In this document: positions 1 to 64,000 of the stretch, piece by piece | Position numbering within the stretch: position 1 is the stretch's first letter | Layout: every line of letters begins with the position of its first letter | Source: Sneathiella chinensis | GTDB lineage: Bacteria > Pseudomonadota > Alphaproteobacteria > Sneathiellales > Sneathiellaceae | NCBI RefSeq assembly: GCF_012720115.1 | Contig: NZ_VNWN01000006.1 | Location: 186,001-250,000, forward strand | Direction: 5' to 3' | Length of the DNA: 64,000 nucleotides | Notes under the pieces: model-generated | Told to the model about the DNA's origin: nothing | Seen by the model: the letters and a program-made list of their open reading frames with translations, nothing else | Database searches by the model: none | Translations under genes and position numbers: made by a program

Positions 1-1154
<1,154 letters not shown>

Positions 1155-1195
1155 AAAGTTATTTTCCGCAGAAATACAGGGGATGGGAGGGACAC

Positions 1196-2068
1196 ATGAC
1201 CCATGTAAAGGCAGGTTTGATCCAGCTTGGGCTGAAGGGGAATACGGATATGTCCCCAAAAGAGATCAGCGATTTGATGATCGAGGCCCATATTCCGTAT
1301 ATCGAGGAGGCCGGGCGGCAGGGGGTGCAGGTTCTCTCTTTTCAGGAGGTGTTCAACCAACCCTATTTCTGCCCGTCGCAGGATGCCAAATGGTATGCCG
1401 CCGCCGAAAAGGTGCCGGACGGCCCAACGGTCAACCTGATGAAGGAATATGCCCGCAAATATAACATGGTCATTGTGGTCCCGATCTATGAGGAGGAAAA
1501 GACCGGGATTTACTACAACACGGCGGCGGTGATCGATGCGGACGGGACTTACCTTGGCAAATACCGCAAAACCCACATTCCGCAGGTGGCCGGGTTCTGG
1601 GAGAAATTCTTTTTCCGGCCCGGCAATTCCGGCTGGCCGGTATTCGAAACCGCCTATTGCAAGCTGGGGGTTTATATCTGTTATGACCGGCATTTCCCGG
1701 AAGGTTGGCGGGCGCTGGCGTTGAACGGGGCGGAATATATCGTCAATCCGTCCGCCACCGTGAAAGGGGTCAGCCAGTATCTGTGGGAGTTGGAACAGCC
1801 GGCATCGGCCGTGGCCAACGGGGTCTATATCGGCGCGACCAACCGTGTCGGGACCGAGGCACCATGGAATATCGGCGAGTTTTACGGCTCATCCTATATC
1901 GTCAATCCGCGGGGCGAACTGATTGCCCAAGCCTCGGAGGATCAGGATGAACTGGTCGTGGCCGACATGGATATGGGGATGATCCGGGAAATCCGTAATA
2001 ACTGGCAGTTCTTCCGCGACCGGAGGCCAGAGACCTATCGCCCTCTTGCGGACGATTCTGTCAGCTGA
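1196..2068 (+). CDS. Beta-ureidopropionase (N-carbamoyl-beta-alanine amidohydrolase), nitrilase superfamily
   Basis: Hydrolyses N-carbamoyl-beta-alanine or its methyl analogue to the beta-amino acid, CO2 and ammonia, the third step of reductive pyrimidine breakdown. At 290 residues it is a complete single CN-hydrolase domain with the Glu-Lys-Cys triad visible: E51 (SFQEVF), K125 (YRKTHI) and C162 (ICYDRH). The wider SFQEVFNQPYFCP block is characteristic of the beta-alanine synthase/N-carbamoylputrescine amidase branch. The ATG at 1196 follows a GGGAGGGAC ribosome site. The divergent dihydropyrimidinase and the operator at 1139-1154 support the pyrimidine role; N-carbamoylputrescine amidase is the main alternative. 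It converges on the DMT transporter, with 34 bp between stop codons. Confidence 0.85.
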   Translation: MTHVKAGLIQLGLKGNTDMSPKEISDLMIEAHIPYIEEAGRQGVQVLSFQEVFNQPYFCPSQDAKWYAAAEKVPDGPTVNLMKEYARKYNMVIVVPIYEEEKTGIYYNTAAVIDADGTYLGKYRKTHIPQVAGFWEKFFFRPGNSGWPVFETAYCKLGVYICYDRHFPEGWRALALNGAEYIVNPSATVKGVSQYLWELEQPASAVANGVYIGATNRVGTEAPWNIGEFYGSSYIVNPRGELIAQASEDQDELVVADMDMGMIREIRNNWQFFRDRRPETYRPLADDSVS

Positions 2069-2102
2069 GGGCGCGTCTCACCGGTCCTGTGGTGACTGTG
2101 GC

Positions 2103-2993
2103 CTAGTGGCTGTGCCGGACCCGTTCCCGGTAGAGAATATAGAGGCCGCTGCCAACGATGATGATCGCGCCCAGAATGGTGTAGCCATCGGGGAAGTCCC
2201 CGAAGATGGCAAACCCGAAAACCGCTGTCCAGATCAGTTGGGTATAGGAGAACGGCGCCACATTCGAGGCGGTGGAATAGGAAAAGGCCAGAATGATGAT
2301 GAAGTGGCTGACCCCGCCAATCAGGCCGATCACCCCAAGAAGCAGCCAGCCTTCCAGATCGGGCGGTGTGATCCAGACGCTGGGCAGCACAAAGCTCATG
2401 GCAACCGTTCCCACAAGGGCCGTATAGAACAGGGTGGTCAGGGCCGGATCAACCCCGGCCAGCTTGCGGGTGGTGATCTGGTAGGATGAATAAAAAACGG
2501 CCATGCCAAGAACAAGGAACATGGCCGGGTGAACGGCACTCATACCGGGGCGCAGGATAATCAGGGCCCCGGCAAATCCCACCAGCACCGCCGTCCACCG
2601 CCGGAAGCTGACCTTTTCACCCAGAAACAAAACAGACATGACCGTGACGAACAGGGGGGCCGTGCTGCCCATGGCCCCGGCATCGGCAAGGGGAATATAT
2701 TTCAGGGCGGTGAAAAAGCAGATGGTCGCGCCCAGCAGCAGCATGGACCGAAAGACCTGAAGTTTCAGGTTGGCGGTGCGGACCAGCTTGCCGCGCAATG
2801 TCGGCCCCAGAATAAGAACCATCAGCAGCATGTGAAACGCGTATCGCGCCCACACAACCTGAAGGGGGGAATAGATCGTCGCCGCGTATTTCGCAAAGCT
2901 GTCCATGACAACGAACAGGAAAACCGCCGTGCAATAGAGGAAGATACCCCGGTAGGAGGAGGCAAGGGGTTGCGTGTTCGCTGATGCAGACAT
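2103..2993 (-). CDS. DMT superfamily transporter (EamA family)
   Basis: Ten-helix inner-membrane exporter-type protein of 296 residues, made of two EamA repeats (about residues 15-145 and 155-290), each rich in hydrophobic stretches and with the usual GE-rich loop (LGEKVSFRRWTAV) after helix 4. Members export amino acids or other metabolites, but the substrate cannot be read from sequence. The ATG at 2993 is preceded by AGGG at suitable spacing. It lies 54 bp downstream of dadA on the same strand, so the two are probably co-transcribed, which would suit a transporter linked to amino-acid catabolism. That link is inference from position only. Confidence 0.85.
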   Translation of the reverse strand: MSASANTQPLASSYRGIFLYCTAVFLFVVMDSFAKYAATIYSPLQVVWARYAFHMLLMVLILGPTLRGKLVRTANLKLQVFRSMLLLGATICFFTALKYIPLADAGAMGSTAPLFVTVMSVLFLGEKVSFRRWTAVLVGFAGALIILRPGMSAVHPAMFLVLGMAVFYSSYQITTRKLAGVDPALTTLFYTALVGTVAMSFVLPSVWITPPDLEGWLLLGVIGLIGGVSHFIIILAFSYSTASNVAPFSYTQLIWTAVFGFAIFGDFPDGYTILGAIIIVGSGLYILYRERVRHSH

Positions 2994-3047
2994 TTTTTAT
3001 GCCCTGTTGTTGTTGAATTTTGATAGTGGGCGAAAAACGACCGGCTG

Positions 3048-4298
3048 TCAAAATCGGAATGACGAATAGTCTTCCGGGGCAAGGGGCGGGGTTTCGTTCA
3101 GAACAAGCGCCGTGACAAGATCGGCGGATCCTGCGGACAGGGTCCAGCCAAGCGCGCCATGCCCTGTATTCGTGTACAGGTTGCCAAGGCGCGTTTTGCC
3201 GATCAGGGGGACGCAATCCGGGGTCATGGGGCGAAGGCCGCACCACCGTTCCGCCCGGTCAGGGTCGCCGCAATCGGGAAATAGCTTCATGACGGAATTC
3301 AGCACCAGATCCTCGCGCACCGGATTGGCCGTCCGGTTATACCCGTTGATCTCGGCGGTGCCAGCGGCCCGCAGACGGTCGCCAAGGCGGCTGATCACCA
3401 CATGGTTGGTTTCGTCCGTTATGCTGGTCAGCGGCGCAATATTGGTGCCTTCAACCGGGATGCTGACAGAATACCCCTTGACCGGATAGACCGGCAGGGA
3501 CAGGCCGCATTCCTTTGCCAGATGGCGACTATAGGCACCGCCGCACAGGATAACCTTGTCGAAGGCATGGAACTGGCCATTGGCGGACAGGCCGGTAATG
3601 TCGGTAGCGGTTTTCTCCAGCCCGGTGATGGTGCAGTCATATTGAAAGGCAACGCCCATTCGCTCAGCGGTGGCGGCCAGCGCTTGGGTGAAGTGCCGGG
3701 CATCCCCGCTTTCATCGATGGGGCTGAACGTACCACCGGTAAAGCCCGATGCACTGCCGGTCAGGGCGGGTTCAATGCGGATGCACTCCTCGCGGGATAA
3801 CAGGGCCTGTTCCACCCCGAAAGTGCGTAGCCAGTCGCGCCGTTCCGTGGCTTCCTGTTCCGCTTTTTCCCCGGTGAACAGTTTCAGGATACCCCGATTT
3901 TGACGGGAATAGTCGATGTCTTCCCGCGCGACCATATCGTTTAGGCAGGTTTTGCTGTGCAGGGCCAGTTTCAGGATTTTTTCCGCATGGTCATAGAAGG
4001 GCCGGCGCCGGCCGGACCACAGAAACCGGATCGCCCAGTGCCACATGAAGGGGTCTTTTTGCAGCTTCAGGACCAGCGGCGCATCCTTGCGGCCCAGCCA
4101 TCTGACAAGCTGCCCCGGCAACCGGGGGGTGGACCAGGGAAAGGGTTGGCTGACCGATATCTGTCCGCCATTGGCGAAACTGGTTTCCTCGGCGGGGCCG
4201 GGTTGGCGGTCGAACACGGTCACGTCCTGTCCGCGCCGGGCAAGGGAGTATGCTGTTGTCACGCCTGTAACGCCGGCGCCGATCACTGCAATTTTCAA
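3048..4298 (-). CDS. dadA: D-amino acid dehydrogenase
   Basis: FAD-dependent, membrane-associated dehydrogenase that oxidatively deaminates D-amino acids (typically D-alanine) to 2-oxo acids and passes electrons to the respiratory chain. The N-terminal dinucleotide fold KIAVIGAGVTGVTTAYSLA is followed by a DAO-type domain, and the C-terminal FAD contact TGHGALGWTLSAGSA is intact. A TTG start at 4298, preceded by AGGATC, gives 416 residues, the normal DadA length. Reading upstream to an ATG at 4421 would add 41 unrelated residues and run into the crotonase gene. It is divergent from that gene and upstream of a DMT transporter. No alanine racemase gene (dadX) is adjacent. Confidence 0.85.
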   Translation of the reverse strand: MKIAVIGAGVTGVTTAYSLARRGQDVTVFDRQPGPAEETSFANGGQISVSQPFPWSTPRLPGQLVRWLGRKDAPLVLKLQKDPFMWHWAIRFLWSGRRRPFYDHAEKILKLALHSKTCLNDMVAREDIDYSRQNRGILKLFTGEKAEQEATERRDWLRTFGVEQALLSREECIRIEPALTGSASGFTGGTFSPIDESGDARHFTQALAATAERMGVAFQYDCTITGLEKTATDITGLSANGQFHAFDKVILCGGAYSRHLAKECGLSLPVYPVKGYSVSIPVEGTNIAPLTSITDETNHVVISRLGDRLRAAGTAEINGYNRTANPVREDLVLNSVMKLFPDCGDPDRAERWCGLRPMTPDCVPLIGKTRLGNLYTNTGHGALGWTLSAGSADLVTALVLNETPPLAPEDYSSFRF

Positions 4299-4419
4299 AA
4301 TTTCGATCCTGACTGGATATTTGTGCGGAAAAATAGCGAAATAATGATTGGAAGCACAACGAAAATTCTTACACTGTGGGCCGAGACCGTTCATCACCAA
4401 TAAGAAGAAAGAACAAATC

Positions 4420-5220
4420 ATGTCCGAACCACTGATTTATGAACAAAATGATGCGATTGTTACCCTCACAATCAATCGGCCGGAAGAGCGCAACGCGCTG
4501 TCTGACGATCTTTTGTTCGATGCGTTCATGGATGCAGCCGATCGGATCAACAAGGACAATTCCGTCCGCTGCGTGATCCTGACGGGCAAGGGCAAGGCCT
4601 TTTCCGCTGGCGGTAACGTCAAGCATCTTCGCGACAAGGAAGGCCTGTTCGCCGGTATTCCCGTTGAACTGCGTCAGGGATACCGTCACGGCATCCAGAA
4701 AATTCCGCTGGCTTTCTACAATCTGGAAGTCCCGACCATTGCGGCGGTCAATGGCCCGGCCATCGGCGCAGGTTGCGACCTGACCTGCATGTGCGATATC
4801 CGTATTGCCGGAAAGTCTGCCGTGTTTGCAGAAAGTTTCGTCAAGCTGGGGATTATTCCGGGCGATGGCGGTGCCTGGTTCCTGCCGCGCACTGTCGGGC
4901 GCAGCCGGGCCGCGGAAATGACCTTTACCGGTGATGCCATTGATGCCGATACCGCGCTGGAATGGGGTCTTGTCTCGCAGGTGGTGGAAGATGCCGATCT
5001 GCTGACCGCTGCCAATGAACTGGCGCAGCGCATTGCCAAGAACCCGCCCCATGCCCTGCGTCTGTCCAAGAAGCTGATGCGGGAAGGCGAACATATGCGC
5101 CTTGACAGCCTGCTTGAAATGTCTGCTTCCATGCAGGCGCTGGCCCACTACACCGAGGATCATTCCGAGGCGGTAAACGCGTTCTTTGAAAAACGTCCAG
5201 GCGTTTTCAAGGGCAAATAA
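4420..5220 (+). CDS. Crotonase-family protein (enoyl-CoA hydratase/isomerase-like), altered active site
   Basis: A 266-residue crotonase fold protein for an acyl-CoA substrate. The oxyanion-hole segments GKAFSAGGNVK (57-67) and NGPAIGAGCDL (111-121) are present. The two glutamates used for water addition in classical enoyl-CoA hydratase are not conserved: the first position is Asp120 (GAGCDL for GGGCEL) and the second is Phe140, while an Asp appears at 149 (IPGDGG). Such proteins are usually annotated as enoyl-CoA hydratases but may be isomerases, hydrolases or other crotonases. The ATG at 4420 is chosen because conserved sequence begins there; the ribosome site (AAGAA) is weak. A strong terminator follows the stop codon. 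The gene is monocistronic in appearance. Confidence 0.8.
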   Translation: MSEPLIYEQNDAIVTLTINRPEERNALSDDLLFDAFMDAADRINKDNSVRCVILTGKGKAFSAGGNVKHLRDKEGLFAGIPVELRQGYRHGIQKIPLAFYNLEVPTIAAVNGPAIGAGCDLTCMCDIRIAGKSAVFAESFVKLGIIPGDGGAWFLPRTVGRSRAAEMTFTGDAIDADTALEWGLVSQVVEDADLLTAANELAQRIAKNPPHALRLSKKLMREGEHMRLDSLLEMSASMQALAHYTEDHSEAVNAFFEKRPGVFKGK

Positions 5221-5260
5221 GCGACGGCCTGCCGGGGTGATCTCCGGCGCTGAAAATACC

Positions 5261-5295
5261 AGCCCTTCTCGCCGCGTGGCGGGGAGGGCTTTTTT
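5261..5295 (+). terminator. Rho-independent terminator after the crotonase gene
   Basis: A 13-bp GC-rich stem (AGCCCTTCTCGCC with GGCGGGGAGGGCT, allowing one or two wobble pairs) around a GCGT loop runs directly into six T residues (5290-5295), 41 nt after the stop codon. Confidence 0.85.
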
Positions 5296-5411
5296 GTGTC
5301 CGCTGTCCAAGGGTGTTTTCGGTGAAAACAAGCAGGAAAGGCTTGAAACGACGGTCAACTGATTTCATCATCACCACCAGAAACAACTCATGGGTAAAGA
5401 CGAGGGATAAC

Positions 5412-6377
5412 ATGCTCAAGACGGTACGGGTTTTCTTGCTGTGTCTGGTGGCGGTTGCCTGTTCGCCTGTGGTTCAGAAGGCCGGTGACGGGGTTCAGGC
5501 CCCTCAGTTGCTGGCCGAACGGTTTGTCACCGCTGACGGATACAGCCTGCCGCTTCGGGTATGGAAGGCACCGGAGGAGCGGGCCGTTGTCATCGCCGTG
5601 CATGGATTTAACGATTACAGCAATGCCTTCACCTTTCCCGCTAGCTGGTGGCAGGGGCGCGGCATTTCCACCTATGCCTATGATCAGCGGGGGTTCGGGG
5701 AAACCCTGAACCGGGGTATCTGGGCAGGCGAAGACCTGCTGACCCGTGATCTGGCGGCAGTGGTTACGGCGGTACGCCGCGATCACCCGGAAAAACCGGT
5801 TTTCCTGCTGGGGGAGAGTATGGGCGGTGCCGTGGTCATGACCGCAGTGACCGGCGAGGCCTTCCCTGATGTGGATGGGATTATCCTGTCGGCGCCGGCC
5901 GTCTGGGGGTGGCAGGCACTGAACCCGCTTTACAAGGTTTCGCTTTGGGTGGCGGCGCATCTGCTGCCGGGAGTGACCGCAACCGGGCAGGGGCTGGGCA
6001 TTCAGGCGTCTGACAATATTCCCATGTTGCGGGGGCTGGGGGCTGATCCCCTGTTTATCAAGGAAACCCGGTTTGATGCCATGTACGGGGTGGTGGGGTT
6101 GATGGACCGGGCCTATGACGTGGCGGCGGAGTTGGAGCCGGATATTCTTGTGCTGTATGGGGCCAATGACGAGGTCATTCCCCGGCATCCGGTTGAGGAT
6201 GTGGTTGCCCGCCTGCCCGAAGGGGCCGATGTTGTCCTCTATGAGCAGGGGTGGCACCTGTTGCTGCGGGACTTGCAGGCGGAAGTGGTCTGGCGGGATA
6301 TTGAAAGCTGGATCGCAAGCCGGACCCTTCCATCCGGGAAGCGGGTTGCGACCCTGCCGTTATTTCCTGACGACTAG
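5412..6377 (+). CDS. Alpha/beta hydrolase (monoglyceride lipase/lysophospholipase-like), probable lipoprotein
   Basis: Serine hydrolase of 321 residues. A short charged start and a hydrophobic run end in VAVAC17, a plausible though not ideal lipobox, so the protein may be exported and lipid-anchored. The alpha/beta core shows HG at 64-65 (VHGFNDYS), the YDQRGFGET segment (90-98), the nucleophile elbow GESMGG with Ser136, a likely acid in LYGANDEVIP and the catalytic His in GWHLLLRD. This is the pattern of the serine aminopeptidase S33/Hydrolase_4 group that includes monoacylglycerol lipases. The substrate is unknown. The ATG at 5412 follows GACGAGGG. It converges on gph, with only 9 bp between stop codons. 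Confidence 0.8.
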   Translation: MLKTVRVFLLCLVAVACSPVVQKAGDGVQAPQLLAERFVTADGYSLPLRVWKAPEERAVVIAVHGFNDYSNAFTFPASWWQGRGISTYAYDQRGFGETLNRGIWAGEDLLTRDLAAVVTAVRRDHPEKPVFLLGESMGGAVVMTAVTGEAFPDVDGIILSAPAVWGWQALNPLYKVSLWVAAHLLPGVTATGQGLGIQASDNIPMLRGLGADPLFIKETRFDAMYGVVGLMDRAYDVAAELEPDILVLYGANDEVIPRHPVEDVVARLPEGADVVLYEQGWHLLLRDLQAEVVWRDIESWIASRTLPSGKRVATLPLFPDD

Positions 6378-6386
6378 GGCAGGCCG

Positions 6387-7052
6387 TCAGGCCAGTTTTT
6401 CAAGGATCGGGATCAACTCGTCAAAATGATCAATGGTGTGCTGGGCCCCCAACTGGTGGGCCGGACCTTCCGAGTAGCCGAACGAGACGGCAACACTGCC
6501 AATTCCGGCGGCATTGGCGGCGTCGATATCGTTATGGGTGTCGCCGATCATGACGGCCTTCCCGGTGCCTGAGGCAAACAGGGCAAGGGTTTTATGGATA
6601 TGGCCGGGGTCCGGCTTCTTCACATCAAAGCTGTCCCCGCCGGTCATTACCGGAAAATACGGGGTCAGCGAGAAATCCTCGATGATGCGGCGGGCAAAGC
6701 CGATCGGTTTGTTGGTGCAAACCCCCATCTGGCAATTCATATCCCGAAGCCGGTTTAGGCAGTCGATCATGCCGGGATAGGGGACGCTGTGGTCGGACAG
6801 ATGGTGTTCGTAATGGGCGAAAAAAAGATCGACAAGTTCTTCAAAGGCCGCGCTGGATGGAAGGCCCCCTGTTGCGATCAATCCGCGCTCCAGAAGGACA
6901 CGGGCACCCTGTCCGACCATATGTTTGACACTTTCAAGGGTGACAGTATCCCGACCCGCAGAGGCAAGGCAGTAATTCAGGGTCCCGTGCAGGTCCGGCG
7001 CTGTATCCAGAAGGGTTCCGTCAAGGTCAAAAAGAACGCGTAATCCAGGCAT
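6387..7052 (-). CDS. gph: Phosphoglycolate phosphatase (HAD superfamily)
   Basis: Dephosphorylates 2-phosphoglycolate, a by-product of oxidative DNA damage repair and, where present, RuBisCO oxygenation. HAD motif I FDLDGTLLDTAPD gives nucleophile Asp9 and acid/base Asp11; motif II is CTNKP, followed by KKPDPG and motif IV GDTHNDIDAA. A helical C1 cap occupies about residues 20-90. An ATG at 7052 gives 221 residues, the usual Gph length; an ATG at 7073 would add seven residues and cannot be excluded. Other small-molecule HAD phosphatases share these motifs, so the substrate is inferred from overall similarity. It is divergent from glmU, with a shared promoter region of about 107 bp. Confidence 0.75.
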   Translation of the reverse strand: MPGLRVLFDLDGTLLDTAPDLHGTLNYCLASAGRDTVTLESVKHMVGQGARVLLERGLIATGGLPSSAAFEELVDLFFAHYEHHLSDHSVPYPGMIDCLNRLRDMNCQMGVCTNKPIGFARRIIEDFSLTPYFPVMTGGDSFDVKKPDPGHIHKTLALFASGTGKAVMIGDTHNDIDAANAAGIGSVAVSFGYSEGPAHQLGAQHTIDHFDELIPILEKLA

Positions 7053-7159
7053 CGTTGTAAAATCCAGAAACATTGTTTGATTTGGGGAAGAGTAATCACT
7101 ATGCAAGAGTGCATGCAACCGATAAATTCCGTTCAAATGAGTGAATGTAACAGAGTTAA

Positions 7160-8506
7160 ATGACGACAATTGCAGCGATAATTCTGGCCGCCGGGGCAGG
7201 AACCCGGATGAAGTCCAGCAAAGCCAAGGTGCTCCATCAGATTGCCGGGCGGCCCATGATTTCCCATCTTCTGTCCACGGTTGACGAGATGCAGCCTGCC
7301 CGCAAGATTGTGGTCGTTGCTCCTCATATGGACGATGTCCGGGCCGAAGTGGCCCCGGCGGAAACCGCGATCCAGCCAGAGGCACTTGGCACGGGAAGCG
7401 CCGTTGCCGCCGCGTTGCCGGCCCTTGAAGGGTTTGACGGGTCCGTTCTGGTCCTGTTCGGGGATTGCCCGCTGATCACGCTGGAAACATTGCAGGACAT
7501 GGCCGCAGGCCTTGAAGGCGATGACAATACCGCTGCTGTCATTCTGGGGTTCGAGCCGGAAGACCCGGCGGAATACGGGCGCCTTGTGGTGGCAGAGGAT
7601 GGTACTCTGGACGCCATTGTTGAATATGCCGATGCCAGCGAAGCGGAACGGGCGATCCGCATTTGCAATTCCGGTGTCATGGCCATTCGCGGCCGTCACC
7701 TGAAAGACCTGATTACAAGCATCGACAACAACAACGCCAAGAATGAATATTACCTGACCAGCATCGTTGAAATCGCCAAGGCCAAGGGGCTGACCTGCAA
7801 GGTCGCCATGGGGGACGAGGAAGAATTGCTGGGCGTCAACAACCGCGTTCAACTGGCGGAGGCGGAAGCCGTCGTCCAGAAGCGCTGGAGAGTGAGCGCC
7901 ATGATGGGCGGGGCAACCCTGATTGATCCGGCCAGTGTGTTCCTGTCCCACGATACCCGTCTTGGCCGGGATGTGGTGATTGAGCCCAATGTGGTGTTCG
8001 GGCCGGGTGTCGTTGTGGGCGACGGGGTGCGTATCAAGGCCCATTCCCATATCGAGGGAGCCGTCATCGGCAACGGTGCACAGGTTGGCCCCTTTGCCCG
8101 GCTGCGTCCCGGCGCGGTTCTGGCCGAAGATGTGAAAATCGGTAATTTTGTCGAGATCAAGAAATCCGATCTGGAGAAGGGGGCTAAGGTGAGCCATCTT
8201 TCCTATATCGGGGATGCCCGTGTGGGGGCCGAGGCCAATATTGGCGCGGGCACCATTACCTGTAATTACGACGGTTACGACAAATACCGGACTGATATCG
8301 GAAAAGGCGCTTTTATCGGCTCCAACACCGCGCTTGTGGCGCCGGTTGTGATCGGTGACGGTGCCATTGTCGGGGCGGGCAGCACGGTTGCCCGGGACGT
8401 GGAGGCCGATGCCCTCGCCCTTGTACGGGCCGAGCAGGTGCACAAGCAGGGCTGGGCCGAGCGGTTCCGTAAAATGAAATTGCGTCTGAAAAACAAGACG
8501 TCCTGA
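7160..8506 (+). CDS. glmU: Bifunctional UDP-N-acetylglucosamine pyrophosphorylase / glucosamine-1-phosphate N-acetyltransferase
   Basis: Makes UDP-GlcNAc for peptidoglycan and lipopolysaccharide in two steps: acetylation of glucosamine-1-phosphate, then uridylyl transfer. The N-terminal nucleotidyltransferase begins with LAAGAGTRMKSSKAKVLH (residues 9-26) and spans about 230 residues. The C-terminal left-handed beta-helix has repeated V-I-G-x-G hexapeptides and the acetyltransferase segment GAGTITCNYDGYDKYRT. At 448 residues it is full length. The ATG at 7160 has no strong ribosome site. A weak TTGATT/TATGCA promoter-like pair with 17-bp spacing lies at 7077-7105. glmS starts 25 bp downstream, so both UDP-GlcNAc supply enzymes are probably co-transcribed. 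Confidence 0.95.
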   Translation: MTTIAAIILAAGAGTRMKSSKAKVLHQIAGRPMISHLLSTVDEMQPARKIVVVAPHMDDVRAEVAPAETAIQPEALGTGSAVAAALPALEGFDGSVLVLFGDCPLITLETLQDMAAGLEGDDNTAAVILGFEPEDPAEYGRLVVAEDGTLDAIVEYADASEAERAIRICNSGVMAIRGRHLKDLITSIDNNNAKNEYYLTSIVEIAKAKGLTCKVAMGDEEELLGVNNRVQLAEAEAVVQKRWRVSAMMGGATLIDPASVFLSHDTRLGRDVVIEPNVVFGPGVVVGDGVRIKAHSHIEGAVIGNGAQVGPFARLRPGAVLAEDVKIGNFVEIKKSDLEKGAKVSHLSYIGDARVGAEANIGAGTITCNYDGYDKYRTDIGKGAFIGSNTALVAPVVIGDGAIVGAGSTVARDVEADALALVRAEQVHKQGWAERFRKMKLRLKNKTS

Positions 8507-8531
8507 ACAGTATTGCAAGCGAGACAGATAT

Positions 8532-10355
8532 ATGTGCGGAATAATCGGGGTCCTTGGTAAATCCAACGTGGTTCCCTCCCTTGTGGGCGGTTTGAAACGT
8601 CTGGAATATCGGGGCTATGACAGTGCCGGGATTGCAACCTTGTGCGATGGCGTACTGGATCGCCGCCGGGCCGAGGGGAAGCTGAAAAATCTTGAAGCCG
8701 TCCTTGAAGGCAATGGCCTGAACGGAATGGTCGGGATCGGGCATACCCGCTGGGCCACCCACGGGGTTCCCAATGAAGCCAACGCCCATCCGCATATGAC
8801 ACCGCGTCTGGCGCTGGTGCATAACGGCATTATTGAAAATTACCGCGAACTTTCCGCCGAACTGGAAAACCGCAACTACACGCTGGAATCCGATACGGAT
8901 ACCGAGGTTGCCGCGTGGCTGATCACCAGTTTCCTGGATGACGGGAAATCCCCGGCTGAGGCCATGGCCCTGTCCCTCAAGAAGTTTCAGGGGGCCTTTT
9001 CCCTTGCCGTCATTTTCAAGGGCGAGGAAGACCTGATGATCGGGGCGCGCCGCGGTGCGCCTTTGGCTGTGGGCTGGGGAGACGGCGAAATGTTTGTGGG
9101 CTCCGACGCGCTGGCGCTGGCGCCGCTGACCAATCGCATTTCCTATCTTGAAGAAGACGACTACGTGATCCTGTCACGGGACGGCGCGACCTTCTTTGAC
9201 GAGACAGGCGCCAAGGTCGAGCGGGAAATCAAGCTGACCCAGCTTTCCGGCGCCATGATCGGCAAGGGCAACCACCGCCATTTCATGATGAAGGAAATCA
9301 TGGAACAACCGGCGGTGATCGGCGAGACCCTGAACAGCTTCTTCAACCCGAAAACCCGGACCATCACCCTGCCGGACCTGCCGTTTGACTGGCGGGACAT
9401 CCCGAAAATGACCATTGTGGCTTGCGGAACCTCCTTCTATGCGGGGATGGTGGCCAAATACTGGTTCGAGACATTGGCGGGGCTGGGCGTCGAGGTGGAT
9501 ATCGCCTCCGAATTCCGGTATCGCAGCATGCCGCTGGCTCCGGGCGGGTTGGCGTTGTTCATCTCCCAGTCCGGCGAGACCGCCGACACCCTTGCCGCGC
9601 TTCGCTATGCCCGCGAAAACGGACAGCATATCGCCTCGATCGTCAATGTGGAGGAAAGCTCCATGGGACGGGAAAGTGATTTTGTGTTCCATACCAAGGC
9701 CGGACCGGAAATCGGTGTGGCCTCCACCAAGGCCTTCACCTGCCAGTTGGTGACGCTGGCCTGCCTTGCCATTGATGCGGGCAAGCAGCGCGGTGTGCTG
9801 GATCACGAGCGGGAGGCCCTGCTGAGCGCGGCGCTCTCCGAGGTTCCGGCCCGTGCGGCTGAAATTCTTGAGAATGATACCAATATCCGGGATCTGGCGG
9901 CCGAGATTTTCGAGGCACGGGATATCCTTTATATCGGTCGCGGTCCGGGCTATCCCGTTGCCATGGAAGGCGCCCTGAAGCTGAAGGAACTGTCCTATAT
10001 CCATGCCGAAGGATATGCCGCCGGTGAATTGAAACACGGCCCCATCGCCCTGATTGACGAGGCGGTGCCGGTGATTGTGGTGGCCCCCACCGATCACTAT
10101 TTCGAAAAAACCGCCTCCAACATGCAGGAGGTCATGGCCCGCAACGCACAGGTTATCTTCCTCTCTGATGCGGCAGGCATGAAGCAACTGGGCGAACATG
10201 CCCTTGGCTCCATCGAACTGCCGACGGTTGATCCTTTCGTGGCACCGATCCTCTATTCCATCCCGGTTCAGATACTGGCCTATCACGTCGCCGTCCTGAA
10301 AGGGACCGATGTGGACCAACCCCGAAACCTCGCCAAATCCGTCACCGTGGAGTGA
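8532..10355 (+). CDS. glmS: Glutamine--fructose-6-phosphate aminotransferase (isomerizing)
   Basis: Forms glucosamine-6-phosphate from fructose-6-phosphate and glutamine, the committing step of amino-sugar synthesis. The start MCGIIGV exposes Cys2, the N-terminal glutaminase nucleophile; the class II amidotransferase domain covers about residues 2-220 (GHTRWATHG, HNGIIEN). Two SIS sugar-isomerase domains follow (SQSGETADT near 345; GRGPGYPVAMEGALKLKE near 475), and the C-terminus ends in the conserved DQPRNLAKSVTVE. At 607 residues it is complete. It lies 25 bp behind glmU and ends at a strong terminator. The end of glmS is the classical attTn7 target region, and the accessory patch that starts soon after it is noted separately. 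Confidence 0.96.
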   Translation: MCGIIGVLGKSNVVPSLVGGLKRLEYRGYDSAGIATLCDGVLDRRRAEGKLKNLEAVLEGNGLNGMVGIGHTRWATHGVPNEANAHPHMTPRLALVHNGIIENYRELSAELENRNYTLESDTDTEVAAWLITSFLDDGKSPAEAMALSLKKFQGAFSLAVIFKGEEDLMIGARRGAPLAVGWGDGEMFVGSDALALAPLTNRISYLEEDDYVILSRDGATFFDETGAKVEREIKLTQLSGAMIGKGNHRHFMMKEIMEQPAVIGETLNSFFNPKTRTITLPDLPFDWRDIPKMTIVACGTSFYAGMVAKYWFETLAGLGVEVDIASEFRYRSMPLAPGGLALFISQSGETADTLAALRYARENGQHIASIVNVEESSMGRESDFVFHTKAGPEIGVASTKAFTCQLVTLACLAIDAGKQRGVLDHEREALLSAALSEVPARAAEILENDTNIRDLAAEIFEARDILYIGRGPGYPVAMEGALKLKELSYIHAEGYAAGELKHGPIALIDEAVPVIVVAPTDHYFEKTASNMQEVMARNAQVIFLSDAAGMKQLGEHALGSIELPTVDPFVAPILYSIPVQILAYHVAVLKGTDVDQPRNLAKSVTVE

Positions 10356-10360
10356 TAACG

Positions 10361-10389
10361 AAAAGGGGGCCTTATCGGCCCCCTTTTTT
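10361..10389 (+). terminator. Rho-independent terminator of glmUS
   Basis: GGGGGCC-TTATC-GGCCCCC is a perfect 7-bp GC stem (10365-10383) preceded by four A and followed by six T, 10 nt after the glmS stop. Confidence 0.93.
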
Positions 10390-10566
10390 GTGCCCCGGAA
10401 AGGGTATCAACGCGCTGAACCTTGTGCGGTTTCGGTGGTAATATGGTGCGGGAAACAGACAGCCTAAAATCAGATAGTTTGGTGCGAGACCTATCAGGCT
10501 ACTTACCCCGAATTGGATGCTATGTCAGCCAAACCGGGAAGGCCGTTTGAGGGGTTACGGTCGACC

Positions 10567-11172
10567 TTATTTCTTTATCCCGTTTAAAGGCGTGAGATTC
10601 AAAAGGGTGTCAGATTTAATAAAGCCATTTTCATTGAAATATTTCAATTCACCGCAGTAGAGGGTCACATCATCTTTGCAGGGGGCATACTGAAATTCTG
10701 CCAACTTGTACTTTTTGTACATCCCTAATTCTTCGGTGACCAAACCGCCCAGATCTTCTTCATTTTTCAGAAAATACGCTGTGCCTTCATCCTGAAACAC
10801 ACTGAAGAGAAAAGCCTTGTAGTACTTGTAAAAGAAAATTGAATTCTCTCTTTCGTAAGCCAGTTTTTTACCAACGGATAACCCTATGTTCGGGTGTTGC
10901 TTTACTTTTCTCAGGATTGCTTGATGGAGGAGAGCCTGCTCTTCTTCTGGATACTTGACCAAGTACAGGTCCGGGTACACCTCGGATTGTATGAATAGCA
11001 TGTTCTTATAAAAGAAGTGGTGGAGCCCTTGCCCGATGAAACCCATTGCCAGCAACGCACAAAACACCCGTGATCTCATTTTATCTCGCAAGACCCACCT
11101 GATCAGGCTGACGACAAGCAATAAGATGCAGATCAACACGAGGATCAGAAAGATAATAATGATTATTTCCAT
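10567..11172 (-). CDS. Hypothetical membrane protein (201 aa), accessory patch
   Basis: Family not recognised. The first 25 residues are an almost continuous Ile/Leu/Val membrane helix with the N-terminus outside or very short, a basic stretch follows (RWVLRDKMRSR), a second shorter hydrophobic segment lies at about 37-60, and the rest is soluble, rich in Tyr, Phe and Lys, with three cysteines. The ATG at 11172 has GCAGGG at good spacing. It is last in a run of minus-strand small genes behind glmS, 69 bp after the micro-ORF at 11242-11400. The DNA is visibly more AT-rich than the flanking housekeeping genes, suggesting acquisition. Function unknown; a membrane-anchored immunity-type or envelope protein is speculation only. 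Confidence 0.6.
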   Translation of the reverse strand: MEIIIIIFLILVLICILLLVVSLIRWVLRDKMRSRVFCALLAMGFIGQGLHHFFYKNMLFIQSEVYPDLYLVKYPEEEQALLHQAILRKVKQHPNIGLSVGKKLAYERENSIFFYKYYKAFLFSVFQDEGTAYFLKNEEDLGGLVTEELGMYKKYKLAEFQYAPCKDDVTLYCGELKYFNENGFIKSDTLLNLTPLNGIKK

Positions 11173-11241
11173 CAGGTTGCCCTGCTATCGGTTGTTGGCT
11201 TCGTTAGTTTAGTTATTCATCGCTTGAACTATCGTTTGGCT

Positions 11242-11400
11242 TTACTCATCGGCTGGAAAATTACAGGGTATCCTGCGTTGCCCCGAGATACTATCCAGTT
11301 CCGGGCGCCGCAGGGATCGCATCGTGAAATCCAGATAAATGCGCCCCATTTTATCCTTCAATTTCAAAGATATAGGTGTTTGCATATGTCTCATTCTCAT
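11242..11400 (-). CDS. Micro-ORF (52 aa), ATGA-coupled to the upstream membrane protein gene
   Basis: A short open frame whose ATG (11400-11398) overlaps the TGA stop of the 111-residue gene in an ATGA junction, the usual signature of translational coupling. It ends at TAA 11244-11242. The product is basic, with blocks such as SLKLKDKMGRIYLDF and MRSLRRPELDSISG, and no obvious membrane helix or signal peptide. No family is recognised. The frame could equally be the remnant of a longer gene whose 5' part was lost. The coupling is seen in the sequence; expression is inference. Confidence 0.4.
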   Translation of the reverse strand: MRMRHMQTPISLKLKDKMGRIYLDFTMRSLRRPELDSISGQRRIPCNFPADE

Positions 11401-11732
11401 AATACGTCAAAGACTTTTTCGAGAAGATAGTGCGATGCCCCCAAGATAACCAATATCAATAACATGGAAATTGCCCGTATTGTGAATCTAGGCTTGGAAG
11501 GCTGCGATTTCCTTTTAAGATAAAGCGCATCAAATAGTATAAAGGTAATCGCTAAAATAGAGCCGATGATGCCGCCCACATGAAACAGCCCGATAAAATA
11601 TATTTTTGAAATAAAAAAAGATAAGGTGTTTGTAACTTCGGGAGCTGAACCCAGAACCAGATACATATACCCGATACCAAGAAGCAGGGCGCCCATAGTC
11701 CAAAGACCGTATTCCAGGATTACCTTTCCCAT
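11397..11732 (-). CDS. Hypothetical three-helix membrane protein (111 aa)
   Basis: Unrecognised small membrane protein with hydrophobic segments at about residues 8-27, 45-70 (GLFHVGGIIGSILAITFILF) and 86-106, separated by a basic loop KRKSQPSKPRFTIR. The ATG at 11732 lies one base after the TAA of the broken upstream frame (TAATATG), and its stop overlaps the next micro-ORF by four bases, so the gene sits inside a tightly packed minus-strand transcription unit. Ribosome site GAAAG is modest. The sequence is AT-rich compared with the surroundings. Function unknown. Confidence 0.55.
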   Translation of the reverse strand: MGKVILEYGLWTMGALLLGIGYMYLVLGSAPEVTNTLSFFISKIYFIGLFHVGGIIGSILAITFILFDALYLKRKSQPSKPRFTIRAISMLLILVILGASHYLLEKVFDVL

Positions 11733-11733
11733 A

Positions 11734-12120
11734 TTATTCTTTCAGGTGTTGATCTTTACGCTCGTTTCCATGGGGCAGTGCTTTCATTCTATCGAACAAG
11801 CCTGAAGCACCAAAGTTCACCCCTCCCTCAATATTCCATACCCAGACAGGTGCAACTTCCTTGTTAATTGCTCTTGTTTTGGAGCAGGTATATGCGAAAT
11901 TTTTGCCAATTTGCCGATGCGGGTCACTGACAAATAACAATACTGATTTTTCTTCTTTGAGTATCAGCTTTTCAATTGAGTCATACTGCTGTTCTTATTT
12001 TGTATACTCGATTGTTTTTTCCTGAAAGCAATTTACGCCATCGACTTCCCATGCACCGCTATCTGGCGATAGCAATCATTTTTCCGTCACATGTCCATCA
12101 TGAATTTCGTGCTTTTTCAT
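11734..12120 (-). pseudogene. Broken small gene with two in-frame stop codons
   Basis: Read on the minus strand from ATG at 12120, one frame runs 128 codons to TAA at 11734, interrupted only by TGA at codon 15 (12078-12076) and TAA at codon 42 (11997-11995). Between and beyond the stops the sequence stays protein-like (SGAWEVDGVNCFQEK; EQQYDSIEKLILKEEKSVL; IEGGVNFGASGLFDRMKAL) without any frameshift, which suggests a recently inactivated gene. The same frame is also open upstream of the ATG. The last 68 codons, from a TTG at 11940, could still be translated as a separate product. It is followed one base later by the next gene. No family recognised. Confidence 0.5.
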
Positions 12121-12148
12121 CCCTTTTTGTTCAGGATCAACTGTCGCG

Positions 12149-12379
12149 CTAGCGAACTTCGCTGAGCAGCGGAGTGATCTGGTCTTCGAGGCCGTTTTCA
12201 ATGAAGAAGCGTTTGGCATCCTGAGAGGCCGGGTCCCTGTAAGTGCCCTTGGAATTCAGGGATTGGAAAATCTCCAGAAATTCCCCTGGCAATTGGTCGA
12301 TTTCCTGCAGGTCCTCGGCAAGATGTTCATAGCGGATTACCGCATCACAGGCACAGGGGCCTGATTTGGGGCCGCTCAA
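12149..12379 (-). CDS. Hypothetical small protein (76 aa)
   Basis: Soluble, acidic, helix-prone protein with no recognised family; blocks include YEHLAEDLQEIDQLPGEFLE and YRDPASQDAKRFFIENG. The only start after the upstream in-frame stop is TTG at 12379, with a weak ribosome site, so the gene call depends mainly on length, plausible composition and position. It lies 24 bp downstream of the PAS protein gene on the same strand and may be co-transcribed with it. An N-terminal CAC pair is present. Function unknown. Confidence 0.45.
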   Translation of the reverse strand: MSGPKSGPCACDAVIRYEHLAEDLQEIDQLPGEFLEIFQSLNSKGTYRDPASQDAKRFFIENGLEDQITPLLSEVR

Positions 12380-12403
12380 GTATCGTTTTCAGAAGTGGCA
12401 AGG

Positions 12404-12919
12404 CTACCCTGCTGGCGGGGCGGCGCGGTCCTGGGGGATGGTTTTCATGACGCCGATGATGTGGGTGATGGTGCCAGTCTCATCGGTGAAGGGGCAGTCG
12501 ACGGATTCAAAGTTGCTAAATCCCCGTCCGGCGAAGGCGAGGTTCCCCCGGCAGCGCATGGCATGGCGCGCCGTGCAAATTCTGTCCATATACCGGGCGA
12601 GAAGTTGGTCCTCTACCTGTGGGGAGGTGAGGGAAAAGGGCGTGAGGCGCATGGATTTGCCCACCATCCCGATCACTTTTTCCCCGTTCAACCGATACAG
12701 ATAGTCGCCGGGGCCAAGAACCTGAATGACATAGACATGCTGGATCAGGTAGCGGTGCTCAAGAATGTCGAAATCCGATCGCCGGGGAAGGTCTGGCAGG
12801 AAAGAGTGCCACCAGTCAAAAAACAGGCGGGTGCTTTCCATGGCAAAATCATCTGAAGCCTGAACGGTTTCCCGTTTGATCAGGTTGAAATTGTCTGCAC
12901 GCGATATGTTACTTTCCAC
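12404..12919 (-). CDS. PAS domain protein of the PAS_5 type
   Basis: A 171-residue single-domain protein resembling the PAS_5 proteins common and multiplied in Rhodospirillales and relatives. Key signs are the FDWWHSFLPDLPRRSDFDIL block (about 33-52), the YLYRLNGEKVIGMVGKSM core strand-loop (about 73-90), and the closing PAS strands FESVDCPFTDETGTITHIIGVM. There is no output domain, so it probably senses or binds a partner or ligand in the cytoplasm. The start is taken as GTG at 12919; an internal ATG near residue 27 is possible. The gene heads the minus-strand array that leads into the accessory patch. Confidence 0.65.
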   Translation of the reverse strand: MESNISRADNFNLIKRETVQASDDFAMESTRLFFDWWHSFLPDLPRRSDFDILEHRYLIQHVYVIQVLGPGDYLYRLNGEKVIGMVGKSMRLTPFSLTSPQVEDQLLARYMDRICTARHAMRCRGNLAFAGRGFSNFESVDCPFTDETGTITHIIGVMKTIPQDRAAPPAG

Positions 12920-13183
12920 AGCTTGCCCCGTTCCCGAGCCCGTTTCCTTACAGGTTCAGGTTACACACCCAACAATGACACACAGGCATAGGTTATACGA
13001 ACTGTGCTTCCGTATTCCAATTTAATAAGCATGAAAAAGGCAAAAAAAGGACCCTTGTCACAGATGGGGGCAAAAAGGGGGATTGGCCCGGCCGGGGAGG
13101 GGCAAGCTAATGGTTTCTTTTGAAAAAGAGTTGCACTAGACTTCCGCCTCAATTCAAAAAACAAACAGGCGAGGAGACAGGCT

Positions 13184-14665
13184 GTGCCCACCCATAACGA
13201 TAACCCGCTCAATCTTCAGGACCCCGGTCTTTTTCGTCAGCAATGCCTGATTGATGGCGTGTGGTGCGATGCCGACAATGGCAAGGTTGTCGAGGTGACC
13301 AACCCCGCAACTGGCGAACTGCTTGGGCACGTCCCGGAAATGGGCGAGGCGGAAACCCGCCGGGCCATTGCCGCCGCCAAGGCTGCCATGCCGGAATGGG
13401 CGGGGAAAACCGCCAAGGAGCGGGCCAATATCCTGCGGAAGTGGTACGAACTGATGCTGGAGAACACGGACGATCTTGCCCGGCTGATGACCATGGAGAT
13501 GGGCAAACCCCTTGCCGAGGCAAAGGGAGAGGTTGCCTACGCGGCGTCGTTTATTGAATGGTTCGCCGAGGAAGGTAAACGGATTTACGGCGACACCATC
13601 CCGGAGCATCAGTCCGACAAGCGGATTATTGTCCTGAAGCAACCCATTGGCGTGACCGTGGCCATTACCCCGTGGAACTTCCCGGTTGCCATGATCACCC
13701 GGAAGGCGGCGCCGGCCCTTGCCGCAGGCTGCCCCATGGTGATCAAGCCCGCCGAATTGACGCCGTTTTCCGCCTTTGCCATGGCTGTTCTGGCCGAGCG
13801 GGCAGGAATCCCGAAAGGTATTCTGGGCGTGGTGACCGGCGTGCCGCAGGACATCGGCCGGGAAATGACCGGCAACCCGGATGTGGCCAAGCTGACCTTT
13901 ACCGGCTCCACCGCCACCGGCCGCCTGCTGATGGAACAATGCGCCAGCACGGTCAAGAAAACCTCCATGGAGCTTGGCGGGAACGCGCCGTTCATCGTGT
14001 TTGATGATGCCGATCTGGATGATGCGGTCGAGGCGGCACTGGCGTCCAAATACCGCAATGCGGGGCAGACCTGCGTTTGCGCCAACCGCTTGTATATTCA
14101 GGACGGGGTTTATGAGGCCTTTGCCGCGAAGCTGGCAGAACGGGTCAAGTCCATGAAGGTGGGCAACGGCCTTGAAGACGGGGTGGAGCAAGGCCCCCTG
14201 ATTACCGAGGCTGCCGTCCGCAAGGTGGAAGATCACATCGCCGACGCCCTGTCCAAGGGGGCGAAAGTCCTGACCGGTGGCAAGCGTCATGCCTTGGGGC
14301 AGACATTCTTTGAGCCCACCATCCTGACCGATGCCACAACCGATATGAAGGTGGCCCGCGAGGAAACCTTTGGCCCCATGGCCCCGCTGTTCCGCTTCAA
14401 GGACGAGGACGAGGTGATCCGGCTGGCCAATGATACGGAATTCGGCCTGGCCGCCTATGTTTGCGCACGGGATATCGGCCGGGTGTGGCGGGTCAGTGAA
14501 AAGCTGGAATATGGTATTGTCGGCATCAATACCGGTATTATATCTACGGAAGTGGCGCCGTTCGGCGGCGTGAAACAGTCCGGGATTGGCCGCGAAGGCT
14601 CCCGATACGGGATCGATGACTATCTGGAAATCAAGTATATGTGCCTTGGTGGTCTGGATAAGTAA
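13184..14665 (+). CDS. gabD: NAD(P)-dependent succinate-semialdehyde dehydrogenase
   Basis: Oxidises succinate semialdehyde to succinate, linking GABA and 4-hydroxybutyrate breakdown to the TCA cycle. This ALDH-family protein of 493 residues has the cofactor segment ITPWNFPVAM (161-170), general base Glu263 (SMELGGNAP) and nucleophile Cys297 in NAGQTCVCANR; the second cysteine two residues later is typical of GabD-type enzymes. The C-terminal PFGGVKQSGIGREGS is intact. The start is GTG at 13184 behind GAGGAG. No GABA transaminase gene is adjacent, so the source of the semialdehyde is not evident, and glutarate semialdehyde is another possible substrate. gor follows 85 bp downstream. Confidence 0.88.
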   Translation: MPTHNDNPLNLQDPGLFRQQCLIDGVWCDADNGKVVEVTNPATGELLGHVPEMGEAETRRAIAAAKAAMPEWAGKTAKERANILRKWYELMLENTDDLARLMTMEMGKPLAEAKGEVAYAASFIEWFAEEGKRIYGDTIPEHQSDKRIIVLKQPIGVTVAITPWNFPVAMITRKAAPALAAGCPMVIKPAELTPFSAFAMAVLAERAGIPKGILGVVTGVPQDIGREMTGNPDVAKLTFTGSTATGRLLMEQCASTVKKTSMELGGNAPFIVFDDADLDDAVEAALASKYRNAGQTCVCANRLYIQDGVYEAFAAKLAERVKSMKVGNGLEDGVEQGPLITEAAVRKVEDHIADALSKGAKVLTGGKRHALGQTFFEPTILTDATTDMKVAREETFGPMAPLFRFKDEDEVIRLANDTEFGLAAYVCARDIGRVWRVSEKLEYGIVGINTGIISTEVAPFGGVKQSGIGREGSRYGIDDYLEIKYMCLGGLDK

Positions 14666-14750
14666 AACCCCTGAAAGAACAAGAATAATAACAAAAACAA
14701 AGATGTTGGATGCGCCGGAAGGGTGCATGTGTGTAGAAGGATAGAGTTCA

Positions 14751-16106
14751 GTGACCTACGACTATGACCTGTTTGTGATCGGTGCCGGTTCCGGCGGCGT
14801 GCGGGCTTCCCGGATTTCCTCGTCCCTTGGGGCCAAGGTGGCGATTGCCGAAGAATATCGGGTCGGCGGGACCTGTGTTATCCGGGGCTGTGTCCCGAAA
14901 AAGCTGTTCGTTTATGCCAGCCACTATTCCGATGATTTTCAGGATGCGAAGAATTATGGCTGGACCGTCGGGGAAACCCGTCATGACTGGGCAACCCTGA
15001 TCCGCAACAAGGATGCGGAAATTGATCGCCTGAACGGCATTTACTACACCATCCTGTCCAACAATAATGTGGAACTGTATGAGGCCCGTGCCGAGATCAT
15101 CGACGCCCATACGGTTCGGGTCGGGGACCAGACCGTGACGGCGCGTTATATCCTGATCGCCACGGGCGGAACGCCGATGATGCCGGATATTCCGGGCATC
15201 GAGCATGCCATTTCCTCGAACGAGGCGTTCCATCTGGAAACCATGCCGCAGCGGGTTGTAGTTGTCGGCGGCGGGTATATCGCCGTCGAGTTCGCCGGGA
15301 TTTTCAACGGCCTTGGTGCCGATGTGATCCAGCTTTACCGCGGGGAGCAGATCCTGCGGGGCTTTGATGCCGACGTCCAGAACATGGTCGCGCAAGAGAT
15401 CACCAAGAAAGGTGTAACCCTGAAAACCCACGCCAATCCTGCGAAAATCGAGAAGCTGGCCGATTGCCTTCTCATTACCCTTGAGGATGGCAGCACCCTT
15501 GAGGCCGACGCCATCATGTATGCTACGGGCCGCTGTCCCAACACGGACGGGTTGGGGTTGGAGAATGTGGGCGTTGACTTGAAGCCGAACGGCGCTGTTG
15601 TGGTCGATGCCTATTCCAAGACATCCGTGGACAGCATTTATGCGGTTGGTGATGTAACCGACCGGATCGCCCTGACACCGGTAGCCATTCACGAGGGCAT
15701 GGCCTTTGCGGAAACTGTTTTTGGCGGCAAGCCGCGGGCCTTTGATCATGCGGATGTGCCATCGGCTGTGTTCTCGCAGCCCCCGGTGGGGACCGTCGGC
15801 CTGACGGAAGCCGAAGCGAGGGACAAGTATGGCGATGTGGACATCTACAAGTCCGAGTTCCGCCCCATGAAACAGACCCTGACGCTGGGCAGCGAGCGGG
15901 CCTTTGTCAAGCTGGTGGTTGAGCCCAAGTCGGACCGGGTTGTGGGCGTGCATGTGGTTGGCGCCGATGCTGGCGAGATCATTCAGGGTGTGGGGATTGC
16001 CGTGAAATGCGGTGCAACCAAGGCCCAGTTCGACAGCACGGTCGGGGTTCACCCGACGCTGGCCGAGGAGCTTGTGACCATGCGGGAAAAATACACCGGC
16101 GCGTAA
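14751..16106 (+). CDS. gor: Glutathione-disulfide reductase
   Basis: NADPH-dependent flavoenzyme that keeps glutathione reduced. The 451-residue protein has the FAD motif IGAGSGGVRASR (10-21), the redox-active pair C42-VIRG-C47 in GGTCVIRGCVPKKL, a second dinucleotide fold VVVGGGYIAVEFAGIF, the second FAD segment YAVGDVTDRIALTPVA, and the dimer-interface acid/base pair H434/E439 (GVHPTLAEE). Length and the GGTCVIRGCVPK form fit glutathione reductase better than mercuric reductase or dihydrolipoamide dehydrogenase. The start is GTG at 14751 with AAGGATAGAG upstream. The gene stands alone between gabD and the DAHP synthase gene. Confidence 0.93.
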   Translation: MTYDYDLFVIGAGSGGVRASRISSSLGAKVAIAEEYRVGGTCVIRGCVPKKLFVYASHYSDDFQDAKNYGWTVGETRHDWATLIRNKDAEIDRLNGIYYTILSNNNVELYEARAEIIDAHTVRVGDQTVTARYILIATGGTPMMPDIPGIEHAISSNEAFHLETMPQRVVVVGGGYIAVEFAGIFNGLGADVIQLYRGEQILRGFDADVQNMVAQEITKKGVTLKTHANPAKIEKLADCLLITLEDGSTLEADAIMYATGRCPNTDGLGLENVGVDLKPNGAVVVDAYSKTSVDSIYAVGDVTDRIALTPVAIHEGMAFAETVFGGKPRAFDHADVPSAVFSQPPVGTVGLTEAEARDKYGDVDIYKSEFRPMKQTLTLGSERAFVKLVVEPKSDRVVGVHVVGADAGEIIQGVGIAVKCGATKAQFDSTVGVHPTLAEELVTMREKYTGA

Positions 16107-16269
16107 TCCTGACGGGTAATAATTGTCCTTATTTTCGTTGCAGAAAATATGAAAATTACAATTTTGCGGCGGTTTTGTGCGCTTTAGCGTTGCATGATCC
16201 CGAAAAGCCTGTAGAAATTATGGTTCGTTAAATATTGCGAATGCGAAGAACATTGTAGGGAATAGGAAA

Positions 16270-17649
16270 ATGTCAAATCAATGGACACCTGAAAGCTGGA
16301 GAAACAAAACAATCCGCCAGGTGCCGACATATTTTGATACGGAGGCGCTGAAGTCGGTGGAGGAAGACTTGCAGAGCTTTCCGCCGCTGGTATTTGCAGG
16401 TGAGGCGCGAAGCCTGAAAAAGAAACTGGCGGATGTTGCCGCTGGTCGTGCTTTTCTGCTTCAGGGCGGTGACTGTGCCGAAAGTTTCAGTGAATTCCAC
16501 CCCAACAATATTCGTGACACCTTCAAGGTGCTGCTGCAGATGGCTGTGGTCCTGACCTTTGGCGCCAATCGCCCGGTCGTCAAGGTGGGCCGTCTTGCCG
16601 GTCAGTTCGCCAAGCCGCGGTCTTCCGATACGGAAGTCGTGGATGGCGTCGAACTGCCCAGCTACCGCGGCGACATCATCAACGGTTTCGACTTCACGGA
16701 AGAGGCCCGCGTGCCCGATCCGAAACGGATGCTGACAGCCTATTCACAGGCGGCGTCAACCCTGAACCTGCTGCGGGCTTTCGCGCAGGGTGGTTACGCA
16801 GACCTGCATCAGGTGCACCGCTGGAACATGGGCTTTGTAGCCAGCCGTCCGCAAGGCGAACGCTACAAGGAAATGGCGGATCGGATTCACGATGCACTGG
16901 CCTTCATGGAAGCCTGCGGTGTGAATTCCAACAATGCCCCGGAAATGAGCAAGACCGACTTCTACACCTCTCACGAGGCGCTGCTGCTGAACTACGAGCA
17001 GGCGCTGACCCGTGTGGACAGTACGTCTGGCGCCTATTACGACACGTCGGCCCACATGCTGTGGATCGGCGATCGGACCCGCGACCCGGATGAAGCCCAT
17101 GTGGAGTTCCTGAGCGGCGTTGCCAACCCGATCGCGGTCAAGGCAGGCCCGACACAGACACCGGAAAACCTGCTGCGCCTTCTGGACAAGCTGAACCCGG
17201 AAAACGAAGAAGGTCGTATGACCGTGATTTGCCGCTTTGGTGCCGGCGAGGTAGAGAAACACCTGCCGGCCCTGATCCGTAAAATTGAGGCCGAAGGCCG
17301 CAATGTGGTCTGGTCTTGTGACCCGATGCACGGAAACACCATCAAGTCTTCAACCGGATACAAGACCCGTCCGTTCGATCGCATTCTGGCCGAGGTTCGG
17401 GAATTTTTCATGGTTCACAAGGCCGAGGGAACCCATGCCGGCGGTGTCCATTTTGAAATGACCGGTAAGGACGTAACAGAGTGTCTTGGTGGTGCCTTCG
17501 AGGTAACCGAGGAACTGCTGAGCGACCGGTATCACACGGCCTGCGATCCGCGCCTGAACGCAAATCAGGCTCTGGAGCTTGCGTTCCTGATTGCAGAAAT
17601 GTTGAAAGATGAAAGGGGTCGGGGAGAGCTTGCGGCAACAGCCTCCTGA
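16270..17649 (+). CDS. 3-deoxy-7-phosphoheptulonate synthase, class II
   Basis: Condenses phosphoenolpyruvate and erythrose-4-phosphate in the first step of the shikimate pathway. The 459-residue sequence is the plant/actinobacterial-type class II DAHP synthase: W-x-P-x-S-W start, GDCAESF (metal and substrate loop, about 73-79), [14 protein letters not shown], the VHRWNMGF segment, [19 protein letters not shown] and [15 protein letters not shown]. All are intact. The preceding 163 bp is AT-rich and probably carries the promoter; a short Met-Lys leader-like frame there was not convincing as an attenuator. The nicotinate phosphoribosyltransferase-like gene starts 11 bp downstream, so the two are almost certainly co-transcribed. 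Confidence 0.95.
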
Positions 17650-17660
17650 ACCTGGGGAAT

Positions 17661-18812
17661 ATGAACGAACTGACAGCCACAACCAGAAAATCCGCGATTG
17701 AGCAATCAATCGCGGATCATACGGACCAGTATTTTAATCGTACCAAAAAGGTCGTTCAGAAATTTGGTGATAAAACCGTAACCTATGCCGTTTTCATGCG
17801 GCGGCCCGTGATTTTCTGTCCGCGCCTGATGGTGGAGTGGATGACGGAAATCGCCAGCCTGCGGGGGCAGAGTTTCGAAGTGGAACCCTGTTTCAACGAG
17901 GGCGATTGGGTCGGAGCCGGGGAACCTCTCTTCTATATTACCGGCAGTTTTGTCGATCTTGCCGATCTGGAAACCCTGTATCTGCAAAAGATCGGGCCGG
18001 CCTGTGTGGCGGCCTATAACGCCTATCTGATGTGTTGCCACATGCCGGATACGGCCTTTCTGGCCATGGATGCCCGGCATTCCGCGGGTGCGGAAATGGC
18101 CGAGATGATGGCCTATGCGGCGTCTGTTGGCAGCCGTGCTGCGCAGACAGAACATGGCGCCATCGGTTTCATTGGCAACGCCAATAACAGCACCGCCCAT
18201 TATTTCGGCAATAACCGGGGAATGGGCACCATGCCCCATGCCCTGATTGGTTATGCGGGAAGCACCTTGCGGGCGGCTGAAATGTTCGTGGAAAGCTATC
18301 CCGATGAACCGCTGACGGTGCTGGTGGATTATTTCGGTCAGGAAATCACCGACGCGCTTGCCGTTTGTCGGCGGTTCCCGGAGATGGCCGCAGAAGGGCG
18401 CCTGTCCGTGCGGATGGATACCCATGGCGGCCGCTTTATCGAGGGTCTGGACCCGGCGCAGTCCTATGCGGTGCTGGAACGGAACATGCCCAAGGGCATT
18501 CGCCAGTATCGGTCCGAGCAGGAACTGAAATGGCTGGTCGGGACCGGGGTGTCTGCGGCGGCAATTTACTATATGCGCGAGCAACTGGATGAGGCCGGTT
18601 TCGACAAGGTTCGAATTGTCGCGTCCTCTGGCTTTTCTGCGGACAAGTGTAGCGTCATGGGCAGTATGAAAGCCCCGATCGATGTCATTGGAACCGGGTC
18701 GTTTCTCCCGGAAAGCTGGTCCGAGACCTATGCAACCGCCGATGTCATCTCCTATGATGGCGTTCCGAGCGTAAAACTGGGACGGGAATTCCTGTTAAAA
18801 AAAGACAAATAA
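17661..18812 (+). CDS. Nicotinate phosphoribosyltransferase family protein
   Basis: A 383-residue type II phosphoribosyltransferase fold protein. The recognisable core is the segment MGTMPHALIGYAGSTLRAAE with the His expected for phosphorylation-coupled NAPRTases, preceded by GFIGNANNSTAHYFG, and followed by the beta-barrel signatures VLVDYFGQE, VRMDTHGGR and IVASSGFSADK. It probably attaches a phosphoribosyl group to nicotinate or a related pyridine carboxylate in NAD salvage, but it is shorter and more divergent than classical PncB, so substrate is not certain. The gene lies 11 bp after the class II DAHP synthase gene and is followed by a weak hairpin terminator. A chorismate-pathway link is positional only. 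Confidence 0.7.
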   Translation: MNELTATTRKSAIEQSIADHTDQYFNRTKKVVQKFGDKTVTYAVFMRRPVIFCPRLMVEWMTEIASLRGQSFEVEPCFNEGDWVGAGEPLFYITGSFVDLADLETLYLQKIGPACVAAYNAYLMCCHMPDTAFLAMDARHSAGAEMAEMMAYAASVGSRAAQTEHGAIGFIGNANNSTAHYFGNNRGMGTMPHALIGYAGSTLRAAEMFVESYPDEPLTVLVDYFGQEITDALAVCRRFPEMAAEGRLSVRMDTHGGRFIEGLDPAQSYAVLERNMPKGIRQYRSEQELKWLVGTGVSAAAIYYMREQLDEAGFDKVRIVASSGFSADKCSVMGSMKAPIDVIGTGSFLPESWSETYATADVISYDGVPSVKLGREFLLKKDK

Positions 18813-18848
18813 AGACAGTTTCCGTCTGATTTGAAACAATACTTCGTT

Positions 18849-18875
18849 AAGACAGGCGTTAAGGCCTGTCTTTGA
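18849..18875 (+). terminator. Probable weak intrinsic terminator after the NAPRTase-like gene
   Basis: AAGACAGGC-GTTAAG-GCCTGTCTT forms a perfect 9-bp stem 36 nt after the stop codon, but only three T residues follow, so termination may be partial or need Rho. Confidence 0.45.
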
Positions 18876-18909
18876 CGTTATGTGGATTTTTCAAGTTTGG
18901 TGGGTTTAA

Positions 18910-20304
18910 ATGGGTGCTGCTTTATCAGTCTGTTGGCCATTGCTTTTGGGAATTGGCTTTTTGATGCTGGGCAACGGGCTGCAGGGCAGTCTGTTGGGTA
19001 TCCGCGCCAATCTTGAAGGCTTTCCCACGGCGGTAACCGGGTTTGTCATGTCCGGGTATTATCTCGGCTTTCTGATCGGGTCTATTGTCGCGCCCAAAAT
19101 TCTGGCGACGGTGGGCCATGTGCGGGTGTTTGCCGCGCTGGCCTCTCTTGCCTCCAGTTCTGCGCTGTTGCATGCGGTCATTCCCGATCCCTATATCTGG
19201 ACCGTTTTTCGGATTGTCACCGGGTTCAGCTTTGCCGGTTTGTATATCGTCAGTGAAAGCTGGCTGAATGATGCGGCCACCAACGAGACCCGCGGGCGGA
19301 TCCTGTCCTTCTACATGTTTATCGTTTATGGGGCCATGGCGGCGGGGCAGTTCCTGCTGACCGTTTCCGATCCCATGGGATACAACCTGTTCGTGATCAT
19401 TTCCGTACTGGTGTCGCTGGCCCTGATCCCGACGGCGCTGTCCGCATCGCCGGCGCCGTCCATTGAAACCCCGAAGAAGCTGGGTATTCGCAGGTTGTTC
19501 GCCATTTCGCCGCTGGGCGTGGTGGGGATGACCGTTGTCGGTGTGGCGCAAGGAGCGTTTTTCTCGATGGCGGCGGTGTATGGCAGCATGATCGGCCTGA
19601 CCCTGCCGCAAATTTCCCTGTTTATCTGTGTGTCGATTATCGGCGGAGCGGTTCTGCAAATGCCGATCGGGCGTCTTTCCGACCGGTTTGATCGCCGTAA
19701 GGTCCTGACGGTTGTTACCCTGTTGAGTGCAGCCGCGGCGACCCTTGTCCTGTTTGTGGAGGGGATGGACAGCAAAATCCCGTTCATGGTGGTGGTCACC
19801 CTTTTTGGCGGGCTCAGCATGCCGCTTTATTCCCTGTGTATTGCCCATACCAACGACCATCTGGAACCGGATGAAATGGTGGCGGCCAGCAGCGGGCTGA
19901 TCCTGATGAACGGGATGGGCGCAGTGGCGGGTCCGTTCCTGATTTCCCTGCTGATGGCAAGTTACGGGGCGATGGCGTTCTTTTCCTTCCTAACCGTGGC
20001 GCATCTGTTCATCGGCATTTTCGCGATTGTCCGGATGAGCATGAGCGAGCCGACACCGCTGGAAGACCAAAACGACTTCGTGGCCATGCCGGTGCGGTCC
20101 GGACCGATTGCGGCCACCATGAACCCGGAGGCCGAGGAATGGGATGAGGAGCCGGACCTTGAGCCGGAGCCAAATACCTGGTTCACCGGCCTCAGCAAGG
20201 CGTCCATGTCCATCCTTGAAGACAGCGGGGATGACGATGACGAGGAAGCCATGCATGGTGACCTGACGGATGATGGTCCCGCCCTTTGGGGGCGAAACGG
20301 CTAA
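18910..20304 (+). CDS. MFS transporter with long acidic cytoplasmic tail
   Basis: Twelve-helix major facilitator, with the first helix starting at residue 4, the A-motif-like loop GRLSDRFDRRKV between helices 8 and 9 (around residue 255), and the family-typical GFVMSGYYLGFLIGS and ESWLNDAATNETRGR segments seen in YcaD-like proteins. After the last helix (about 375) comes a tail of some 90 residues with strongly acidic runs (EEWDEEPDLEPEP and EDSGDDDDEEA), which is unusual for the family. The substrate cannot be predicted. The ATG at 18910 has no clear ribosome site. No terminator was found before the downstream unknown gene. Confidence 0.8.
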   Translation: MGAALSVCWPLLLGIGFLMLGNGLQGSLLGIRANLEGFPTAVTGFVMSGYYLGFLIGSIVAPKILATVGHVRVFAALASLASSSALLHAVIPDPYIWTVFRIVTGFSFAGLYIVSESWLNDAATNETRGRILSFYMFIVYGAMAAGQFLLTVSDPMGYNLFVIISVLVSLALIPTALSASPAPSIETPKKLGIRRLFAISPLGVVGMTVVGVAQGAFFSMAAVYGSMIGLTLPQISLFICVSIIGGAVLQMPIGRLSDRFDRRKVLTVVTLLSAAAATLVLFVEGMDSKIPFMVVVTLFGGLSMPLYSLCIAHTNDHLEPDEMVAASSGLILMNGMGAVAGPFLISLLMASYGAMAFFSFLTVAHLFIGIFAIVRMSMSEPTPLEDQNDFVAMPVRSGPIAATMNPEAEEWDEEPDLEPEPNTWFTGLSKASMSILEDSGDDDDEEAMHGDLTDDGPALWGRNG

Positions 20305-20327
20305 GCCGATTATCTCCTTAAAGTTGT

Positions 20328-20447
20328 AAAATTAAATTCCGTTTCTATTTACAGTGAGGCGGTGCCGGGAGTTTCGCTCTTTGGCATTGCATGCCCGCGG
20401 ATTTCGCGTCGCGGCCCATGACTGTAACCAAGGAACGGAATTTTCGA
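20328..20447 (+). repeat. Leader copy 1 upstream of the first tandem paralog
   Basis: About 120 bp that resembles the leader at 21288-21413. Shared blocks, in order, are CTTAAA plus an AT-rich stretch, TTTCTA-TT-CAG-GAGGC, a GC-rich middle, and the pre-start block TGTAACCAAGGAACGGAATT immediately before the ATG. The last block is 19/20 identical between copies and contains the likely ribosome site AAGGAACGG. This indicates that promoter and translation start were duplicated together with the gene. Confidence 0.65.
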
Positions 20448-21215
20448 ATGTATCTAACCCCCAATGACCTAAAGACTGCCAGTGACCGGGCCATCGTGAC
20501 CCGCGAAGTCAATTACCTTCCTCATTTCATTGTGAAAAAGATCAGCGCGGGATACAGCGCCGAACCGGTGCTTATCTGGCTTACCAAGGTGCAGGAGAGA
20601 CGGCATGCTCCCAAATGGCCCGTGTGGGATTTTTCGCGATATGGCGGATCCCAAATGGAAGGACAGTATTTACCGATCTGCTCCGGCATTGCCGAGGGCA
20701 TCAGGGTATGGGCCCGACATCTGGCTGACTTGCCGATGGAGGACCTACTTACAAAACTGAACAGCAATTCTCTGTTCAGGCGGCAGGCAATGGAGAAGTT
20801 GGAAGGAAAGACACCTGTCGCTCTGCAGGAACGAGAAGAGTGGGAGGAATGGATGTGTAATCGTGAAAAATGCGAGTTTTTCATGGCGGATGCGTTTGAA
20901 CAGTCCCCGGACCCGAAGGCCTTCCATTTCACATTGGATTACTTGGAGGTGATTGGGCGAGTTTTACTTGATGTTCATTTCAGATGTGGAAATCAACAAG
21001 CAACCGAGCGCATGACCGGGGCGTTAAAGGCCCTGCATGAGTTGGTGGAGGCGGTTAGGAACGCAGTAGTTCACGGTGAGGCAGTAGAAGAGCCTGAACA
21101 GCTAAGTGTTGATGAGCAGTTGAGATTTCTAAAATCGCACCGTTTGATATCAGAAAACGATGACGAAGACCGGATTGATATTCTCCTTGCCGCCTTGAAG
21201 GGTAGATTGGAGTGA
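20448..21215 (+). CDS. Unrecognised protein, tandem paralog 1 (255 aa)
   Basis: No family recognised. Soluble, no signal peptide or membrane helix. Conserved with its neighbour are MYL-P-DLK at the start, GYS-EP--WL (35-45), VWD--RYGGS (59-68), IC-G---GI--WA (77-89), FHFTL-YLE in the middle of the protein, and an amphipathic C-terminal helix region. The C-terminal half is helix-rich and acidic. The start is ATG 20448, because similarity and a shared AAGGAACGG ribosome site meet there; an upstream ATG at 20418 lies outside the conserved block. It is flanked by the MFS gene and by paralog 2, 198 bp downstream. Function is unknown. Confidence 0.7.
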   Translation: MYLTPNDLKTASDRAIVTREVNYLPHFIVKKISAGYSAEPVLIWLTKVQERRHAPKWPVWDFSRYGGSQMEGQYLPICSGIAEGIRVWARHLADLPMEDLLTKLNSNSLFRRQAMEKLEGKTPVALQEREEWEEWMCNREKCEFFMADAFEQSPDPKAFHFTLDYLEVIGRVLLDVHFRCGNQQATERMTGALKALHELVEAVRNAVVHGEAVEEPEQLSVDEQLRFLKSHRLISENDDEDRIDILLAALKGRLE

Positions 21216-21287
21216 AGAGGATGGAAAGTCTGCCGACAAAAGAGCTGTTCTGCCCTTTTTGGAATAAGTGTCTAATGAAAGATGACG

Positions 21288-21413
21288 CTTAAATTTCTAA
21301 AAATAATTTTTCTACTTGCAGAGAGGCAAAGCAGAGCCCGTTATGCGCAGCTTTTCCTGCTGCGGTTTTCAGGCTGCTGCGCCAGTTTGTAACCAAAGAA
21401 CGGAATTATTGAA
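21288..21413 (+). repeat. Leader copy 2 upstream of the second tandem paralog
   Basis: Counterpart of the leader at 20328-20447, with the same order of blocks, ending in TGTAACCAAAGAACGGAATT just before the ATG. The AT-rich first third (CTTAAATTTCTAAAAATAA) is a plausible promoter region in both copies. Confidence 0.65.
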
Positions 21414-22190
21414 ATGTATCTAATGCCCAGCGATTTAAAAATTGGCTGCGACCGGACATTCGCCACCGGAAATTCGAATTATTTTGTTAAATTCATTTTG
21501 AATAAAGTCAGGTCTGGATACAGCATCGAACCGCTCATTGACTGGTTGGTTGAGGTGCTGGACAGGCGGCGTGCAGCCATTCTTCCCGTTTGGGATTATC
21601 CACGCTATGGCGGCTCGCGGATTGAAGCTAAATACCGTTGGATTTGTTATGGAATGACGAGTGGCATAGTTGCATGGGCTAAGAGCCTAACCGATCTTTC
21701 TAAGGATCAAATGCTACATACCCTACAGACGGCTCTTCAGTATCAGGGGCATCAGGTGGTGGGTGCGCCAATCGATTTGTCAGATAATGAGTGGTGGAGG
21801 GGGATTGTATGGCAAGAACGGCTGGAGAGTTCGAAGGCGGAAGAGTTTGACAGGTGCACTCTCCCACAAGGTTTTCATTTTACACTGGGGTACTTGGAGG
21901 CGATTACGGAAGGACTACTCCAAATCCAGGCCAGAAACGCTTGTCTGCTTGTTGCGTCAGGGATCAACGAAGCACTCCGTGCTTTGTGCAAACTGGTGAT
22001 GGAGGTTAAGGCCGCCATGTTTTTGGCATTTAATGGGGAATATTTGGATAGCCCTGATTTGTTGCCGCAAAGGCAGCAAACTGTTGGCTGGATTCTGCAG
22101 AGAGAAAGGGAGGCCGAGAACCGGATCGCGGGCCTTATTGTTCGTCTGGAGGAGGAAGGGCACAGTCCCGATGAACCGCCTGCGGCTTGA
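21414..22190 (+). CDS. Unrecognised protein, tandem paralog 2 (258 aa)
   Basis: Same family as the gene just upstream: counted by eye, 47 of the first 95 residues are identical without a gap, and FHFTL-YLEAI and a helical, AL-AL--LV motif recur later. The two differ most in the middle (about 96-140) and at the C-terminus, where this copy is less acidic. The start ATG 21414 is fixed by the conserved leader and the MYL-P-DLK start. No domain, signal or membrane helix could be recognised. Each copy appears to have its own promoter and ribosome site, so they may be regulated alike but expressed independently. nadE follows after 164 bp. Confidence 0.7.
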   Translation: MYLMPSDLKIGCDRTFATGNSNYFVKFILNKVRSGYSIEPLIDWLVEVLDRRRAAILPVWDYPRYGGSRIEAKYRWICYGMTSGIVAWAKSLTDLSKDQMLHTLQTALQYQGHQVVGAPIDLSDNEWWRGIVWQERLESSKAEEFDRCTLPQGFHFTLGYLEAITEGLLQIQARNACLLVASGINEALRALCKLVMEVKAAMFLAFNGEYLDSPDLLPQRQQTVGWILQREREAENRIAGLIVRLEEEGHSPDEPPAA

Positions 22191-22354
22191 TAACAAGCCT
22201 GCTGCCAAAAAGGGTGGTCCTGTCCGGTTGAGCCGCCGGGCAGGGCCGCTGTTTTGTTCGGGGAGGGGGCGTTTGGCCGAAAAAGCCTGTAAAAAAGTGG
22301 TGTTGGATGAAAACACCCATTGCTGCCACGGGCGGAGGGGGGTAAAAACCGGGT

Positions 22355-24019
22355 ATGACCGACACACTTAAAATTGCCATGGCGCAGGCCAACCCCAAGC
22401 TGGGGGACATTGACGGGAATGTGGCGCTCGCTCGCGAGTTTCGGCAGGAGGCCGAAGCGGAAGGGGCGGACCTTGTTGTTTTTCCCGAGTTGTTTGTTTG
22501 TGGCTATCCGCCGGAAGACCTTGTCCTGAAACCCTCCTTCATTCGGAAATGCAAGGCGGCGGTGGATGAACTGGCGGAAATGACCCTTGATGGCGGCCCG
22601 GCCATGCTGATGAGCGCGCCGGTGCAGGATGGGGGTAAGCTGTATAATGCGGTGATGCTGCTGGAAGAGGGGCGGATTTCCGCGACCCGGTACAAGCATA
22701 ACCTGCCCAATTACGGTGTGTTCGATGAAATCCGGGTGTTCGAGCCGGGTATCCTGCCGGGGCCGATTTCCTTCAAGGGCGTTCGCCTTGGGGTGATGAT
22801 CTGCGAGGATATGTGGTTCAGCGATGTGGCGGAATGCCTGTCGGAAACCGGTGCCGAAATGCTGGTCATCCCGAATGGCAGCCCGTTTGATCATGGCAAG
22901 GCGGATGCGCGGTTGAACCTTGCGGTGGAGCGGGTAACGGAAACCGGCTTGCCGTTGATGTATGTGAACCAGATCGGCGGTCAGGATGAACTGGTCTTCG
23001 ATGGCGGCTCTTTCGTTTTGAATGCGGACAGAACCCTGCCGGTTCAGATGGCCTGCTGGAAAGAGGATTTGCTGGTCACCGAATGGCAGCGGGGCGCGGA
23101 CGGCGTCTGGGCCTGCCAGAGCAGTGATCTGAAGGATCCGGGCGGCGATCTGGAGCGCCTCTATCATGCGATGGTTCTGGGCCTCAAGGATTACGTGGAG
23201 AAAAACCGTTTTCCGGGCGTGGTTCTTGGCCTGTCCGGCGGGATCGATAGCGCCCTGAGCGCCGCGATAGCCGTTGATGCCCTCGGGGCGGATCGGGTGC
23301 ATTGCGTGATGATGCCGTCCAAATATACCAGTCAGGAAAGTCTGGATGATGCGGCGGAATGCGCACGTCTTCTGGGGACCCGACTGGACAGTGTGTCGAT
23401 TGTTCCGGCCGTGGATGCCTACGAGACCATGATGGGGCCGTTGTTCGCCGGGACCAATGCGGACATCACCGAGGAAAACATCCAGTCCCGGGTGCGGGGC
23501 GTGACCCTGATGGCCATTTCCAACAAGTTCGGGAAGATGGTCCTGACAACCGGCAACAAGTCGGAAATGTCCACAGGCTATGCGACCATTTACGGGGACA
23601 TGTGCGGCGGGTATTCGGTCCTGAAGGATTTGTACAAGAGCACCTGCTTCAAGGTGTCTGAATGGCGAAACGCGCATTCCTCGCCGTTGTTCAAGGGGCC
23701 GGAGGGGCCGGTCATGCCGGTTAATGTAATTATCAAGCCGCCGACCGCGGAACTGCGCGAGGACCAGAAGGACGAGGACAGCCTGCCCCCCTATGAGGTG
23801 CTGGACAAGATCCTGCACGGGTTGGTCGAGGAAGAAAAATCGGTCACGGAACTGATTGAGGCCGGCTTCGAGCTTGAAACGGTCAGCCGCATCCAGAACC
23901 TGCTTTACATCGCCGAGTATAAGCGGCGTCAGGCGCCTCCGGGTGTCAAACTTTCCACACGCAATTTTGGTCGTGACAGACGGTATCCGATCACAAACGG
24001 ATATAGAGACAAAAGATGA
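22355..24019 (+). CDS. nadE: Glutamine-hydrolysing NAD+ synthetase
   Basis: Amidates deamido-NAD+ to NAD+ using glutamine. Two domains: an N-terminal CN-hydrolase glutaminase (about 1-250; Glu in FPELFVCGYPPED, Lys in YKHNLPNYGVFDE, Cys in GVMICEDMWF) and a C-terminal ATP-pyrophosphatase synthetase (about 280-554; P-loop LGLSGGIDSALSA, MPSKYTS and TTGNKSE). All key residues are present and the 554-residue length is normal. It heads a compact unit: its TGA overlaps the gltX ATG in an ATGA junction. No strong ribosome site is seen ahead of the ATG at 22355, but GGCGGAGGGGGG lies about 14 nt upstream. Confidence 0.95.
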   Translation: MTDTLKIAMAQANPKLGDIDGNVALAREFRQEAEAEGADLVVFPELFVCGYPPEDLVLKPSFIRKCKAAVDELAEMTLDGGPAMLMSAPVQDGGKLYNAVMLLEEGRISATRYKHNLPNYGVFDEIRVFEPGILPGPISFKGVRLGVMICEDMWFSDVAECLSETGAEMLVIPNGSPFDHGKADARLNLAVERVTETGLPLMYVNQIGGQDELVFDGGSFVLNADRTLPVQMACWKEDLLVTEWQRGADGVWACQSSDLKDPGGDLERLYHAMVLGLKDYVEKNRFPGVVLGLSGGIDSALSAAIAVDALGADRVHCVMMPSKYTSQESLDDAAECARLLGTRLDSVSIVPAVDAYETMMGPLFAGTNADITEENIQSRVRGVTLMAISNKFGKMVLTTGNKSEMSTGYATIYGDMCGGYSVLKDLYKSTCFKVSEWRNAHSSPLFKGPEGPVMPVNVIIKPPTAELREDQKDEDSLPPYEVLDKILHGLVEEEKSVTELIEAGFELETVSRIQNLLYIAEYKRRQAPPGVKLSTRNFGRDRRYPITNGYRDKR

Positions 24020-25347
24020 CTGTAAAATTCAGATTTGCCCCCAGCCCGACCGGTTTCCTGCATGTCGGTAACGCCCGGCTTGCCCTGATCAACTGGCTGT
24101 ATGCCAGCAAGGAAGGCGGGGGAATGGTGCTCCGTCTTGACGATACGGATACGGAGCGATCCACCGAGGAATATGCCGAGGGCATTCAGGAAGACCTGAA
24201 ATGGCTGGGCCTTGAATGGTCGGACCTGCGCAAGCAGTCGGACCGGGGCGAGGCTTATACCGCTGCGTTTGAAGCCTTGAAGGCAGCCGGGCGGATCTAC
24301 CCTTGCTATGAAACCGGTGAGGAACTGGAATATAAGCGCAAGCGCCAACTGGCCCGCAAACTGCCGCCGGTCTATGATCGTTCCGCGTTGAAACTGAGTG
24401 ACGAGGAAAAGGCCGCGTTTGAGGCCGAGGGGCGCAAGCCGCACTGGCGGTTCCTGCTGGATCAGGAAGTCGTGGCGTGGGATGACAAGGTGCGTGGCCG
24501 CGTTGAGGTCGATTGCGCCAGCATGTCCGACCCGGTGCTGATCCGCTCTGACGGGCGTCCGCTCTATCACCTGCCGTCTGTTGTGGATGATATCGATTTC
24601 CAGATTTCCCACGTGATCCGGGGCGAGGACCATGTCAGCAACACGGCACTGCATGTCCAGCTTTTCAAGGCGCTTGGCGCCGGGGTGCCGGAATTTGCCC
24701 ACCTGCCGCTTCTGATGGGGCCGGACGGGGGGCCGCTGTCAAAGCGCGAGGGCAGTCAGTCCCTGCGCGAACTGCGTGAAAGCGGCATCGATCCCATGAG
24801 CGTGAACAGCCTGCTGGCCCGCCTTGGAACATCGGACAATGTGGAAGTGCGCCACACCCTGAAAGAGGTGGTCGAGGGCTTTGACATCACCCGTTTCAGC
24901 CGCGCCGCTGCCAAGTTCGATCCGGCGGAACTGATGAACCTGAACGCCAAGCTGCTGCATGACATGCCGTGGGATGCGGCGCGGGATAAACTTGCAATTG
25001 ACGGCGCGGATGAGGCATTCTGGCTGGCTATCCGGGGGAATGTCTCCACCATGCTGGAAGCCCGCGAATGGTGGGACGTTGTCACCGGTCCGGTCTCTCC
25101 GGTGGTCGAGGATCAGGCCTTCCTGACAGCCGCGCTTGCCCTGTTGCCGGAAGGGCCGTTCAATGACGATAGCTGGAAACAGTGGACCACGGCGGTCAAG
25201 GATGAACTGGGGGTCAAGGGCAAGGCCCTGTTCCTGCCGCTTCGTCTTGCCCTGACGGCTAAGCCGCATGGACCGGAAATGAACAAGATGCTTGTGCTGA
25301 TCGGCCGTGACAAGGCAATGGCGCGACTGACAGGCGAAACTGCGTAA
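24016..25347 (+). CDS. gltX: Glutamyl-tRNA synthetase (short form)
   Basis: Class I synthetase that charges tRNA with glutamate; alphaproteobacteria often carry two GltX forms and use Glu-tRNA(Gln) amidation. The HIGH-equivalent is SPTGFLHVGNARLALINW (9-26), with DDTDTERS, and the KMSKS-equivalent is PLSKREGSQS. At 443 residues it is shorter than the E. coli enzyme (about 470), as many second-copy alphaproteobacterial GltX proteins are. The start ATG overlaps the nadE stop by four bases, so translation is coupled. cysS starts 15 bp after the stop codon. Confidence 0.93.
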   Translation: MTVKFRFAPSPTGFLHVGNARLALINWLYASKEGGGMVLRLDDTDTERSTEEYAEGIQEDLKWLGLEWSDLRKQSDRGEAYTAAFEALKAAGRIYPCYETGEELEYKRKRQLARKLPPVYDRSALKLSDEEKAAFEAEGRKPHWRFLLDQEVVAWDDKVRGRVEVDCASMSDPVLIRSDGRPLYHLPSVVDDIDFQISHVIRGEDHVSNTALHVQLFKALGAGVPEFAHLPLLMGPDGGPLSKREGSQSLRELRESGIDPMSVNSLLARLGTSDNVEVRHTLKEVVEGFDITRFSRAAAKFDPAELMNLNAKLLHDMPWDAARDKLAIDGADEAFWLAIRGNVSTMLEAREWWDVVTGPVSPVVEDQAFLTAALALLPEGPFNDDSWKQWTTAVKDELGVKGKALFLPLRLALTAKPHGPEMNKMLVLIGRDKAMARLTGETA

Positions 25348-25362
25348 CGAAGGACAATTGAC

Positions 25363-26742
25363 GTGACACTACATCTTTACAATACGGCGAGTCGGCAAAA
25401 GGAAGAATTTGTCCCCCGTGACCCTGCAAATGTAGGGATGTATGTATGTGGTCCGACCGTGTATGACTTTGCGCATATCGGGAATGCCCGGCCGGTTGTC
25501 ATTTTTGACGTGCTGGCCCGCCTGCTGCGCCGGATCTATGGGGCCGAACATGTAACCTATGTCCGCAATATCACGGATGTGGAGGACAAGATCATCGTTG
25601 CGGCCGAGGCCAATAACGAGAGCATCGAGGACCTGACAACCCGTACAACGCAGGCCTTCCACGATGATATGGCCGAACTGGGCGCCTTGCCGCCCGATCG
25701 GGAGCCGCGCGCGACCCAGCATATCGACGGCATGATCGGCATGATTTCCGTGCTGATCGAAAAAGGCCACGCCTATGAGGCAGAAGGGCATGTCCTGTTT
25801 GATGTGACCAGCATGCCGGAATATGGGGCCCTGTCCGGGCGCAATCGCGATGACATGATCGCTGGTGCCCGTGTGGAAGTGGCCCCGTATAAAAAGGACC
25901 CGGCGGATTTCGTGCTGTGGAAGCCGTCAACGGATGATATGCCGGGATGGGACAGCCCGTGGGGGCGGGGCCGTCCGGGGTGGCATATTGAATGTTCTGT
26001 CATGTCCAAGGCGGAACTGGGCGATACGTTTGATATTCACGGCGGCGGACGGGACTTGATTTTCCCGCACCACGAAAACGAGGTGGCGCAAAGCTGCTGC
26101 GCCAATGGCAAGGGAACCTTTGCCCGCTATTGGGTGCATAACGGCTTCCTGACGGTCGAGGGGGACAAGATGTCCAAATCCCTCGGGAATTTCCGAACCG
26201 TTCGCGAACTTCTGGCCGAAGCCCCCGGTGAGGCGCTGCGCCTGAACATGCTGTCTGCCCAGTATCGTCAGCCGCTGGACTGGACCGCCGACGGGGTCCG
26301 GCAGGCCCGAACCAATCTGGACCGTCTTTATACGGCGGTGCAGCATCTTTCCGATGTTGAGGCCGCCCCGGATGCTTTTGCAGCCGAGGTGCTGGACGCA
26401 CTGGAAGATGACCTGAACACCCCGAAGGCGCTGACGGCGCTTTATGCCTATGCCAGCGAGGCCAACAAGGCCACGGACCCGGCCGCGCGTGCAATGCTGA
26501 AAGCAAAGCTGCTGAGCGGCGGGGGCTTGCTTGGCCTGTTGCAGCAGGACCCGGATGTCTGGTTCAAGGGCGGCAGCGAGGGTGAAATTGATGCCGAGGC
26601 AATCGAGGCATTGATCCAGGAACGACTGGATGCAAGAAAAAATAAAAACTATGCGCGGTCGGATGAAATCCGGGATATGCTGAAAGATCAAGGCGTTATC
26701 CTGGAGGATGGGCCGCAGGGAACCACTTGGAAGAGGGCGTAA
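25363..26742 (+). CDS. cysS: Cysteinyl-tRNA synthetase
   Basis: Class I synthetase for cysteine. HIGH-equivalent FAHIGNARPVV follows the zinc-ligand start MYVCGPTVYD; HVECS-type zinc residues appear as WHIECSVMS with HHENEVAQS, and the loop KMSKSLGN is exact. The C-terminal DALR-like domain ends in RDMLKDQGVILEDGPQGTTWKR. Length 459 is normal. The start is GTG at 25363, preceded by GAAGGAC. The stop TAA overlaps the cimA ATG by one base (TAATG), so it is coupled on both sides. Confidence 0.95.
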   Translation: MTLHLYNTASRQKEEFVPRDPANVGMYVCGPTVYDFAHIGNARPVVIFDVLARLLRRIYGAEHVTYVRNITDVEDKIIVAAEANNESIEDLTTRTTQAFHDDMAELGALPPDREPRATQHIDGMIGMISVLIEKGHAYEAEGHVLFDVTSMPEYGALSGRNRDDMIAGARVEVAPYKKDPADFVLWKPSTDDMPGWDSPWGRGRPGWHIECSVMSKAELGDTFDIHGGGRDLIFPHHENEVAQSCCANGKGTFARYWVHNGFLTVEGDKMSKSLGNFRTVRELLAEAPGEALRLNMLSAQYRQPLDWTADGVRQARTNLDRLYTAVQHLSDVEAAPDAFAAEVLDALEDDLNTPKALTALYAYASEANKATDPAARAMLKAKLLSGGGLLGLLQQDPDVWFKGGSEGEIDAEAIEALIQERLDARKNKNYARSDEIRDMLKDQGVILEDGPQGTTWKRA

Positions 26743-28346
26743 TGGCTAAAGAACGGTTATATCTTTTTGACACGACGCTGCGCGATGGGGCGCAGACGCA
26801 GGGTGTGGATTTCAGTGTCGAAGACAAGACCATTATTGCCGAAGCCCTGGACGCCCTCGGGATTGACTATGTGGAAGGGGGCTGGCCCGGTGCCAATCCC
26901 GGCGATACCGCGTTTTTCGCCGCCCCGCCAAAACTGAAACACGCCACTTTCACCGCGTTTGGCATGACCCGCCGTCCGGGACGGAGTGCCTCTAACGATA
27001 CGGGCCTGAAGGCGGTTCTGGATGCGGAAACCCCGGCGGTTTGTCTGGTCGGGAAAAGCTGGGACTATCAGGTGGATGTGGCGCTTGGCATTTCCAACGA
27101 GGAAAATATCGAGCTGATTGCCTCCAGCATCGAGGAATGTGTCCGGCTGGGGCGGGAGCCCATGTATGACGCCGAACATTTCTTTGATGGGTACAAGGCC
27201 AACCCGGAATACGCGCTTGCCTGTATCAAGGCAGCCTATGAGGCTGGGGCCCGCTGGGTGGTTCTGTGTGATACCAATGGCGGCACCTTGCCCCATGAGG
27301 TGTCCGAGATTGTCAGCGAGGTGGTTAAGCATGTGCCCGGTGATCATGTGGGTATCCATACCCATAACGACACGGAAAATGCGGTCGCCAGTTCACTGGC
27401 CGCGGTACTGGCTGGCGCCCGTCAGGTGCAAGGTACCCTGAACGGTCTTGGGGAACGCTGCGGCAACGCCAATATGGTCAGCCTGATCCCAACCTTGCTA
27501 TTGAAGGAGCCGTTCAAGTCCCGGTTCGAGACCGGTGTCACGGCCGAGGGGCTGAAAAGCCTGAAAAGTGTCTCGAACCTGCTGGATGAATTGTTGAACC
27601 GGGCACCCAATCGGCATCAGGCCTATGTGGGGGGCTCGGCGTTCAGTCACAAGGGCGGGCTGCATGTGTCAGCGGTCCAGAAGGACCCGCGCACCTATGA
27701 ACATATCGATCCGCCGCTGGTCGGCAATCACCGGATCATCCCGGTTTCCGATCAGTCCGGGCGGTCCAACATTCTGGCCCAGCTTTCGGATTTCGGCCTG
27801 AAAATCGATCCGAAAGACCCGAAAGTGGACCGGCTTCTGGAAGAGGTGAAGGAACGGGAATTCCACGGCTATGCCTATGACAGCGCGTTGGCCAGTTTCG
27901 AGCTGATGGCCCGGCGGCGTCTGGGGCAACTGCCCGAATATTTCGATGTGGAGAGTTTCCGCGTACAGGTGGAACGTCGCCATAATGCCAAGGGCGAACT
28001 GGTCAGTGTGGCCGATGCGGTGGTCAAGGTTGTTGTGGACGGACAGCGCCTGATGTCCGTTGCCGAAGGAAACGGCCCGGTCAACGCGCTTGATACGGCG
28101 CTTCGCAAGGACCTTGGTAAATATTCCGCCTATATCGATGACATGCGGCTTGCGGATTTCAAGGTGCGGATCCTGAACTCCGGCACCGAGGCGACCACCC
28201 GTGTCATGATCGAAAGCACCGATGACAGCCGTCACCGTTGGTTCACCATCGGGGTTTCCACCAACATCGTGGATGCGTCCTTTGCGGCGCTTCTGGACAG
28301 TATCACGTACAAGCTGCTGCGCGAGGGCGCCCCCGCCAGCAAGTAG
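26742..28346 (+). CDS. cimA: (R)-citramalate synthase
   Basis: Condenses pyruvate with acetyl-CoA to citramalate, the entry to threonine-independent isoleucine synthesis. The DRE-TIM metallolyase barrel (about 6-275) shows FDTTLRDGAQTQGV, the metal ligands in HTHNDTENAV, and GTLNGLGERCGNAN. The C-terminal LeuA_dimer regulatory domain occupies about 390-530. The GGSAFSHKGGLHVSAV linker is typical of the CimA/LeuA family, and the overall form (ending RLGQLPEYFDVESFRV) matches CimA rather than isopropylmalate synthase. The ATG at 26742 shares one base with the cysS stop; a TTG 15 bases upstream is in frame but would start inside cysS. Confidence 0.92.
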   Translation: MAKERLYLFDTTLRDGAQTQGVDFSVEDKTIIAEALDALGIDYVEGGWPGANPGDTAFFAAPPKLKHATFTAFGMTRRPGRSASNDTGLKAVLDAETPAVCLVGKSWDYQVDVALGISNEENIELIASSIEECVRLGREPMYDAEHFFDGYKANPEYALACIKAAYEAGARWVVLCDTNGGTLPHEVSEIVSEVVKHVPGDHVGIHTHNDTENAVASSLAAVLAGARQVQGTLNGLGERCGNANMVSLIPTLLLKEPFKSRFETGVTAEGLKSLKSVSNLLDELLNRAPNRHQAYVGGSAFSHKGGLHVSAVQKDPRTYEHIDPPLVGNHRIIPVSDQSGRSNILAQLSDFGLKIDPKDPKVDRLLEEVKEREFHGYAYDSALASFELMARRRLGQLPEYFDVESFRVQVERRHNAKGELVSVADAVVKVVVDGQRLMSVAEGNGPVNALDTALRKDLGKYSAYIDDMRLADFKVRILNSGTEATTRVMIESTDDSRHRWFTIGVSTNIVDASFAALLDSITYKLLREGAPASK

Positions 28347-28368
28347 GCCCAACAGAAAGTACTACCCT

Positions 28369-29124
28369 ATGACAACGGCTGAACAGATGCCTGCCATTAT
28401 CCTTGTCGAGCCGCAGATGGGCGAGAATATCGGTGCGGCGGCGCGGGCCATGCTGAATTTCGGGCTGACGGAAATGCGGATTGTCAATCCGCGGGATGGT
28501 TGGCCCAACGAACGGGCGGTGGCCATGGCCTCCCGCGCCGATGAGGTTCTGGATAATGCGCGCCTGTTTTCCTCGGTCGAGGAGGCGATTGCCGATCTGA
28601 AGAAGGTGTATGCCACCACGGCCCGGCCCCGTGACATGATCAAGCATGTGGCAACCCCTAAAGGGGCGGCGCAGGAACTTCGCAGCCTGTCCGCAGCCGG
28701 CGAGAAGGCCGGTATCCTGTTTGGCAAGGAAAGCTGGGGCCTGTCCAGTGAACATGTGACGCTGGCCGATACCATTATCACGGTGCCGCTCAACCCTGAT
28801 TTTTCCTCTATCAATCTGGGGCAGGCGGTTCTGCTGGTGGCCTATGAATGGTTCCAGTCAGAAGATGACACGGCGGACATGGTGATCCGCAACAGCGAGC
28901 GTCTGGCCAATAAGGAAGAACTGGCGCACCTGTTCAACCGGATTGAGGGCGAACTGGATGCCCGTGGGTATTTCGAGCCGATCATGGCGCGAAAACCGGT
29001 GATCCTTCGCAACATGCGGAACATGTTCCAGCGGTTCGGCCTGATGGAAAGCGATATTCGCGCCTTTCAGGGCATCGTCAAGGGCCTGTGCCTGCCCCGG
29101 CGGGGTGAGCAGGACAAGGACTGA
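28369..29124 (+). CDS. trmJ: tRNA/rRNA 2'-O-methyltransferase, SpoU (TrmJ) family
   Basis: SPOUT-class S-adenosylmethionine methyltransferase that acts on RNA ribose; TrmJ modifies position 32 of several tRNAs. Motif 1 is MGENIGAAARAMLNFGL (residues 17-33), motif 2 is ILFGKESWGLSSE, and motif 3 is VPLNPDFSSINLGQAVLLVAYE, all intact and in order. The 251-residue length and C-terminal helical extension match TrmJ. The ATG at 28369 is 22 bp after the cimA stop, suggesting it ends the nadE-gltX-cysS-cimA unit. Assignment to TrmJ rather than another SpoU enzyme rests on length and motif form. Confidence 0.82.
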   Translation: MTTAEQMPAIILVEPQMGENIGAAARAMLNFGLTEMRIVNPRDGWPNERAVAMASRADEVLDNARLFSSVEEAIADLKKVYATTARPRDMIKHVATPKGAAQELRSLSAAGEKAGILFGKESWGLSSEHVTLADTIITVPLNPDFSSINLGQAVLLVAYEWFQSEDDTADMVIRNSERLANKEELAHLFNRIEGELDARGYFEPIMARKPVILRNMRNMFQRFGLMESDIRAFQGIVKGLCLPRRGEQDKD

Positions 29125-29188
29125 TCCCTTCCGGTATCCCGGCAAAGGCGGGGGTGCCGAAAACAGGCGGTTTTATACTGTTTCGCTG

Positions 29189-29216
29189 TTGACATACGGC
29201 GCGCCGCAAGTATATT
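29189..29216 (+). promoter_or_regulatory. Near-consensus sigma70 promoter of rpsD
   Basis: TTGACA at 29189-29194 (perfect -35) and TATATT at 29211-29216 (-10, 5/6) are separated by 16 bp, about 60 bp upstream of the rpsD start. This is the strongest promoter-like sequence seen in the window, as suits a ribosomal protein gene. Confidence 0.8.
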
Positions 29217-29279
29217 GCCGCTTTCCGTGCAAGCCTCGTCGGCATGCCTTATCCTTTAATTCTGATAGGAATAAGCACT

Positions 29280-29897
29280 ATGAGTAAGCGTATTCAAGCG
29301 AAATACAAAATTGACCGTCGCATGGGCGAAAACCTCTGGGGTCGTCCGAAAAGCCCGGTAAACCGCCGCGAATATGGCCCGGGTCAGCATGGCCAGGCCC
29401 GTCGTGGCAAGCTGTCTGACTATGGTGTTCACCTGCGCGCCAAGCAGAAGCTGAAAGGTTACTACGGTAACATCACTGAAAAATCTTTCCGTCGTCTGTA
29501 CAACGAAGCTGTCCGTCTGAAAGGCGATACTTCCGAAAACCTGATCGGTCTTCTGGAACGCCGTCTGGACGCCGTTGTATACCGCATGAAATTCGTCCCG
29601 ACTGTTTTTGCGGCACGTCAGTTCGTCAACCACGGTCACGTGACTGTCAACGGCCGTCGCGTCAACATCGCCTCTTACCAGGTGAAACAGGGCGACGTCA
29701 TCGAAGTGCGCCAGAAGTCCAAGCAGCTCGCCATCGTGCTTGAAGCTGCTGCCAGCGCAGAACGCGAAGTTCCGGAATATCTGGACGTGGACCACAAGAC
29801 AATGAAAGGGACGTTCACAAACATCCCGACACTGTCTGACGTTCCGTACCCGGTTGTCATGGAACCGAACCTCATCGTCGAATACTACTCTCGCTAA
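29280..29897 (+). CDS. rpsD: 30S ribosomal protein S4
   Basis: Primary 16S rRNA-binding protein and assembly nucleator. Start [21 protein letters not shown], then the S4 fold with [18 protein letters not shown] and the S4 RNA-binding domain [19 protein letters not shown]; it ends in the conserved VEYYSR. Length 205 is standard for bacterial S4. The ATG at 29280 follows GATAGGAATAA. The gene is isolated from other ribosomal genes, as usual in alphaproteobacteria, with its own strong promoter and terminator. Codon use (CGT, GGT, AAC, CTG) is more biased than in its neighbours, as expected for high expression. Confidence 0.97.
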
Positions 29898-29942
29898 GGC
29901 GGGGGATGGTTGCCCGCCAAGCGTGGGCAACCCATTCGAAAC

Positions 29943-29979
29943 AAAAAAAGCTGTCAGCATCCGCTGGCAGCTTTTTTTT
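29943..29979 (+). terminator. Rho-independent terminator of rpsD
   Basis: A-rich lead, 9-bp stem GCTGTCAGC/GCTGGCAGC (one G-U pair) around ATCC, and eight T residues, 45 nt after the stop codon. The A-tract on the other flank means it may also stop transcripts arriving from the opposite side. Confidence 0.92.
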
Positions 29980-30065
29980 ATGCCTTCCGGCTCGCCGGGA
30001 TGTCGGGAGGGGCCGCAGTCGCGAGCGGTCCTCAGAAGCGCACAGGCCTCAAAAGCGTCCTGGCC

Positions 30066-31004
30066 TCAGTCGGCGTTGGACAGCCACGTGACCCTCTGGT
30101 TGGTCAGGTCCCATTTAAATTCGGCCCATTCTCCATACCATTCACATTCCGTGCAGAATAATCCGGTCAGGTCATTGCCAGACAGGGACAGCTCAAGCGG
30201 GGTGAAGTTGACCGCCTTGCTGCATCCCGTCGGGATATGATAGAGCGACAGGACCTCTCCGCTTTCCTTGTTTCGGGCAAGGACGAGGCCTTCCGCATCA
30301 CAGGTGTTGCGCTGTTCAAGGGCGGTGACCTGCCATTTCTCATTTTCGGCCAGCGTCCCCATGAAGACATGGGTGTTCAGATAGGGACCCATGCCCAGAA
30401 AGGCCGTGGCCAGTGCCGGGGCGGGCAGGGGGCGGACCGGGGCGGTAAAGTCACCGGTTTCCTCTGCGGTGGTAAAGGCGGCATGATAGCCGTCATCCTG
30501 TTTCGGGCTCCATGCCTCAAGGAAGGATTTGAACAGGACACCGGCATCGCGCTTTTCTTCCCACAGGCAGAGTGCTCCGGCTGAATTTTCATCCGTTTCC
30601 ACATCCTCGCCGGTGGAAAGCTCCTGATAGAGGCCGAATCCGCCGCTTTCCGGGTCGTGATAGACATAGCTGCCACTGCAATTGGGGCCGTTGCCATCAT
30701 CGCAGGCCAAAATGACAAGATGATCCCGGTCCTGCCGTTCGGAATAGCAGGTCTTGATCTCCAGAATCTCACCGGTGATGGCAACGGAAAGTTCCTGCCC
30801 GTTTTCGTCTGTCACCTGAAGGGAGGTGCCTGTTTCGCCCTCCGTCAGGGACAGGCGCAGGGTGGACTGGCTATCCGGGTTGGTGAAGCCGCCGCGGATT
30901 TGTTTGGGAATGCCATTTTCGTCTGATGCGGCATCCGCCATCACCGGAAGGGACTGACCTGTTGCCAGCAGGCAGACTGGCAGGGCTGTTAGAATTTTTT
31001 TCAT
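30066..31004 (-). CDS. Exported protein of unknown function (312 aa), cysteine-containing
   Basis: Begins with a clear signal peptide (KK, hydrophobic ILTALPVCLLATG, then PVMADA with a likely cut near residue 24-26). The mature part is acidic, rich in Gly, Glu and Thr, predicted mostly beta, and contains about seven cysteines, several in suggestive pairs (KTCYSER...ACDDGNGPNCSG; FCTECEWYGEW), consistent with disulfides in the periplasm. The C-terminus resembles a lipocalin-like ending (EWAEFKWDLTNQRVTWL) but no family was recognised. The ATG at 31004 is divergent from terC with 94 bp between. It converges on rpsD. Its only neighbour with a possible link is the terC membrane protein. Confidence 0.65.
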   Translation of the reverse strand: MKKILTALPVCLLATGQSLPVMADAASDENGIPKQIRGGFTNPDSQSTLRLSLTEGETGTSLQVTDENGQELSVAITGEILEIKTCYSERQDRDHLVILACDDGNGPNCSGSYVYHDPESGGFGLYQELSTGEDVETDENSAGALCLWEEKRDAGVLFKSFLEAWSPKQDDGYHAAFTTAEETGDFTAPVRPLPAPALATAFLGMGPYLNTHVFMGTLAENEKWQVTALEQRNTCDAEGLVLARNKESGEVLSLYHIPTGCSKAVNFTPLELSLSGNDLTGLFCTECEWYGEWAEFKWDLTNQRVTWLSNAD

Positions 31005-31098
31005 GATCGACTTATATCAAACCGTGCAAGGACTTGCAGCCTATGGTTAAAATAATTACCTGACGACCTTCTGTTTTAACAAAAGATTTGGAAAAACA

Positions 31099-31842
31099 AT
31101 GTCTTTTCTGGAAATTTTCCTCGATCCAGCGGCTGTGGTGGCTCTGGTTACCCTGATTGTCATGGAAGTGGTTCTGGGGATCGATAACCTGATTTTCATT
31201 TCCATCCTGAGCAACAAACTGCCCGAACATCAACGGGAAAACGCCCGCCGCCTCGGGATCGCACTGGCGTTGATCCTGCGTCTTGGCTTACTGTCCCTGA
31301 TTGCGGTGATTGTGTCTCTGACCCAGCCGGTCTTTACGGTTTTCGGGCAGGAATTTTCGTGGCGGGACCTGATCATGCTGGGCGGGGGCCTGTTCCTTGT
31401 CTGGAAGGCAACCACGGAAATTCACCATCATGTTGATGTGGACAGCGAAGATGAGAAAGAAGAAAAGCCGAAAGCGATCAGCTATGCCGGGGTGATTGTC
31501 CAGATCCTGCTGCTGGATGTGGTTTTCTCGCTGGACAGTATTATTACAGCGGTGGGGATGACCGATGAAATCCTGATCATGGTAACGGCGGTTGTGGTGG
31601 CCGTGGGGGCCATGATGCTGGCGGCGACGCCCTTGTCCAACTTCATTTCGGCCAATCCGACCATTGTCATGCTGGCGCTCGGGTTTTTGCTGATGATCGG
31701 CATGACCCTGATTGCCGAAGGTCTGGGCTTCCATGTTCCCAAGGGATATGTCTATGCGGCGATGGCCTTTTCCGCCTTTGTGGAAATGCTCAATATGTTC
31801 GCAAAAAGAGCCCGCCGAAAACGGCAGGCTCTAAAGACATAG
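31099..31842 (+). CDS. TerC family integral membrane protein
   Basis: Seven-helix membrane protein of 247 residues, with the TerC signatures [16 protein letters not shown] (about 21-36) and its second-half counterpart [16 protein letters not shown], both with the conserved acidic residues inside helices thought to bind metal. A histidine- and acid-rich cytoplasmic loop, [18 protein letters not shown], separates the halves. TerC-type proteins are implicated in metal (manganese) efflux or tellurite resistance; YgdQ/YoaE-like members lack known substrates. The start ATG at 31099 follows a poor ribosome site. No tellurite operon genes are near, so a metal-homeostasis role is the safer inference. 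Confidence 0.82.
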
Positions 31843-31878
31843 GATCTAACCGAAAAGTGGTCCGGTTGACGGGATCGG

Positions 31879-32529
31879 TTACGGGCTTTCCGGCGACGGA
31901 TTGATCAGTGACTGATCCGGCTCAATCGCGCCGGTAATCTTGGCAACGGACCCGTGAACCTTGACTTTGCGTTCCGCGATCAGTTTCAGGGCAAGGGGAT
32001 AAATCCGGTGCTCCTGCTCCAGAATGCGGGCGGCCAGTGTGTCGGGGGTGTCGTTGCCATGAATGGGAACGGCGGCCTGTGCGATGATCGGGCCGTCATC
32101 CATTTCCGCCCGGACATAGTGAACCGTGCAGCCGGTAAAGCGGGCACCGGAATCAATGGCCCGTTCATGGACGTGCAGGCCCTTGAAGGCGGGCAGCAGG
32201 GACGGGTGGATGTTGACAATCCGGTCCCGCCAGCGATTGACAAATGTCGGGGTCAACAGGCGCATGAAACCGGCAAGGCAGATCAGGTCCACCTTCTTTT
32301 CCGTCAGGTATTTGGTGATTTCGTTGTCGAAATCTTCCCGTTCCTCGAAATCCCGGTGATTGATCACCTTGGTTTCGATATTGTGACGGGCCGCAAACTC
32401 AAGGCCCGCTGCATCCGGGTTGTTGGATACCACGGTGACAATCTCGGCCGGAAAGCCTTCCTGCTGGCAGGCCTGAACAAGGGCCTGCATGTTGGTGCCA
32501 CGGGACGAAATGAGGACTGCTACTTTCAC
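31879..32529 (-). CDS. purN: Phosphoribosylglycinamide formyltransferase
   Basis: Transfers a formyl group from 10-formyl-tetrahydrofolate to GAR, step three of purine synthesis. Formyl_trans_N fold of 216 residues: [14 protein letters not shown], then [20 protein letters not shown] with the catalytic Asn-His, and the Asp in [17 protein letters not shown]. All catalytic residues (N, H, D) are present. The start is GTG at 32529, overlapping the purM stop in a GTGA junction, so the pair is translationally coupled in the usual purMN order. Confidence 0.95.
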
Positions 32530-33608
32530 CGTGAAAACGCCTTTTCAAGGTTGTTGATCACAACTTGTTCCTGTCCGTCCTGACGCGCTGTCAGGCGACC
32601 GATCGTAAAGACGGTCTCCCCTTGCTCTGTCAGCAGGGCGCGGGCAGTCTCGGCATTTTCCGGGGCCACGGCCACAACCATGCCAAGGCCACAGTTGAAG
32701 GTGGTTGCCAGTTCGCGGGGCTGGATATTGCCAAGCTCGGCCAGCCAGCGGAACAGCGGCGGCAGGTCCCAGGCATCGGCGTCCAGTTCAGCCACCAGTG
32801 TTTTCGGCAGGATGCGCGGGATGTTTTCAAACAGCCCGCCGCCGGTGATGTGGGACAGGGCCTTGATATGCCCGGCGCGAATGCCGGCAAGGCAGCTTTT
32901 CACATAGATGCGTGTCGGGGCAATCAGGGCATCGCCCAGCTTGCGGCTTTCATCAAACGGGGCCGCTGCGTCCAGATCCATCTTGAAATCGGCGATCAGG
33001 CGGCGAACAAGGGAATAGCCGTTTGAATGAACCCCGGAGGAGGCCAGACCCAGCAGAACGTCGCCTTCGTTCAGGGTGTCCGCCTTCAGAAGCTGGTCCC
33101 GTTCCACGGCGCCAACGGTAAAGCCGGCCATGTCGTAATCGCCCTTGGCATACATGCCGGGCATTTCGGCGGTTTCGCCGCCAATCAGCGCGCAACCGGC
33201 CTGTTTGCAGCCCTCGGCGATACCGGCAACAATGTCGCGGGTTGCGTTCACGTCCAGCCCGCCGGTCGCAAAGTAATCAAGGAAGAACAGCGGTTCCGCG
33301 CCCTGCACCACAAGGTCGTTGACGCACATGGCAACCAGATCGATCCCCACGGTGTCGTGCTTGTTCATGTCGATGGCGACTTTCAGCTTGGTGCCGACGC
33401 CATCCGTTGCGGAAACCAGCAGGGGGTCCTTGAACCCGGCTGCCTTGGGGTCGAAAATGGCGCCAAACCCGCCAAGGTCGGCATCCGCACCCGGTCGCCG
33501 GGTCATGGCCGCCAAAGGCTTGATCGCATTGACAAGATCGTTCCCGGCTTCGATATCGACGCCGGCGTCCTTATAACTATAACTTTTCTTGGAGCTATCG
33601 GTATTCAT
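32526..33608 (-). CDS. purM: Phosphoribosylformylglycinamidine cyclo-ligase (AIR synthetase)
   Basis: ATP-dependent ring closure of FGAM to AIR, step five of purine synthesis. AIRS-type protein of 360 residues: [15 protein letters not shown] (start of the conserved region), [45 protein letters not shown], and C-terminal [13 protein letters not shown]. Length matches PurM. The ATG at 33608 is chosen because conserved sequence begins there; the frame is open 59 codons further upstream into the divergent gene. Followed by purN with a four-base overlap. A TTGACG/GGATAC promoter-like pair lies in the short divergent region. Confidence 0.95.
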
Positions 33609-33617
33609 ATATATGCT

Positions 33618-33647
33618 GTATCCAGTTCCAGAGTCCCGAAGCGTCAA
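33618..33647 (-). promoter_or_regulatory. Candidate sigma70 promoter of purMN
   Basis: On the minus strand, TTGACG (33647-33642) and GGATAC (33623-33618) are separated by 18 bp and end about 10 bp before the purM ATG. The -35 is good; the -10 is poor and the leader would be very short, so this is tentative. No PUR-box was recognised. Confidence 0.35.
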
Positions 33648-33672
33648 CATACGGTTTTTCCAGTGGTTTGCA

Positions 33673-34821
33673 ATGACTGATACACAACAAAATAGCTGTC
33701 TGCGCCTGACGATTGCTTTGATTAGCGGTCTGTTTCTCGCAATGTCCATAAAGCCGACCCTTGCGGCGCAAAACAACCTATACACAATTCGGGGAATTTC
33801 CGTTGACGTTACGGCAGGTTCTGCGTCCGAAGCCCGTTCGGTCGCCTTGCAACAGGGACAGAAACGGGCGTTTGAGGCCTTGCTGCGAAAGGTGACCCCG
33901 AAAAGTCACCATGACACCCTGCCATCCATCGCCGATTCTGAGATTACCGGCATGGTCGCTGGCATTCAGGTGGCCAACGAGAAAACCTCGGCCACCCGGT
34001 ATCTGGCAGACCTGACCTTTGAATTTCGGCGGGAACAGGTGGTTCCGATCCTGAAATTGAACAGCCTTCCCTATTCAGAAACCATCAGCAAGCCGTTGAT
34101 CGTACTGCCGGTCTTTAACAGCGAGGGCGGACGGAACCTGTGGGACGAGCCGAACCCGTGGCGGGATGAATGGTTGGCCGTCTTTGAAGGCGGCGAAAAG
34201 CCGGAAGGCAGCCTGCAGCGTCAGGATGACTGGGTCCAGACCCGGTTGCAGCCTGTTGTGGTCCCGGCCGGAACCCTTGAGGATATACAAGCTATCTCTG
34301 CTGAGCAGGCGGTTGCCCTTGATCCGGCAGCATTGGAAGAATTGCAGTCCTTTTATAACGCCAAGGGGGTGCTGGTGGCACTGGCCACCTTGACAGTCGA
34401 TGGCGGCGTTCGGCGTCTGGATGTGTCCTATCAGCGAAGCGACGTGTTCACCACGGCGGTGATTGAAAGTTTCACTGGCGGGGACGAGGACCGGGACGTA
34501 TTCCGGGCGGCCATTTTTGATGTGGTCGGCACCCTTCAGGAAGACTGGAAGGACCAGACGGTTCTGGATACCTCCATCGAGAACCGGATTGCCGTGTCCA
34601 GCCGGATTGAAAGCCTGAATGACTGGCTGGATATCCAGAGCCGGGCCCGCGAAATCCCTGCCATTCAGGAAATCATGGTGCGCGAGGTTTCTGTTGGTCA
34701 GGCCTTCTGGGAAATCTCCTTTGTCGGTCAGCTTGAACAGTTGCAGGGGGCGCTTGCGCAACGGGATCTGGTGCTGGAGAATATAAATGGTTTCTGGGCA
34801 CTGGAAAAAAAGGCAAACTGA
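33673..34821 (+). CDS. DUF2066 domain-containing exported protein
   Basis: A 382-residue protein with an N-terminal signal peptide ([17 protein letters not shown] then ALA-type cut near residue 31-32). The DUF2066 region follows, with the characteristic [22 protein letters not shown] segment (about 56-75) and [19 protein letters not shown] (about 112-130). It ends in a beta-rich region ([21 protein letters not shown]). Function unknown in the family; its fixed position between purM and the CDP-alcohol transferase/AI-2E/hdaA genes is a recurring alphaproteobacterial arrangement. The ATG at 33673 lies 64 bp from the divergent purM start. Periplasmic or envelope location is inferred. Confidence 0.78.
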
Positions 34822-34867
34822 CCTTATGACATTGCCCTTTGGTCTTGTTATCTGGAACTGATTGATT

Positions 34868-35395
34868 GTGAATATACCGAACAGTCTGACCCTTGCCCGA
34901 ATTGTATCCGTTCCGGTGATCGTGTGGTTGATCCTGCGCGAGGAAATGCTGGTGGCGTTTATCCTGTTCGGGCTTGGCGGTATTTCCGATGCGCTTGACG
35001 GGTTGATTGCCAAGCATTTCAATCTGGTGACCAAGCTTGGCAAGTATCTGGACCCGTTGGCGGACAAGATCTTGTTGGTCTCCATCTATGTGACGCTGGG
35101 GGTGAAGGGCGATCTGGCCAGTTGGCTGGTGATCCTTGTGGTCAGCCGGGATGTGCTGATTGTGGGCGGGATCCTGTTTTCCATGCTGCTGGGCACCCGG
35201 ATCACGATCCAGCCGGTCCGGATCAGCAAGATCAACACCTTTTTCCAGATTGTTCTGGCGGCCATGGTGTTGGGGTCCGCCGGTTTTGACGTAGACCTTG
35301 GGTTGCTACATGGTGTGACCGTGTATATCGTTGGCGTGACCACGGTTATGTCCGGATACAGCTATTTAAGCCAGTGGATACGGCAGGCAGGCTAG
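34868..35395 (+). CDS. CDP-alcohol phosphatidyltransferase family protein
   Basis: Small integral membrane phospholipid synthase of 175 residues with about five or six helices. The CDP-alcohol signature D-x2-DG-x2-A-R-x8-G-x3-D-x3-D appears as SDALDGLIAKHFNLVTKLG followed by KYLDPLADK, with Lys in place of the usual Arg. Closest in form to PgsA-like enzymes that join CDP-diacylglycerol to glycerol-3-phosphate or to a phosphatidyl acceptor, but a cardiolipin- or other CDP-alcohol enzyme is possible. GTG at 34868 gives the expected MNIPNSLTLARI start; TTG at 34862 is less likely. The next gene starts 36 bp downstream. Confidence 0.8.
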   Translation: MNIPNSLTLARIVSVPVIVWLILREEMLVAFILFGLGGISDALDGLIAKHFNLVTKLGKYLDPLADKILLVSIYVTLGVKGDLASWLVILVVSRDVLIVGGILFSMLLGTRITIQPVRISKINTFFQIVLAAMVLGSAGFDVDLGLLHGVTVYIVGVTTVMSGYSYLSQWIRQAG

Positions 35396-35431
35396 GGCCG
35401 GGCATTACCTAACGGATTTCAACGGGGTTTT

Positions 35432-36514
35432 ATGACTCTTAAACAACATTTCAGATTCTGGGCCATTTTTGTCGTCCTGTTTGTCCTGTTCCTGCTGTTG
35501 CTGCGGGATATTCTGCTGCCGTTCATTCTGGGGATGGCGGTCGCCTATTTCCTTGATCCGGTGGCGGACAAACTGGAAGAAAAGGGCATGGGGCGAACGG
35601 CGGCGACCTCGCTGATTGTCGGGGTGTTCCTGATTGTCACCACGGTGGGGGTGATCCTGCTGGTGCCCGCGCTTGTGGACCAACTGATCGGGCTTCTGAA
35701 ACTTCTGCCGGGCTATATTGTTGCCATCTATGACCTTGTCCGCCCCCTGATCGAGCGGGTGGTGGATATTCCGGCCCTGATGGAAAGCGAGGAGCTTAGA
35801 ACCGCGATTACCGCCTATGCCGGGAATGCCATCAAGAATATCGCAGGCCTGTCCAACAACCTGCTCACAGGGGGGCTGGCCCTGCTGAACCTGATTTCGC
35901 TGATGGTTATCACGCCGGTTGTGGCGTTTTACCTGTTGCGAGACTGGGACCGGATTACGGCCAAGATCGATAGCTGGCTGCCCCGCAAGAACCTTGAACT
36001 GATCCGCCGTCTGGTTCGTCAGATCGATGATGTGCTGGCCGGTTTTGTGCGCGGCCAGTCGCTTGTCTGTCTGATTTTGGCGATTTTTTACGGGGTGTCC
36101 CTGCTGATCGTCGGGCTGGACTTCGGCCTTGTGATCGGTCTGGTCACGGGTCTGATTTCGTTCATTCCGTTTGTGGGCGCGATTGTCGGCTTTATTGCCT
36201 CGGTCGGGGTGGCCCTGTTTCAGTTCTGGCCGGATTTCATCCTGATCGGGGTGGTCGGTGCCATTTTTGCGGTCGGGCAAATTCTGGAAGGATATGTTCT
36301 GACGCCGAACCTGGTCGGTGACAAGGTGGGCCTGCATCCGGTCTGGATCATGTTCGGCCTGCTGGCGGGCGGGGCCCTGTTCGGCTTTATCGGCGTTCTG
36401 ATCGCGGTGCCCGCAGCGGCGGTGATCGGGGTTCTCAGCCGGTTCGCCCTTGAACAGTATCTGGCCAGCCCCATTTACGACGCAGCCTCCCGGAGCGAGG
36501 AGACAAAAGAGTGA
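35432..36514 (+). CDS. AI-2E family transporter (PerM-like permease)
   Basis: A 360-residue multi-pass inner-membrane protein with an N-terminal helix pair (about 12-45), a central amphipathic region (VADKLEEKGMGRTAATSLI; LIRRLVRQIDDVLAGFVRGQ) and a hydrophobic C-terminal cluster holding the conserved GLVTGLISFIPFVGAIVGF and the family signature PNLVGDKVGLHPVWIMFGLLAGG split across two helices. The AI-2E family includes putative autoinducer-2 exporters and Na+/H+ antiporters; the substrate here is open. The stop overlaps the hdaA GTG in a GTGA junction. Confidence 0.85.
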   Translation: MTLKQHFRFWAIFVVLFVLFLLLLRDILLPFILGMAVAYFLDPVADKLEEKGMGRTAATSLIVGVFLIVTTVGVILLVPALVDQLIGLLKLLPGYIVAIYDLVRPLIERVVDIPALMESEELRTAITAYAGNAIKNIAGLSNNLLTGGLALLNLISLMVITPVVAFYLLRDWDRITAKIDSWLPRKNLELIRRLVRQIDDVLAGFVRGQSLVCLILAIFYGVSLLIVGLDFGLVIGLVTGLISFIPFVGAIVGFIASVGVALFQFWPDFILIGVVGAIFAVGQILEGYVLTPNLVGDKVGLHPVWIMFGLLAGGALFGFIGVLIAVPAAAVIGVLSRFALEQYLASPIYDAASRSEETKE

Positions 36515-37185
36515 TTGCCTCTCAAATTCCCATGGATTTCGATTTCCGGTCTGCGCTTGGCCGCGAGGATTTTCTGGTCGCACCGCCCAATCAGGAAGCG
36601 ATTGCGTGGATTGACCGCTGGCCGGACTGGCCGGGGCCTTTTCTGCTGATACAGGGGCCGGGCGGTTCGGGGAAAACCCATCTTGCCCATGTGTGGCAGC
36701 AGCGTGCCGGGGCCCGTGTGGTCAATGCGGCATCGCTCGCCCATATGGGGATCGAGGCGCTGACCGATCTGATCCGCACCCCCATCGTGCTGGAGAATGT
36801 GGATGCCACCACGGATGAGGAAAAGCTGTTTCACCTCTATAATCTGGTGAAGGAAAACAGCGGCTTCATGATCCTGACCTCCCGCACCGGTCCGGCCCAG
36901 TGGGACCTTGGCCTGCCGGACCTGAAATCCCGCATGGGGGCCATCCAGATTGTCCGCATTACCGAACCGGACGACAGCCTGTTTGCGGCGGTTCTTCTGA
37001 AACTGTTTACCGATCGCCAGTTGTCCGTTTCCCCGGATGTGCTGCAATATCTGATTGCCCGGCTGGAACGGTCCTTTGGCGAGGCACAGCGGGTGGTTGC
37101 CGCCATTGATGAATTGTCGCTGGCGGAAAAACGGAAAATCACCATACCGCTTGTTCGCAACCTTTTGGGAACGGAGAAAGACTGA
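36511..37185 (+). CDS. hdaA: DnaA regulatory inactivator HdaA
   Basis: AAA+ protein similar to the DnaA ATPase domain, which with the beta clamp stimulates DnaA-ATP hydrolysis and prevents over-initiation of replication. 224 residues: LLIQGPGGSGKTHLAHVW Walker A (about 45-62), a Walker B-like PIVLENVD, sensor 1 MILTSRTGP, and a C-terminal lid domain (FGEAQRVVAAIDELSLAEKRKITIPLVRNLL) that retains the sensor-2-like helix. There is no DNA-binding domain IV, which distinguishes it from DnaA. The clamp-binding motif near the N-terminus (QIPMDFDF) matches the QL-LPLxF-like motif of Hda proteins. GTG start at 36511 overlaps the preceding stop. The SDR gene starts 1 bp downstream. Confidence 0.88.
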   Translation: MIASQIPMDFDFRSALGREDFLVAPPNQEAIAWIDRWPDWPGPFLLIQGPGGSGKTHLAHVWQQRAGARVVNAASLAHMGIEALTDLIRTPIVLENVDATTDEEKLFHLYNLVKENSGFMILTSRTGPAQWDLGLPDLKSRMGAIQIVRITEPDDSLFAAVLLKLFTDRQLSVSPDVLQYLIARLERSFGEAQRVVAAIDELSLAEKRKITIPLVRNLLGTEKD

Positions 37186-37186
37186 C

Positions 37187-37966
37187 ATGGAACTTGGACT
37201 GAAGGGCAGAACGGCCATCATATGTGCCGCCAGCAAGGGCCTTGGCCGCGCTTGCGCCGAGGCACTGGCCGCCGAGGGGGTCAATGTGGTGATCACGGCG
37301 CGGACCGAAGGACCGCTTCTGGAAACCGCCGATTTTATCCGCACCACTTACGGGGTTGATGTGACGGCCATTGCCGGGGATATCACCACCGAAGAAGGGC
37401 GCCGGGATGTGCTGGCCGCCTGTCCGAACCCGGATATTCTGGTCAATAACGCGGGCGGTCCGCCGCCGGGTGATTTCCGTGACTGGACCCTTGATGACTG
37501 GCACAAGGCACTGAATGCCAACATGCTGACCGCCATTGAACTGATCCGCCAGACCGTTGATGGCATGCAGGAACGAAAGTTCGGCCGCATCGTCAATATC
37601 ACCTCGGCGGCGGTCAAGGCACCGATTGATATTCTGGGGCTGTCCAACGGGGCACGGGCCGGTCTGACCGGTTTTGTCGCGGGTATTTCACGGAAAACCG
37701 TGGCCCACAATGTGACCATCAATGGCCTGTTGCCGGGACCGTTCGAGACGGACCGCCTTAAATCCACATTGGAACCGGCTGCCCGGGCCAGTGGCCGGAC
37801 CATCGAGGAGGTCGCCGCTGAGCGGGCCGCGATGAACCCGGCAAAACGGTTCGGCCGCCCGGAAGAATTTGGTGCCGCCTGTGCGTTTTTGTGCAGTGAC
37901 AAGGCGGGCTTCATTACCGGGCAAAATATCCTGTTGGATGGCGGGGCGTTTCCGGGTACCCTTTGA
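37187..37966 (+). CDS. SDR-fold oxidoreductase with substituted catalytic Tyr/Lys
   Basis: A 259-residue Rossmann protein of the FabG-like branch. The dinucleotide loop is CAASKGLG (13-20) instead of TGxxxGxG, NNAG (87-90) is present, and Ser140 (NITSAA) is in place. The YxxxK dyad is absent: at the classical spacing from Ser140 the positions are Ser153 and Arg157 (in LGLSNGARAGL). This matches the atypical SDR group resembling beta-ketoacyl reductases but lacking the normal tetrad. The C-terminal substrate loop and GQNILLDGGAFPGTL are intact. Whether it is an active dehydrogenase is unclear. It starts 1 bp after hdaA, an insertion in an otherwise conserved hdaA-ppk order. Confidence 0.78.
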   Translation: MELGLKGRTAIICAASKGLGRACAEALAAEGVNVVITARTEGPLLETADFIRTTYGVDVTAIAGDITTEEGRRDVLAACPNPDILVNNAGGPPPGDFRDWTLDDWHKALNANMLTAIELIRQTVDGMQERKFGRIVNITSAAVKAPIDILGLSNGARAGLTGFVAGISRKTVAHNVTINGLLPGPFETDRLKSTLEPAARASGRTIEEVAAERAAMNPAKRFGRPEEFGAACAFLCSDKAGFITGQNILLDGGAFPGTL

Positions 37967-37991
37967 TAAAACAGATCGGGGAGGAATGTTC

Positions 37992-38432
37992 ATGCGTGGG
38001 CTGTTCGGTATGGTTGCGGCCGTTTCACTGTTGACGGCGGGGCAGGGACTGGCCGCCGCAGACAAGCAGGACATTTCCGGGCTGTGGCAAACGGTCGGCG
38101 CGAAAAGCCATGTACGTATCGACAAATGCAGCGCCGATACCTATTGCGGCAAGATCGTCTGGCTGAAAGAACCGCTGAACGATGCGGGCACACCGGTCAA
38201 GGACATCCACAACCGCAATGGAACCCTGCGGGACCGCGACATTCTGGGCATCGATATCCTGTCCGGCCTTGAACAGGTCGGGGAGGGACGCTGGGATGAC
38301 GGAAACATCTACAACCCCGAAGATGGCAATACCTACGGATCGGAACTCAGCCTCAATGAGGATGGCAGTCTGGCCGTAAAGGGCTGTGTCCTGTTTTTCT
38401 GCAAGGAACAGGTCTGGACGCGGGTGGAATAA
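37992..38432 (+). CDS. DUF2147 domain-containing exported protein
   Basis: A 146-residue protein with a signal peptide (MRGLFGMVAAVSLLTAGQGLAAA, cut near residue 22-23) followed by a single DUF2147 domain: ISGLWQTVGAKSHVRIDKC, YCGKIVWLKEP, N-RNGTLRDRDILGIDIL, GRWDDGNIYNPEDGNTYG and GCVLFFCKEQVWTRV. Periplasmic; function of the family is unknown. Two cysteine pairs could form disulfides. The ATG at 37992 suits the GGGGAGGAA ribosome site; an in-frame ATG at 37986 would sit on top of it. It is 25 bp after the SDR stop. Confidence 0.82.
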   Translation: MRGLFGMVAAVSLLTAGQGLAAADKQDISGLWQTVGAKSHVRIDKCSADTYCGKIVWLKEPLNDAGTPVKDIHNRNGTLRDRDILGIDILSGLEQVGEGRWDDGNIYNPEDGNTYGSELSLNEDGSLAVKGCVLFFCKEQVWTRVE

Positions 38433-38529
38433 AGGTATTTTTGCCGACCCTTGTAATAAAGTCGAGACATAACACCTGTATATGGAAGGGGGCGGATCGC
38501 CCGATTAATCCAGATGATGAGGTGCTGAA

Positions 38530-40683
38530 TTGAGTTCTCCTTTGACAACAGAGGAACGTGTTTCAACGGAAGTTGTTGATTTTGATGATAATTCACGGTT
38601 CATCAATCGTGAGCTGTCGTGGCTGTCATTCAACTGGCGCGTTCTGGAGGAGGCCGAGAACAAGAATCACCCCTTGTTGGAGCGCCTGCGTTTCCTGTCG
38701 ATTTCCGCGACCAATCTGGACGAGTTCTACATGGTGCGCGTGGCTGGTCTTTGGGGACAGATCAAGGCACAGGTCACCACCATGAGTGATGACGGCCTGA
38801 CCCCGTCACAGGTGTTGGACCAGATTGACGAGAAGGCAAGCCGCCTGATCGCCAGCCAGCAGGCCATCTGGAAGGACCTTCTGGGGGAAATGCGCGAGGC
38901 GGGTATTGCGGTTGTCGATACGAAAGAACTGACCCGCGAGGATAAAAGCTGGCTTCGAACCTATTTCGAGGAACAGATTTTCCCGGTTCTCACCCCGATG
39001 GCCATTGATCCGTCACACCCGTTCCCGTTCATTCAGAACCTGGGTTTCGGGATGCTGTTGCAGTTCAAGGAAAAGAACAACATGGGCTCCCTTCGGGCCT
39101 TGTTGCCTTTCCCGTCGTCCTTGCGCCGGTTCATCCGCCTGCCGGGCGATGAAATCCGTTTCATCCGTATTGAAAACCTGATCACCCTGTTTCTGGACCA
39201 GCTTTTCCCCGGCTACAAGCTGGAGGAGATCGGCCTGTTCCGCCTGATCCGCGATAGTGATATCGAGATCGAGGAAGAGGCGGAGGATCTTGTGCGCCTG
39301 TTTGAAAGCGCCTTGAAGCGCCGCAAGCGCGGCAGCGTGATCCGCCTGAAGGTCAACAAGGGGATGTCGAAATCCATGGTGGCCTTCCTGACCGAAAATC
39401 TGGACATTGATGATCGGGCCATTCTAGTGGTGGACGGGATTATCGGGATTTCAACGGTCTCGCAACTGATTACCAATGAACGGCCGGATTTGTGTTTCGA
39501 GCCGGCAACCCCCCGCTATCCTGAGCGGGTGAAGGAGGCCGGGGGCGATGTGTTCACGGCCATCAGCCTGAAGGACTTCATCGTTCATCACCCGTATGAA
39601 AGTTTCGACGTTGTGGTGCAGTTCCTGCGTCAGGCGGCGGCCGACCCGGATGTGGTGGCGATCAAGCATACCCTGTACCGAACCTCGTCGGATTCCCCGG
39701 TGGTCAAGGCACTGGCCGAAGCCGCCGAAGCGGGTAAGTCCGTCACCGCCCTGATCGAATTGAAGGCCCGCTTTGACGAGGCCGCCAATATCAAGTGGGC
39801 GCGGGATCTGGAACGGGCCGGGGCGCAGGTGATCTATGGGTTCTTCGATTTGAAAACCCACGCCAAGGTGTCCCTTGTGGTGCGCCGTGAAGGTAACAAC
39901 CTGAAAAGCTATATGCATTTCGGGACGGGGAACTATCACCCGGCGAACGCGCGGATCTATTCCGACCTGTCCCTGTTTACCGATGACAAGGATCTGGCCA
40001 AGGATGCGGCCCTGATGTTCAATTTCATCACCGGATACGCCAAGCCGGACGGCCTGAAAAAGCTGCGCCTGTCGCCCTATAACCTCAGTTCGTTCCTGCT
40101 GGAAATGATCGAGAAGGAAATCGAGTTCGCGAAAGCGGGCAAGCCAGCCTCGGTCTGGGCAAAGATGAATTCCCTTGTGGATCGCCAGATTATTGATGCG
40201 CTCTATCGAGCCAGTCAGGCGGGGGTGGATATCCGTCTGGTGGTGCGGGGTATCTGTTGCCTGCGTCCCGGCATTCCCGGCCTGTCCGAGAATATCCATG
40301 TGAAATCCATCGTCGGACGCTTTTTGGAACATTCGCGGATTGTCTGCTTTGGCAATGGCGCGGAAATGCCGTCGGACCGGGCCAAGGTCTATATTTCCTC
40401 GGCGGACTGGATGCCGCGCAATCTGCACCGGCGGGTGGAAACATTGGTCCCCATGACCAACGATACCGTGCGCCGTCAGGTGCTGGACCAGATCATGGTG
40501 GCCTGCCTGAAAGATACCCAGCAGACCTGGACACTGGGCCCGGATGGGGAATATACCCGCTATCCCGCCAGTGGGGATGGCTTCTCTGCCCATAACTATT
40601 TTTTGACAAATCCGTCTTTATCTGGACGTGGAAAAGCGCTAAAGGTGAACGGACCTGTGCCCAAGTTGATCCCGCCGGAATAG
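38530..40683 (+). CDS. ppk1: Polyphosphate kinase 1
   Basis: Reversibly polymerises the ATP gamma-phosphate into polyphosphate at the inner membrane. 717 residues in the usual domain order: N-terminal [22 protein letters not shown], the head domain, then two PLD-like catalytic domains with autophosphorylated His in [17 protein letters not shown] and the second catalytic His in [13 protein letters not shown]. The start is TTG at 38530, the only start compatible with GAGGTG upstream; no ATG is available. The preceding gap shows a short hairpin (GGGCGGATCGCCC). ppx follows after 37 bp, the standard ppk-ppx arrangement. Confidence 0.95.
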
Positions 40684-40720
40684 GGAAAGCCGGGCAGAAG
40701 CACTAACAGAGTAGGTATTC

Positions 40721-42244
40721 GTGCACAGAATTGTTGATAACCGCGATAGAAGTCTGGATCCGGGCGTCAAACCCCTGGACAAGTTGAGGGGCGTTATCGA
40801 TATCGGGTCCAACTCGGTTCGTCTGGTGGTCTTCGACGGTCCCTCCCGGGTGCCCTTTCCCAAGTTCAACGAAAAGGTCCTTTGTGGACTGGGACGGGAC
40901 TTGGGCAGTTCTCGCGTCTTGGGGGACGAAGCCATGGAGCAGGCGCTGACCGCGCTCCGACGTTATTCCGCCCTTGTGAATTCCATGGGGGTGGAACGTG
41001 TGATCGTCGCGGCAACCGCGGCGGTCCGGGAGGCGGATAACGGCGCCGAGTTCGTGGCCGAGGTGGAGCAGGAATGCGACTTGAATGTCCAGGTCCTGAG
41101 CGGGAAGCAGGAGGCCCGCTATGCCGGCCTTGGTGTGTTATCCGGAATGCCCTATGCCAATGGCATTGTCGGCGATCTGGGGGGTGGTAGCCTTGAACTG
41201 GTAAAAGTCGGCGACCACAAGGTTCTGAAAGCGGCCTCTCTGCCTTTGGGGGCCCTGCGTTTGTCCCGGATGGGAATGAGCGACGACCAGTTGAACGCCT
41301 ATCTTCACAACCTGATGGAAGATGTGGACTGGCTGGAAGAGGTCAAAGGCAAGAATTTCTATGTTGTTGGCGGCGCGTGGCGCGCCCTTGCCCGGTATCA
41401 TATCTCGAAATCCGGGCATCCTCTCAATATCATCCATAATTACAAGCTCACCTTGCCCCAGATGAAGGCGGTCATCGCCGAGGTCATCACCATGAGCGAG
41501 GACGAGTTGCGGGCGGTGCCGCTGGTGCCGAAATCCCGTGTGGCAACCATGAAAACGGCGGCCCTGATCATGGAACAGCTTTTTGAGCTGATCGAGCCGA
41601 AAGGCATTGTCTTCTCGTCCAACGGGTTGCGGGAAGGGCTGCTGTATTCCGAACTGAAGAAAAATGTCCGCACACGCGATCCCTTGCTGGAGGCTTGCCG
41701 CGACATGGCGGCACGGGAAGGGCGTTTTGCCGAACATGGGGAGGAAATCTTCCGCTGGCTTCTGCCGGTGTTCGCCCGTGTCGGTGAAAAAGGGCAGCGA
41801 CTGGCGCTTGCCGCTTCAACCCTGTCGGATATTGCCTGGTCCATGAGCGCGGATTATCGCGCCGGTCAGGCCTTCCGCCGTATTTTCCGCGCCCCCTTCA
41901 GCGGGATCGGGCATAAGGGCCGGGCCATTGTGGCCTTGGCCGTCTATGCCCGCTATCAGGGCAATCTGGAGGGCCATGCCCTTGAGGATGGTCTGGCTCT
42001 GGTGAGCGAAGAAGACAAAAGACATGCCTTCAGTCTGGGGCTTGCGCTTCGGCTGGCCCACAGCCTGAGCGGCGGGGTGATGGGCATTCTGCCGCAGACC
42101 CGCCTGACGGTGACCGAGGATCGGCTGATCCTGTCCGTGCCGAGTGAGCTCTCTGTTCTTCTGGGGGTCCATGTGGACAGTCGTTTGCGCGCCCTTGCGG
42201 AAATTCAGGACAAGGTCTGCGCCATCGAAATCGTCGAGAACTGA
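40721..42244 (+). CDS. ppx: Exopolyphosphatase (Ppx/GppA family)
   Basis: Processively removes terminal phosphate from polyphosphate and/or hydrolyses guanosine pentaphosphate. The 507-residue protein has the ASKHA phosphate-1 loop GVIDIGSNSVRLVVFDG (about 27-42), the Glu-bearing AATAAVREADNGAEF, phosphate-2 GDLGGGSLELV, and a C-terminal HD-like helical domain. It is longer than a minimal Ppx and comparable to E. coli Ppx. The start is GTG at 40721. It follows ppk1 by 37 bp, so the pair forms a polyphosphate metabolism operon, and it converges on rnd across a strong hairpin. Confidence 0.92.
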   Translation: MHRIVDNRDRSLDPGVKPLDKLRGVIDIGSNSVRLVVFDGPSRVPFPKFNEKVLCGLGRDLGSSRVLGDEAMEQALTALRRYSALVNSMGVERVIVAATAAVREADNGAEFVAEVEQECDLNVQVLSGKQEARYAGLGVLSGMPYANGIVGDLGGGSLELVKVGDHKVLKAASLPLGALRLSRMGMSDDQLNAYLHNLMEDVDWLEEVKGKNFYVVGGAWRALARYHISKSGHPLNIIHNYKLTLPQMKAVIAEVITMSEDELRAVPLVPKSRVATMKTAALIMEQLFELIEPKGIVFSSNGLREGLLYSELKKNVRTRDPLLEACRDMAAREGRFAEHGEEIFRWLLPVFARVGEKGQRLALAASTLSDIAWSMSADYRAGQAFRRIFRAPFSGIGHKGRAIVALAVYARYQGNLEGHALEDGLALVSEEDKRHAFSLGLALRLAHSLSGGVMGILPQTRLTVTEDRLILSVPSELSVLLGVHVDSRLRALAEIQDKVCAIEIVEN

Positions 42245-42246
42245 TT

Positions 42247-42279
42247 TTACCGGCCGCGGCATCAAGGCGCGGCCGGTAA
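42247..42279. terminator. Perfect 12-bp hairpin between convergent ppx and rnd
   Basis: TTACCGGCCGCG and CGCGGCCGGTAA are exact inverted copies around GCATCAAGG. The position, 2 bp after ppx and 36 bp after the rnd stop, suggests a shared terminator, but neither side has a proper T-run, so it may instead protect 3' ends or act with Rho. Confidence 0.5.
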
Positions 42280-42315
42280 CAATTTCAGGTCGGGATCAGT
42301 CTGTTGGGCTGGACG

Positions 42316-43470
42316 TCAGTCCGTCAGGCTGATCACCTGAATTTTCCGGCCTTTTGCCGTAAAGGCGATTTTCCCTTCTTTCAGGGCGAGGGCATCCTTG
42401 CCAAAGATATCATGGCGCCAGCCGGACAGAACCGGGGTGTCCGGGTTGTCTTCTGCGGCAATTTTCTCAAGGTCCGATGTGCTGCAGACCAGTTTCTGGG
42501 CCACATCATTTTCCTCGCAGCGCTGTTTCAAAAGAACCCGCAGCAGGTCCATCAACGGGCCAATGCCTTTTGGATGATGAACCTTTAGCGGCACGGCGGG
42601 GCAGTCTTCTTCCGGCATGGCAAGGCCTTCCTCGATGGCGGCGAGCAGGCCAGCCCCCATTTTGCCGTCGGCGAATTTCTTGCCAATGCCCCGGACATGG
42701 GACAGTTTTTCGGCATTTTTCGGCGGGTTCGAGGCGATTTCCAGCAAGGCTTCGTCCCGCAGGACGCGGTTGCGGGGCAGGTCCTGCAAATGGGCCTGCC
42801 GTTCGCGCCATGCGGCGGTTGTTTTCAGGATGGCCAGAAAACGCGGCTTGTTGCTGCGGGCCTTGATCCGCTGCCACGCATTTTCCGGCGGTGTGAAATA
42901 GGTGTCCGGGGAGCGCAGGATTTCCATTTCCGAGGCCACCCAGCTTGCCCGTCCGGTTTTTTCCAGCTTGCCCTTCAGGAACTTGTACACCTCGCGCAGG
43001 TGCGTCACGTCGGCTTCTGCATATTTCAGTTGCCGTTCGGTCAGCGGGCGGCGGGACCAGTCCGTAAAGCGCGACGATTTGTCGATCCCCTTACCGGTAA
43101 TCTTGGTGACAAGGGTGTCATAACCGACCGATTCCCCGAAACCGCAAACCATGGCCGCCACTTGCGTATCGAAAAGCGGGGTCGGGACCTCGCCCGTCAT
43201 ATGGTGGAAAATTTCCAGATCCTGACGGCCGGCATGGAACACCTTCATCACGTCGGGGTTCTGCAATAGTTCCAGCAGGGGGGCCAGATCGAAATCCTGG
43301 GCCAGCGGATCGATGATTGCCGACTCGTCCTCGCTGGCAATCTGAATCAGGCAGAGTTTCGGCCAGAAGGTGCTTTCCCGCAGAAACTCGGTATCGATGG
43401 TAACATACGGATGGTCGGACAGCCGCTTGCAAAGGTCTGTCAGGCTGTCGGTGGTCGTAATGATCTGCAT
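42316..43470 (-). CDS. rnd: Ribonuclease D
   Basis: 3'-5' exoribonuclease that trims tRNA and other RNA 3' ends. DEDDy nuclease domain (about 1-170) with Asp26 and Glu28 (TIDTEFLRES), the second Asp in FHAGRQDLEIFHH, and the Tyr/Asp of YAEADVTHL. One HRDC domain follows (about 210-290: LQDLPRNRVLRDEALLEIA), then a C-terminal helical domain. Length 384 is normal for alphaproteobacterial RNase D. The ATG at 43470 is divergent from aspS with 245 bp of intergenic sequence between. Confidence 0.92.
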   Translation of the reverse strand: MQIITTTDSLTDLCKRLSDHPYVTIDTEFLRESTFWPKLCLIQIASEDESAIIDPLAQDFDLAPLLELLQNPDVMKVFHAGRQDLEIFHHMTGEVPTPLFDTQVAAMVCGFGESVGYDTLVTKITGKGIDKSSRFTDWSRRPLTERQLKYAEADVTHLREVYKFLKGKLEKTGRASWVASEMEILRSPDTYFTPPENAWQRIKARSNKPRFLAILKTTAAWRERQAHLQDLPRNRVLRDEALLEIASNPPKNAEKLSHVRGIGKKFADGKMGAGLLAAIEEGLAMPEEDCPAVPLKVHHPKGIGPLMDLLRVLLKQRCEENDVAQKLVCSTSDLEKIAAEDNPDTPVLSGWRHDIFGKDALALKEGKIAFTAKGRKIQVISLTD

Positions 43471-43715
43471 GGGTGCGGGGTGCTTTTCTTTTGGGACGTA
43501 TCGATTTATGGCACGATTATCGCGAGTTAGCCGGAAATATCCAATTTATTCCGAGATTAGTGCATTTTTAGATACAAAGGAAGGTTGGCGCGGGGGAAAA
43601 AAGATTGTAAGACAGGCGCTTTAGAAGCTTTGTCGATTTGGTGCGATCCAGTTTAGCGGTCATATCGGATCAGGCAAGGGCAGACAGTCCATCGAATACG
43701 CACAAGAGAGCCCCG

Positions 43716-45500
43716 ATGCATAGTTATAGAACGCACACTTGCGCGGAACTGCGCGACAGTGACGTGGGAAAAACAGTTCGCCTTTCCGGTTGGGTCCACC
43801 GCAAGCGGGATCACGGTAACCTGCTGTTTATCGACCTGCGGGATCACTACGGGATCACACAATGTGTGATCGAGACAGATGTTCCGATCTTTGATCAGGT
43901 TGAATCCGTCCGGTCTGAAAGCGTGATCACCGTAACCGGTAAGGTTGTCGCCAGAAGCGAGGAAACGGTCAATCCGAACCTGCCGACCGGCCATATCGAA
44001 GTGGATATCGAGGATTTCACCCTGCAATCCGCCGCTGATGAGCTGCCCATGCCCGTATTCGGGGATCAGGAATATCCGGAAGATATTCGCCTGCGTCACC
44101 GGTATCTGGATCTGCGCCGCGAACGCCTGCACAACAACATCGTTCTGCGCTCACAGGTGATTGCCTCCCTGCGCCGCAAAATGCAGGATCAGGGCTTCAT
44201 GGAATTCCAGACCCCGATCCTGACCGCATCTTCCCCGGAAGGCGCACGGGACTTTCTGGTTCCAAGCCGCATGCATCCGGGTAAATTCTATGCCCTGCCG
44301 CAGGCACCGCAGCAGTTCAAGCAGTTGGTGATGATGTCCGGCTTTGACCGGTATTTCCAGATTGCCCCTTGCTTCCGCGATGAAGATGCCCGCGCCGACC
44401 GTAGCCCGGGTGAATTCTATCAGCTGGATATCGAGATGGCCTTCGTCAATCAGGACGACGTGTTCAACGCGGTTGAGCCGGTCCTGACACAGGTCTTCCA
44501 GGAATTTGCCGGGGATCGCAAGGTGGAAACACCGTTCGTTCGGATCCCGTTTGATGAAGCCATGCTGAAATATGGCTCTGACAAGCCGGACCTGCGGAAC
44601 CCGATTATTCTGGCCGACGTGACCGAGCCCTTCCGGGGATCAGGCTTTGGCCTGTTTGCCCGCGCCATTGAAGGCGGTTCTGTTGTCCGCGCTATCCCGG
44701 CACCGGGTGCCGGTTCCCGTGCCCGCAGCTTCTTCGACAAGATGAATGACTGGGCCCGCAAGGAAGGCGCTGGCGGACTGGGTTACATCATCTTCAAGGA
44801 TGGGGAAGCCAAGGGTCCGATCGCCAAGAACCTGGATGAAGAGCGGATCGCAAAGATCAAGGAACTGGCCGGTGTTGAAGATGGCGATGGTATCTTCTTT
44901 GCCTGTGACAAGGAACTGGCCGCCGCTGAACTGGCTGGCAAGGCGCGTATTCTGGTCGGTAACGATCTGGATATCTGTGAAAAGGACGTGTTCAAGTTCT
45001 GCTGGGTGATTGACTTCCCCATGTATGAATATGACGAGAAAGAGAAGAAGATCGATTTCAGTCACAACCCGTTCTCCATGCCGCAAGGTGGTCTGGAAGC
45101 CTTGGAAACCATGGACCCGCTGGACATCAAGGGATACCAGTATGATATCGTTTGTAACGGTATCGAGCTGTCCTCCGGTGCCATTCGGAACCACCGCCCG
45201 GATATCATGATGAAGGCATTCGAGATTGCCGGTTATGATGCACAGGTGGTCGAGGATCGTTTCGGTGGCATGCTGAACGCGTTCCGCTACGGCGCACCGC
45301 CCCACGGTGGTATTGCACCGGGTGTTGACCGTATCGTGATGCTGCTGGCGGATGAGCCGAATATCCGCGAGGTGATCCTGTTCCCGATGAACCAGCAGGC
45401 ACAGGACCTGATGATGCAGGCCCCGGCGGAAGTGCCGCTGAAGAACCTGCGTGAGTTGCATATCCGGTCCGTTCAGCCGGAACCGAAACCAGAAGGTTGA
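43716..45500 (+). CDS. aspS: Aspartyl-tRNA synthetase (bacterial type)
   Basis: Class II synthetase of 594 residues. OB-fold anticodon domain ([25 protein letters not shown], about 22-46), catalytic core with motif 2 ([22 protein letters not shown]), the GAD insertion domain of bacterial AspRS (about 300-410), and motif 3 [17 protein letters not shown]. Alphaproteobacteria with only one AspRS may use it for tRNA(Asn) too; that cannot be decided here. The ATG at 43716 is supported by conserved [12 protein letters not shown]; the frame is open 26 codons upstream without similarity. A strong terminator follows. Confidence 0.95.
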
Positions 45501-45521
45501 TAAACCTGCAAGGATGATTGA

Positions 45522-45550
45522 AAAGCCCGGTTTTTACCGGGCTTTTTTTG
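45522..45550 (+). terminator. Rho-independent terminator of aspS
   Basis: AGCCCGGT-TTTT-ACCGGGCT is a perfect 8-bp stem with A's before it and seven T's after it, 22 nt after the stop. Confidence 0.93.
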
Positions 45551-45628
45551 TGTTTTAGGGGTGTCTTATTTCGGTTTTCTTAACCGTTTCGCCCCTACTA
45601 TCGCCAGCGGGGGCCCATCAACAAGGTT

Positions 45629-47317
45629 ATGCCTGTGACACAATCGAAGACAATTGACACATTGCGTGGAGATCGCGAGAGATTTGTGGCTTTTTCTTTT
45701 GCGGCCGCAGACCTGCTGCTGGAACTGGATGATCAGGGCAAGATATGTTTCGCATCCGGTGCGGCAAAGGGAATTCTGGGCAAGGATTTACCCGATCTTG
45801 ACGGAATGGCCTTCGCCGACCTGCTAGACCCACAGGATCGCCGGGTTATCACCTATCTTCTTGAAAACATGAAGGAAGGGGAGCGGATCAGCCCGGTTTC
45901 AGCGCGCATGCAAAATACCAACACCATGGCGGTGATCGGGGCGTGCAGCCTGCCACGGGTGAACGGTCATATCTATCTGACCCTGAACGTGACAGGCCTG
46001 CCGGCGGCCCAGTCGGTTGCCGTGCACCGGGATACGGAAACGGGACTGCTGACCAATAACGATTTTGTCCAACTGGCGACGGATCAGCTTAATATCGCTG
46101 CGGAAACGGGGCAGGAACTGGAACTGACCTTGCTGGAATTGTCCAACCTTGGCGACATGAGCAAGCATACCTCCGAATCCGATATGGAGGAATTCTTCAA
46201 CAAGATGGGCGCGGTCCTTCGCAGCTATTCTCTTGGGGGGGATTCCGCCGGACGTCTGGATGGGGACAAGTATGGCGTTCTTCACAACAAGTCCCTTGAC
46301 CATACGGTTCTTCAGGAAAAGGTGGAAACCTTGTCCAACGAGGTTGCGCCGGGGCATGGGCTCAAGACGGATGCCAGCACGATCGACCTTGAGAAAGGCA
46401 AGCTGTCGCAGGAAAATGCAACCCACGCCCTGATGTTCGTCATCAACAGCTTCGTCAATGACACCGGCGGCGGGTTCAGCATGTCCAGTCTGGCCGAAGG
46501 GCTGCAGGGGCGGATGGAAACCACCCTGAACCGGATTTCCAGTCTGAAGAACGTGTTCAAGCGGCACCAGTTTTCACTGGTCTATCAACCGATCGTCAAC
46601 CTGCTGGATGAAACGACCCATCATTACGAGGTTCTGTGCCGGTTCAAGGATGGCGAGTCGCCCTACGAGACAGTGACCTTCGCCGAAGAGGTGGGGATTA
46701 TCCGGGATCTGGATCTGGCGGTGACCAAGAAGACCCTTGAGGCCCTGAGCGAATATCCGCGGCAAGGGCGGTTGGTGCCCCATGTAGCCGTGAATATATC
46801 CGGCCATTCGCTGGAGTCCGATGACTTTGTCGATACGCTTTACACGTTGCTGGGGGATTATCCGAATTTCAGGAAATATCTGTCCCTTGAGGTTACCGAG
46901 TCGAGCCAGATTCGTGATCTGGTTCGGGCCAACCGGGTGATCCAGCAATTCCGCAAAAATGGCATCGAAGTCAGTCTGGATGACCTTGGGGCTGGGGCGG
47001 CATCGTTCCAGTATATCCAGGCACTGGATGTGGACAATATCAAGATTGATGGGGCCTATGTTCGCGACGTGCTGCACGAGGAAAAGGACGCGGCGATCCT
47101 GAAATGTATGGCGCGTCTGTGCCGGGACCTGAAGATCGGGACCATTGCGGAAATGGTGGAAACACGGGACCAGTTCCAGTTGTTGAAACGGATGGGCGTT
47201 GATTACGGACAGGGCTGGTTCTTTGGCAAGCCACAGGCCGTTTTGGACATGCCGTTCAAGAAGCGGCAGATCAGCCTGAACATGAAGCGCAAGGGCGTCC
47301 AGTCAGAGTGGAACTGA
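45629..47317 (+). CDS. PAS / degenerate GGDEF / EAL domain protein (probable c-di-GMP phosphodiesterase)
   Basis: Cytosolic three-part protein of 562 residues: PAS-like (about 20-125), degenerate GGDEF (about 135-290) and EAL (about 310-545). The GGDEF signature position reads DGDKY (211-215), so cyclase activity is unlikely; it may instead sense GTP or serve structurally. The EAL domain keeps the expected catalytic set: EVL (334-336), Asn389, Glu421 (LEVTES), Asp451-Asp452 (SLDDLGAG in place of DDFGTG), Lys472 (KIDG), Glu508 and Gln528 (GQGWFFGKP). c-di-GMP hydrolysis is therefore plausible. The start is ATG 45629, which fits the start of the PAS region. Own transcription unit after the aspS terminator. 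Confidence 0.85.
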   Translation: MPVTQSKTIDTLRGDRERFVAFSFAAADLLLELDDQGKICFASGAAKGILGKDLPDLDGMAFADLLDPQDRRVITYLLENMKEGERISPVSARMQNTNTMAVIGACSLPRVNGHIYLTLNVTGLPAAQSVAVHRDTETGLLTNNDFVQLATDQLNIAAETGQELELTLLELSNLGDMSKHTSESDMEEFFNKMGAVLRSYSLGGDSAGRLDGDKYGVLHNKSLDHTVLQEKVETLSNEVAPGHGLKTDASTIDLEKGKLSQENATHALMFVINSFVNDTGGGFSMSSLAEGLQGRMETTLNRISSLKNVFKRHQFSLVYQPIVNLLDETTHHYEVLCRFKDGESPYETVTFAEEVGIIRDLDLAVTKKTLEALSEYPRQGRLVPHVAVNISGHSLESDDFVDTLYTLLGDYPNFRKYLSLEVTESSQIRDLVRANRVIQQFRKNGIEVSLDDLGAGAASFQYIQALDVDNIKIDGAYVRDVLHEEKDAAILKCMARLCRDLKIGTIAEMVETRDQFQLLKRMGVDYGQGWFFGKPQAVLDMPFKKRQISLNMKRKGVQSEWN

Positions 47318-47369
47318 GCCCGTTAATTCGGGTGTGCCCTGATCCATCGGGCGACCAGATGCAGGCAGC

Positions 47370-47403
47370 AAAAAGGGCGAAGCAGGAAGGACCGCTTCGC
47401 CCT
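47370..47403 (-). terminator. Intrinsic terminator on the minus strand, beyond nrdJ
   Basis: AGGGCGAAGC (47374-47383) and GCTTCGCCCT (47394-47403) form a perfect 10-bp stem; reading the minus strand it is followed by a run of five T before GCTGCC. It lies about 250 nt past the nrdJ stop, so it would end nrdJ transcripts, with a long 3' leader-like tail. Confidence 0.65.
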
Positions 47404-47609
47404 GTAAAGGCTTGCCTTGGTACTGACTATCGGGATACCTGATACGCCACAATGTAATCCGATCCCGGTACACAACAACTCGGCGGATTACATCCCCCTC
47501 AACGCACTCAAATCAAACTGTTTACGCCATACTTGCCTGACGGGTGAGGAACTGGAACCGGGTATGCCACTGATTTGGGGTACACAACTGATTACGCAAC
47601 GGATAAATG

Positions 47610-47649
47610 CAGTGACTTGTGAGGAGTGTCTCACAAGTCACTGTTTTTT
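47610..47649 (+). terminator. Strong intrinsic terminator on the plus strand
   Basis: CAGTGACTTGTGAG and CTCACAAGTCACTG form a perfect 14-bp stem around GAGTGT, followed by six T (47644-47649). It is nearly 300 nt downstream of the EAL gene and only 6 bp from the nrdJ stop on the other strand, so either the EAL transcript has a long 3' end or an unannotated plus-strand RNA ends here. Confidence 0.85.
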
Positions 47650-47654
47650 CTTGG

Positions 47655-50600
47655 TTATGAGCACCCGCTGGTTGATCCGCAGGTGTCACATTTCATGCAG
47701 GTGCCATTGCGGACCAGCGTAAAATTACCGCATTCGCCGCAGCTATCCCCTTCATATCCTTTCATGCGGGCTTCCATGACCTTGTTAGCCCGGTCCGATG
47801 ACGTAGCGGCGCCTGTCGGGCTTCCGTTGCTGCCGCCACTGGTGCGGCTGATGGAAACGGACGCGGCGCTGGCCGATGTTGTGGTGGGCGCACCGCCCGG
47901 TGTTTCCACACTGACGGAGGCCTGCGCCGCTGTCATGTTCATGGCCATGCTGGACAGTCCGCCCTGCAGGACCTGAAGGTTGCGAGAGCGGATATAGCCC
48001 GTAGAGGTCAGGTTGATCACATTGTCGAGCTGCATGGAATGTTCGTGATATTCCTCGCTGCTGATCTCGGCCTGTGCCTCGCCGGCGCCAAGGCTGTCAA
48101 TGCGAAGGTCATCCGGTGCCACATGGGCCAGATCATTGCGGCCCAGATAGGAAATGGCCAGTTCCCGGAAGACATAGTCCAGAATGGAGGTGGACATCTT
48201 GATGGCGTCGTTACCTTCCACAATGCCCGACGGTTCGAACCGGGTGAAGGTATAGGCTTCGACGAATTCTTCCAGCGGAACGCCATATTGCAGGCCGATG
48301 GAGATGGCGATGGCAAAGTTGTTCATCAGGCTGCGGAAGGCGGCGCCTTCCTTGTGCATGTCGATAAACAGTTCCCCAACGGACCCGTCATCATATTCCC
48401 CGGTACGCAGATAAACCTTGTGGCCGCCGACAACGGCTTTCTGGGTATAACCCTTGCGCCGGGTGGGAAGCTTCTTGCGCTCGCCGATCATGCGCTCGAC
48501 AATGCGCTCTGCAATTACGGTGCTGGCAACGGCGGCCGGGGCCTCCTTGATGGTTTCTTCCAGTTCCATCTGGTCATCCTCGTCCTCGTCCACCGCAAGG
48601 GCGGAGAGGGGCTGGCTGAGTTTGGAGCCATCCCGGTAGAGGGCGTTGGCCTTCAGTCCCAGTTCCCATGACAACAGATAGGCGTCCTTACAGTCCTCGA
48701 CGGTGCTGCTGTTGGCCATGTTGATGGTTTTGGAAATCGCGCCGGAGATAAACGGCTGGGACGCCGCCATCATGCGGATGTGGCTGTTCACGGAAAGATA
48801 GCGTTTGCCGATCCGGCCACACGGGTTGGCGCAATCAAACACCGGCAGATGTTCGTCTTTGAGGTGAGGAGCCCCTTCAAGGGTCATGGCCCCGCAGCAA
48901 TAGGCATTGGCGTCGTTAATTTCCTGCTTGCTGAAGCCAATTGCGGAAAGAAGATCGAAATTATAGTCATTCAGATCGTCTGCCGCCAGTCCAAGGACGT
49001 CCGTACAGAACTCCTCACCCAGGGTAAACTTGTTAAAGACAAACTTGATGTCGAAGCTGGATGCCAGACCCTTTTCGACCAGTTCCAGAACATCATCCGT
49101 AAAGCCCTTGTCGCGCAGCGCCTCGTGATTGACACCCGGTGCTTCCTGCAGGGTGCCATGCCCGACGGCATAGGCGATGATGTCGCGCACTTCCTCGCGG
49201 TTATAACCAAGCGTGGAGAGGGCTTCGGGGACCGTGCGGTTGATGATCTTGAAATATCCGCCGCCGGCCAGTTTCTTGAACTTGACGGTGGCAAAATCAG
49301 GCTCAATCCCCGTTGTATCGCAGTCCATGACCAGCCCGATGGTGCCGGTCGGGGCGATAACGGTGGTCTGGGCGTTGCGATAGCCATGCTGCTCCCCAAG
49401 GGCGAGAGCCTCATCCCAGACGCGAACAGCGGCATCGGTCAGCGCCGCATCGGGGCAGTTGGCAATATCCAGCGGAACAGGAGAGACAGACAGCGCCTCA
49501 TACCCATCCTTGTGACCCAGCGCCGCGTTGCGGTGGTTGCGGATCACGCGGAGCATGTCCGCCGCATTTTTCTTGTAGCCGGGGAAGGCGCCAAGTTCGG
49601 CCGCCATTTCGGCACTGGTCCGATAGGCCACACCGGTCATGGTCGCCGTAATGGCCCCGCAAAGCGCCCGGCCTTCGTCGGAATCATAGGACAGACCCTG
49701 TGCCATCAGCAAGCCGCCGATATTGGCAAAGCCAAGACCCAGCGTGCGGAATTTATAGGACAGGCGGGCAATTTCCTCGGACGGGAACTGCGCCATCAGG
49801 ACGGAAATTTCAAGCGTGATCGTCCACAGCTTGACCGCATGCTCAAAGCCTTCGATATCGAAGCTTTTGTCTGCGCGACGGAAGTTCATCAGGTTGAGCG
49901 ACGCTAGATTACAGGCCGTGTCATCCAGGAACATATATTCCGAGCAGGGGTTGGAGGCGTTGATCCGGCCATCCTGCGGGCAGGTGTGCCAGTCGTTGAT
50001 GGTGGTGTCATACTGCAGGCCCGGATCAGCGGACTGCCATGCACTTTCACCGATCTGTTCCCACAGGTCACGGGCCTTGATGGTTTTGGCAACCTTGCCG
50101 TCAATACGGCGGATCAGGTTCCAGTCGCCATCTTCCAGAACGGCCTTGATAAAGGTGTCGGTTACCCGGACGGAGTTGTTGGAATTCTGGCCGGAGACAG
50201 TCAGGTAGGCATCGGAATCCCAGTCCGTATTATAGGTGGAAAACTCGATTTCCGTGAAGCCCTGCCGGGCAAACTGGATCACACGCTGAATATAGTTTTC
50301 CGGCACCATGGCCTTGCGGGCCTTGATGATCGCCTTGCGCAATGACGGGTTTTCCGCCGTGTTATAGGCTTCGTCCCCCTCCAGTTCGGCGCAGGCCTTC
50401 ATGATGGCGTTCAGGTGCAGGTTACACAGCTTTGATCCGGCCACCAGTGCGGCCACCTTTTGTTCCTCGACAACCTTCCAGTTGATATATTCCTCAATAT
50501 CCGGGTGGTCGATATCCAGTGTCACCATCTTGGCAGCGCGCCGGGTGGTGCCGCCGGACTTGATGGCGCCCGCAGCCCGGTCGCCGATTTTCAGGAAGCT

Positions 50601-51365
50601 CATCAGGCCGGAGGACTTGCCCCCGCCGGACAGGCTTTCCCCTTCGCCGCGGATGTTGGAGAAATTGGTGCCGGTGCCGGAGCCATACTTGAAAAGACGG
50701 GCTTCGCGAACCCACAAATCCATGATACCGCCGTCATTGACCAGATCATCATCCACGGACTGGATGAAGCAGGCATGGGGCTGCGGATGTTCATAGGAGT
50801 TGACGGACTTCTTCAGCTTGCCGGTCTTGAAATCCACATAGGAATGGCCCTGTGCCGGGCCCGCAATGCCATAGGCCCAATGCAGGCCGGTGTTGAACCA
50901 TTGCGGAGAGTTTGGCGCGCCCTTTTGTGAGGCGAGCATATGGCGCATTTCGTCAAAATAGGCGCGGGCGTCGTCTTCGGTATCGAAATAGCCGCCTTTC
51001 CAGCCCCAGTAGGTCCATGTACCGGCCAATCGGTCAAAGACTTGCGTTGCGGAGGTTTCCCCCACATAGCGGTCTTCCTCATCAAGGGCGGAGAGGGCGT
51101 CTTCGTCGGCTTCCTGCCGGGCCAGCCATTCCGGGACATCCTGTTCCTGGACGGATTTCAGGCGGGCAGGGACGCCGGCTTTGCGGAAATATTTCTGGGC
51201 GATGATATCACAGGCCACCTGCGACCAATCAGACGGCACATCGATATTGTCCAGCTTGAAGACAACCGAACCGTCGGGATTCCGGATTTCACTCGTCGCC
51301 TGCCGGAATTTCATCTTGGCATAGGGAGAAGAATCGGCGTTGGTGAAATGACGAGTAATACGCAT
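47655..51365 (-). CDS. nrdJ: Adenosylcobalamin-dependent (class II) ribonucleoside-diphosphate reductase
   Basis: Reduces ribonucleotides to deoxyribonucleotides using a B12-derived radical, so it works with or without oxygen. 1236 residues, the long alphaproteobacterial NrdJ form: N-terminal region with [14 protein letters not shown], the barrel with [51 protein letters not shown], and a C-terminal tail ending in [22 protein letters not shown], whose paired cysteines recycle the active-site disulfide and may bind zinc. ATG 51365 follows GGGGGAG. No class I nrdAB is in the window. Upstream is a 467-bp regulatory-size gap; no cobalamin riboswitch was recognised there. Confidence 0.94.
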
Positions 51366-51832
51366 GATAGGAATGCTCCCCCAAGTAGCTTGAAACCTTC
51401 TAGTACCGCCTCAAGTCCTGCCGGTTCCCTGTGATGTAGCCCCCGTTCCCTGCGGGGTGATTACCACATATAGTAGGTTGGCACCTTCGAAGCGCTAGGA
51501 TGGTGCGCCCGAATTTTTTGAAAATCAACATTGACTTTACTACAAGGTCTAGTTGGTCGATGCGTAAAATTTTCCATATATGGCGTCGGGGCGCAGTTTT
51601 GCGCCTGCTTCAATTGGCGGGGGCACAGCAAAGGGTCGGAATTTTTTTTTAGCGGGCTTTCTGTTCGTTCGCTGATTCAGGTTTCTTCCCGAACACCGAA
51701 ACAGAATCACAGCGTTCAGGATGTCACAGAGGGGGCAATTTTCCCCGCCCGGATGAAAGTTGGACTGGACGAACCCCTTTCAGGGTGCCATATTCCCAGC
51801 AAATTTTGGTGCTTTTGTAGAAAGAGAAAGTT
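51366..51832. other. Divergent regulatory region between nrdJ and the NDUFA12 gene
   Basis: 467 bp without a credible gene; a plus-strand frame through it (51531-52100) overlaps the NDUFA12 gene in another frame and lacks protein character. Visible items are the AT-rich imperfect palindrome ACCACATATAGTAGGT (51463-51478), the palindrome CCATATATGG (51574-51583), two copies of GTTCCCTG spaced 22 bp apart, and a GC hairpin CCCC-GTTCCCTG-CGGGG. The AT palindromes have a faint resemblance to NrdR boxes but are not spaced as NrdR pairs normally are. Confidence 0.5.
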
Positions 51833-52198
51833 ATGGCTACGTTCGGTACTTTGTTGTTTACCTGGTGGAAGGGTGAAAAGGTTGGCGAAGACCAGTTCGG
51901 TAACCGCTACTACAAGGAAAAGGGAAAGCCGACAGGTCCGTTTGGCCGGGAACGCCGCTGGGTCGTGTACAAGGGCCGCCCGGAAGCCTCCAAGGTGCCG
52001 GCGGCGTGGCATATCTGGCTGCATTACACCACCAACAATCTTCCCGATCAGCAGGCCGTTGCAAAACAGAACTGGGAAGAAGAGCATCTTCCGAACCTGA
52101 CAGGAACAGAGTTTGCCTATCGTCCGGGCGGTGCCGTGAACAAGGGTGGACAGCGTCAGAAAAGCACGGCTGACTATCAGGCATGGAAGCCCGAGTAA
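51833..52198 (+). CDS. NDUFA12-family protein, accessory subunit of respiratory complex I
   Basis: Small (121 aa) cytoplasmic-side accessory protein homologous to mitochondrial NDUFA12 (B17.2), found in alphaproteobacteria and assembled with the hydrophilic arm of NADH:ubiquinone oxidoreductase. The family core is visible: GEDQFGNRYYKEKG (about 19-32), GRERRWVVYKGRPEASKVPAAWHIWLHY (about 38-65, conserved in the family) and a C-terminal P-G tail. The nuo operon itself is not in the window. The ATG at 51833 follows AGAAAG. The next gene, mlaD, is 36 bp downstream, and the group NDUFA12-mlaD-DUF2155 recurs in alphaproteobacteria. Confidence 0.9.
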   Translation: MATFGTLLFTWWKGEKVGEDQFGNRYYKEKGKPTGPFGRERRWVVYKGRPEASKVPAAWHIWLHYTTNNLPDQQAVAKQNWEEEHLPNLTGTEFAYRPGGAVNKGGQRQKSTADYQAWKPE

Positions 52199-52234
52199 TT
52201 CGGGTTTCATTAACCGGAGTGTGGGGAAAGCGTT

Positions 52235-52693
52235 TTGGGTAATCAGATTGTAGAGACCGTTATCGGGGGCGTTGTACTTGCTTTTGCAGCAATTTTTCTG
52301 ATCTTTGCCTATCGGACCGCCGATATCGGCAGCGGTGGAAACGGTGTTCACCTGACAGCGCGATTTGACCAGATCGACGGCCTGAATGTGGGCAGCGATG
52401 TGCGCATGAGCGGTATCAAGGTCGGCACGGTGACCAGTCAGGATCTGGACCCACAGACATTTCAGGCGATTGTTGGCCTGAGTGTGGACAGCGCCATCAA
52501 ACTTCCCGAGGACACCGCGGCCAAGGTCGCCTCCGAAGGCCTGCTGGGCGGCAGCTATCTGGCGCTTGAGCCGGGCGGGGCGGATGAGCTTCTGGAAAGC
52601 GGCGACGAGATTACCTATACCCAAAGTGCGGTCAACCTGATGGATTTGATCGGGCAGGCCATTTTCAGCGCCGGTTCCGGCAAGTCCGAGTAA
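52235..52693 (+). CDS. mlaD: MlaD-like MCE protein (outer-membrane lipid asymmetry / phospholipid transport)
   Basis: Periplasmic, membrane-anchored subunit of the MlaFEDB-type phospholipid transporter. 152 residues: one N-terminal helix (VIGGVVLAFAAIFLIFAY, about 9-26) and a single MCE domain (LTARFDQIDGLNVGSDVRMSG ... VGTVTSQDLDP ... ASEGLLGGSYLALEPGG). The mlaE and mlaF partners are not nearby; in alphaproteobacteria mlaD is often separated from them. Start is TTG 52235 with GGGGAAAG upstream. The DUF2155 gene begins 4 bp after its stop, so the two are coupled. Confidence 0.88.
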   Translation: MGNQIVETVIGGVVLAFAAIFLIFAYRTADIGSGGNGVHLTARFDQIDGLNVGSDVRMSGIKVGTVTSQDLDPQTFQAIVGLSVDSAIKLPEDTAAKVASEGLLGGSYLALEPGGADELLESGDEITYTQSAVNLMDLIGQAIFSAGSGKSE

Positions 52694-52697
52694 CCGG

Positions 52698-53117
52698 ATG
52701 TCAGGCTTGCGTATCAGTAAACCGGCACTCCTGAAAAAGTCGGGCGGGGTCCTTCTGGCGGCCCTGCTGGGCCTGACAGGGGCATTGTTTTCGGGGCAGG
52801 AAAGTCAGGCGTCTTCCGTCCCCGGCAAGGAAGTGGTTCTTCGCGCCCTCGACAAGGTGACAGCGCGAACAGAAGACCTGACGATCCCGATCGGGCAATC
52901 TGTCTATTACGGCACCCTTCAGATTACGGCCCGGAAATGCCTGAAACGCCCGCCGGAAGAAACACCGGAAACCTCCACTTTTCTGGAAATTCTCGACAAC
53001 AAGCAGGACGAGGACCCGGTCCTTGTCTTCATGGGCTGGATGTTCGCCTCAAGCCCGGCGCTGAGTGCCCTTGAGCACCCCGTCTATGATGTCTGGGTGA
53101 TTGACTGCAAGATCTGA
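52698..53117 (+). CDS. DUF2155 domain-containing exported protein
   Basis: A 139-residue protein with an N-terminal signal peptide ([21 protein letters not shown], cut near residue 39) and a DUF2155 domain: [30 protein letters not shown]-type segment [22 protein letters not shown], and the closing [27 protein letters not shown]. The family is alphaproteobacterial, small and of unknown function, with two conserved cysteines. The start ATG 52698 is 4 bp after mlaD. Its last 34 bases overlap the 3' end of aat on the opposite strand. Confidence 0.85.
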
Positions 53118-53737
53118 TCCGGCGTCGCCGCATCGTCCAGAGTGTAAAAATCCGCCTGCCTTTTCAGGGCTTCATTGAGGCGGCGATGATATTCTTCCCG
53201 TGAAATTTCAACGGCACCCAGCGTGGCCAGATGTTCCGTGATGAACTGGGTATCCAGAAGGATATACCCGCCCGCCCTGAGGCGTGCCACAAGATGCACA
53301 AGGGCAATCTTGCTGCTGTCGGTAGCGTGGGAGAACATGCTCTCTCCGCAAAAGGCGGAAGCAATGGACACGCCATACAATCCGCCCACCAGCGTCCCGT
53401 CATGGTCCCAGACCTCGACGGAATGGGCGTTTCCCATCAGATGCAGTTCTGTATAGAGGTCAAGGATGGTTCGGTTGATCCATGTGGTGGGGCGACCGGG
53501 CGCCGGTGCGGCGCATTCCTTCATGACCTGCCGGAAGGCCTTGTCAACGGTTACCCTGTAGGGGGTCTTGCGGACGGTTTTGGCCAGTTTCCGGGGGACG
53601 TGAAAATCATCGAGGGGAAAGATGCCGCGCCACTCGGGATCGACCCAGAAAATTTCCGGGTCGTCCCGTGATTCGGACATGGGAAAAATCCCGTGCGTAT
53701 AAGCCGTGAGGAGTATCTCTGGCGTCAACGCAGTCAT
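53084..53737 (-). CDS. aat: Leucyl/phenylalanyl-tRNA--protein transferase
   Basis: Adds Leu or Phe from charged tRNA to proteins with basic N-termini, marking them for ClpS/ClpAP degradation. The 217-residue GNAT-like protein shows [25 protein letters not shown] near the start, the [31 protein letters not shown] core, and the [23 protein letters not shown]-terminal motif, all typical. The ATG at 53737 is followed, on the same strand upstream, by accC with an 11-bp gap. The 3' end overlaps DUF2155 by 34 bp. Confidence 0.93.
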
Positions 53738-53748
53738 TGGAAGACCGA

Positions 53749-55092
53749 TCAGCCCCGGTCTTTCAGCAGTTTTTCAAGCCAGTGAATGTTGTAGTCACCC
53801 TTGATGAACTCTTCGTTGGCGATCAGTTCACGGTGCAGGGGCAGGGTTGTCTTGATGCCCCCGACAACAAACTCTTCCAGTGCACGGTCCAGCCGCATCA
53901 GGCATTCCTGACGGCTGTTGCCATGGACGATCAGCTTGGCAATCAGGCTGTCATAATATGGCGGCACGTTGTAGCCGGAATAGAGGGCGGAATCCACGCG
54001 AACCCCCAGCCCGCCGGGGGCATGGAAGTCCAGGACCGGTCCCGGGCTGGCAGCAAAGGTGACAGGGTCCTCGGCGGTGATCCGGCACTCGATGGAATGA
54101 CCGGAAAACTTCACGTCGTCCTGTGTGATGGTCAGGGAATGACCCGCGGCCACCTTGATCTGTTCCTGAACGAGGTCAAGACCGGTGACCATTTCGGTGA
54201 CCGGGTGTTCGACCTGCAGACGGGTGTTCATTTCAATGAAATAGAACTCGTCATTCTCGAACAGGAATTCGATGGTGCCCACACCTTCATAGCCCATTTC
54301 GCGGATGGCATTGGCAACGGTTTCGCCAATCTGGTCGCGCAGTTCCGGACGCAGTGCCGGGGAGGGGGTTTCCTCAAGGGCTTTCTGGTGACGGCGCTGC
54401 AAGGAACAGTCCCGTTCGCCAAGATGGACCACATTGCCCTTGCCGTCGGCAAGGATCTGGATCTCGATATGGCGCGGGGTTGCCAGATATTTCTCGATGT
54501 AAACCGCGTTATCGCCAAAGGCGAGCTGGGATTCCGCACGAGCAGAGGAGAAGGCCTCGGAAATGGCGTCTTCGTTCAGCGCCACTTTCATACCGCGTCC
54601 GCCGCCACCGGCAGACGCCTTGATGATGACCGGATACCCGATATCGGCAGCGATCCGCTTGGCGTCCTCAAGGGTTTTGACTTCGCCGTCTGAACCCGGA
54701 ACACAAGGCACACCGGCTTTTTTCATGGTGTCCTTGGCGGCGATCTTGTCGCCCATCAGGCGGATATGGTCTGCGGACGGGCCAATGAACTTGATGTCAT
54801 GGGCGGTCACGATGTCCACAAATTTCGCATTTTCCGACAGGAAGCCATATCCCGGATGAATGGCGTCCGCATTGGTGACTTCCGCAGCGGCAATGATCGA
54901 CGGGATGTTCAGGTAGCTGGCGCTTGAGCTTGGCGGCCCGATACAGACGCTTTCGTCTGCCAGTCGCACATGCATGGCATCGGCGTCGGCCTCGGAATGA
55001 ACGGCAACCGTGCGGATGCCCATTTCACGACAGGCACGGTGCACACGCAGGGCGATTTCGCCGCGGTTTGCGATGAGGATTTTTTCAAACAT
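53749..55092 (-). CDS. accC: Acetyl-CoA carboxylase biotin carboxylase subunit
   Basis: ATP-dependent carboxylation of the biotin carried by AccB, the first half-reaction of fatty acid synthesis. Start [24 protein letters not shown]-grasp core with [64 protein letters not shown] and the C-terminal biotin-carboxylase domain. ATG at 55092 gives 447 residues, the usual AccC size. A GTG at 55110 is also in frame and overlaps the accB stop in a GTGA junction, so the real start could be there; the conserved sequence favours ATG. Confidence 0.94.
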
Positions 55093-55106
55093 GGGTTTGG
55101 TCACGC

Positions 55107-55571
55107 TCACTCGATCACGACCAGCGGCTGACCGAATTCAACCGGCTGTTCGTTTTCAACCAGAACCTTGACGATCTTTCCGCCTTTCGGAGCTGCAATC
55201 GGGTTCATGGTCTTCATGGCTTCGACAATCAGCAGGGTCTGGCCCTGTGAAACGCTGTCGCCGACAGAGACAAAGTTGGCCGCGCCGGGTTCCGGTGCCA
55301 GATAGGCTGTACCAACCATCGGTGACTTGACGGCACCCGGATGGTTTTCTGCTTCGGCCGGGGCAGCTTCAGCGGCAACCGGCGCAGCAGCAGCGGCAAC
55401 AGGGGCCGCAACCGGTGCAGCAACAACAGGGGCCGCCGCAACGGTGGAGGAATTACGGGAAACCCGCAGGCGATGATTGCCGCTTTCCAGCTCGATCTCG
55501 CCAAGGCCGGTTTCGTTCATAATTTCCGCCAGTTCACGAATGGCGTCTCTATCGATGTCAAATTTGCTCAT
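55107..55571 (-). CDS. accB: Biotin carboxyl carrier protein of acetyl-CoA carboxylase
   Basis: Carries the biotin that shuttles between AccC and the carboxyltransferase. 154 residues: a helical N-terminal part ([28 protein letters not shown]), an Ala/Pro/Glu-rich flexible linker (about 46-78), and a biotinyl domain from [15 protein letters not shown] to the end, with the modified Lys in EAMKTMN. This linker is repetitive ([20 protein letters not shown]). ATG 55571 chosen by similarity to the family; an ATG at 55589 is in frame. accC follows, within 15 bp or overlapping if its GTG start is used. Confidence 0.94.
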
Positions 55572-55597
55572 TTTATTTCGACTTTTCATTTCATTGC

Positions 55598-56032
55598 TCA
55601 AAGAATTTCGGCAAGGGCGTCCAGTGCCAGACAATATCCCTTCGGGCCGAACCCACAGATCACGCCTGTGGCGGCCAGCGAGATATAGCTGGTGTGTCGG
55701 AAACTTTCCCGCGAGAAGACATTGGACAAATGTACTTCGACACAGGGAAGCCCGACGCCCTTGATGGCATCCATCAGCGCGACCGATGTATGGGTATAGG
55801 CCGCAGCGTTGATGACAAGTCCGTCATGGTCCTGCGGAGCATTCTGGATCAGGTCAATCAGTTCGCCCTCGTGATTGCTTTGCACGAAGCCAAGACCAAG
55901 GCCCAGTGACCTTGCATGGTCTTTTGTCATGCGCTCGATATCGTCGAGGGTTGTGTGGCCATAGATTTCCGGTTCCCGCTTGCCCAGAAGGTTCAGGTTG
56001 GGACCGTTTATGACCAGGACCGACTTGCCCAT
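55598..56032 (-). CDS. aroQ: Type II 3-dehydroquinate dehydratase
   Basis: Third step of the shikimate pathway, dodecameric. 144 residues: VINGPNLNLLGKREPEIYG (with catalytic Tyr and Arg), QSNHEGELIDLI, GLVINAAAYTHTS, and the C-terminal VEVHLSNVFSRESFRHTS with catalytic His. All catalytic residues are present. Heads the aroQ-accB-accC-aat group. In this window the pathway is also represented by the class II DAHP synthase at 16.3 kb. Confidence 0.95.
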   Translation of the reverse strand: MGKSVLVINGPNLNLLGKREPEIYGHTTLDDIERMTKDHARSLGLGLGFVQSNHEGELIDLIQNAPQDHDGLVINAAAYTHTSVALMDAIKGVGLPCVEVHLSNVFSRESFRHTSYISLAATGVICGFGPKGYCLALDALAEIL

Positions 56033-56251
56033 TTTTACTCCGATTTGGAACAGGACCGATTAAGTAACTTGCCCACTTATAATCAAGTTTTGACGGATGA
56101 TAAAGAATTAGAGTTGGGCATTGTGAAGAAATCATGACAAAACCGCCGATGACGGTTGAAAGTCGGGTCTGATCGACCCATAATCCGGACGAATTTATCC
56201 CTTGGCCGGGGCCTATGCCGACCGGCCTGACATGAGTTAAGGTATTTGTTG

Positions 56252-57229
56252 ATGAAACTGACCATTAATGGAGAGGTGCGGGAATATTCCGCCTCCCTGA
56301 CCATTCAGGAATTGTTGGCCGATCTGGAACTGGATGGCTCCAAGGTGGCATTGGAACGCAATCTTGAAATTGTTCCCCGGTCAGAATATGGCTCGACCCG
56401 TCTTGAGGACGGCGACACGCTGGAAATCGTACATTTTATAGGTGGTGGAAACGTGACACAGGAAGACAGCTTCGAAATTGCCGGACAGAAATTTACCTCG
56501 CGGCTGATTGTCGGCACCGGCAAATACAAGGATTTCGAGGAAACAAAACTGGCTATTGAGGCGTCCGGGGCGGAAATCGTCACCGTGGCTGTCCGCCGGG
56601 TGAATATCATGGATCGCAGCCAGCCCATGCTGGTGGATTATGTGGACCCGAAGAAATACACCTTCCTGCCCAACACGGCCTTTTGCTACACCGCCGAGGA
56701 AGCCCTGCGCACCCTGCGTCTGGCCCGTGAGGCCGGGGGCTGGGACCTTGTGAAGCTGGAAGTTCTGGGCGACGAGAAAACCCTGTACCCGAACATGCCT
56801 GAAACCCTGAAGGCAGCCCGCGTCCTGATCGACGAGGGGTTCAAGGTCATGGTCTACTGTTCCGATGACCCGATCCTTTGCAAGGAACTGGAGGATATGG
56901 GCTGCGTGGCGATCATGCCGCTGGGCGCACCGATTGGCTCCGGCCTTGGTATCCAGAACCCGGTCGGGATCAGCATCATCAATGAACAGGCCAATGTGCC
57001 GGTTCTGGTGGATGCGGGTGTGGGGACAGCTTCCGATGCGGCCATCGCCATGGAGCTTGGCTGTGACGGCGTGCTGATGAATTCGGCCATTGCCCACGCA
57101 AAAGACCCGATCCGCATGGCCGATGCCATGAAACACGCGGTTATTGCCGGTCGTCAGGCCTATCTGGCGGGCCGTATGCCGAAGAAAATGTATGCGAACC
57201 CCAGTTCCCCGCTGGCGGGCCTGATCTAG
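56252..57229 (+). CDS. thiSG: Fusion of sulfur carrier ThiS and thiazole synthase ThiG
   Basis: Thiamin thiazole synthesis. ThiS (about 1-65: [19 protein letters not shown], ending in the Gly-Gly tail VHFIGGG) is joined without a stop to ThiG (about 70-325: [28 protein letters not shown]-type [44 protein letters not shown] and [14 protein letters not shown]). In free ThiS the C-terminal Gly must become a thiocarboxylate, which the fusion blocks unless it is cleaved. The codons for the glycines, GGTGGTGG, also look like a ribosome site for an internal GTG at 56453, which would yield ThiG alone. ATG at 56252 has AAGGT upstream. No TPP riboswitch recognised. Confidence 0.9.
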
Positions 57230-57300
57230 GGGGCCAGCCGGTCCCCAAAATCGACACTTTCTGCTGTCATCTCTATAATGTTCCATGAACGGGAGGTGAC

Positions 57301-58089
57301 ATGCAGCGGGTTAAGACCTTTGTAAAATGGTTCCTGATCCTTGTGGTGGTGCCGTTTGGCACCCCGCAACTGATCAGCTACGCATCGGGATATCCCGATG
57401 GGCAGCGAAGCTGGAGCACCGCCCGCCGGGATGCGTCGGGCCTGTCCCCGTCGCCGCAGGACCACCGGGAGGCAGTGGTTCAGGTTTTTGGCGCCCGAAC
57501 GTGGGGCTGGCGCGGCACCTTTGCGGTTCACACATGGCTGGCGGTCAAGGATCGCGATGCCCCGCATTACACCCGATATGAAGTCCTTGGCTGGCGCGCC
57601 TATCGCGGCGGTTCCGCCCTTGCCGTAGGGCGGGGAAGTCCTGACAATCACTGGTATGGCAGTGCGCCCGAACTTCTTGCCGACCTTCGCGGGACGGCCG
57701 CAGAACAGGTGATCGCAAGGCTGCCGCAGGTGATCGGCACCTATCCCCACAAATCGGAATATCGGCTGTGGCCGGGACCAAATTCGAACAGCTTCATTGC
57801 CTATATCGGTCGGAACTTTCCCGAACTGAAACTGGATTTACCACCGACGGCAATCGGCAAGGATTATCTGGCGAATGGCGAGATAACCGGCCCGGCCATC
57901 AGCGGGGACGGGTTTCAGCTTTCCCTGATGGGGTATGGCGGTTTTCTGGTCAGTCCGGAGCAGGGGATGGAACTGCATGTTCTGGGATTGACCGCCGGCT
58001 TCGATTTTGACGATCTGGCGTTGAAGGTGCCGGGATTTGGTCGCCTTGCCCTAAAAGGGCGACCGGAACAGCAAGGTTACACCAGGTAA
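57301..58089 (+). CDS. DUF3750 domain-containing protein
   Basis: A 262-residue protein with an N-terminal hydrophobic helix (about 8-26: KWFLILVVVPFGTPQLISYA) that may anchor it, then the DUF3750 domain with the family marks WSTARRDASG (42-51), AVVQVFGARTWGWRGTFAVHTWLAVKD (about 58-84), RYEVLGWRAYRGG, PNSNSFIAYIGRNFPEL, and LPPTAIGKDY. Function of the family is unknown, though the NSFI and HTW parts resemble a papain-like or NlpC-like arrangement; that is speculation. ATG at 57301 follows GGGAGG. It converges on the DsbA-like gene, separated by 83 bp with a hairpin. Confidence 0.8.
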   Translation: MQRVKTFVKWFLILVVVPFGTPQLISYASGYPDGQRSWSTARRDASGLSPSPQDHREAVVQVFGARTWGWRGTFAVHTWLAVKDRDAPHYTRYEVLGWRAYRGGSALAVGRGSPDNHWYGSAPELLADLRGTAAEQVIARLPQVIGTYPHKSEYRLWPGPNSNSFIAYIGRNFPELKLDLPPTAIGKDYLANGEITGPAISGDGFQLSLMGYGGFLVSPEQGMELHVLGLTAGFDFDDLALKVPGFGRLALKGRPEQQGYTR

Positions 58090-58120
58090 AAAAGGAAACG
58101 GCCCGGAAAAATCCGGGCCG
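58087..58120 (-). terminator. Hairpin terminator for the DsbA-like gene
   Basis: CGGCCCGG-ATTTT-TCCGGGCCG-type stem (58100-58120), followed on the minus strand by TTTCC and six T. It is about 50 nt beyond the stop of the DsbA-like gene and just past the convergent DUF3750 stop, so it may serve the minus strand and weakly the plus. Confidence 0.5.
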
Positions 58121-58172
58121 AATTCGGTGTGCCTGATGGCTGATGCCTGTCGGTCAGGGACCCGGTGAAGGG

Positions 58173-58988
58173 TCAGTTTTTGGCTGCGGCGGTTTTGTTC
58201 TTTTCGCGCGCGGTGTCGACCAAGGCTTTCATCTGGGCAATCGGGATCGCACCCGGGGCCAACTCGCTGCCAATGATAAAGGTCGGGGTGCCACTGATGC
58301 CAAGGGCGCGGGCCTGCTGGTAGGTTTTCGACAGATTTTCCTGAATGTCGTCGTCCTTCATATCCGCCTTCAACTGTTCAATATTCAGGCCGGTTTCCTC
58401 GGCAATGGCGAAAACGCGGTCTTCAGACAGTTGCGCACGGGTTTCCATCAGGGCCACGTGGAAGTCCATATACTTGCCTTCCTGTTTCAGGGCGGCCATG
58501 GCGGCCTGTGCAGCCAGCATGGACGGGTCACCCAGAACCGGGAATTCTTTCAGGACAAGACGGATATTGCCGTCATCCTTGACCAGCTTCATCACATCCG
58601 GGAAGCTCTTTTTACAATAGCCGCAGCGGTAATCGAAAAATTCGACAACTGTCACATCGCCGTTCGGGTTGCCAGCCACATAACTGTATCCGTCCTGTTC
58701 AAGGTCGGGGCGCATGGCATCCAGAAGGGCTGTCTTCTGGGCAGCGGCTTCCTGTGCCTCTTTCAGTTGCAGGGCCGTAATCACCTCGCGGATCACTTCC
58801 GGGTTTTGCAGAAGATAGGCGCGGACACGGCTGCCAAACTCGTCAGAAACAGGAGTGGACATCCCGGCCTGTGTGGCCGCAGCGCCCTGTCCGCGGGACA
58901 GGAACTGGTAGGCATAAAGGCCTGCCATGCCGGCCAGGGCGATAAGCAGCACAATACTGAGAAGGCTGAGCTTGGAGTTCTTTTTCAT
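58173..58988 (-). CDS. DsbA-family thiol:disulfide oxidoreductase, membrane-anchored
   Basis: A 271-residue protein with an N-terminal signal anchor (LSLLSIVLLIALAGMAGLYAY) and a periplasmic thioredoxin-like domain with a helical insertion, as in Com1/BdbD-like DsbA proteins. The redox centre is C-G-Y-C in FFDYRCGYCKKSFP, and the cis-Pro loop is GISGTPTFIIG. It forms or isomerises disulfides in the envelope. An Ala/Gln-rich stretch (ALQLKEAQEAAAQKTA) precedes the domain. ATG 58988; the start region is short of a clear ribosome site. 89 bp downstream of the M48 peptidase gene on the same strand, a recurrent pairing near aroQ-accBC in alphaproteobacteria. Confidence 0.85.
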   Translation of the reverse strand: MKKNSKLSLLSIVLLIALAGMAGLYAYQFLSRGQGAAATQAGMSTPVSDEFGSRVRAYLLQNPEVIREVITALQLKEAQEAAAQKTALLDAMRPDLEQDGYSYVAGNPNGDVTVVEFFDYRCGYCKKSFPDVMKLVKDDGNIRLVLKEFPVLGDPSMLAAQAAMAALKQEGKYMDFHVALMETRAQLSEDRVFAIAEETGLNIEQLKADMKDDDIQENLSKTYQQARALGISGTPTFIIGSELAPGAIPIAQMKALVDTAREKNKTAAAKN

Positions 58989-59077
58989 ACAAATGACTTC
59001 AGTTGGTTAAGGTCAGGCCGAGTGTAATCAGCTTTTGGGAATTCTCAAAGCACAACCGCGTGAGCTGTGCCCGAGGA

Positions 59078-60427
59078 TCAGTTTTTCGCAAGGCGCGAGG
59101 CAATGGTGATGATGTCATCGGCCCGCAAGAAACCGGGAGAGCCGACCCGCATGTTCTCCTGTGCCCGTTTGGCATGGAAAATGGCTTTTTCAAACTGCCC
59201 CAGCAGGATAAAGCGCTCGGCTGTGGCAAGGGCCAGATTTCCCGTGTCGCCCATACGGCCATAGGCAATGGCAAGCTGGTTCCAGGTGGTCGGGTTCTGG
59301 GCATCCATGGAGACGCTCTGTTTCAGGACATCGATGGCCTTCCGGTCATCGGCAGAATAGCCAGTGCTCAGCAATACCGTTCCATAAAGCGTCAGGATCA
59401 GTGGCTGGTTCGGGGCGTATGTAGCGGCTGCCTCCAGCGAGGGGAGGGCCCCTTGAATATCCCCGTTTTCATAGAGCATCTGCCCCTTCAATTCGTGGAA
59501 ATACGGATCAGCGGGAAACTCGTCAATCAGGCTATTGATTTCCAGCAGGGCCTTGTCCAGTACCGGACGGCGGAAATAGGCAATCGCCCGGGCATAGCGG
59601 GCCGGAACGGACAGGTCTGTTTCCGGGTACCGTTTCAGGGTGCTGGCCATGGAATGGATGAACCCCTGCAACTTGGCCTGCATCCGGTCGAAGGCCTGCA
59701 GGGACTCGGCGCTTTCCCCCCTATCCCTGAACACGGAATGGCGGACGCTTTGCTCCATGGCGCGAACCCGTTCGCTGCTGATCGGGTGGCTCAGCCAGTA
59801 GGGGTCCACATTGCCGTAGTAAACCTGATTGGTCTGGCCCAGAATACCAAGGAATTCCAGCATCCCCTTGCCGGACTGCCCCGTGCTTTCAAGATAGCGA
59901 ATGGCGGCCTGATCGGCGGCTGATTCCTGTGTCCGGTTGTATTTCAAAAAGGACTTCTGTGCTGCGGCCTGTGATCCGGCGATAATCCCCGCGCCGCCCT
60001 GACCGCCGCCAGCGACAATGGCGGCGGCGCCCAGCACATACCCAATGATGCTTTTGATGCTGGCATTTTTCAGGGCTTCGTGGGTGCGGGCCAGATGGCC
60101 ACCAGCGATATGACCGGTTTCATGGGCGATCACACCTTTCAACTGGCCCGGATGCTCGACCCGTTCCAGAAGACCGGTGAAGAAAAACAGCCGCTGCCCA
60201 CCGGCGACGAACGCATTCAGGGTCTTGTTATTGACCAGATGTATGGATACATCTTCGGGGTTCAGGCCCGCGGCAACAAAGAGAGGGGTTGCGTAGGAAC
60301 GCAGGGTGTGTTCAATTTCCGCATCACGGATATAGGACAGGCCCGTCTTGTTCTTGGCGACCGCCATTTGACTGGACAGGATGAGACATAAAATGGCTGA
60401 AAACGGTAAAAGTATGCGCTTAATCAA
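59078..60427 (-). CDS. M48 family metalloprotease with TPR repeats (BepA/YfgC-like)
   Basis: Periplasmic zinc protease/chaperone that in enterobacteria helps assemble outer-membrane proteins. A signal peptide (IKRILLPFSAILCLILSSQMAVA) precedes an M48 domain with HETGH (zinc ligands and catalytic Glu, GVIAHETGHIAGGH), the downstream Glu in NRTQESAADQAAI, and a C-terminal array of TPR-like helices (about 270-440). 449 residues from TTG 60427 (AAGGGG ribosome site at good spacing); a TTG at 60454 would add nine residues. Substrate in this organism unknown. The 5' end overlaps that of the divergent gamma-glutamyltransferase-like gene if that gene starts at its ATG. Confidence 0.85.
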   Translation of the reverse strand: MIKRILLPFSAILCLILSSQMAVAKNKTGLSYIRDAEIEHTLRSYATPLFVAAGLNPEDVSIHLVNNKTLNAFVAGGQRLFFFTGLLERVEHPGQLKGVIAHETGHIAGGHLARTHEALKNASIKSIIGYVLGAAAIVAGGGQGGAGIIAGSQAAAQKSFLKYNRTQESAADQAAIRYLESTGQSGKGMLEFLGILGQTNQVYYGNVDPYWLSHPISSERVRAMEQSVRHSVFRDRGESAESLQAFDRMQAKLQGFIHSMASTLKRYPETDLSVPARYARAIAYFRRPVLDKALLEINSLIDEFPADPYFHELKGQMLYENGDIQGALPSLEAAATYAPNQPLILTLYGTVLLSTGYSADDRKAIDVLKQSVSMDAQNPTTWNQLAIAYGRMGDTGNLALATAERFILLGQFEKAIFHAKRAQENMRVGSPGFLRADDIITIASRLAKN

Positions 60428-61931
60428 GAAATCTGCCCCTTTGTTATGGAACAAAGGTAAGAATAGTTTCGCGTGCCGTCAATGGGGGCGCAAAACTTCA
60501 CTTCTGCTGATGGGGGGACTTTTTGCCCTTGCGGCCTGTGAAACTGCGGAACAACCGGTCGGTGTTCTGGAAAGCGTTGAAGGGCCGCTTGGCGGCGCCG
60601 CTTCCGATGAGCCCCGTGCAACCCTTGTGGCGCAGGACATCCTGTCTTCCGGCGGATCGGCTGCGGATGCGGCCACGGCGCTTTATTTCACGCTGGCGGT
60701 AACCTATCCCATTGCCGGCTCTCTTGGTGGGGGCGGGGAATGTATTGTCTATGACCGCCAGAAGAACGAACTTGAAAACCTGCAGTTCTTTGCGGCTCCT
60801 CCTCAAGCGGGGGGACGCATTGCGGTGCCGGGCAACATGCGCGGTTTTGCGGCGCTGCATGCCCGCTATGGCAAGATGGACTGGGGCGCCTTGCTGGCCC
60901 CGGCCGAAAATTTCGCGAATTTCGGGGAAAGCATGTCCCGCGCCCAGCATATGGCCATGGTGACAACCACGGACCCGGCCGGGCTTGGGGATAACCTGAA
61001 GACCATTTATGGCAATGGGGCCGGTGCCTTCAAGGACGAAGGGGCCAAGATCCGGCAGGTACGTCTTGCCAGTGTCCTGTCCCGTCTTCGGACCGATGGC
61101 GGGGCCGCGTTTTACGGCGGGACCATGGCGCGGGCCTATCTGTCCGATGTGCGCGATGCAGGCGGCACCATGACCAGTGCAGATCTGTTCAATTACAAGC
61201 CCACATGGCAAGCCGCCCGGACCTTCAACACCGACGCCCACACGGTTGGTATCTCAAGCCGCTATTATGGTGAATTGTACCAGAACCTGTGGCAGGGTAT
61301 TTTTGACGGCAAGGGTCTGCTGCAACTGGATACCAGCGTATCCGCAGGCCAGCAGGCCGAGGTTGCCGCCCGGAACTTCGGTCCTTATGCGCGCTTCTCG
61401 CCTTTTGTATCCGGGGGGGCCACGTCCTTTGTGACCATGGACAACCGGGGCAGTGCGGTTTCCTGCGTGGTGGGCGTCCGCAAGCCCTTTGGCGTGGGCG
61501 AAGCAGGGAATATCACCGGTATTGTGATGGCCCCGAATATCCCGGATGAACAGGCCGAATTCCCGGCCACCCCGATGGTGGTGGCCAACCTGCCGACCAA
61601 GACCTTCCAATATGCCAGCGCCTCTTCCGGCGGGGCTGCGGGGGTCAGCGGCGCGGTTCGGACAGCCGTCGGTGTATTTGGCGAGGGCCGCACCCTTGAG
61701 GCCGCCATTTCAGAGCCGCGGGTCTTTACCATGGGCCAGCAGTTGCCGCTTCTGTATGAACAGAAAATCCCGGCAGATCAGTTGCTGGGGATGACGGATC
61801 GGCACCCGGTCATGATCGAGGTCGAGCGACTGGGCGCGGTTAATGCCATTCATTGCGCGGACGGCAAGGTTTTCAATTGCCAGTCCCGATCCGACCCCCG
61901 GGGTTATGGTCTGTCCATGATCCAGAAATAG
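60414..61931 (+). CDS. Gamma-glutamyltransferase-like lipoprotein
   Basis: An exported, probably lipid-anchored Ntn-hydrolase of the GGT family, about 500 residues. The lipobox is exact: a hydrophobic run LLLMGGLFALAAC with Cys. GGT-type large-subunit marks include GGSAADAATALYFTLAVTYP, SLGGGGECIVYD and the GFAALHARYGKMDWGALLAPA segment; the small-subunit start with the autoprocessing Thr is GGATSFVTMDNRGSAVSC. A C-terminal half that matches GGT only loosely suggests a divergent substrate. The start is uncertain: ATG 60414 overlaps the divergent M48 start by 14 bp; TTG 60441 avoids the overlap and is possible. Followed by an aminotransferase 41 bp downstream. Confidence 0.75.
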   Translation: MRLIKKSAPLLWNKGKNSFACRQWGRKTSLLLMGGLFALAACETAEQPVGVLESVEGPLGGAASDEPRATLVAQDILSSGGSAADAATALYFTLAVTYPIAGSLGGGGECIVYDRQKNELENLQFFAAPPQAGGRIAVPGNMRGFAALHARYGKMDWGALLAPAENFANFGESMSRAQHMAMVTTTDPAGLGDNLKTIYGNGAGAFKDEGAKIRQVRLASVLSRLRTDGGAAFYGGTMARAYLSDVRDAGGTMTSADLFNYKPTWQAARTFNTDAHTVGISSRYYGELYQNLWQGIFDGKGLLQLDTSVSAGQQAEVAARNFGPYARFSPFVSGGATSFVTMDNRGSAVSCVVGVRKPFGVGEAGNITGIVMAPNIPDEQAEFPATPMVVANLPTKTFQYASASSGGAAGVSGAVRTAVGVFGEGRTLEAAISEPRVFTMGQQLPLLYEQKIPADQLLGMTDRHPVMIEVERLGAVNAIHCADGKVFNCQSRSDPRGYGLSMIQK

Positions 61932-61972
61932 GGGCGGGCCTTTATTTTTTTAGTTAATTGACAGGTGTAGAT

Positions 61973-63112
61973 GTGAAAAGCGCGAAGCGCGGCAATGTTC
62001 CGCCGTTTTTTGCCATGGAGGTCCTGAAGGCCGCCAACAAACGTGAGGCCGAGGGCAAGGTTGTCTATCATATGGAAATCGGGCAACCGGCCACCTCCGC
62101 CCCCTCCAAGGTTACGGAAGCCGCGGAAAAGGCGCTTCGGGACACCTCCATCGGGTATACAGAGGCGCTCGGCATTCCGCCGCTTCGCAAGGCCATCGCA
62201 GATCATTATGGCCGGATGTATAATATCGACCTTGATCCGGCGCGGGTGGTGGTTACCACGGGATCATCAACCGGCTTCATGCTGTCCTTCCTCAGCCTGT
62301 TCAACGCAGGGGACCGGGTGGTTCTGGCCGATCCGGGATACCCGGCCTATCGCAACATCCTGTCGTCACTGGATATCGAGGCGGTGGGCATTCCCACGGG
62401 GCCGGAAACCAATTTCCAGCCAAGCCCGGCCCTGATTGATGCCGTGCCGGGGCCGCTTCACGGATTGCTGGTCGCCAGTCCTTCCAACCCCACCGGCACC
62501 ATGCTGTCCCCGACGGAATTGTCTGCGCTTGTCGATTATTGCCGGGACCGGGATATGCATTTTATCTCTGACGAAATTTATCACGGCTTGACCTATTCCG
62601 GGGAAGCCAAAAGCGCCTTGTCCTATACGGATGACGTGGTGGTGATCAATTCCTTCTCGAAATACTTTTCCATGACCGGCTGGCGCCTTGGCTGGATGAT
62701 TGTGCCGGAAGCACTGGTGGGAACCATTGAGCGACTGTCACAAAGCCTGTTCATTTCTGCCCCCAGCCTCAGCCAGTATGCGGCCATTGCGGCGTTTGAC
62801 TGCACGGACGAACTGGAAGGGTACCGCGAGAATTATACCCGCAACCGGGCGATCCTGCTGGAAGAGTTGCCGAAGATGGGGCTGGACAAGCTGGCATCGG
62901 CGGATGGGGCTTTCTATATCTACGCGGATGTGAGCCATCTTACGGATGACAGCATGGAGTTTTGCAAAAGAATGCTGGCGGAGACCGGGGTGGCGGCAAC
63001 GCCGGGCCTTGATTTCGATCCCAACCGGGGACAGGCCTATGTGCGCTTTTCCTTCGCCGGATCAACCGAGAGTGTCAAGGGCGCCATTGAGGCCTTGCGC
63101 GGCTGGCTATAA
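61973..63112 (+). CDS. Class I/II pyridoxal-phosphate aminotransferase
   Basis: Fold-type I aminotransferase of 379 residues. Substrate end: IGQPATSAPSKVTEAA; PLP site: TTGSSTGFMLSF, DPGYPAYRN, ASPSNPTGTML, SDEIYHGLTY and the Lys of INSFSKYFSMTGWRLGW, with the C-terminal Arg in AYVRFSFAGS. It belongs to the AspC/AlaT-like branch (aspartate, alanine or other amino acids); exact substrate cannot be inferred. Start GTG 61973, supported by AGGTG; a TTG at 61958 is in frame. Ends 100 bp before the next convergent gene with a two-way terminator between. Confidence 0.85.
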   Translation: MKSAKRGNVPPFFAMEVLKAANKREAEGKVVYHMEIGQPATSAPSKVTEAAEKALRDTSIGYTEALGIPPLRKAIADHYGRMYNIDLDPARVVVTTGSSTGFMLSFLSLFNAGDRVVLADPGYPAYRNILSSLDIEAVGIPTGPETNFQPSPALIDAVPGPLHGLLVASPSNPTGTMLSPTELSALVDYCRDRDMHFISDEIYHGLTYSGEAKSALSYTDDVVVINSFSKYFSMTGWRLGWMIVPEALVGTIERLSQSLFISAPSLSQYAAIAAFDCTDELEGYRENYTRNRAILLEELPKMGLDKLASADGAFYIYADVSHLTDDSMEFCKRMLAETGVAATPGLDFDPNRGQAYVRFSFAGSTESVKGAIEALRGWL

Positions 63113-63171
63113 CCCGGCCCTGACGGCATTGGGGGCGGGAAAACACTTCCTCCGATGCGGAATATAGACAC

Positions 63172-63201
63172 AAAAAAGGGAGCCGATTGGCTCCCTTTTT
63201 T
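63172..63201. terminator. Bidirectional intrinsic terminator
   Basis: AAAAAAGGGAGCC-GATT-GGCTCCCTTTTTT is a perfect 13-bp symmetrical stem with T-runs when read from either side, placed between the convergent aminotransferase gene and the RNase E-like tail. Confidence 0.93.
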
Positions 63202-63215
63202 AATGGCTATCCGCC

Positions 63216-64000
63216 TTATCCGCGGTTGCGACGCCACCAGCCGGTCCGGCGGGGGCGCTTGGGCTTGTCTGCCGGTGCTTCCGCTTCGGCCGGGACAGGC
63301 TCTTCTGCGCCGACAGAGGCCACATCCAGAACCGCCGGTTCCTCGGCTTTCTGCTCGGCATCAGCGGCTGTTGCTGCAGGGGCTTCTTCGCCGGCAGCAG
63401 GCGTATCCGCCTGATCAGCCTTGGCAGCTTCCTGTGCCGGTTCTGCTTCGGCTTGAACGTCCGCTTTGCCTTCTGCATCCGCCGGCGTTTCCGCGACAGC
63501 TTCGGCCTCGACCTCAGCGGCAGGTTTGGCTGCCTTTGCCCGGCTCCGGGACGGACGCTTGGGTTTTTCCGGCTTGGCCGGTGCTTCTGCTTCTGCCTCT
63601 GCAGCCGGGGCGTCTGCCGCGTTTGCGTCAGCGGTCGGTTCGGCTGTTACGGCTTCCCCAGTATCCTGCTCAGCAGGCTTCTCAGCTTTCTTGCGGGGGG
63701 CGCGTCTGCGTTGGGGACGCACCTTTTCGGCGGTGTCCTCGGTGCTTGCGTCCTGTTCCGCTGCGGCTGGTGCCTCCTCGGTGCTTTCCGGGGCGGCTTC
63801 CTCAGGGGTAGCCGCGGCCGGAGCCTCTTCGGACGTTCCAGTCTCAGCCGTTGTTTCCGCCGGGGTTTCCGCGCCGTCTTCAGACGTGGATGCCTCTGCT
63901 GCGGGTTTGCGGGAACGACGACGACGCGGGCGCTTGGGTTTTTCCTCGCTCACATCGGTAGAGCCGTCTTCGCTCTGACCGGCTGCGGCCTCGGTTTCCG
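63216..64000 (-). CDS. rne: C-terminal tail of a probable RNase E/G (partial, 5' end outside window)
   Basis: The frame is open to the right edge and ends at 63216. The visible part is about 260 residues, low-complexity and disordered: long Ala/Glu/Pro runs interrupted by short Arg/Lys patches (KRPRRRRSRKPAAE; RPQRRRAPRKKAEK; KPKRPSRSRAKAAKP) and the closing PRRTGWWRRNRG. This composition and ending are typical of the C-terminal half of alphaproteobacterial RNase E, the scaffold for the RNA degradosome. The upstream M48 and dsbA genes and the position near aroQ/accBC are consistent with it. The catalytic part lies outside the window, so a different protein with an RNA-binding tail is possible. 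Confidence 0.55.
   Translation of the reverse strand, partial: ETEAAAGQSEDGSTDVSEEKPKRPRRRRSRKPAAEASTSEDGAETPAETTAETGTSEEAPAAATPEEAAPESTEEAPAAAEQDASTEDTAEKVRPQRRRAPRKKAEKPAEQDTGEAVTAEPTADANAADAPAAEAEAEAPAKPEKPKRPSRSRAKAAKPAAEVEAEAVAETPADAEGKADVQAEAEPAQEAAKADQADTPAAGEEAPAATAADAEQKAEEPAVLDVASVGAEEPVPAEAEAPADKPKRPRRTGWWRRNRG

Follow-up and report, generated by a model that had tools for sequence, protein, structure and literature searches.

In Sneathiella chinensis, some 2 kb of DNA lying between the gene of an MFS transporter and nadE carries two tandem genes of a protein family seen nowhere else in our searches, each preceded by a homologous leader of about 130 nt, and we consider it somewhat better than an even bet that the whole represents a horizontally acquired orphan family, present in duplicate, whose leaders gate translation. 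The segment would have been gained in this lineage only, entering between the transporter gene and nadE, and each copy would act as an independent unit in which a leader precedes the coding sequence for a soluble, all-helical product about 255 residues long, with a terminator-like stem-loop closing the second copy. Once transcribed, each leader would most likely form one long hairpin with a conserved block as its 3' arm, and translation would stay low until this hairpin is opened or processed, the same post-transcriptional gate thus acting on both copies. Coordinates below refer to the window, that is, the whole 64,000-nucleotide stretch of DNA that was analysed.

The two genes lie on the forward strand at 20,448–21,215 (gene 1, 255 codons) and 21,414–22,190 (gene 2, 258 codons), and both open reading frames are present where the preliminary description of this DNA had put them; for gene 1, the mechanical list of open reading frames sets the 5' end further out, at 20,391. 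Their products share 47 of the first 95 residues (49%), as had been described, and the homology further spans 254 residues, covering the whole length of the proteins at 35% identity (E = 4e-48). Between the genes, pN is 0.40 and pS is 0.70, the synonymous sites being near saturation. Because pN lies well below pS, both are real, selected protein genes; this sequence comparison points to purifying selection on both proteins, and the duplication behind the pair is not recent. AlphaFold, with only the two sequences as input, modelled both proteins as all-helical, with moderate confidence (pLDDT 73 and pTM 0.75 for protein 1; pLDDT 64 and pTM 0.67 for protein 2), and hydropathy indicated no transmembrane segment in either protein. 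Both products are therefore predicted to be soluble, all-helical proteins.

The homology extends upstream of the coding sequences. The preliminary description had proposed a duplicated stretch of about 120 bp, and the likeness in fact covers about 130 bp 5' of each ATG, corresponding to leader 1 (20,317–20,447, forward strand) and leader 2 (21,287–21,413, forward strand), with a local alignment score of 38.0 that none of 2000 dinucleotide-preserving shuffles reached (mean 9.2, sd 1.4, maximum 17.5). The portion upstream of -40 alone scores 22.0, as against 18.0 or less in all 2000 shuffles. The leaders share a block, TGTAACCAA[G/A]GAACGGAATT, that is identical at 19 of 20 positions, as had been noted, and that occupies 20,423–20,442 in leader 1 (TGTAACCAAGGAACGGAATT) and 21,388–21,407 in leader 2 (TGTAACCAAAGAACGGAATT), both on the forward strand; a search of the 3.5-Mb genome for further copies, with up to three mismatches allowed, returned exactly these two sites. 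Searches for the leader in the same genome, in congeners by means of an RNA model, and in viral contigs likewise found only the two known copies. Overall, the two leaders carry different bases in 46 of the 139 ungapped columns (33%), compared with 70% at synonymous sites, and therefore either selection or, as could also be the case, gene conversion has kept them alike.

It had been suggested that promoter and ribosome site were duplicated together and that the regulation was kept while the proteins diverged. The part of this proposal that stands is the co-duplication of the leader and its slower divergence relative to synonymous sites. The promoter part finds no support: the stretch yielded no sigma-70-like site, and what is demonstrably conserved is an RNA-type hairpin over the putative ribosome-binding site.

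Leader 1 is predicted to form a single long hairpin (MFE -50.2 kcal/mol, z -3.7) with arms at about 20,334–20,354 and 20,422–20,443, and leader 2 folds into the same hairpin (MFE -41.1 kcal/mol, z -2.3), the inner sequence having diverged and a bulge being formed because leader 2 has no counterpart of a paired CCG of leader 1. The 3' arm of each hairpin is the conserved 20-nt block, including the putative ribosome-binding region, a relation that the preliminary description had overlooked, and the upstream arm of leader 1 complements this block (AAATTCCGTTTCT / AGGAACGGAATTT). The putative ribosome-binding bases of leader 1 (20,432–20,442) have an unpaired probability of about 0, and those of leader 2 are mostly near zero. 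The folding energy by itself is ordinary for this G+C-rich window, so that it is the shuffles and a permutation test that bear the argument for the hairpin. Permuting the bases of the 46 substituted columns left only 0.2% of the versions of leader 2 as stable as the real one (p = 0.002), and the corresponding figure for leader 1 was a marginal 4.8% (p = 0.048). Substitutions between the leaders thus preserve the pairing better than permuted ones do, and at 6 of the 22 pairs of the consensus hairpin both sides have been substituted with pairing retained, a covariation that is minimal because the leader sequences number only two. No Rfam family reached its gathering score in a search of the stretch, the best matches being at chance level. 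We conclude that the leader hairpin probably hides the ribosome-binding site and so gates translation; if transcription started inside the leader, the mRNA would be without the full hairpin.

The same inverted symmetry might instead work as DNA, either serving an autoregulatory protein as its operator or providing a recombination site that moves leader-gene cassettes. A long imperfect palindrome ahead of each gene, with the unit standing in tandem inside an insertion, is what such a site would look like. However, a search of both strands of the two leaders and of the 3' end found no integron attC core (RYYYAAC/GTTRRRY), the right edge of the insertion has no third hairpin, and the genome holds no other copy. 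Furthermore, the part of the palindrome that is conserved is the arm beside the start codon, as expected of a ribosome-site element. We therefore regard a role at the DNA level as unlikely, and favour translational gating by the leader RNA.

The statement that the motifs of these proteins match no known family held under profile, sequence, and fold searches, with no clear family assignment and no significant match to a PDB structure for the predicted models. Scans of both proteins against Pfam, NCBIfam, PHROGs, and PADLOC gave nothing above noise, as did a search of PDB sequences that used protein 1 and a profile of the pair. Single weak matches of protein 1 only, to YdjO (E = 0.033) and phrog_18101 (E = 0.078), were set aside as noise. 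The candidate PADLOC model PDC-S48 matched protein 1 at E = 0.02 and protein 2 not at all, and no PADLOC model of a known anti-phage defence system matched beyond that E-value. With both models, the best fold matches were to 14-3-3 proteins and designed helical repeats in the PDB, none with an E-value below 0.05 and most with a TM score of about 0.2, and to a phage tail protein in a viral set (E = 0.03, TM 0.17); all of these were rejected. No homologue of the pair was found in the congeners or in one genome of a sister genus, and the pair profile detected none among 385 sampled genomes of the class and 398 sampled from the phylum; one match in the class sample (E = 0.005) covers 46 residues with two internal stops and was attributed to chance. 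Motif-seeded scans of 84,980 GTDB species and of viral contigs also returned no homologue, these scans requiring a match to a short conserved peptide, so that relatives at 35–40% identity may escape them. A tblastn search against phages and plasmids found no homologue either, and a single 60-bp match of the insert DNA to phages (E = 0.05) was ascribed to chance.

One lead emerges from protein 1 itself. It contains E167-V-I-G-R171, an E-x3-[KR] motif, within a helix at 163–179, and R204-N-A-V-V-H209, which has the R-x4-6-H form, arginine being followed by a polar residue, that is expected of HEPN proteins where their helix 3 ends, at the end of a helix at 183–209 that is followed by a loop and then the final helix. 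This order of motifs in consecutive helices agrees with the arrangement of the HEPN domain (PMC3710099). In protein 2, the R, N, and H have all been lost (VKAAMFLAFNG), and with them the R-x4-6-H motif. Protein 1 could accordingly be imagined as an HEPN RNase toxin and protein 2 as a dead paralogue restraining it, the two forming a toxin-antitoxin or abortive-infection pair that arose through duplication, which would suit an orphan, horizontally acquired gene under tight predicted gating. On the other hand, shuffling protein 1 produces such a motif set in 5.8% of versions; neither Pfam (E up to 10) nor PADLOC yielded a matching HEPN model; 52 of 1000 shuffles scored as well as protein 1 against an Abi_C profile built here; and the top fold matches of the models included no HEPN structure, the best E-value being 0.054. 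An hhalign comparison gave less than 1% probability for HEPN, in a setting where the positive control, two true HEPN families, likewise failed to link, and is uninformative. In addition, each gene has its own leader, unlike the usual toxin-antitoxin operon. A toxin and restrainer pair thus seems doubtful, and the motif set in protein 1 is a lead rather than an assignment. Within the favoured reading of an acquired orphan family, one may speculate that the genes are accessory ones of a mobile or conflict-related kind with low expression, most likely so among possible roles, and that protein 1 may belong, as a divergent form, to the HEPN-type RNases, with protein 2 as a paralogue that has become inactive; both the RNase activity and the conflict-related role are speculative. 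For the stronger proposal of a new two-copy conflict module, in which, of two members of an unseen family of helical RNase-like proteins, one has kept and the other has lost an HEPN-type active site, and translation of each depends on the opening of a shared type of leader hairpin, we see only a very slim chance.

The preliminary description missed that the pair lies in an insertion and is both lineage-specific and compositionally foreign. The spacer between the MFS gene and nadE measures 2050 bp here, as against 70–96 bp in 21 of 23 congeners with a readable junction, in all of which nadE follows the MFS gene. From the spacer lengths and from the right flank aligned to congener spacers, the inserted segment runs approximately from 20,305 to 22,287. 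Its left edge falls within 13 bp, between the MFS stop (20,304) and the first leader (about 20,317), and coincides with the start of the homology between the leaders; its right edge is at or before about 22,288, where likeness to the ancestral MFS-nadE spacer resumes. Inside the segment, 3' of gene 2, lies a strong intrinsic-terminator-like stem-loop (22,213–22,250, forward strand, 16 pairs), and beyond it the promoter-like TTGCTG...TAAAA before nadE is intact. This element (TTGCTG with TAAAA about 17 nt later, 22,316–22,347) is conserved in many congeners despite a highly variable spacer. The remaining two congeners have spacers of 1067 bp (G017) and 310 bp (G007) and no homologue of the pair; the former insert encodes an unrelated 261-residue solute-binding-like protein (L015 496–1281, minus strand; PF00497 below cut-off), and the latter (L029) consists of 310 bp of other DNA. 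The spacer thus tolerates insertions repeatedly. The flanking genes are housekeeping ones: a phosphoribosyltransferase-like gene and the MFS transporter upstream, and NAD synthase (nadE) downstream, followed by what we take, from reading the translations, to be gltX- and cysS-type genes. The MFS transporter (18,910–20,304) has an acidic C-terminal tail ending in DDDDEEAMHGDLTDDGPALWGRNG, the last residues of which (RNG-like) are kept in several congeners.

Codon usage in both genes is foreign to the neighbourhood. A codon-adaptation-like index is 0.48 for gene 1 and 0.44 for gene 2, compared with 0.65–0.75 in ten neighbouring genes, and GC3 is 0.57 and 0.53, compared with 0.62–0.73 in the same ten. 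No transposase or integrase was found at the insert, and neither terminal inverted repeats nor a target-site duplication was found, the flanks having no word longer than 7 nt in common. The segment was nevertheless probably acquired horizontally. That the pair is instead old in the order and lost elsewhere, with a composition made odd by low expression, is very improbable: boundaries free of mobile-element scars would agree with it, but it requires the pair to have been lost from 21 sequenced congeners, leaving a short spacer in which the promoter-like sequence of nadE is intact, the codon usage is distant from that of all neighbours, and the one sister-genus genome shows no homologue.

Among known systems, HEPN RNases and Abi_C (PF14355) resemble protein 1 in that E-x3-[KR] and R-N-x3-H stand in successive helices of a protein predicted to be helical, but there is no profile or fold match here, and the partner gene is a paralogue rather than an MNT nucleotidyltransferase. 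Bacterial ORFans have no detectable relatives, are atypical in composition, sit in lineage-specific insertions, and may form small families by duplication; orphan insertions are common in bacteria, and lineage-specific orphan genes are mostly single copies with nothing to compare. The pair has these same traits, in its relatives, composition, insertion, and duplication, and in this it is like the taxonomically restricted genes of bacteria, some of which form clusters of homologues, as in Bacillus (PMC10003748). The unusual part of the locus is the paired leaders: here, unlike in those genes, each copy has retained a structured leader, about 130 nt long, in which divergence is slower than at synonymous sites. 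Leader hairpins that sequester the ribosome site occur in RNA thermosensors, toxin mRNA leaders, and the expression platforms of riboswitches. The likeness to these lies in a long hairpin in which the putative ribosome-binding bases 5' of the start codon are paired, whereas the present leader has no Rfam match and its sequence is unique to this genome in the genus. Duplication has provided two independent samples of both protein and leader, so that selection can be measured on both without an outside homologue, and if the gate is real, this would be an orphan family that arrived with its own translational control.
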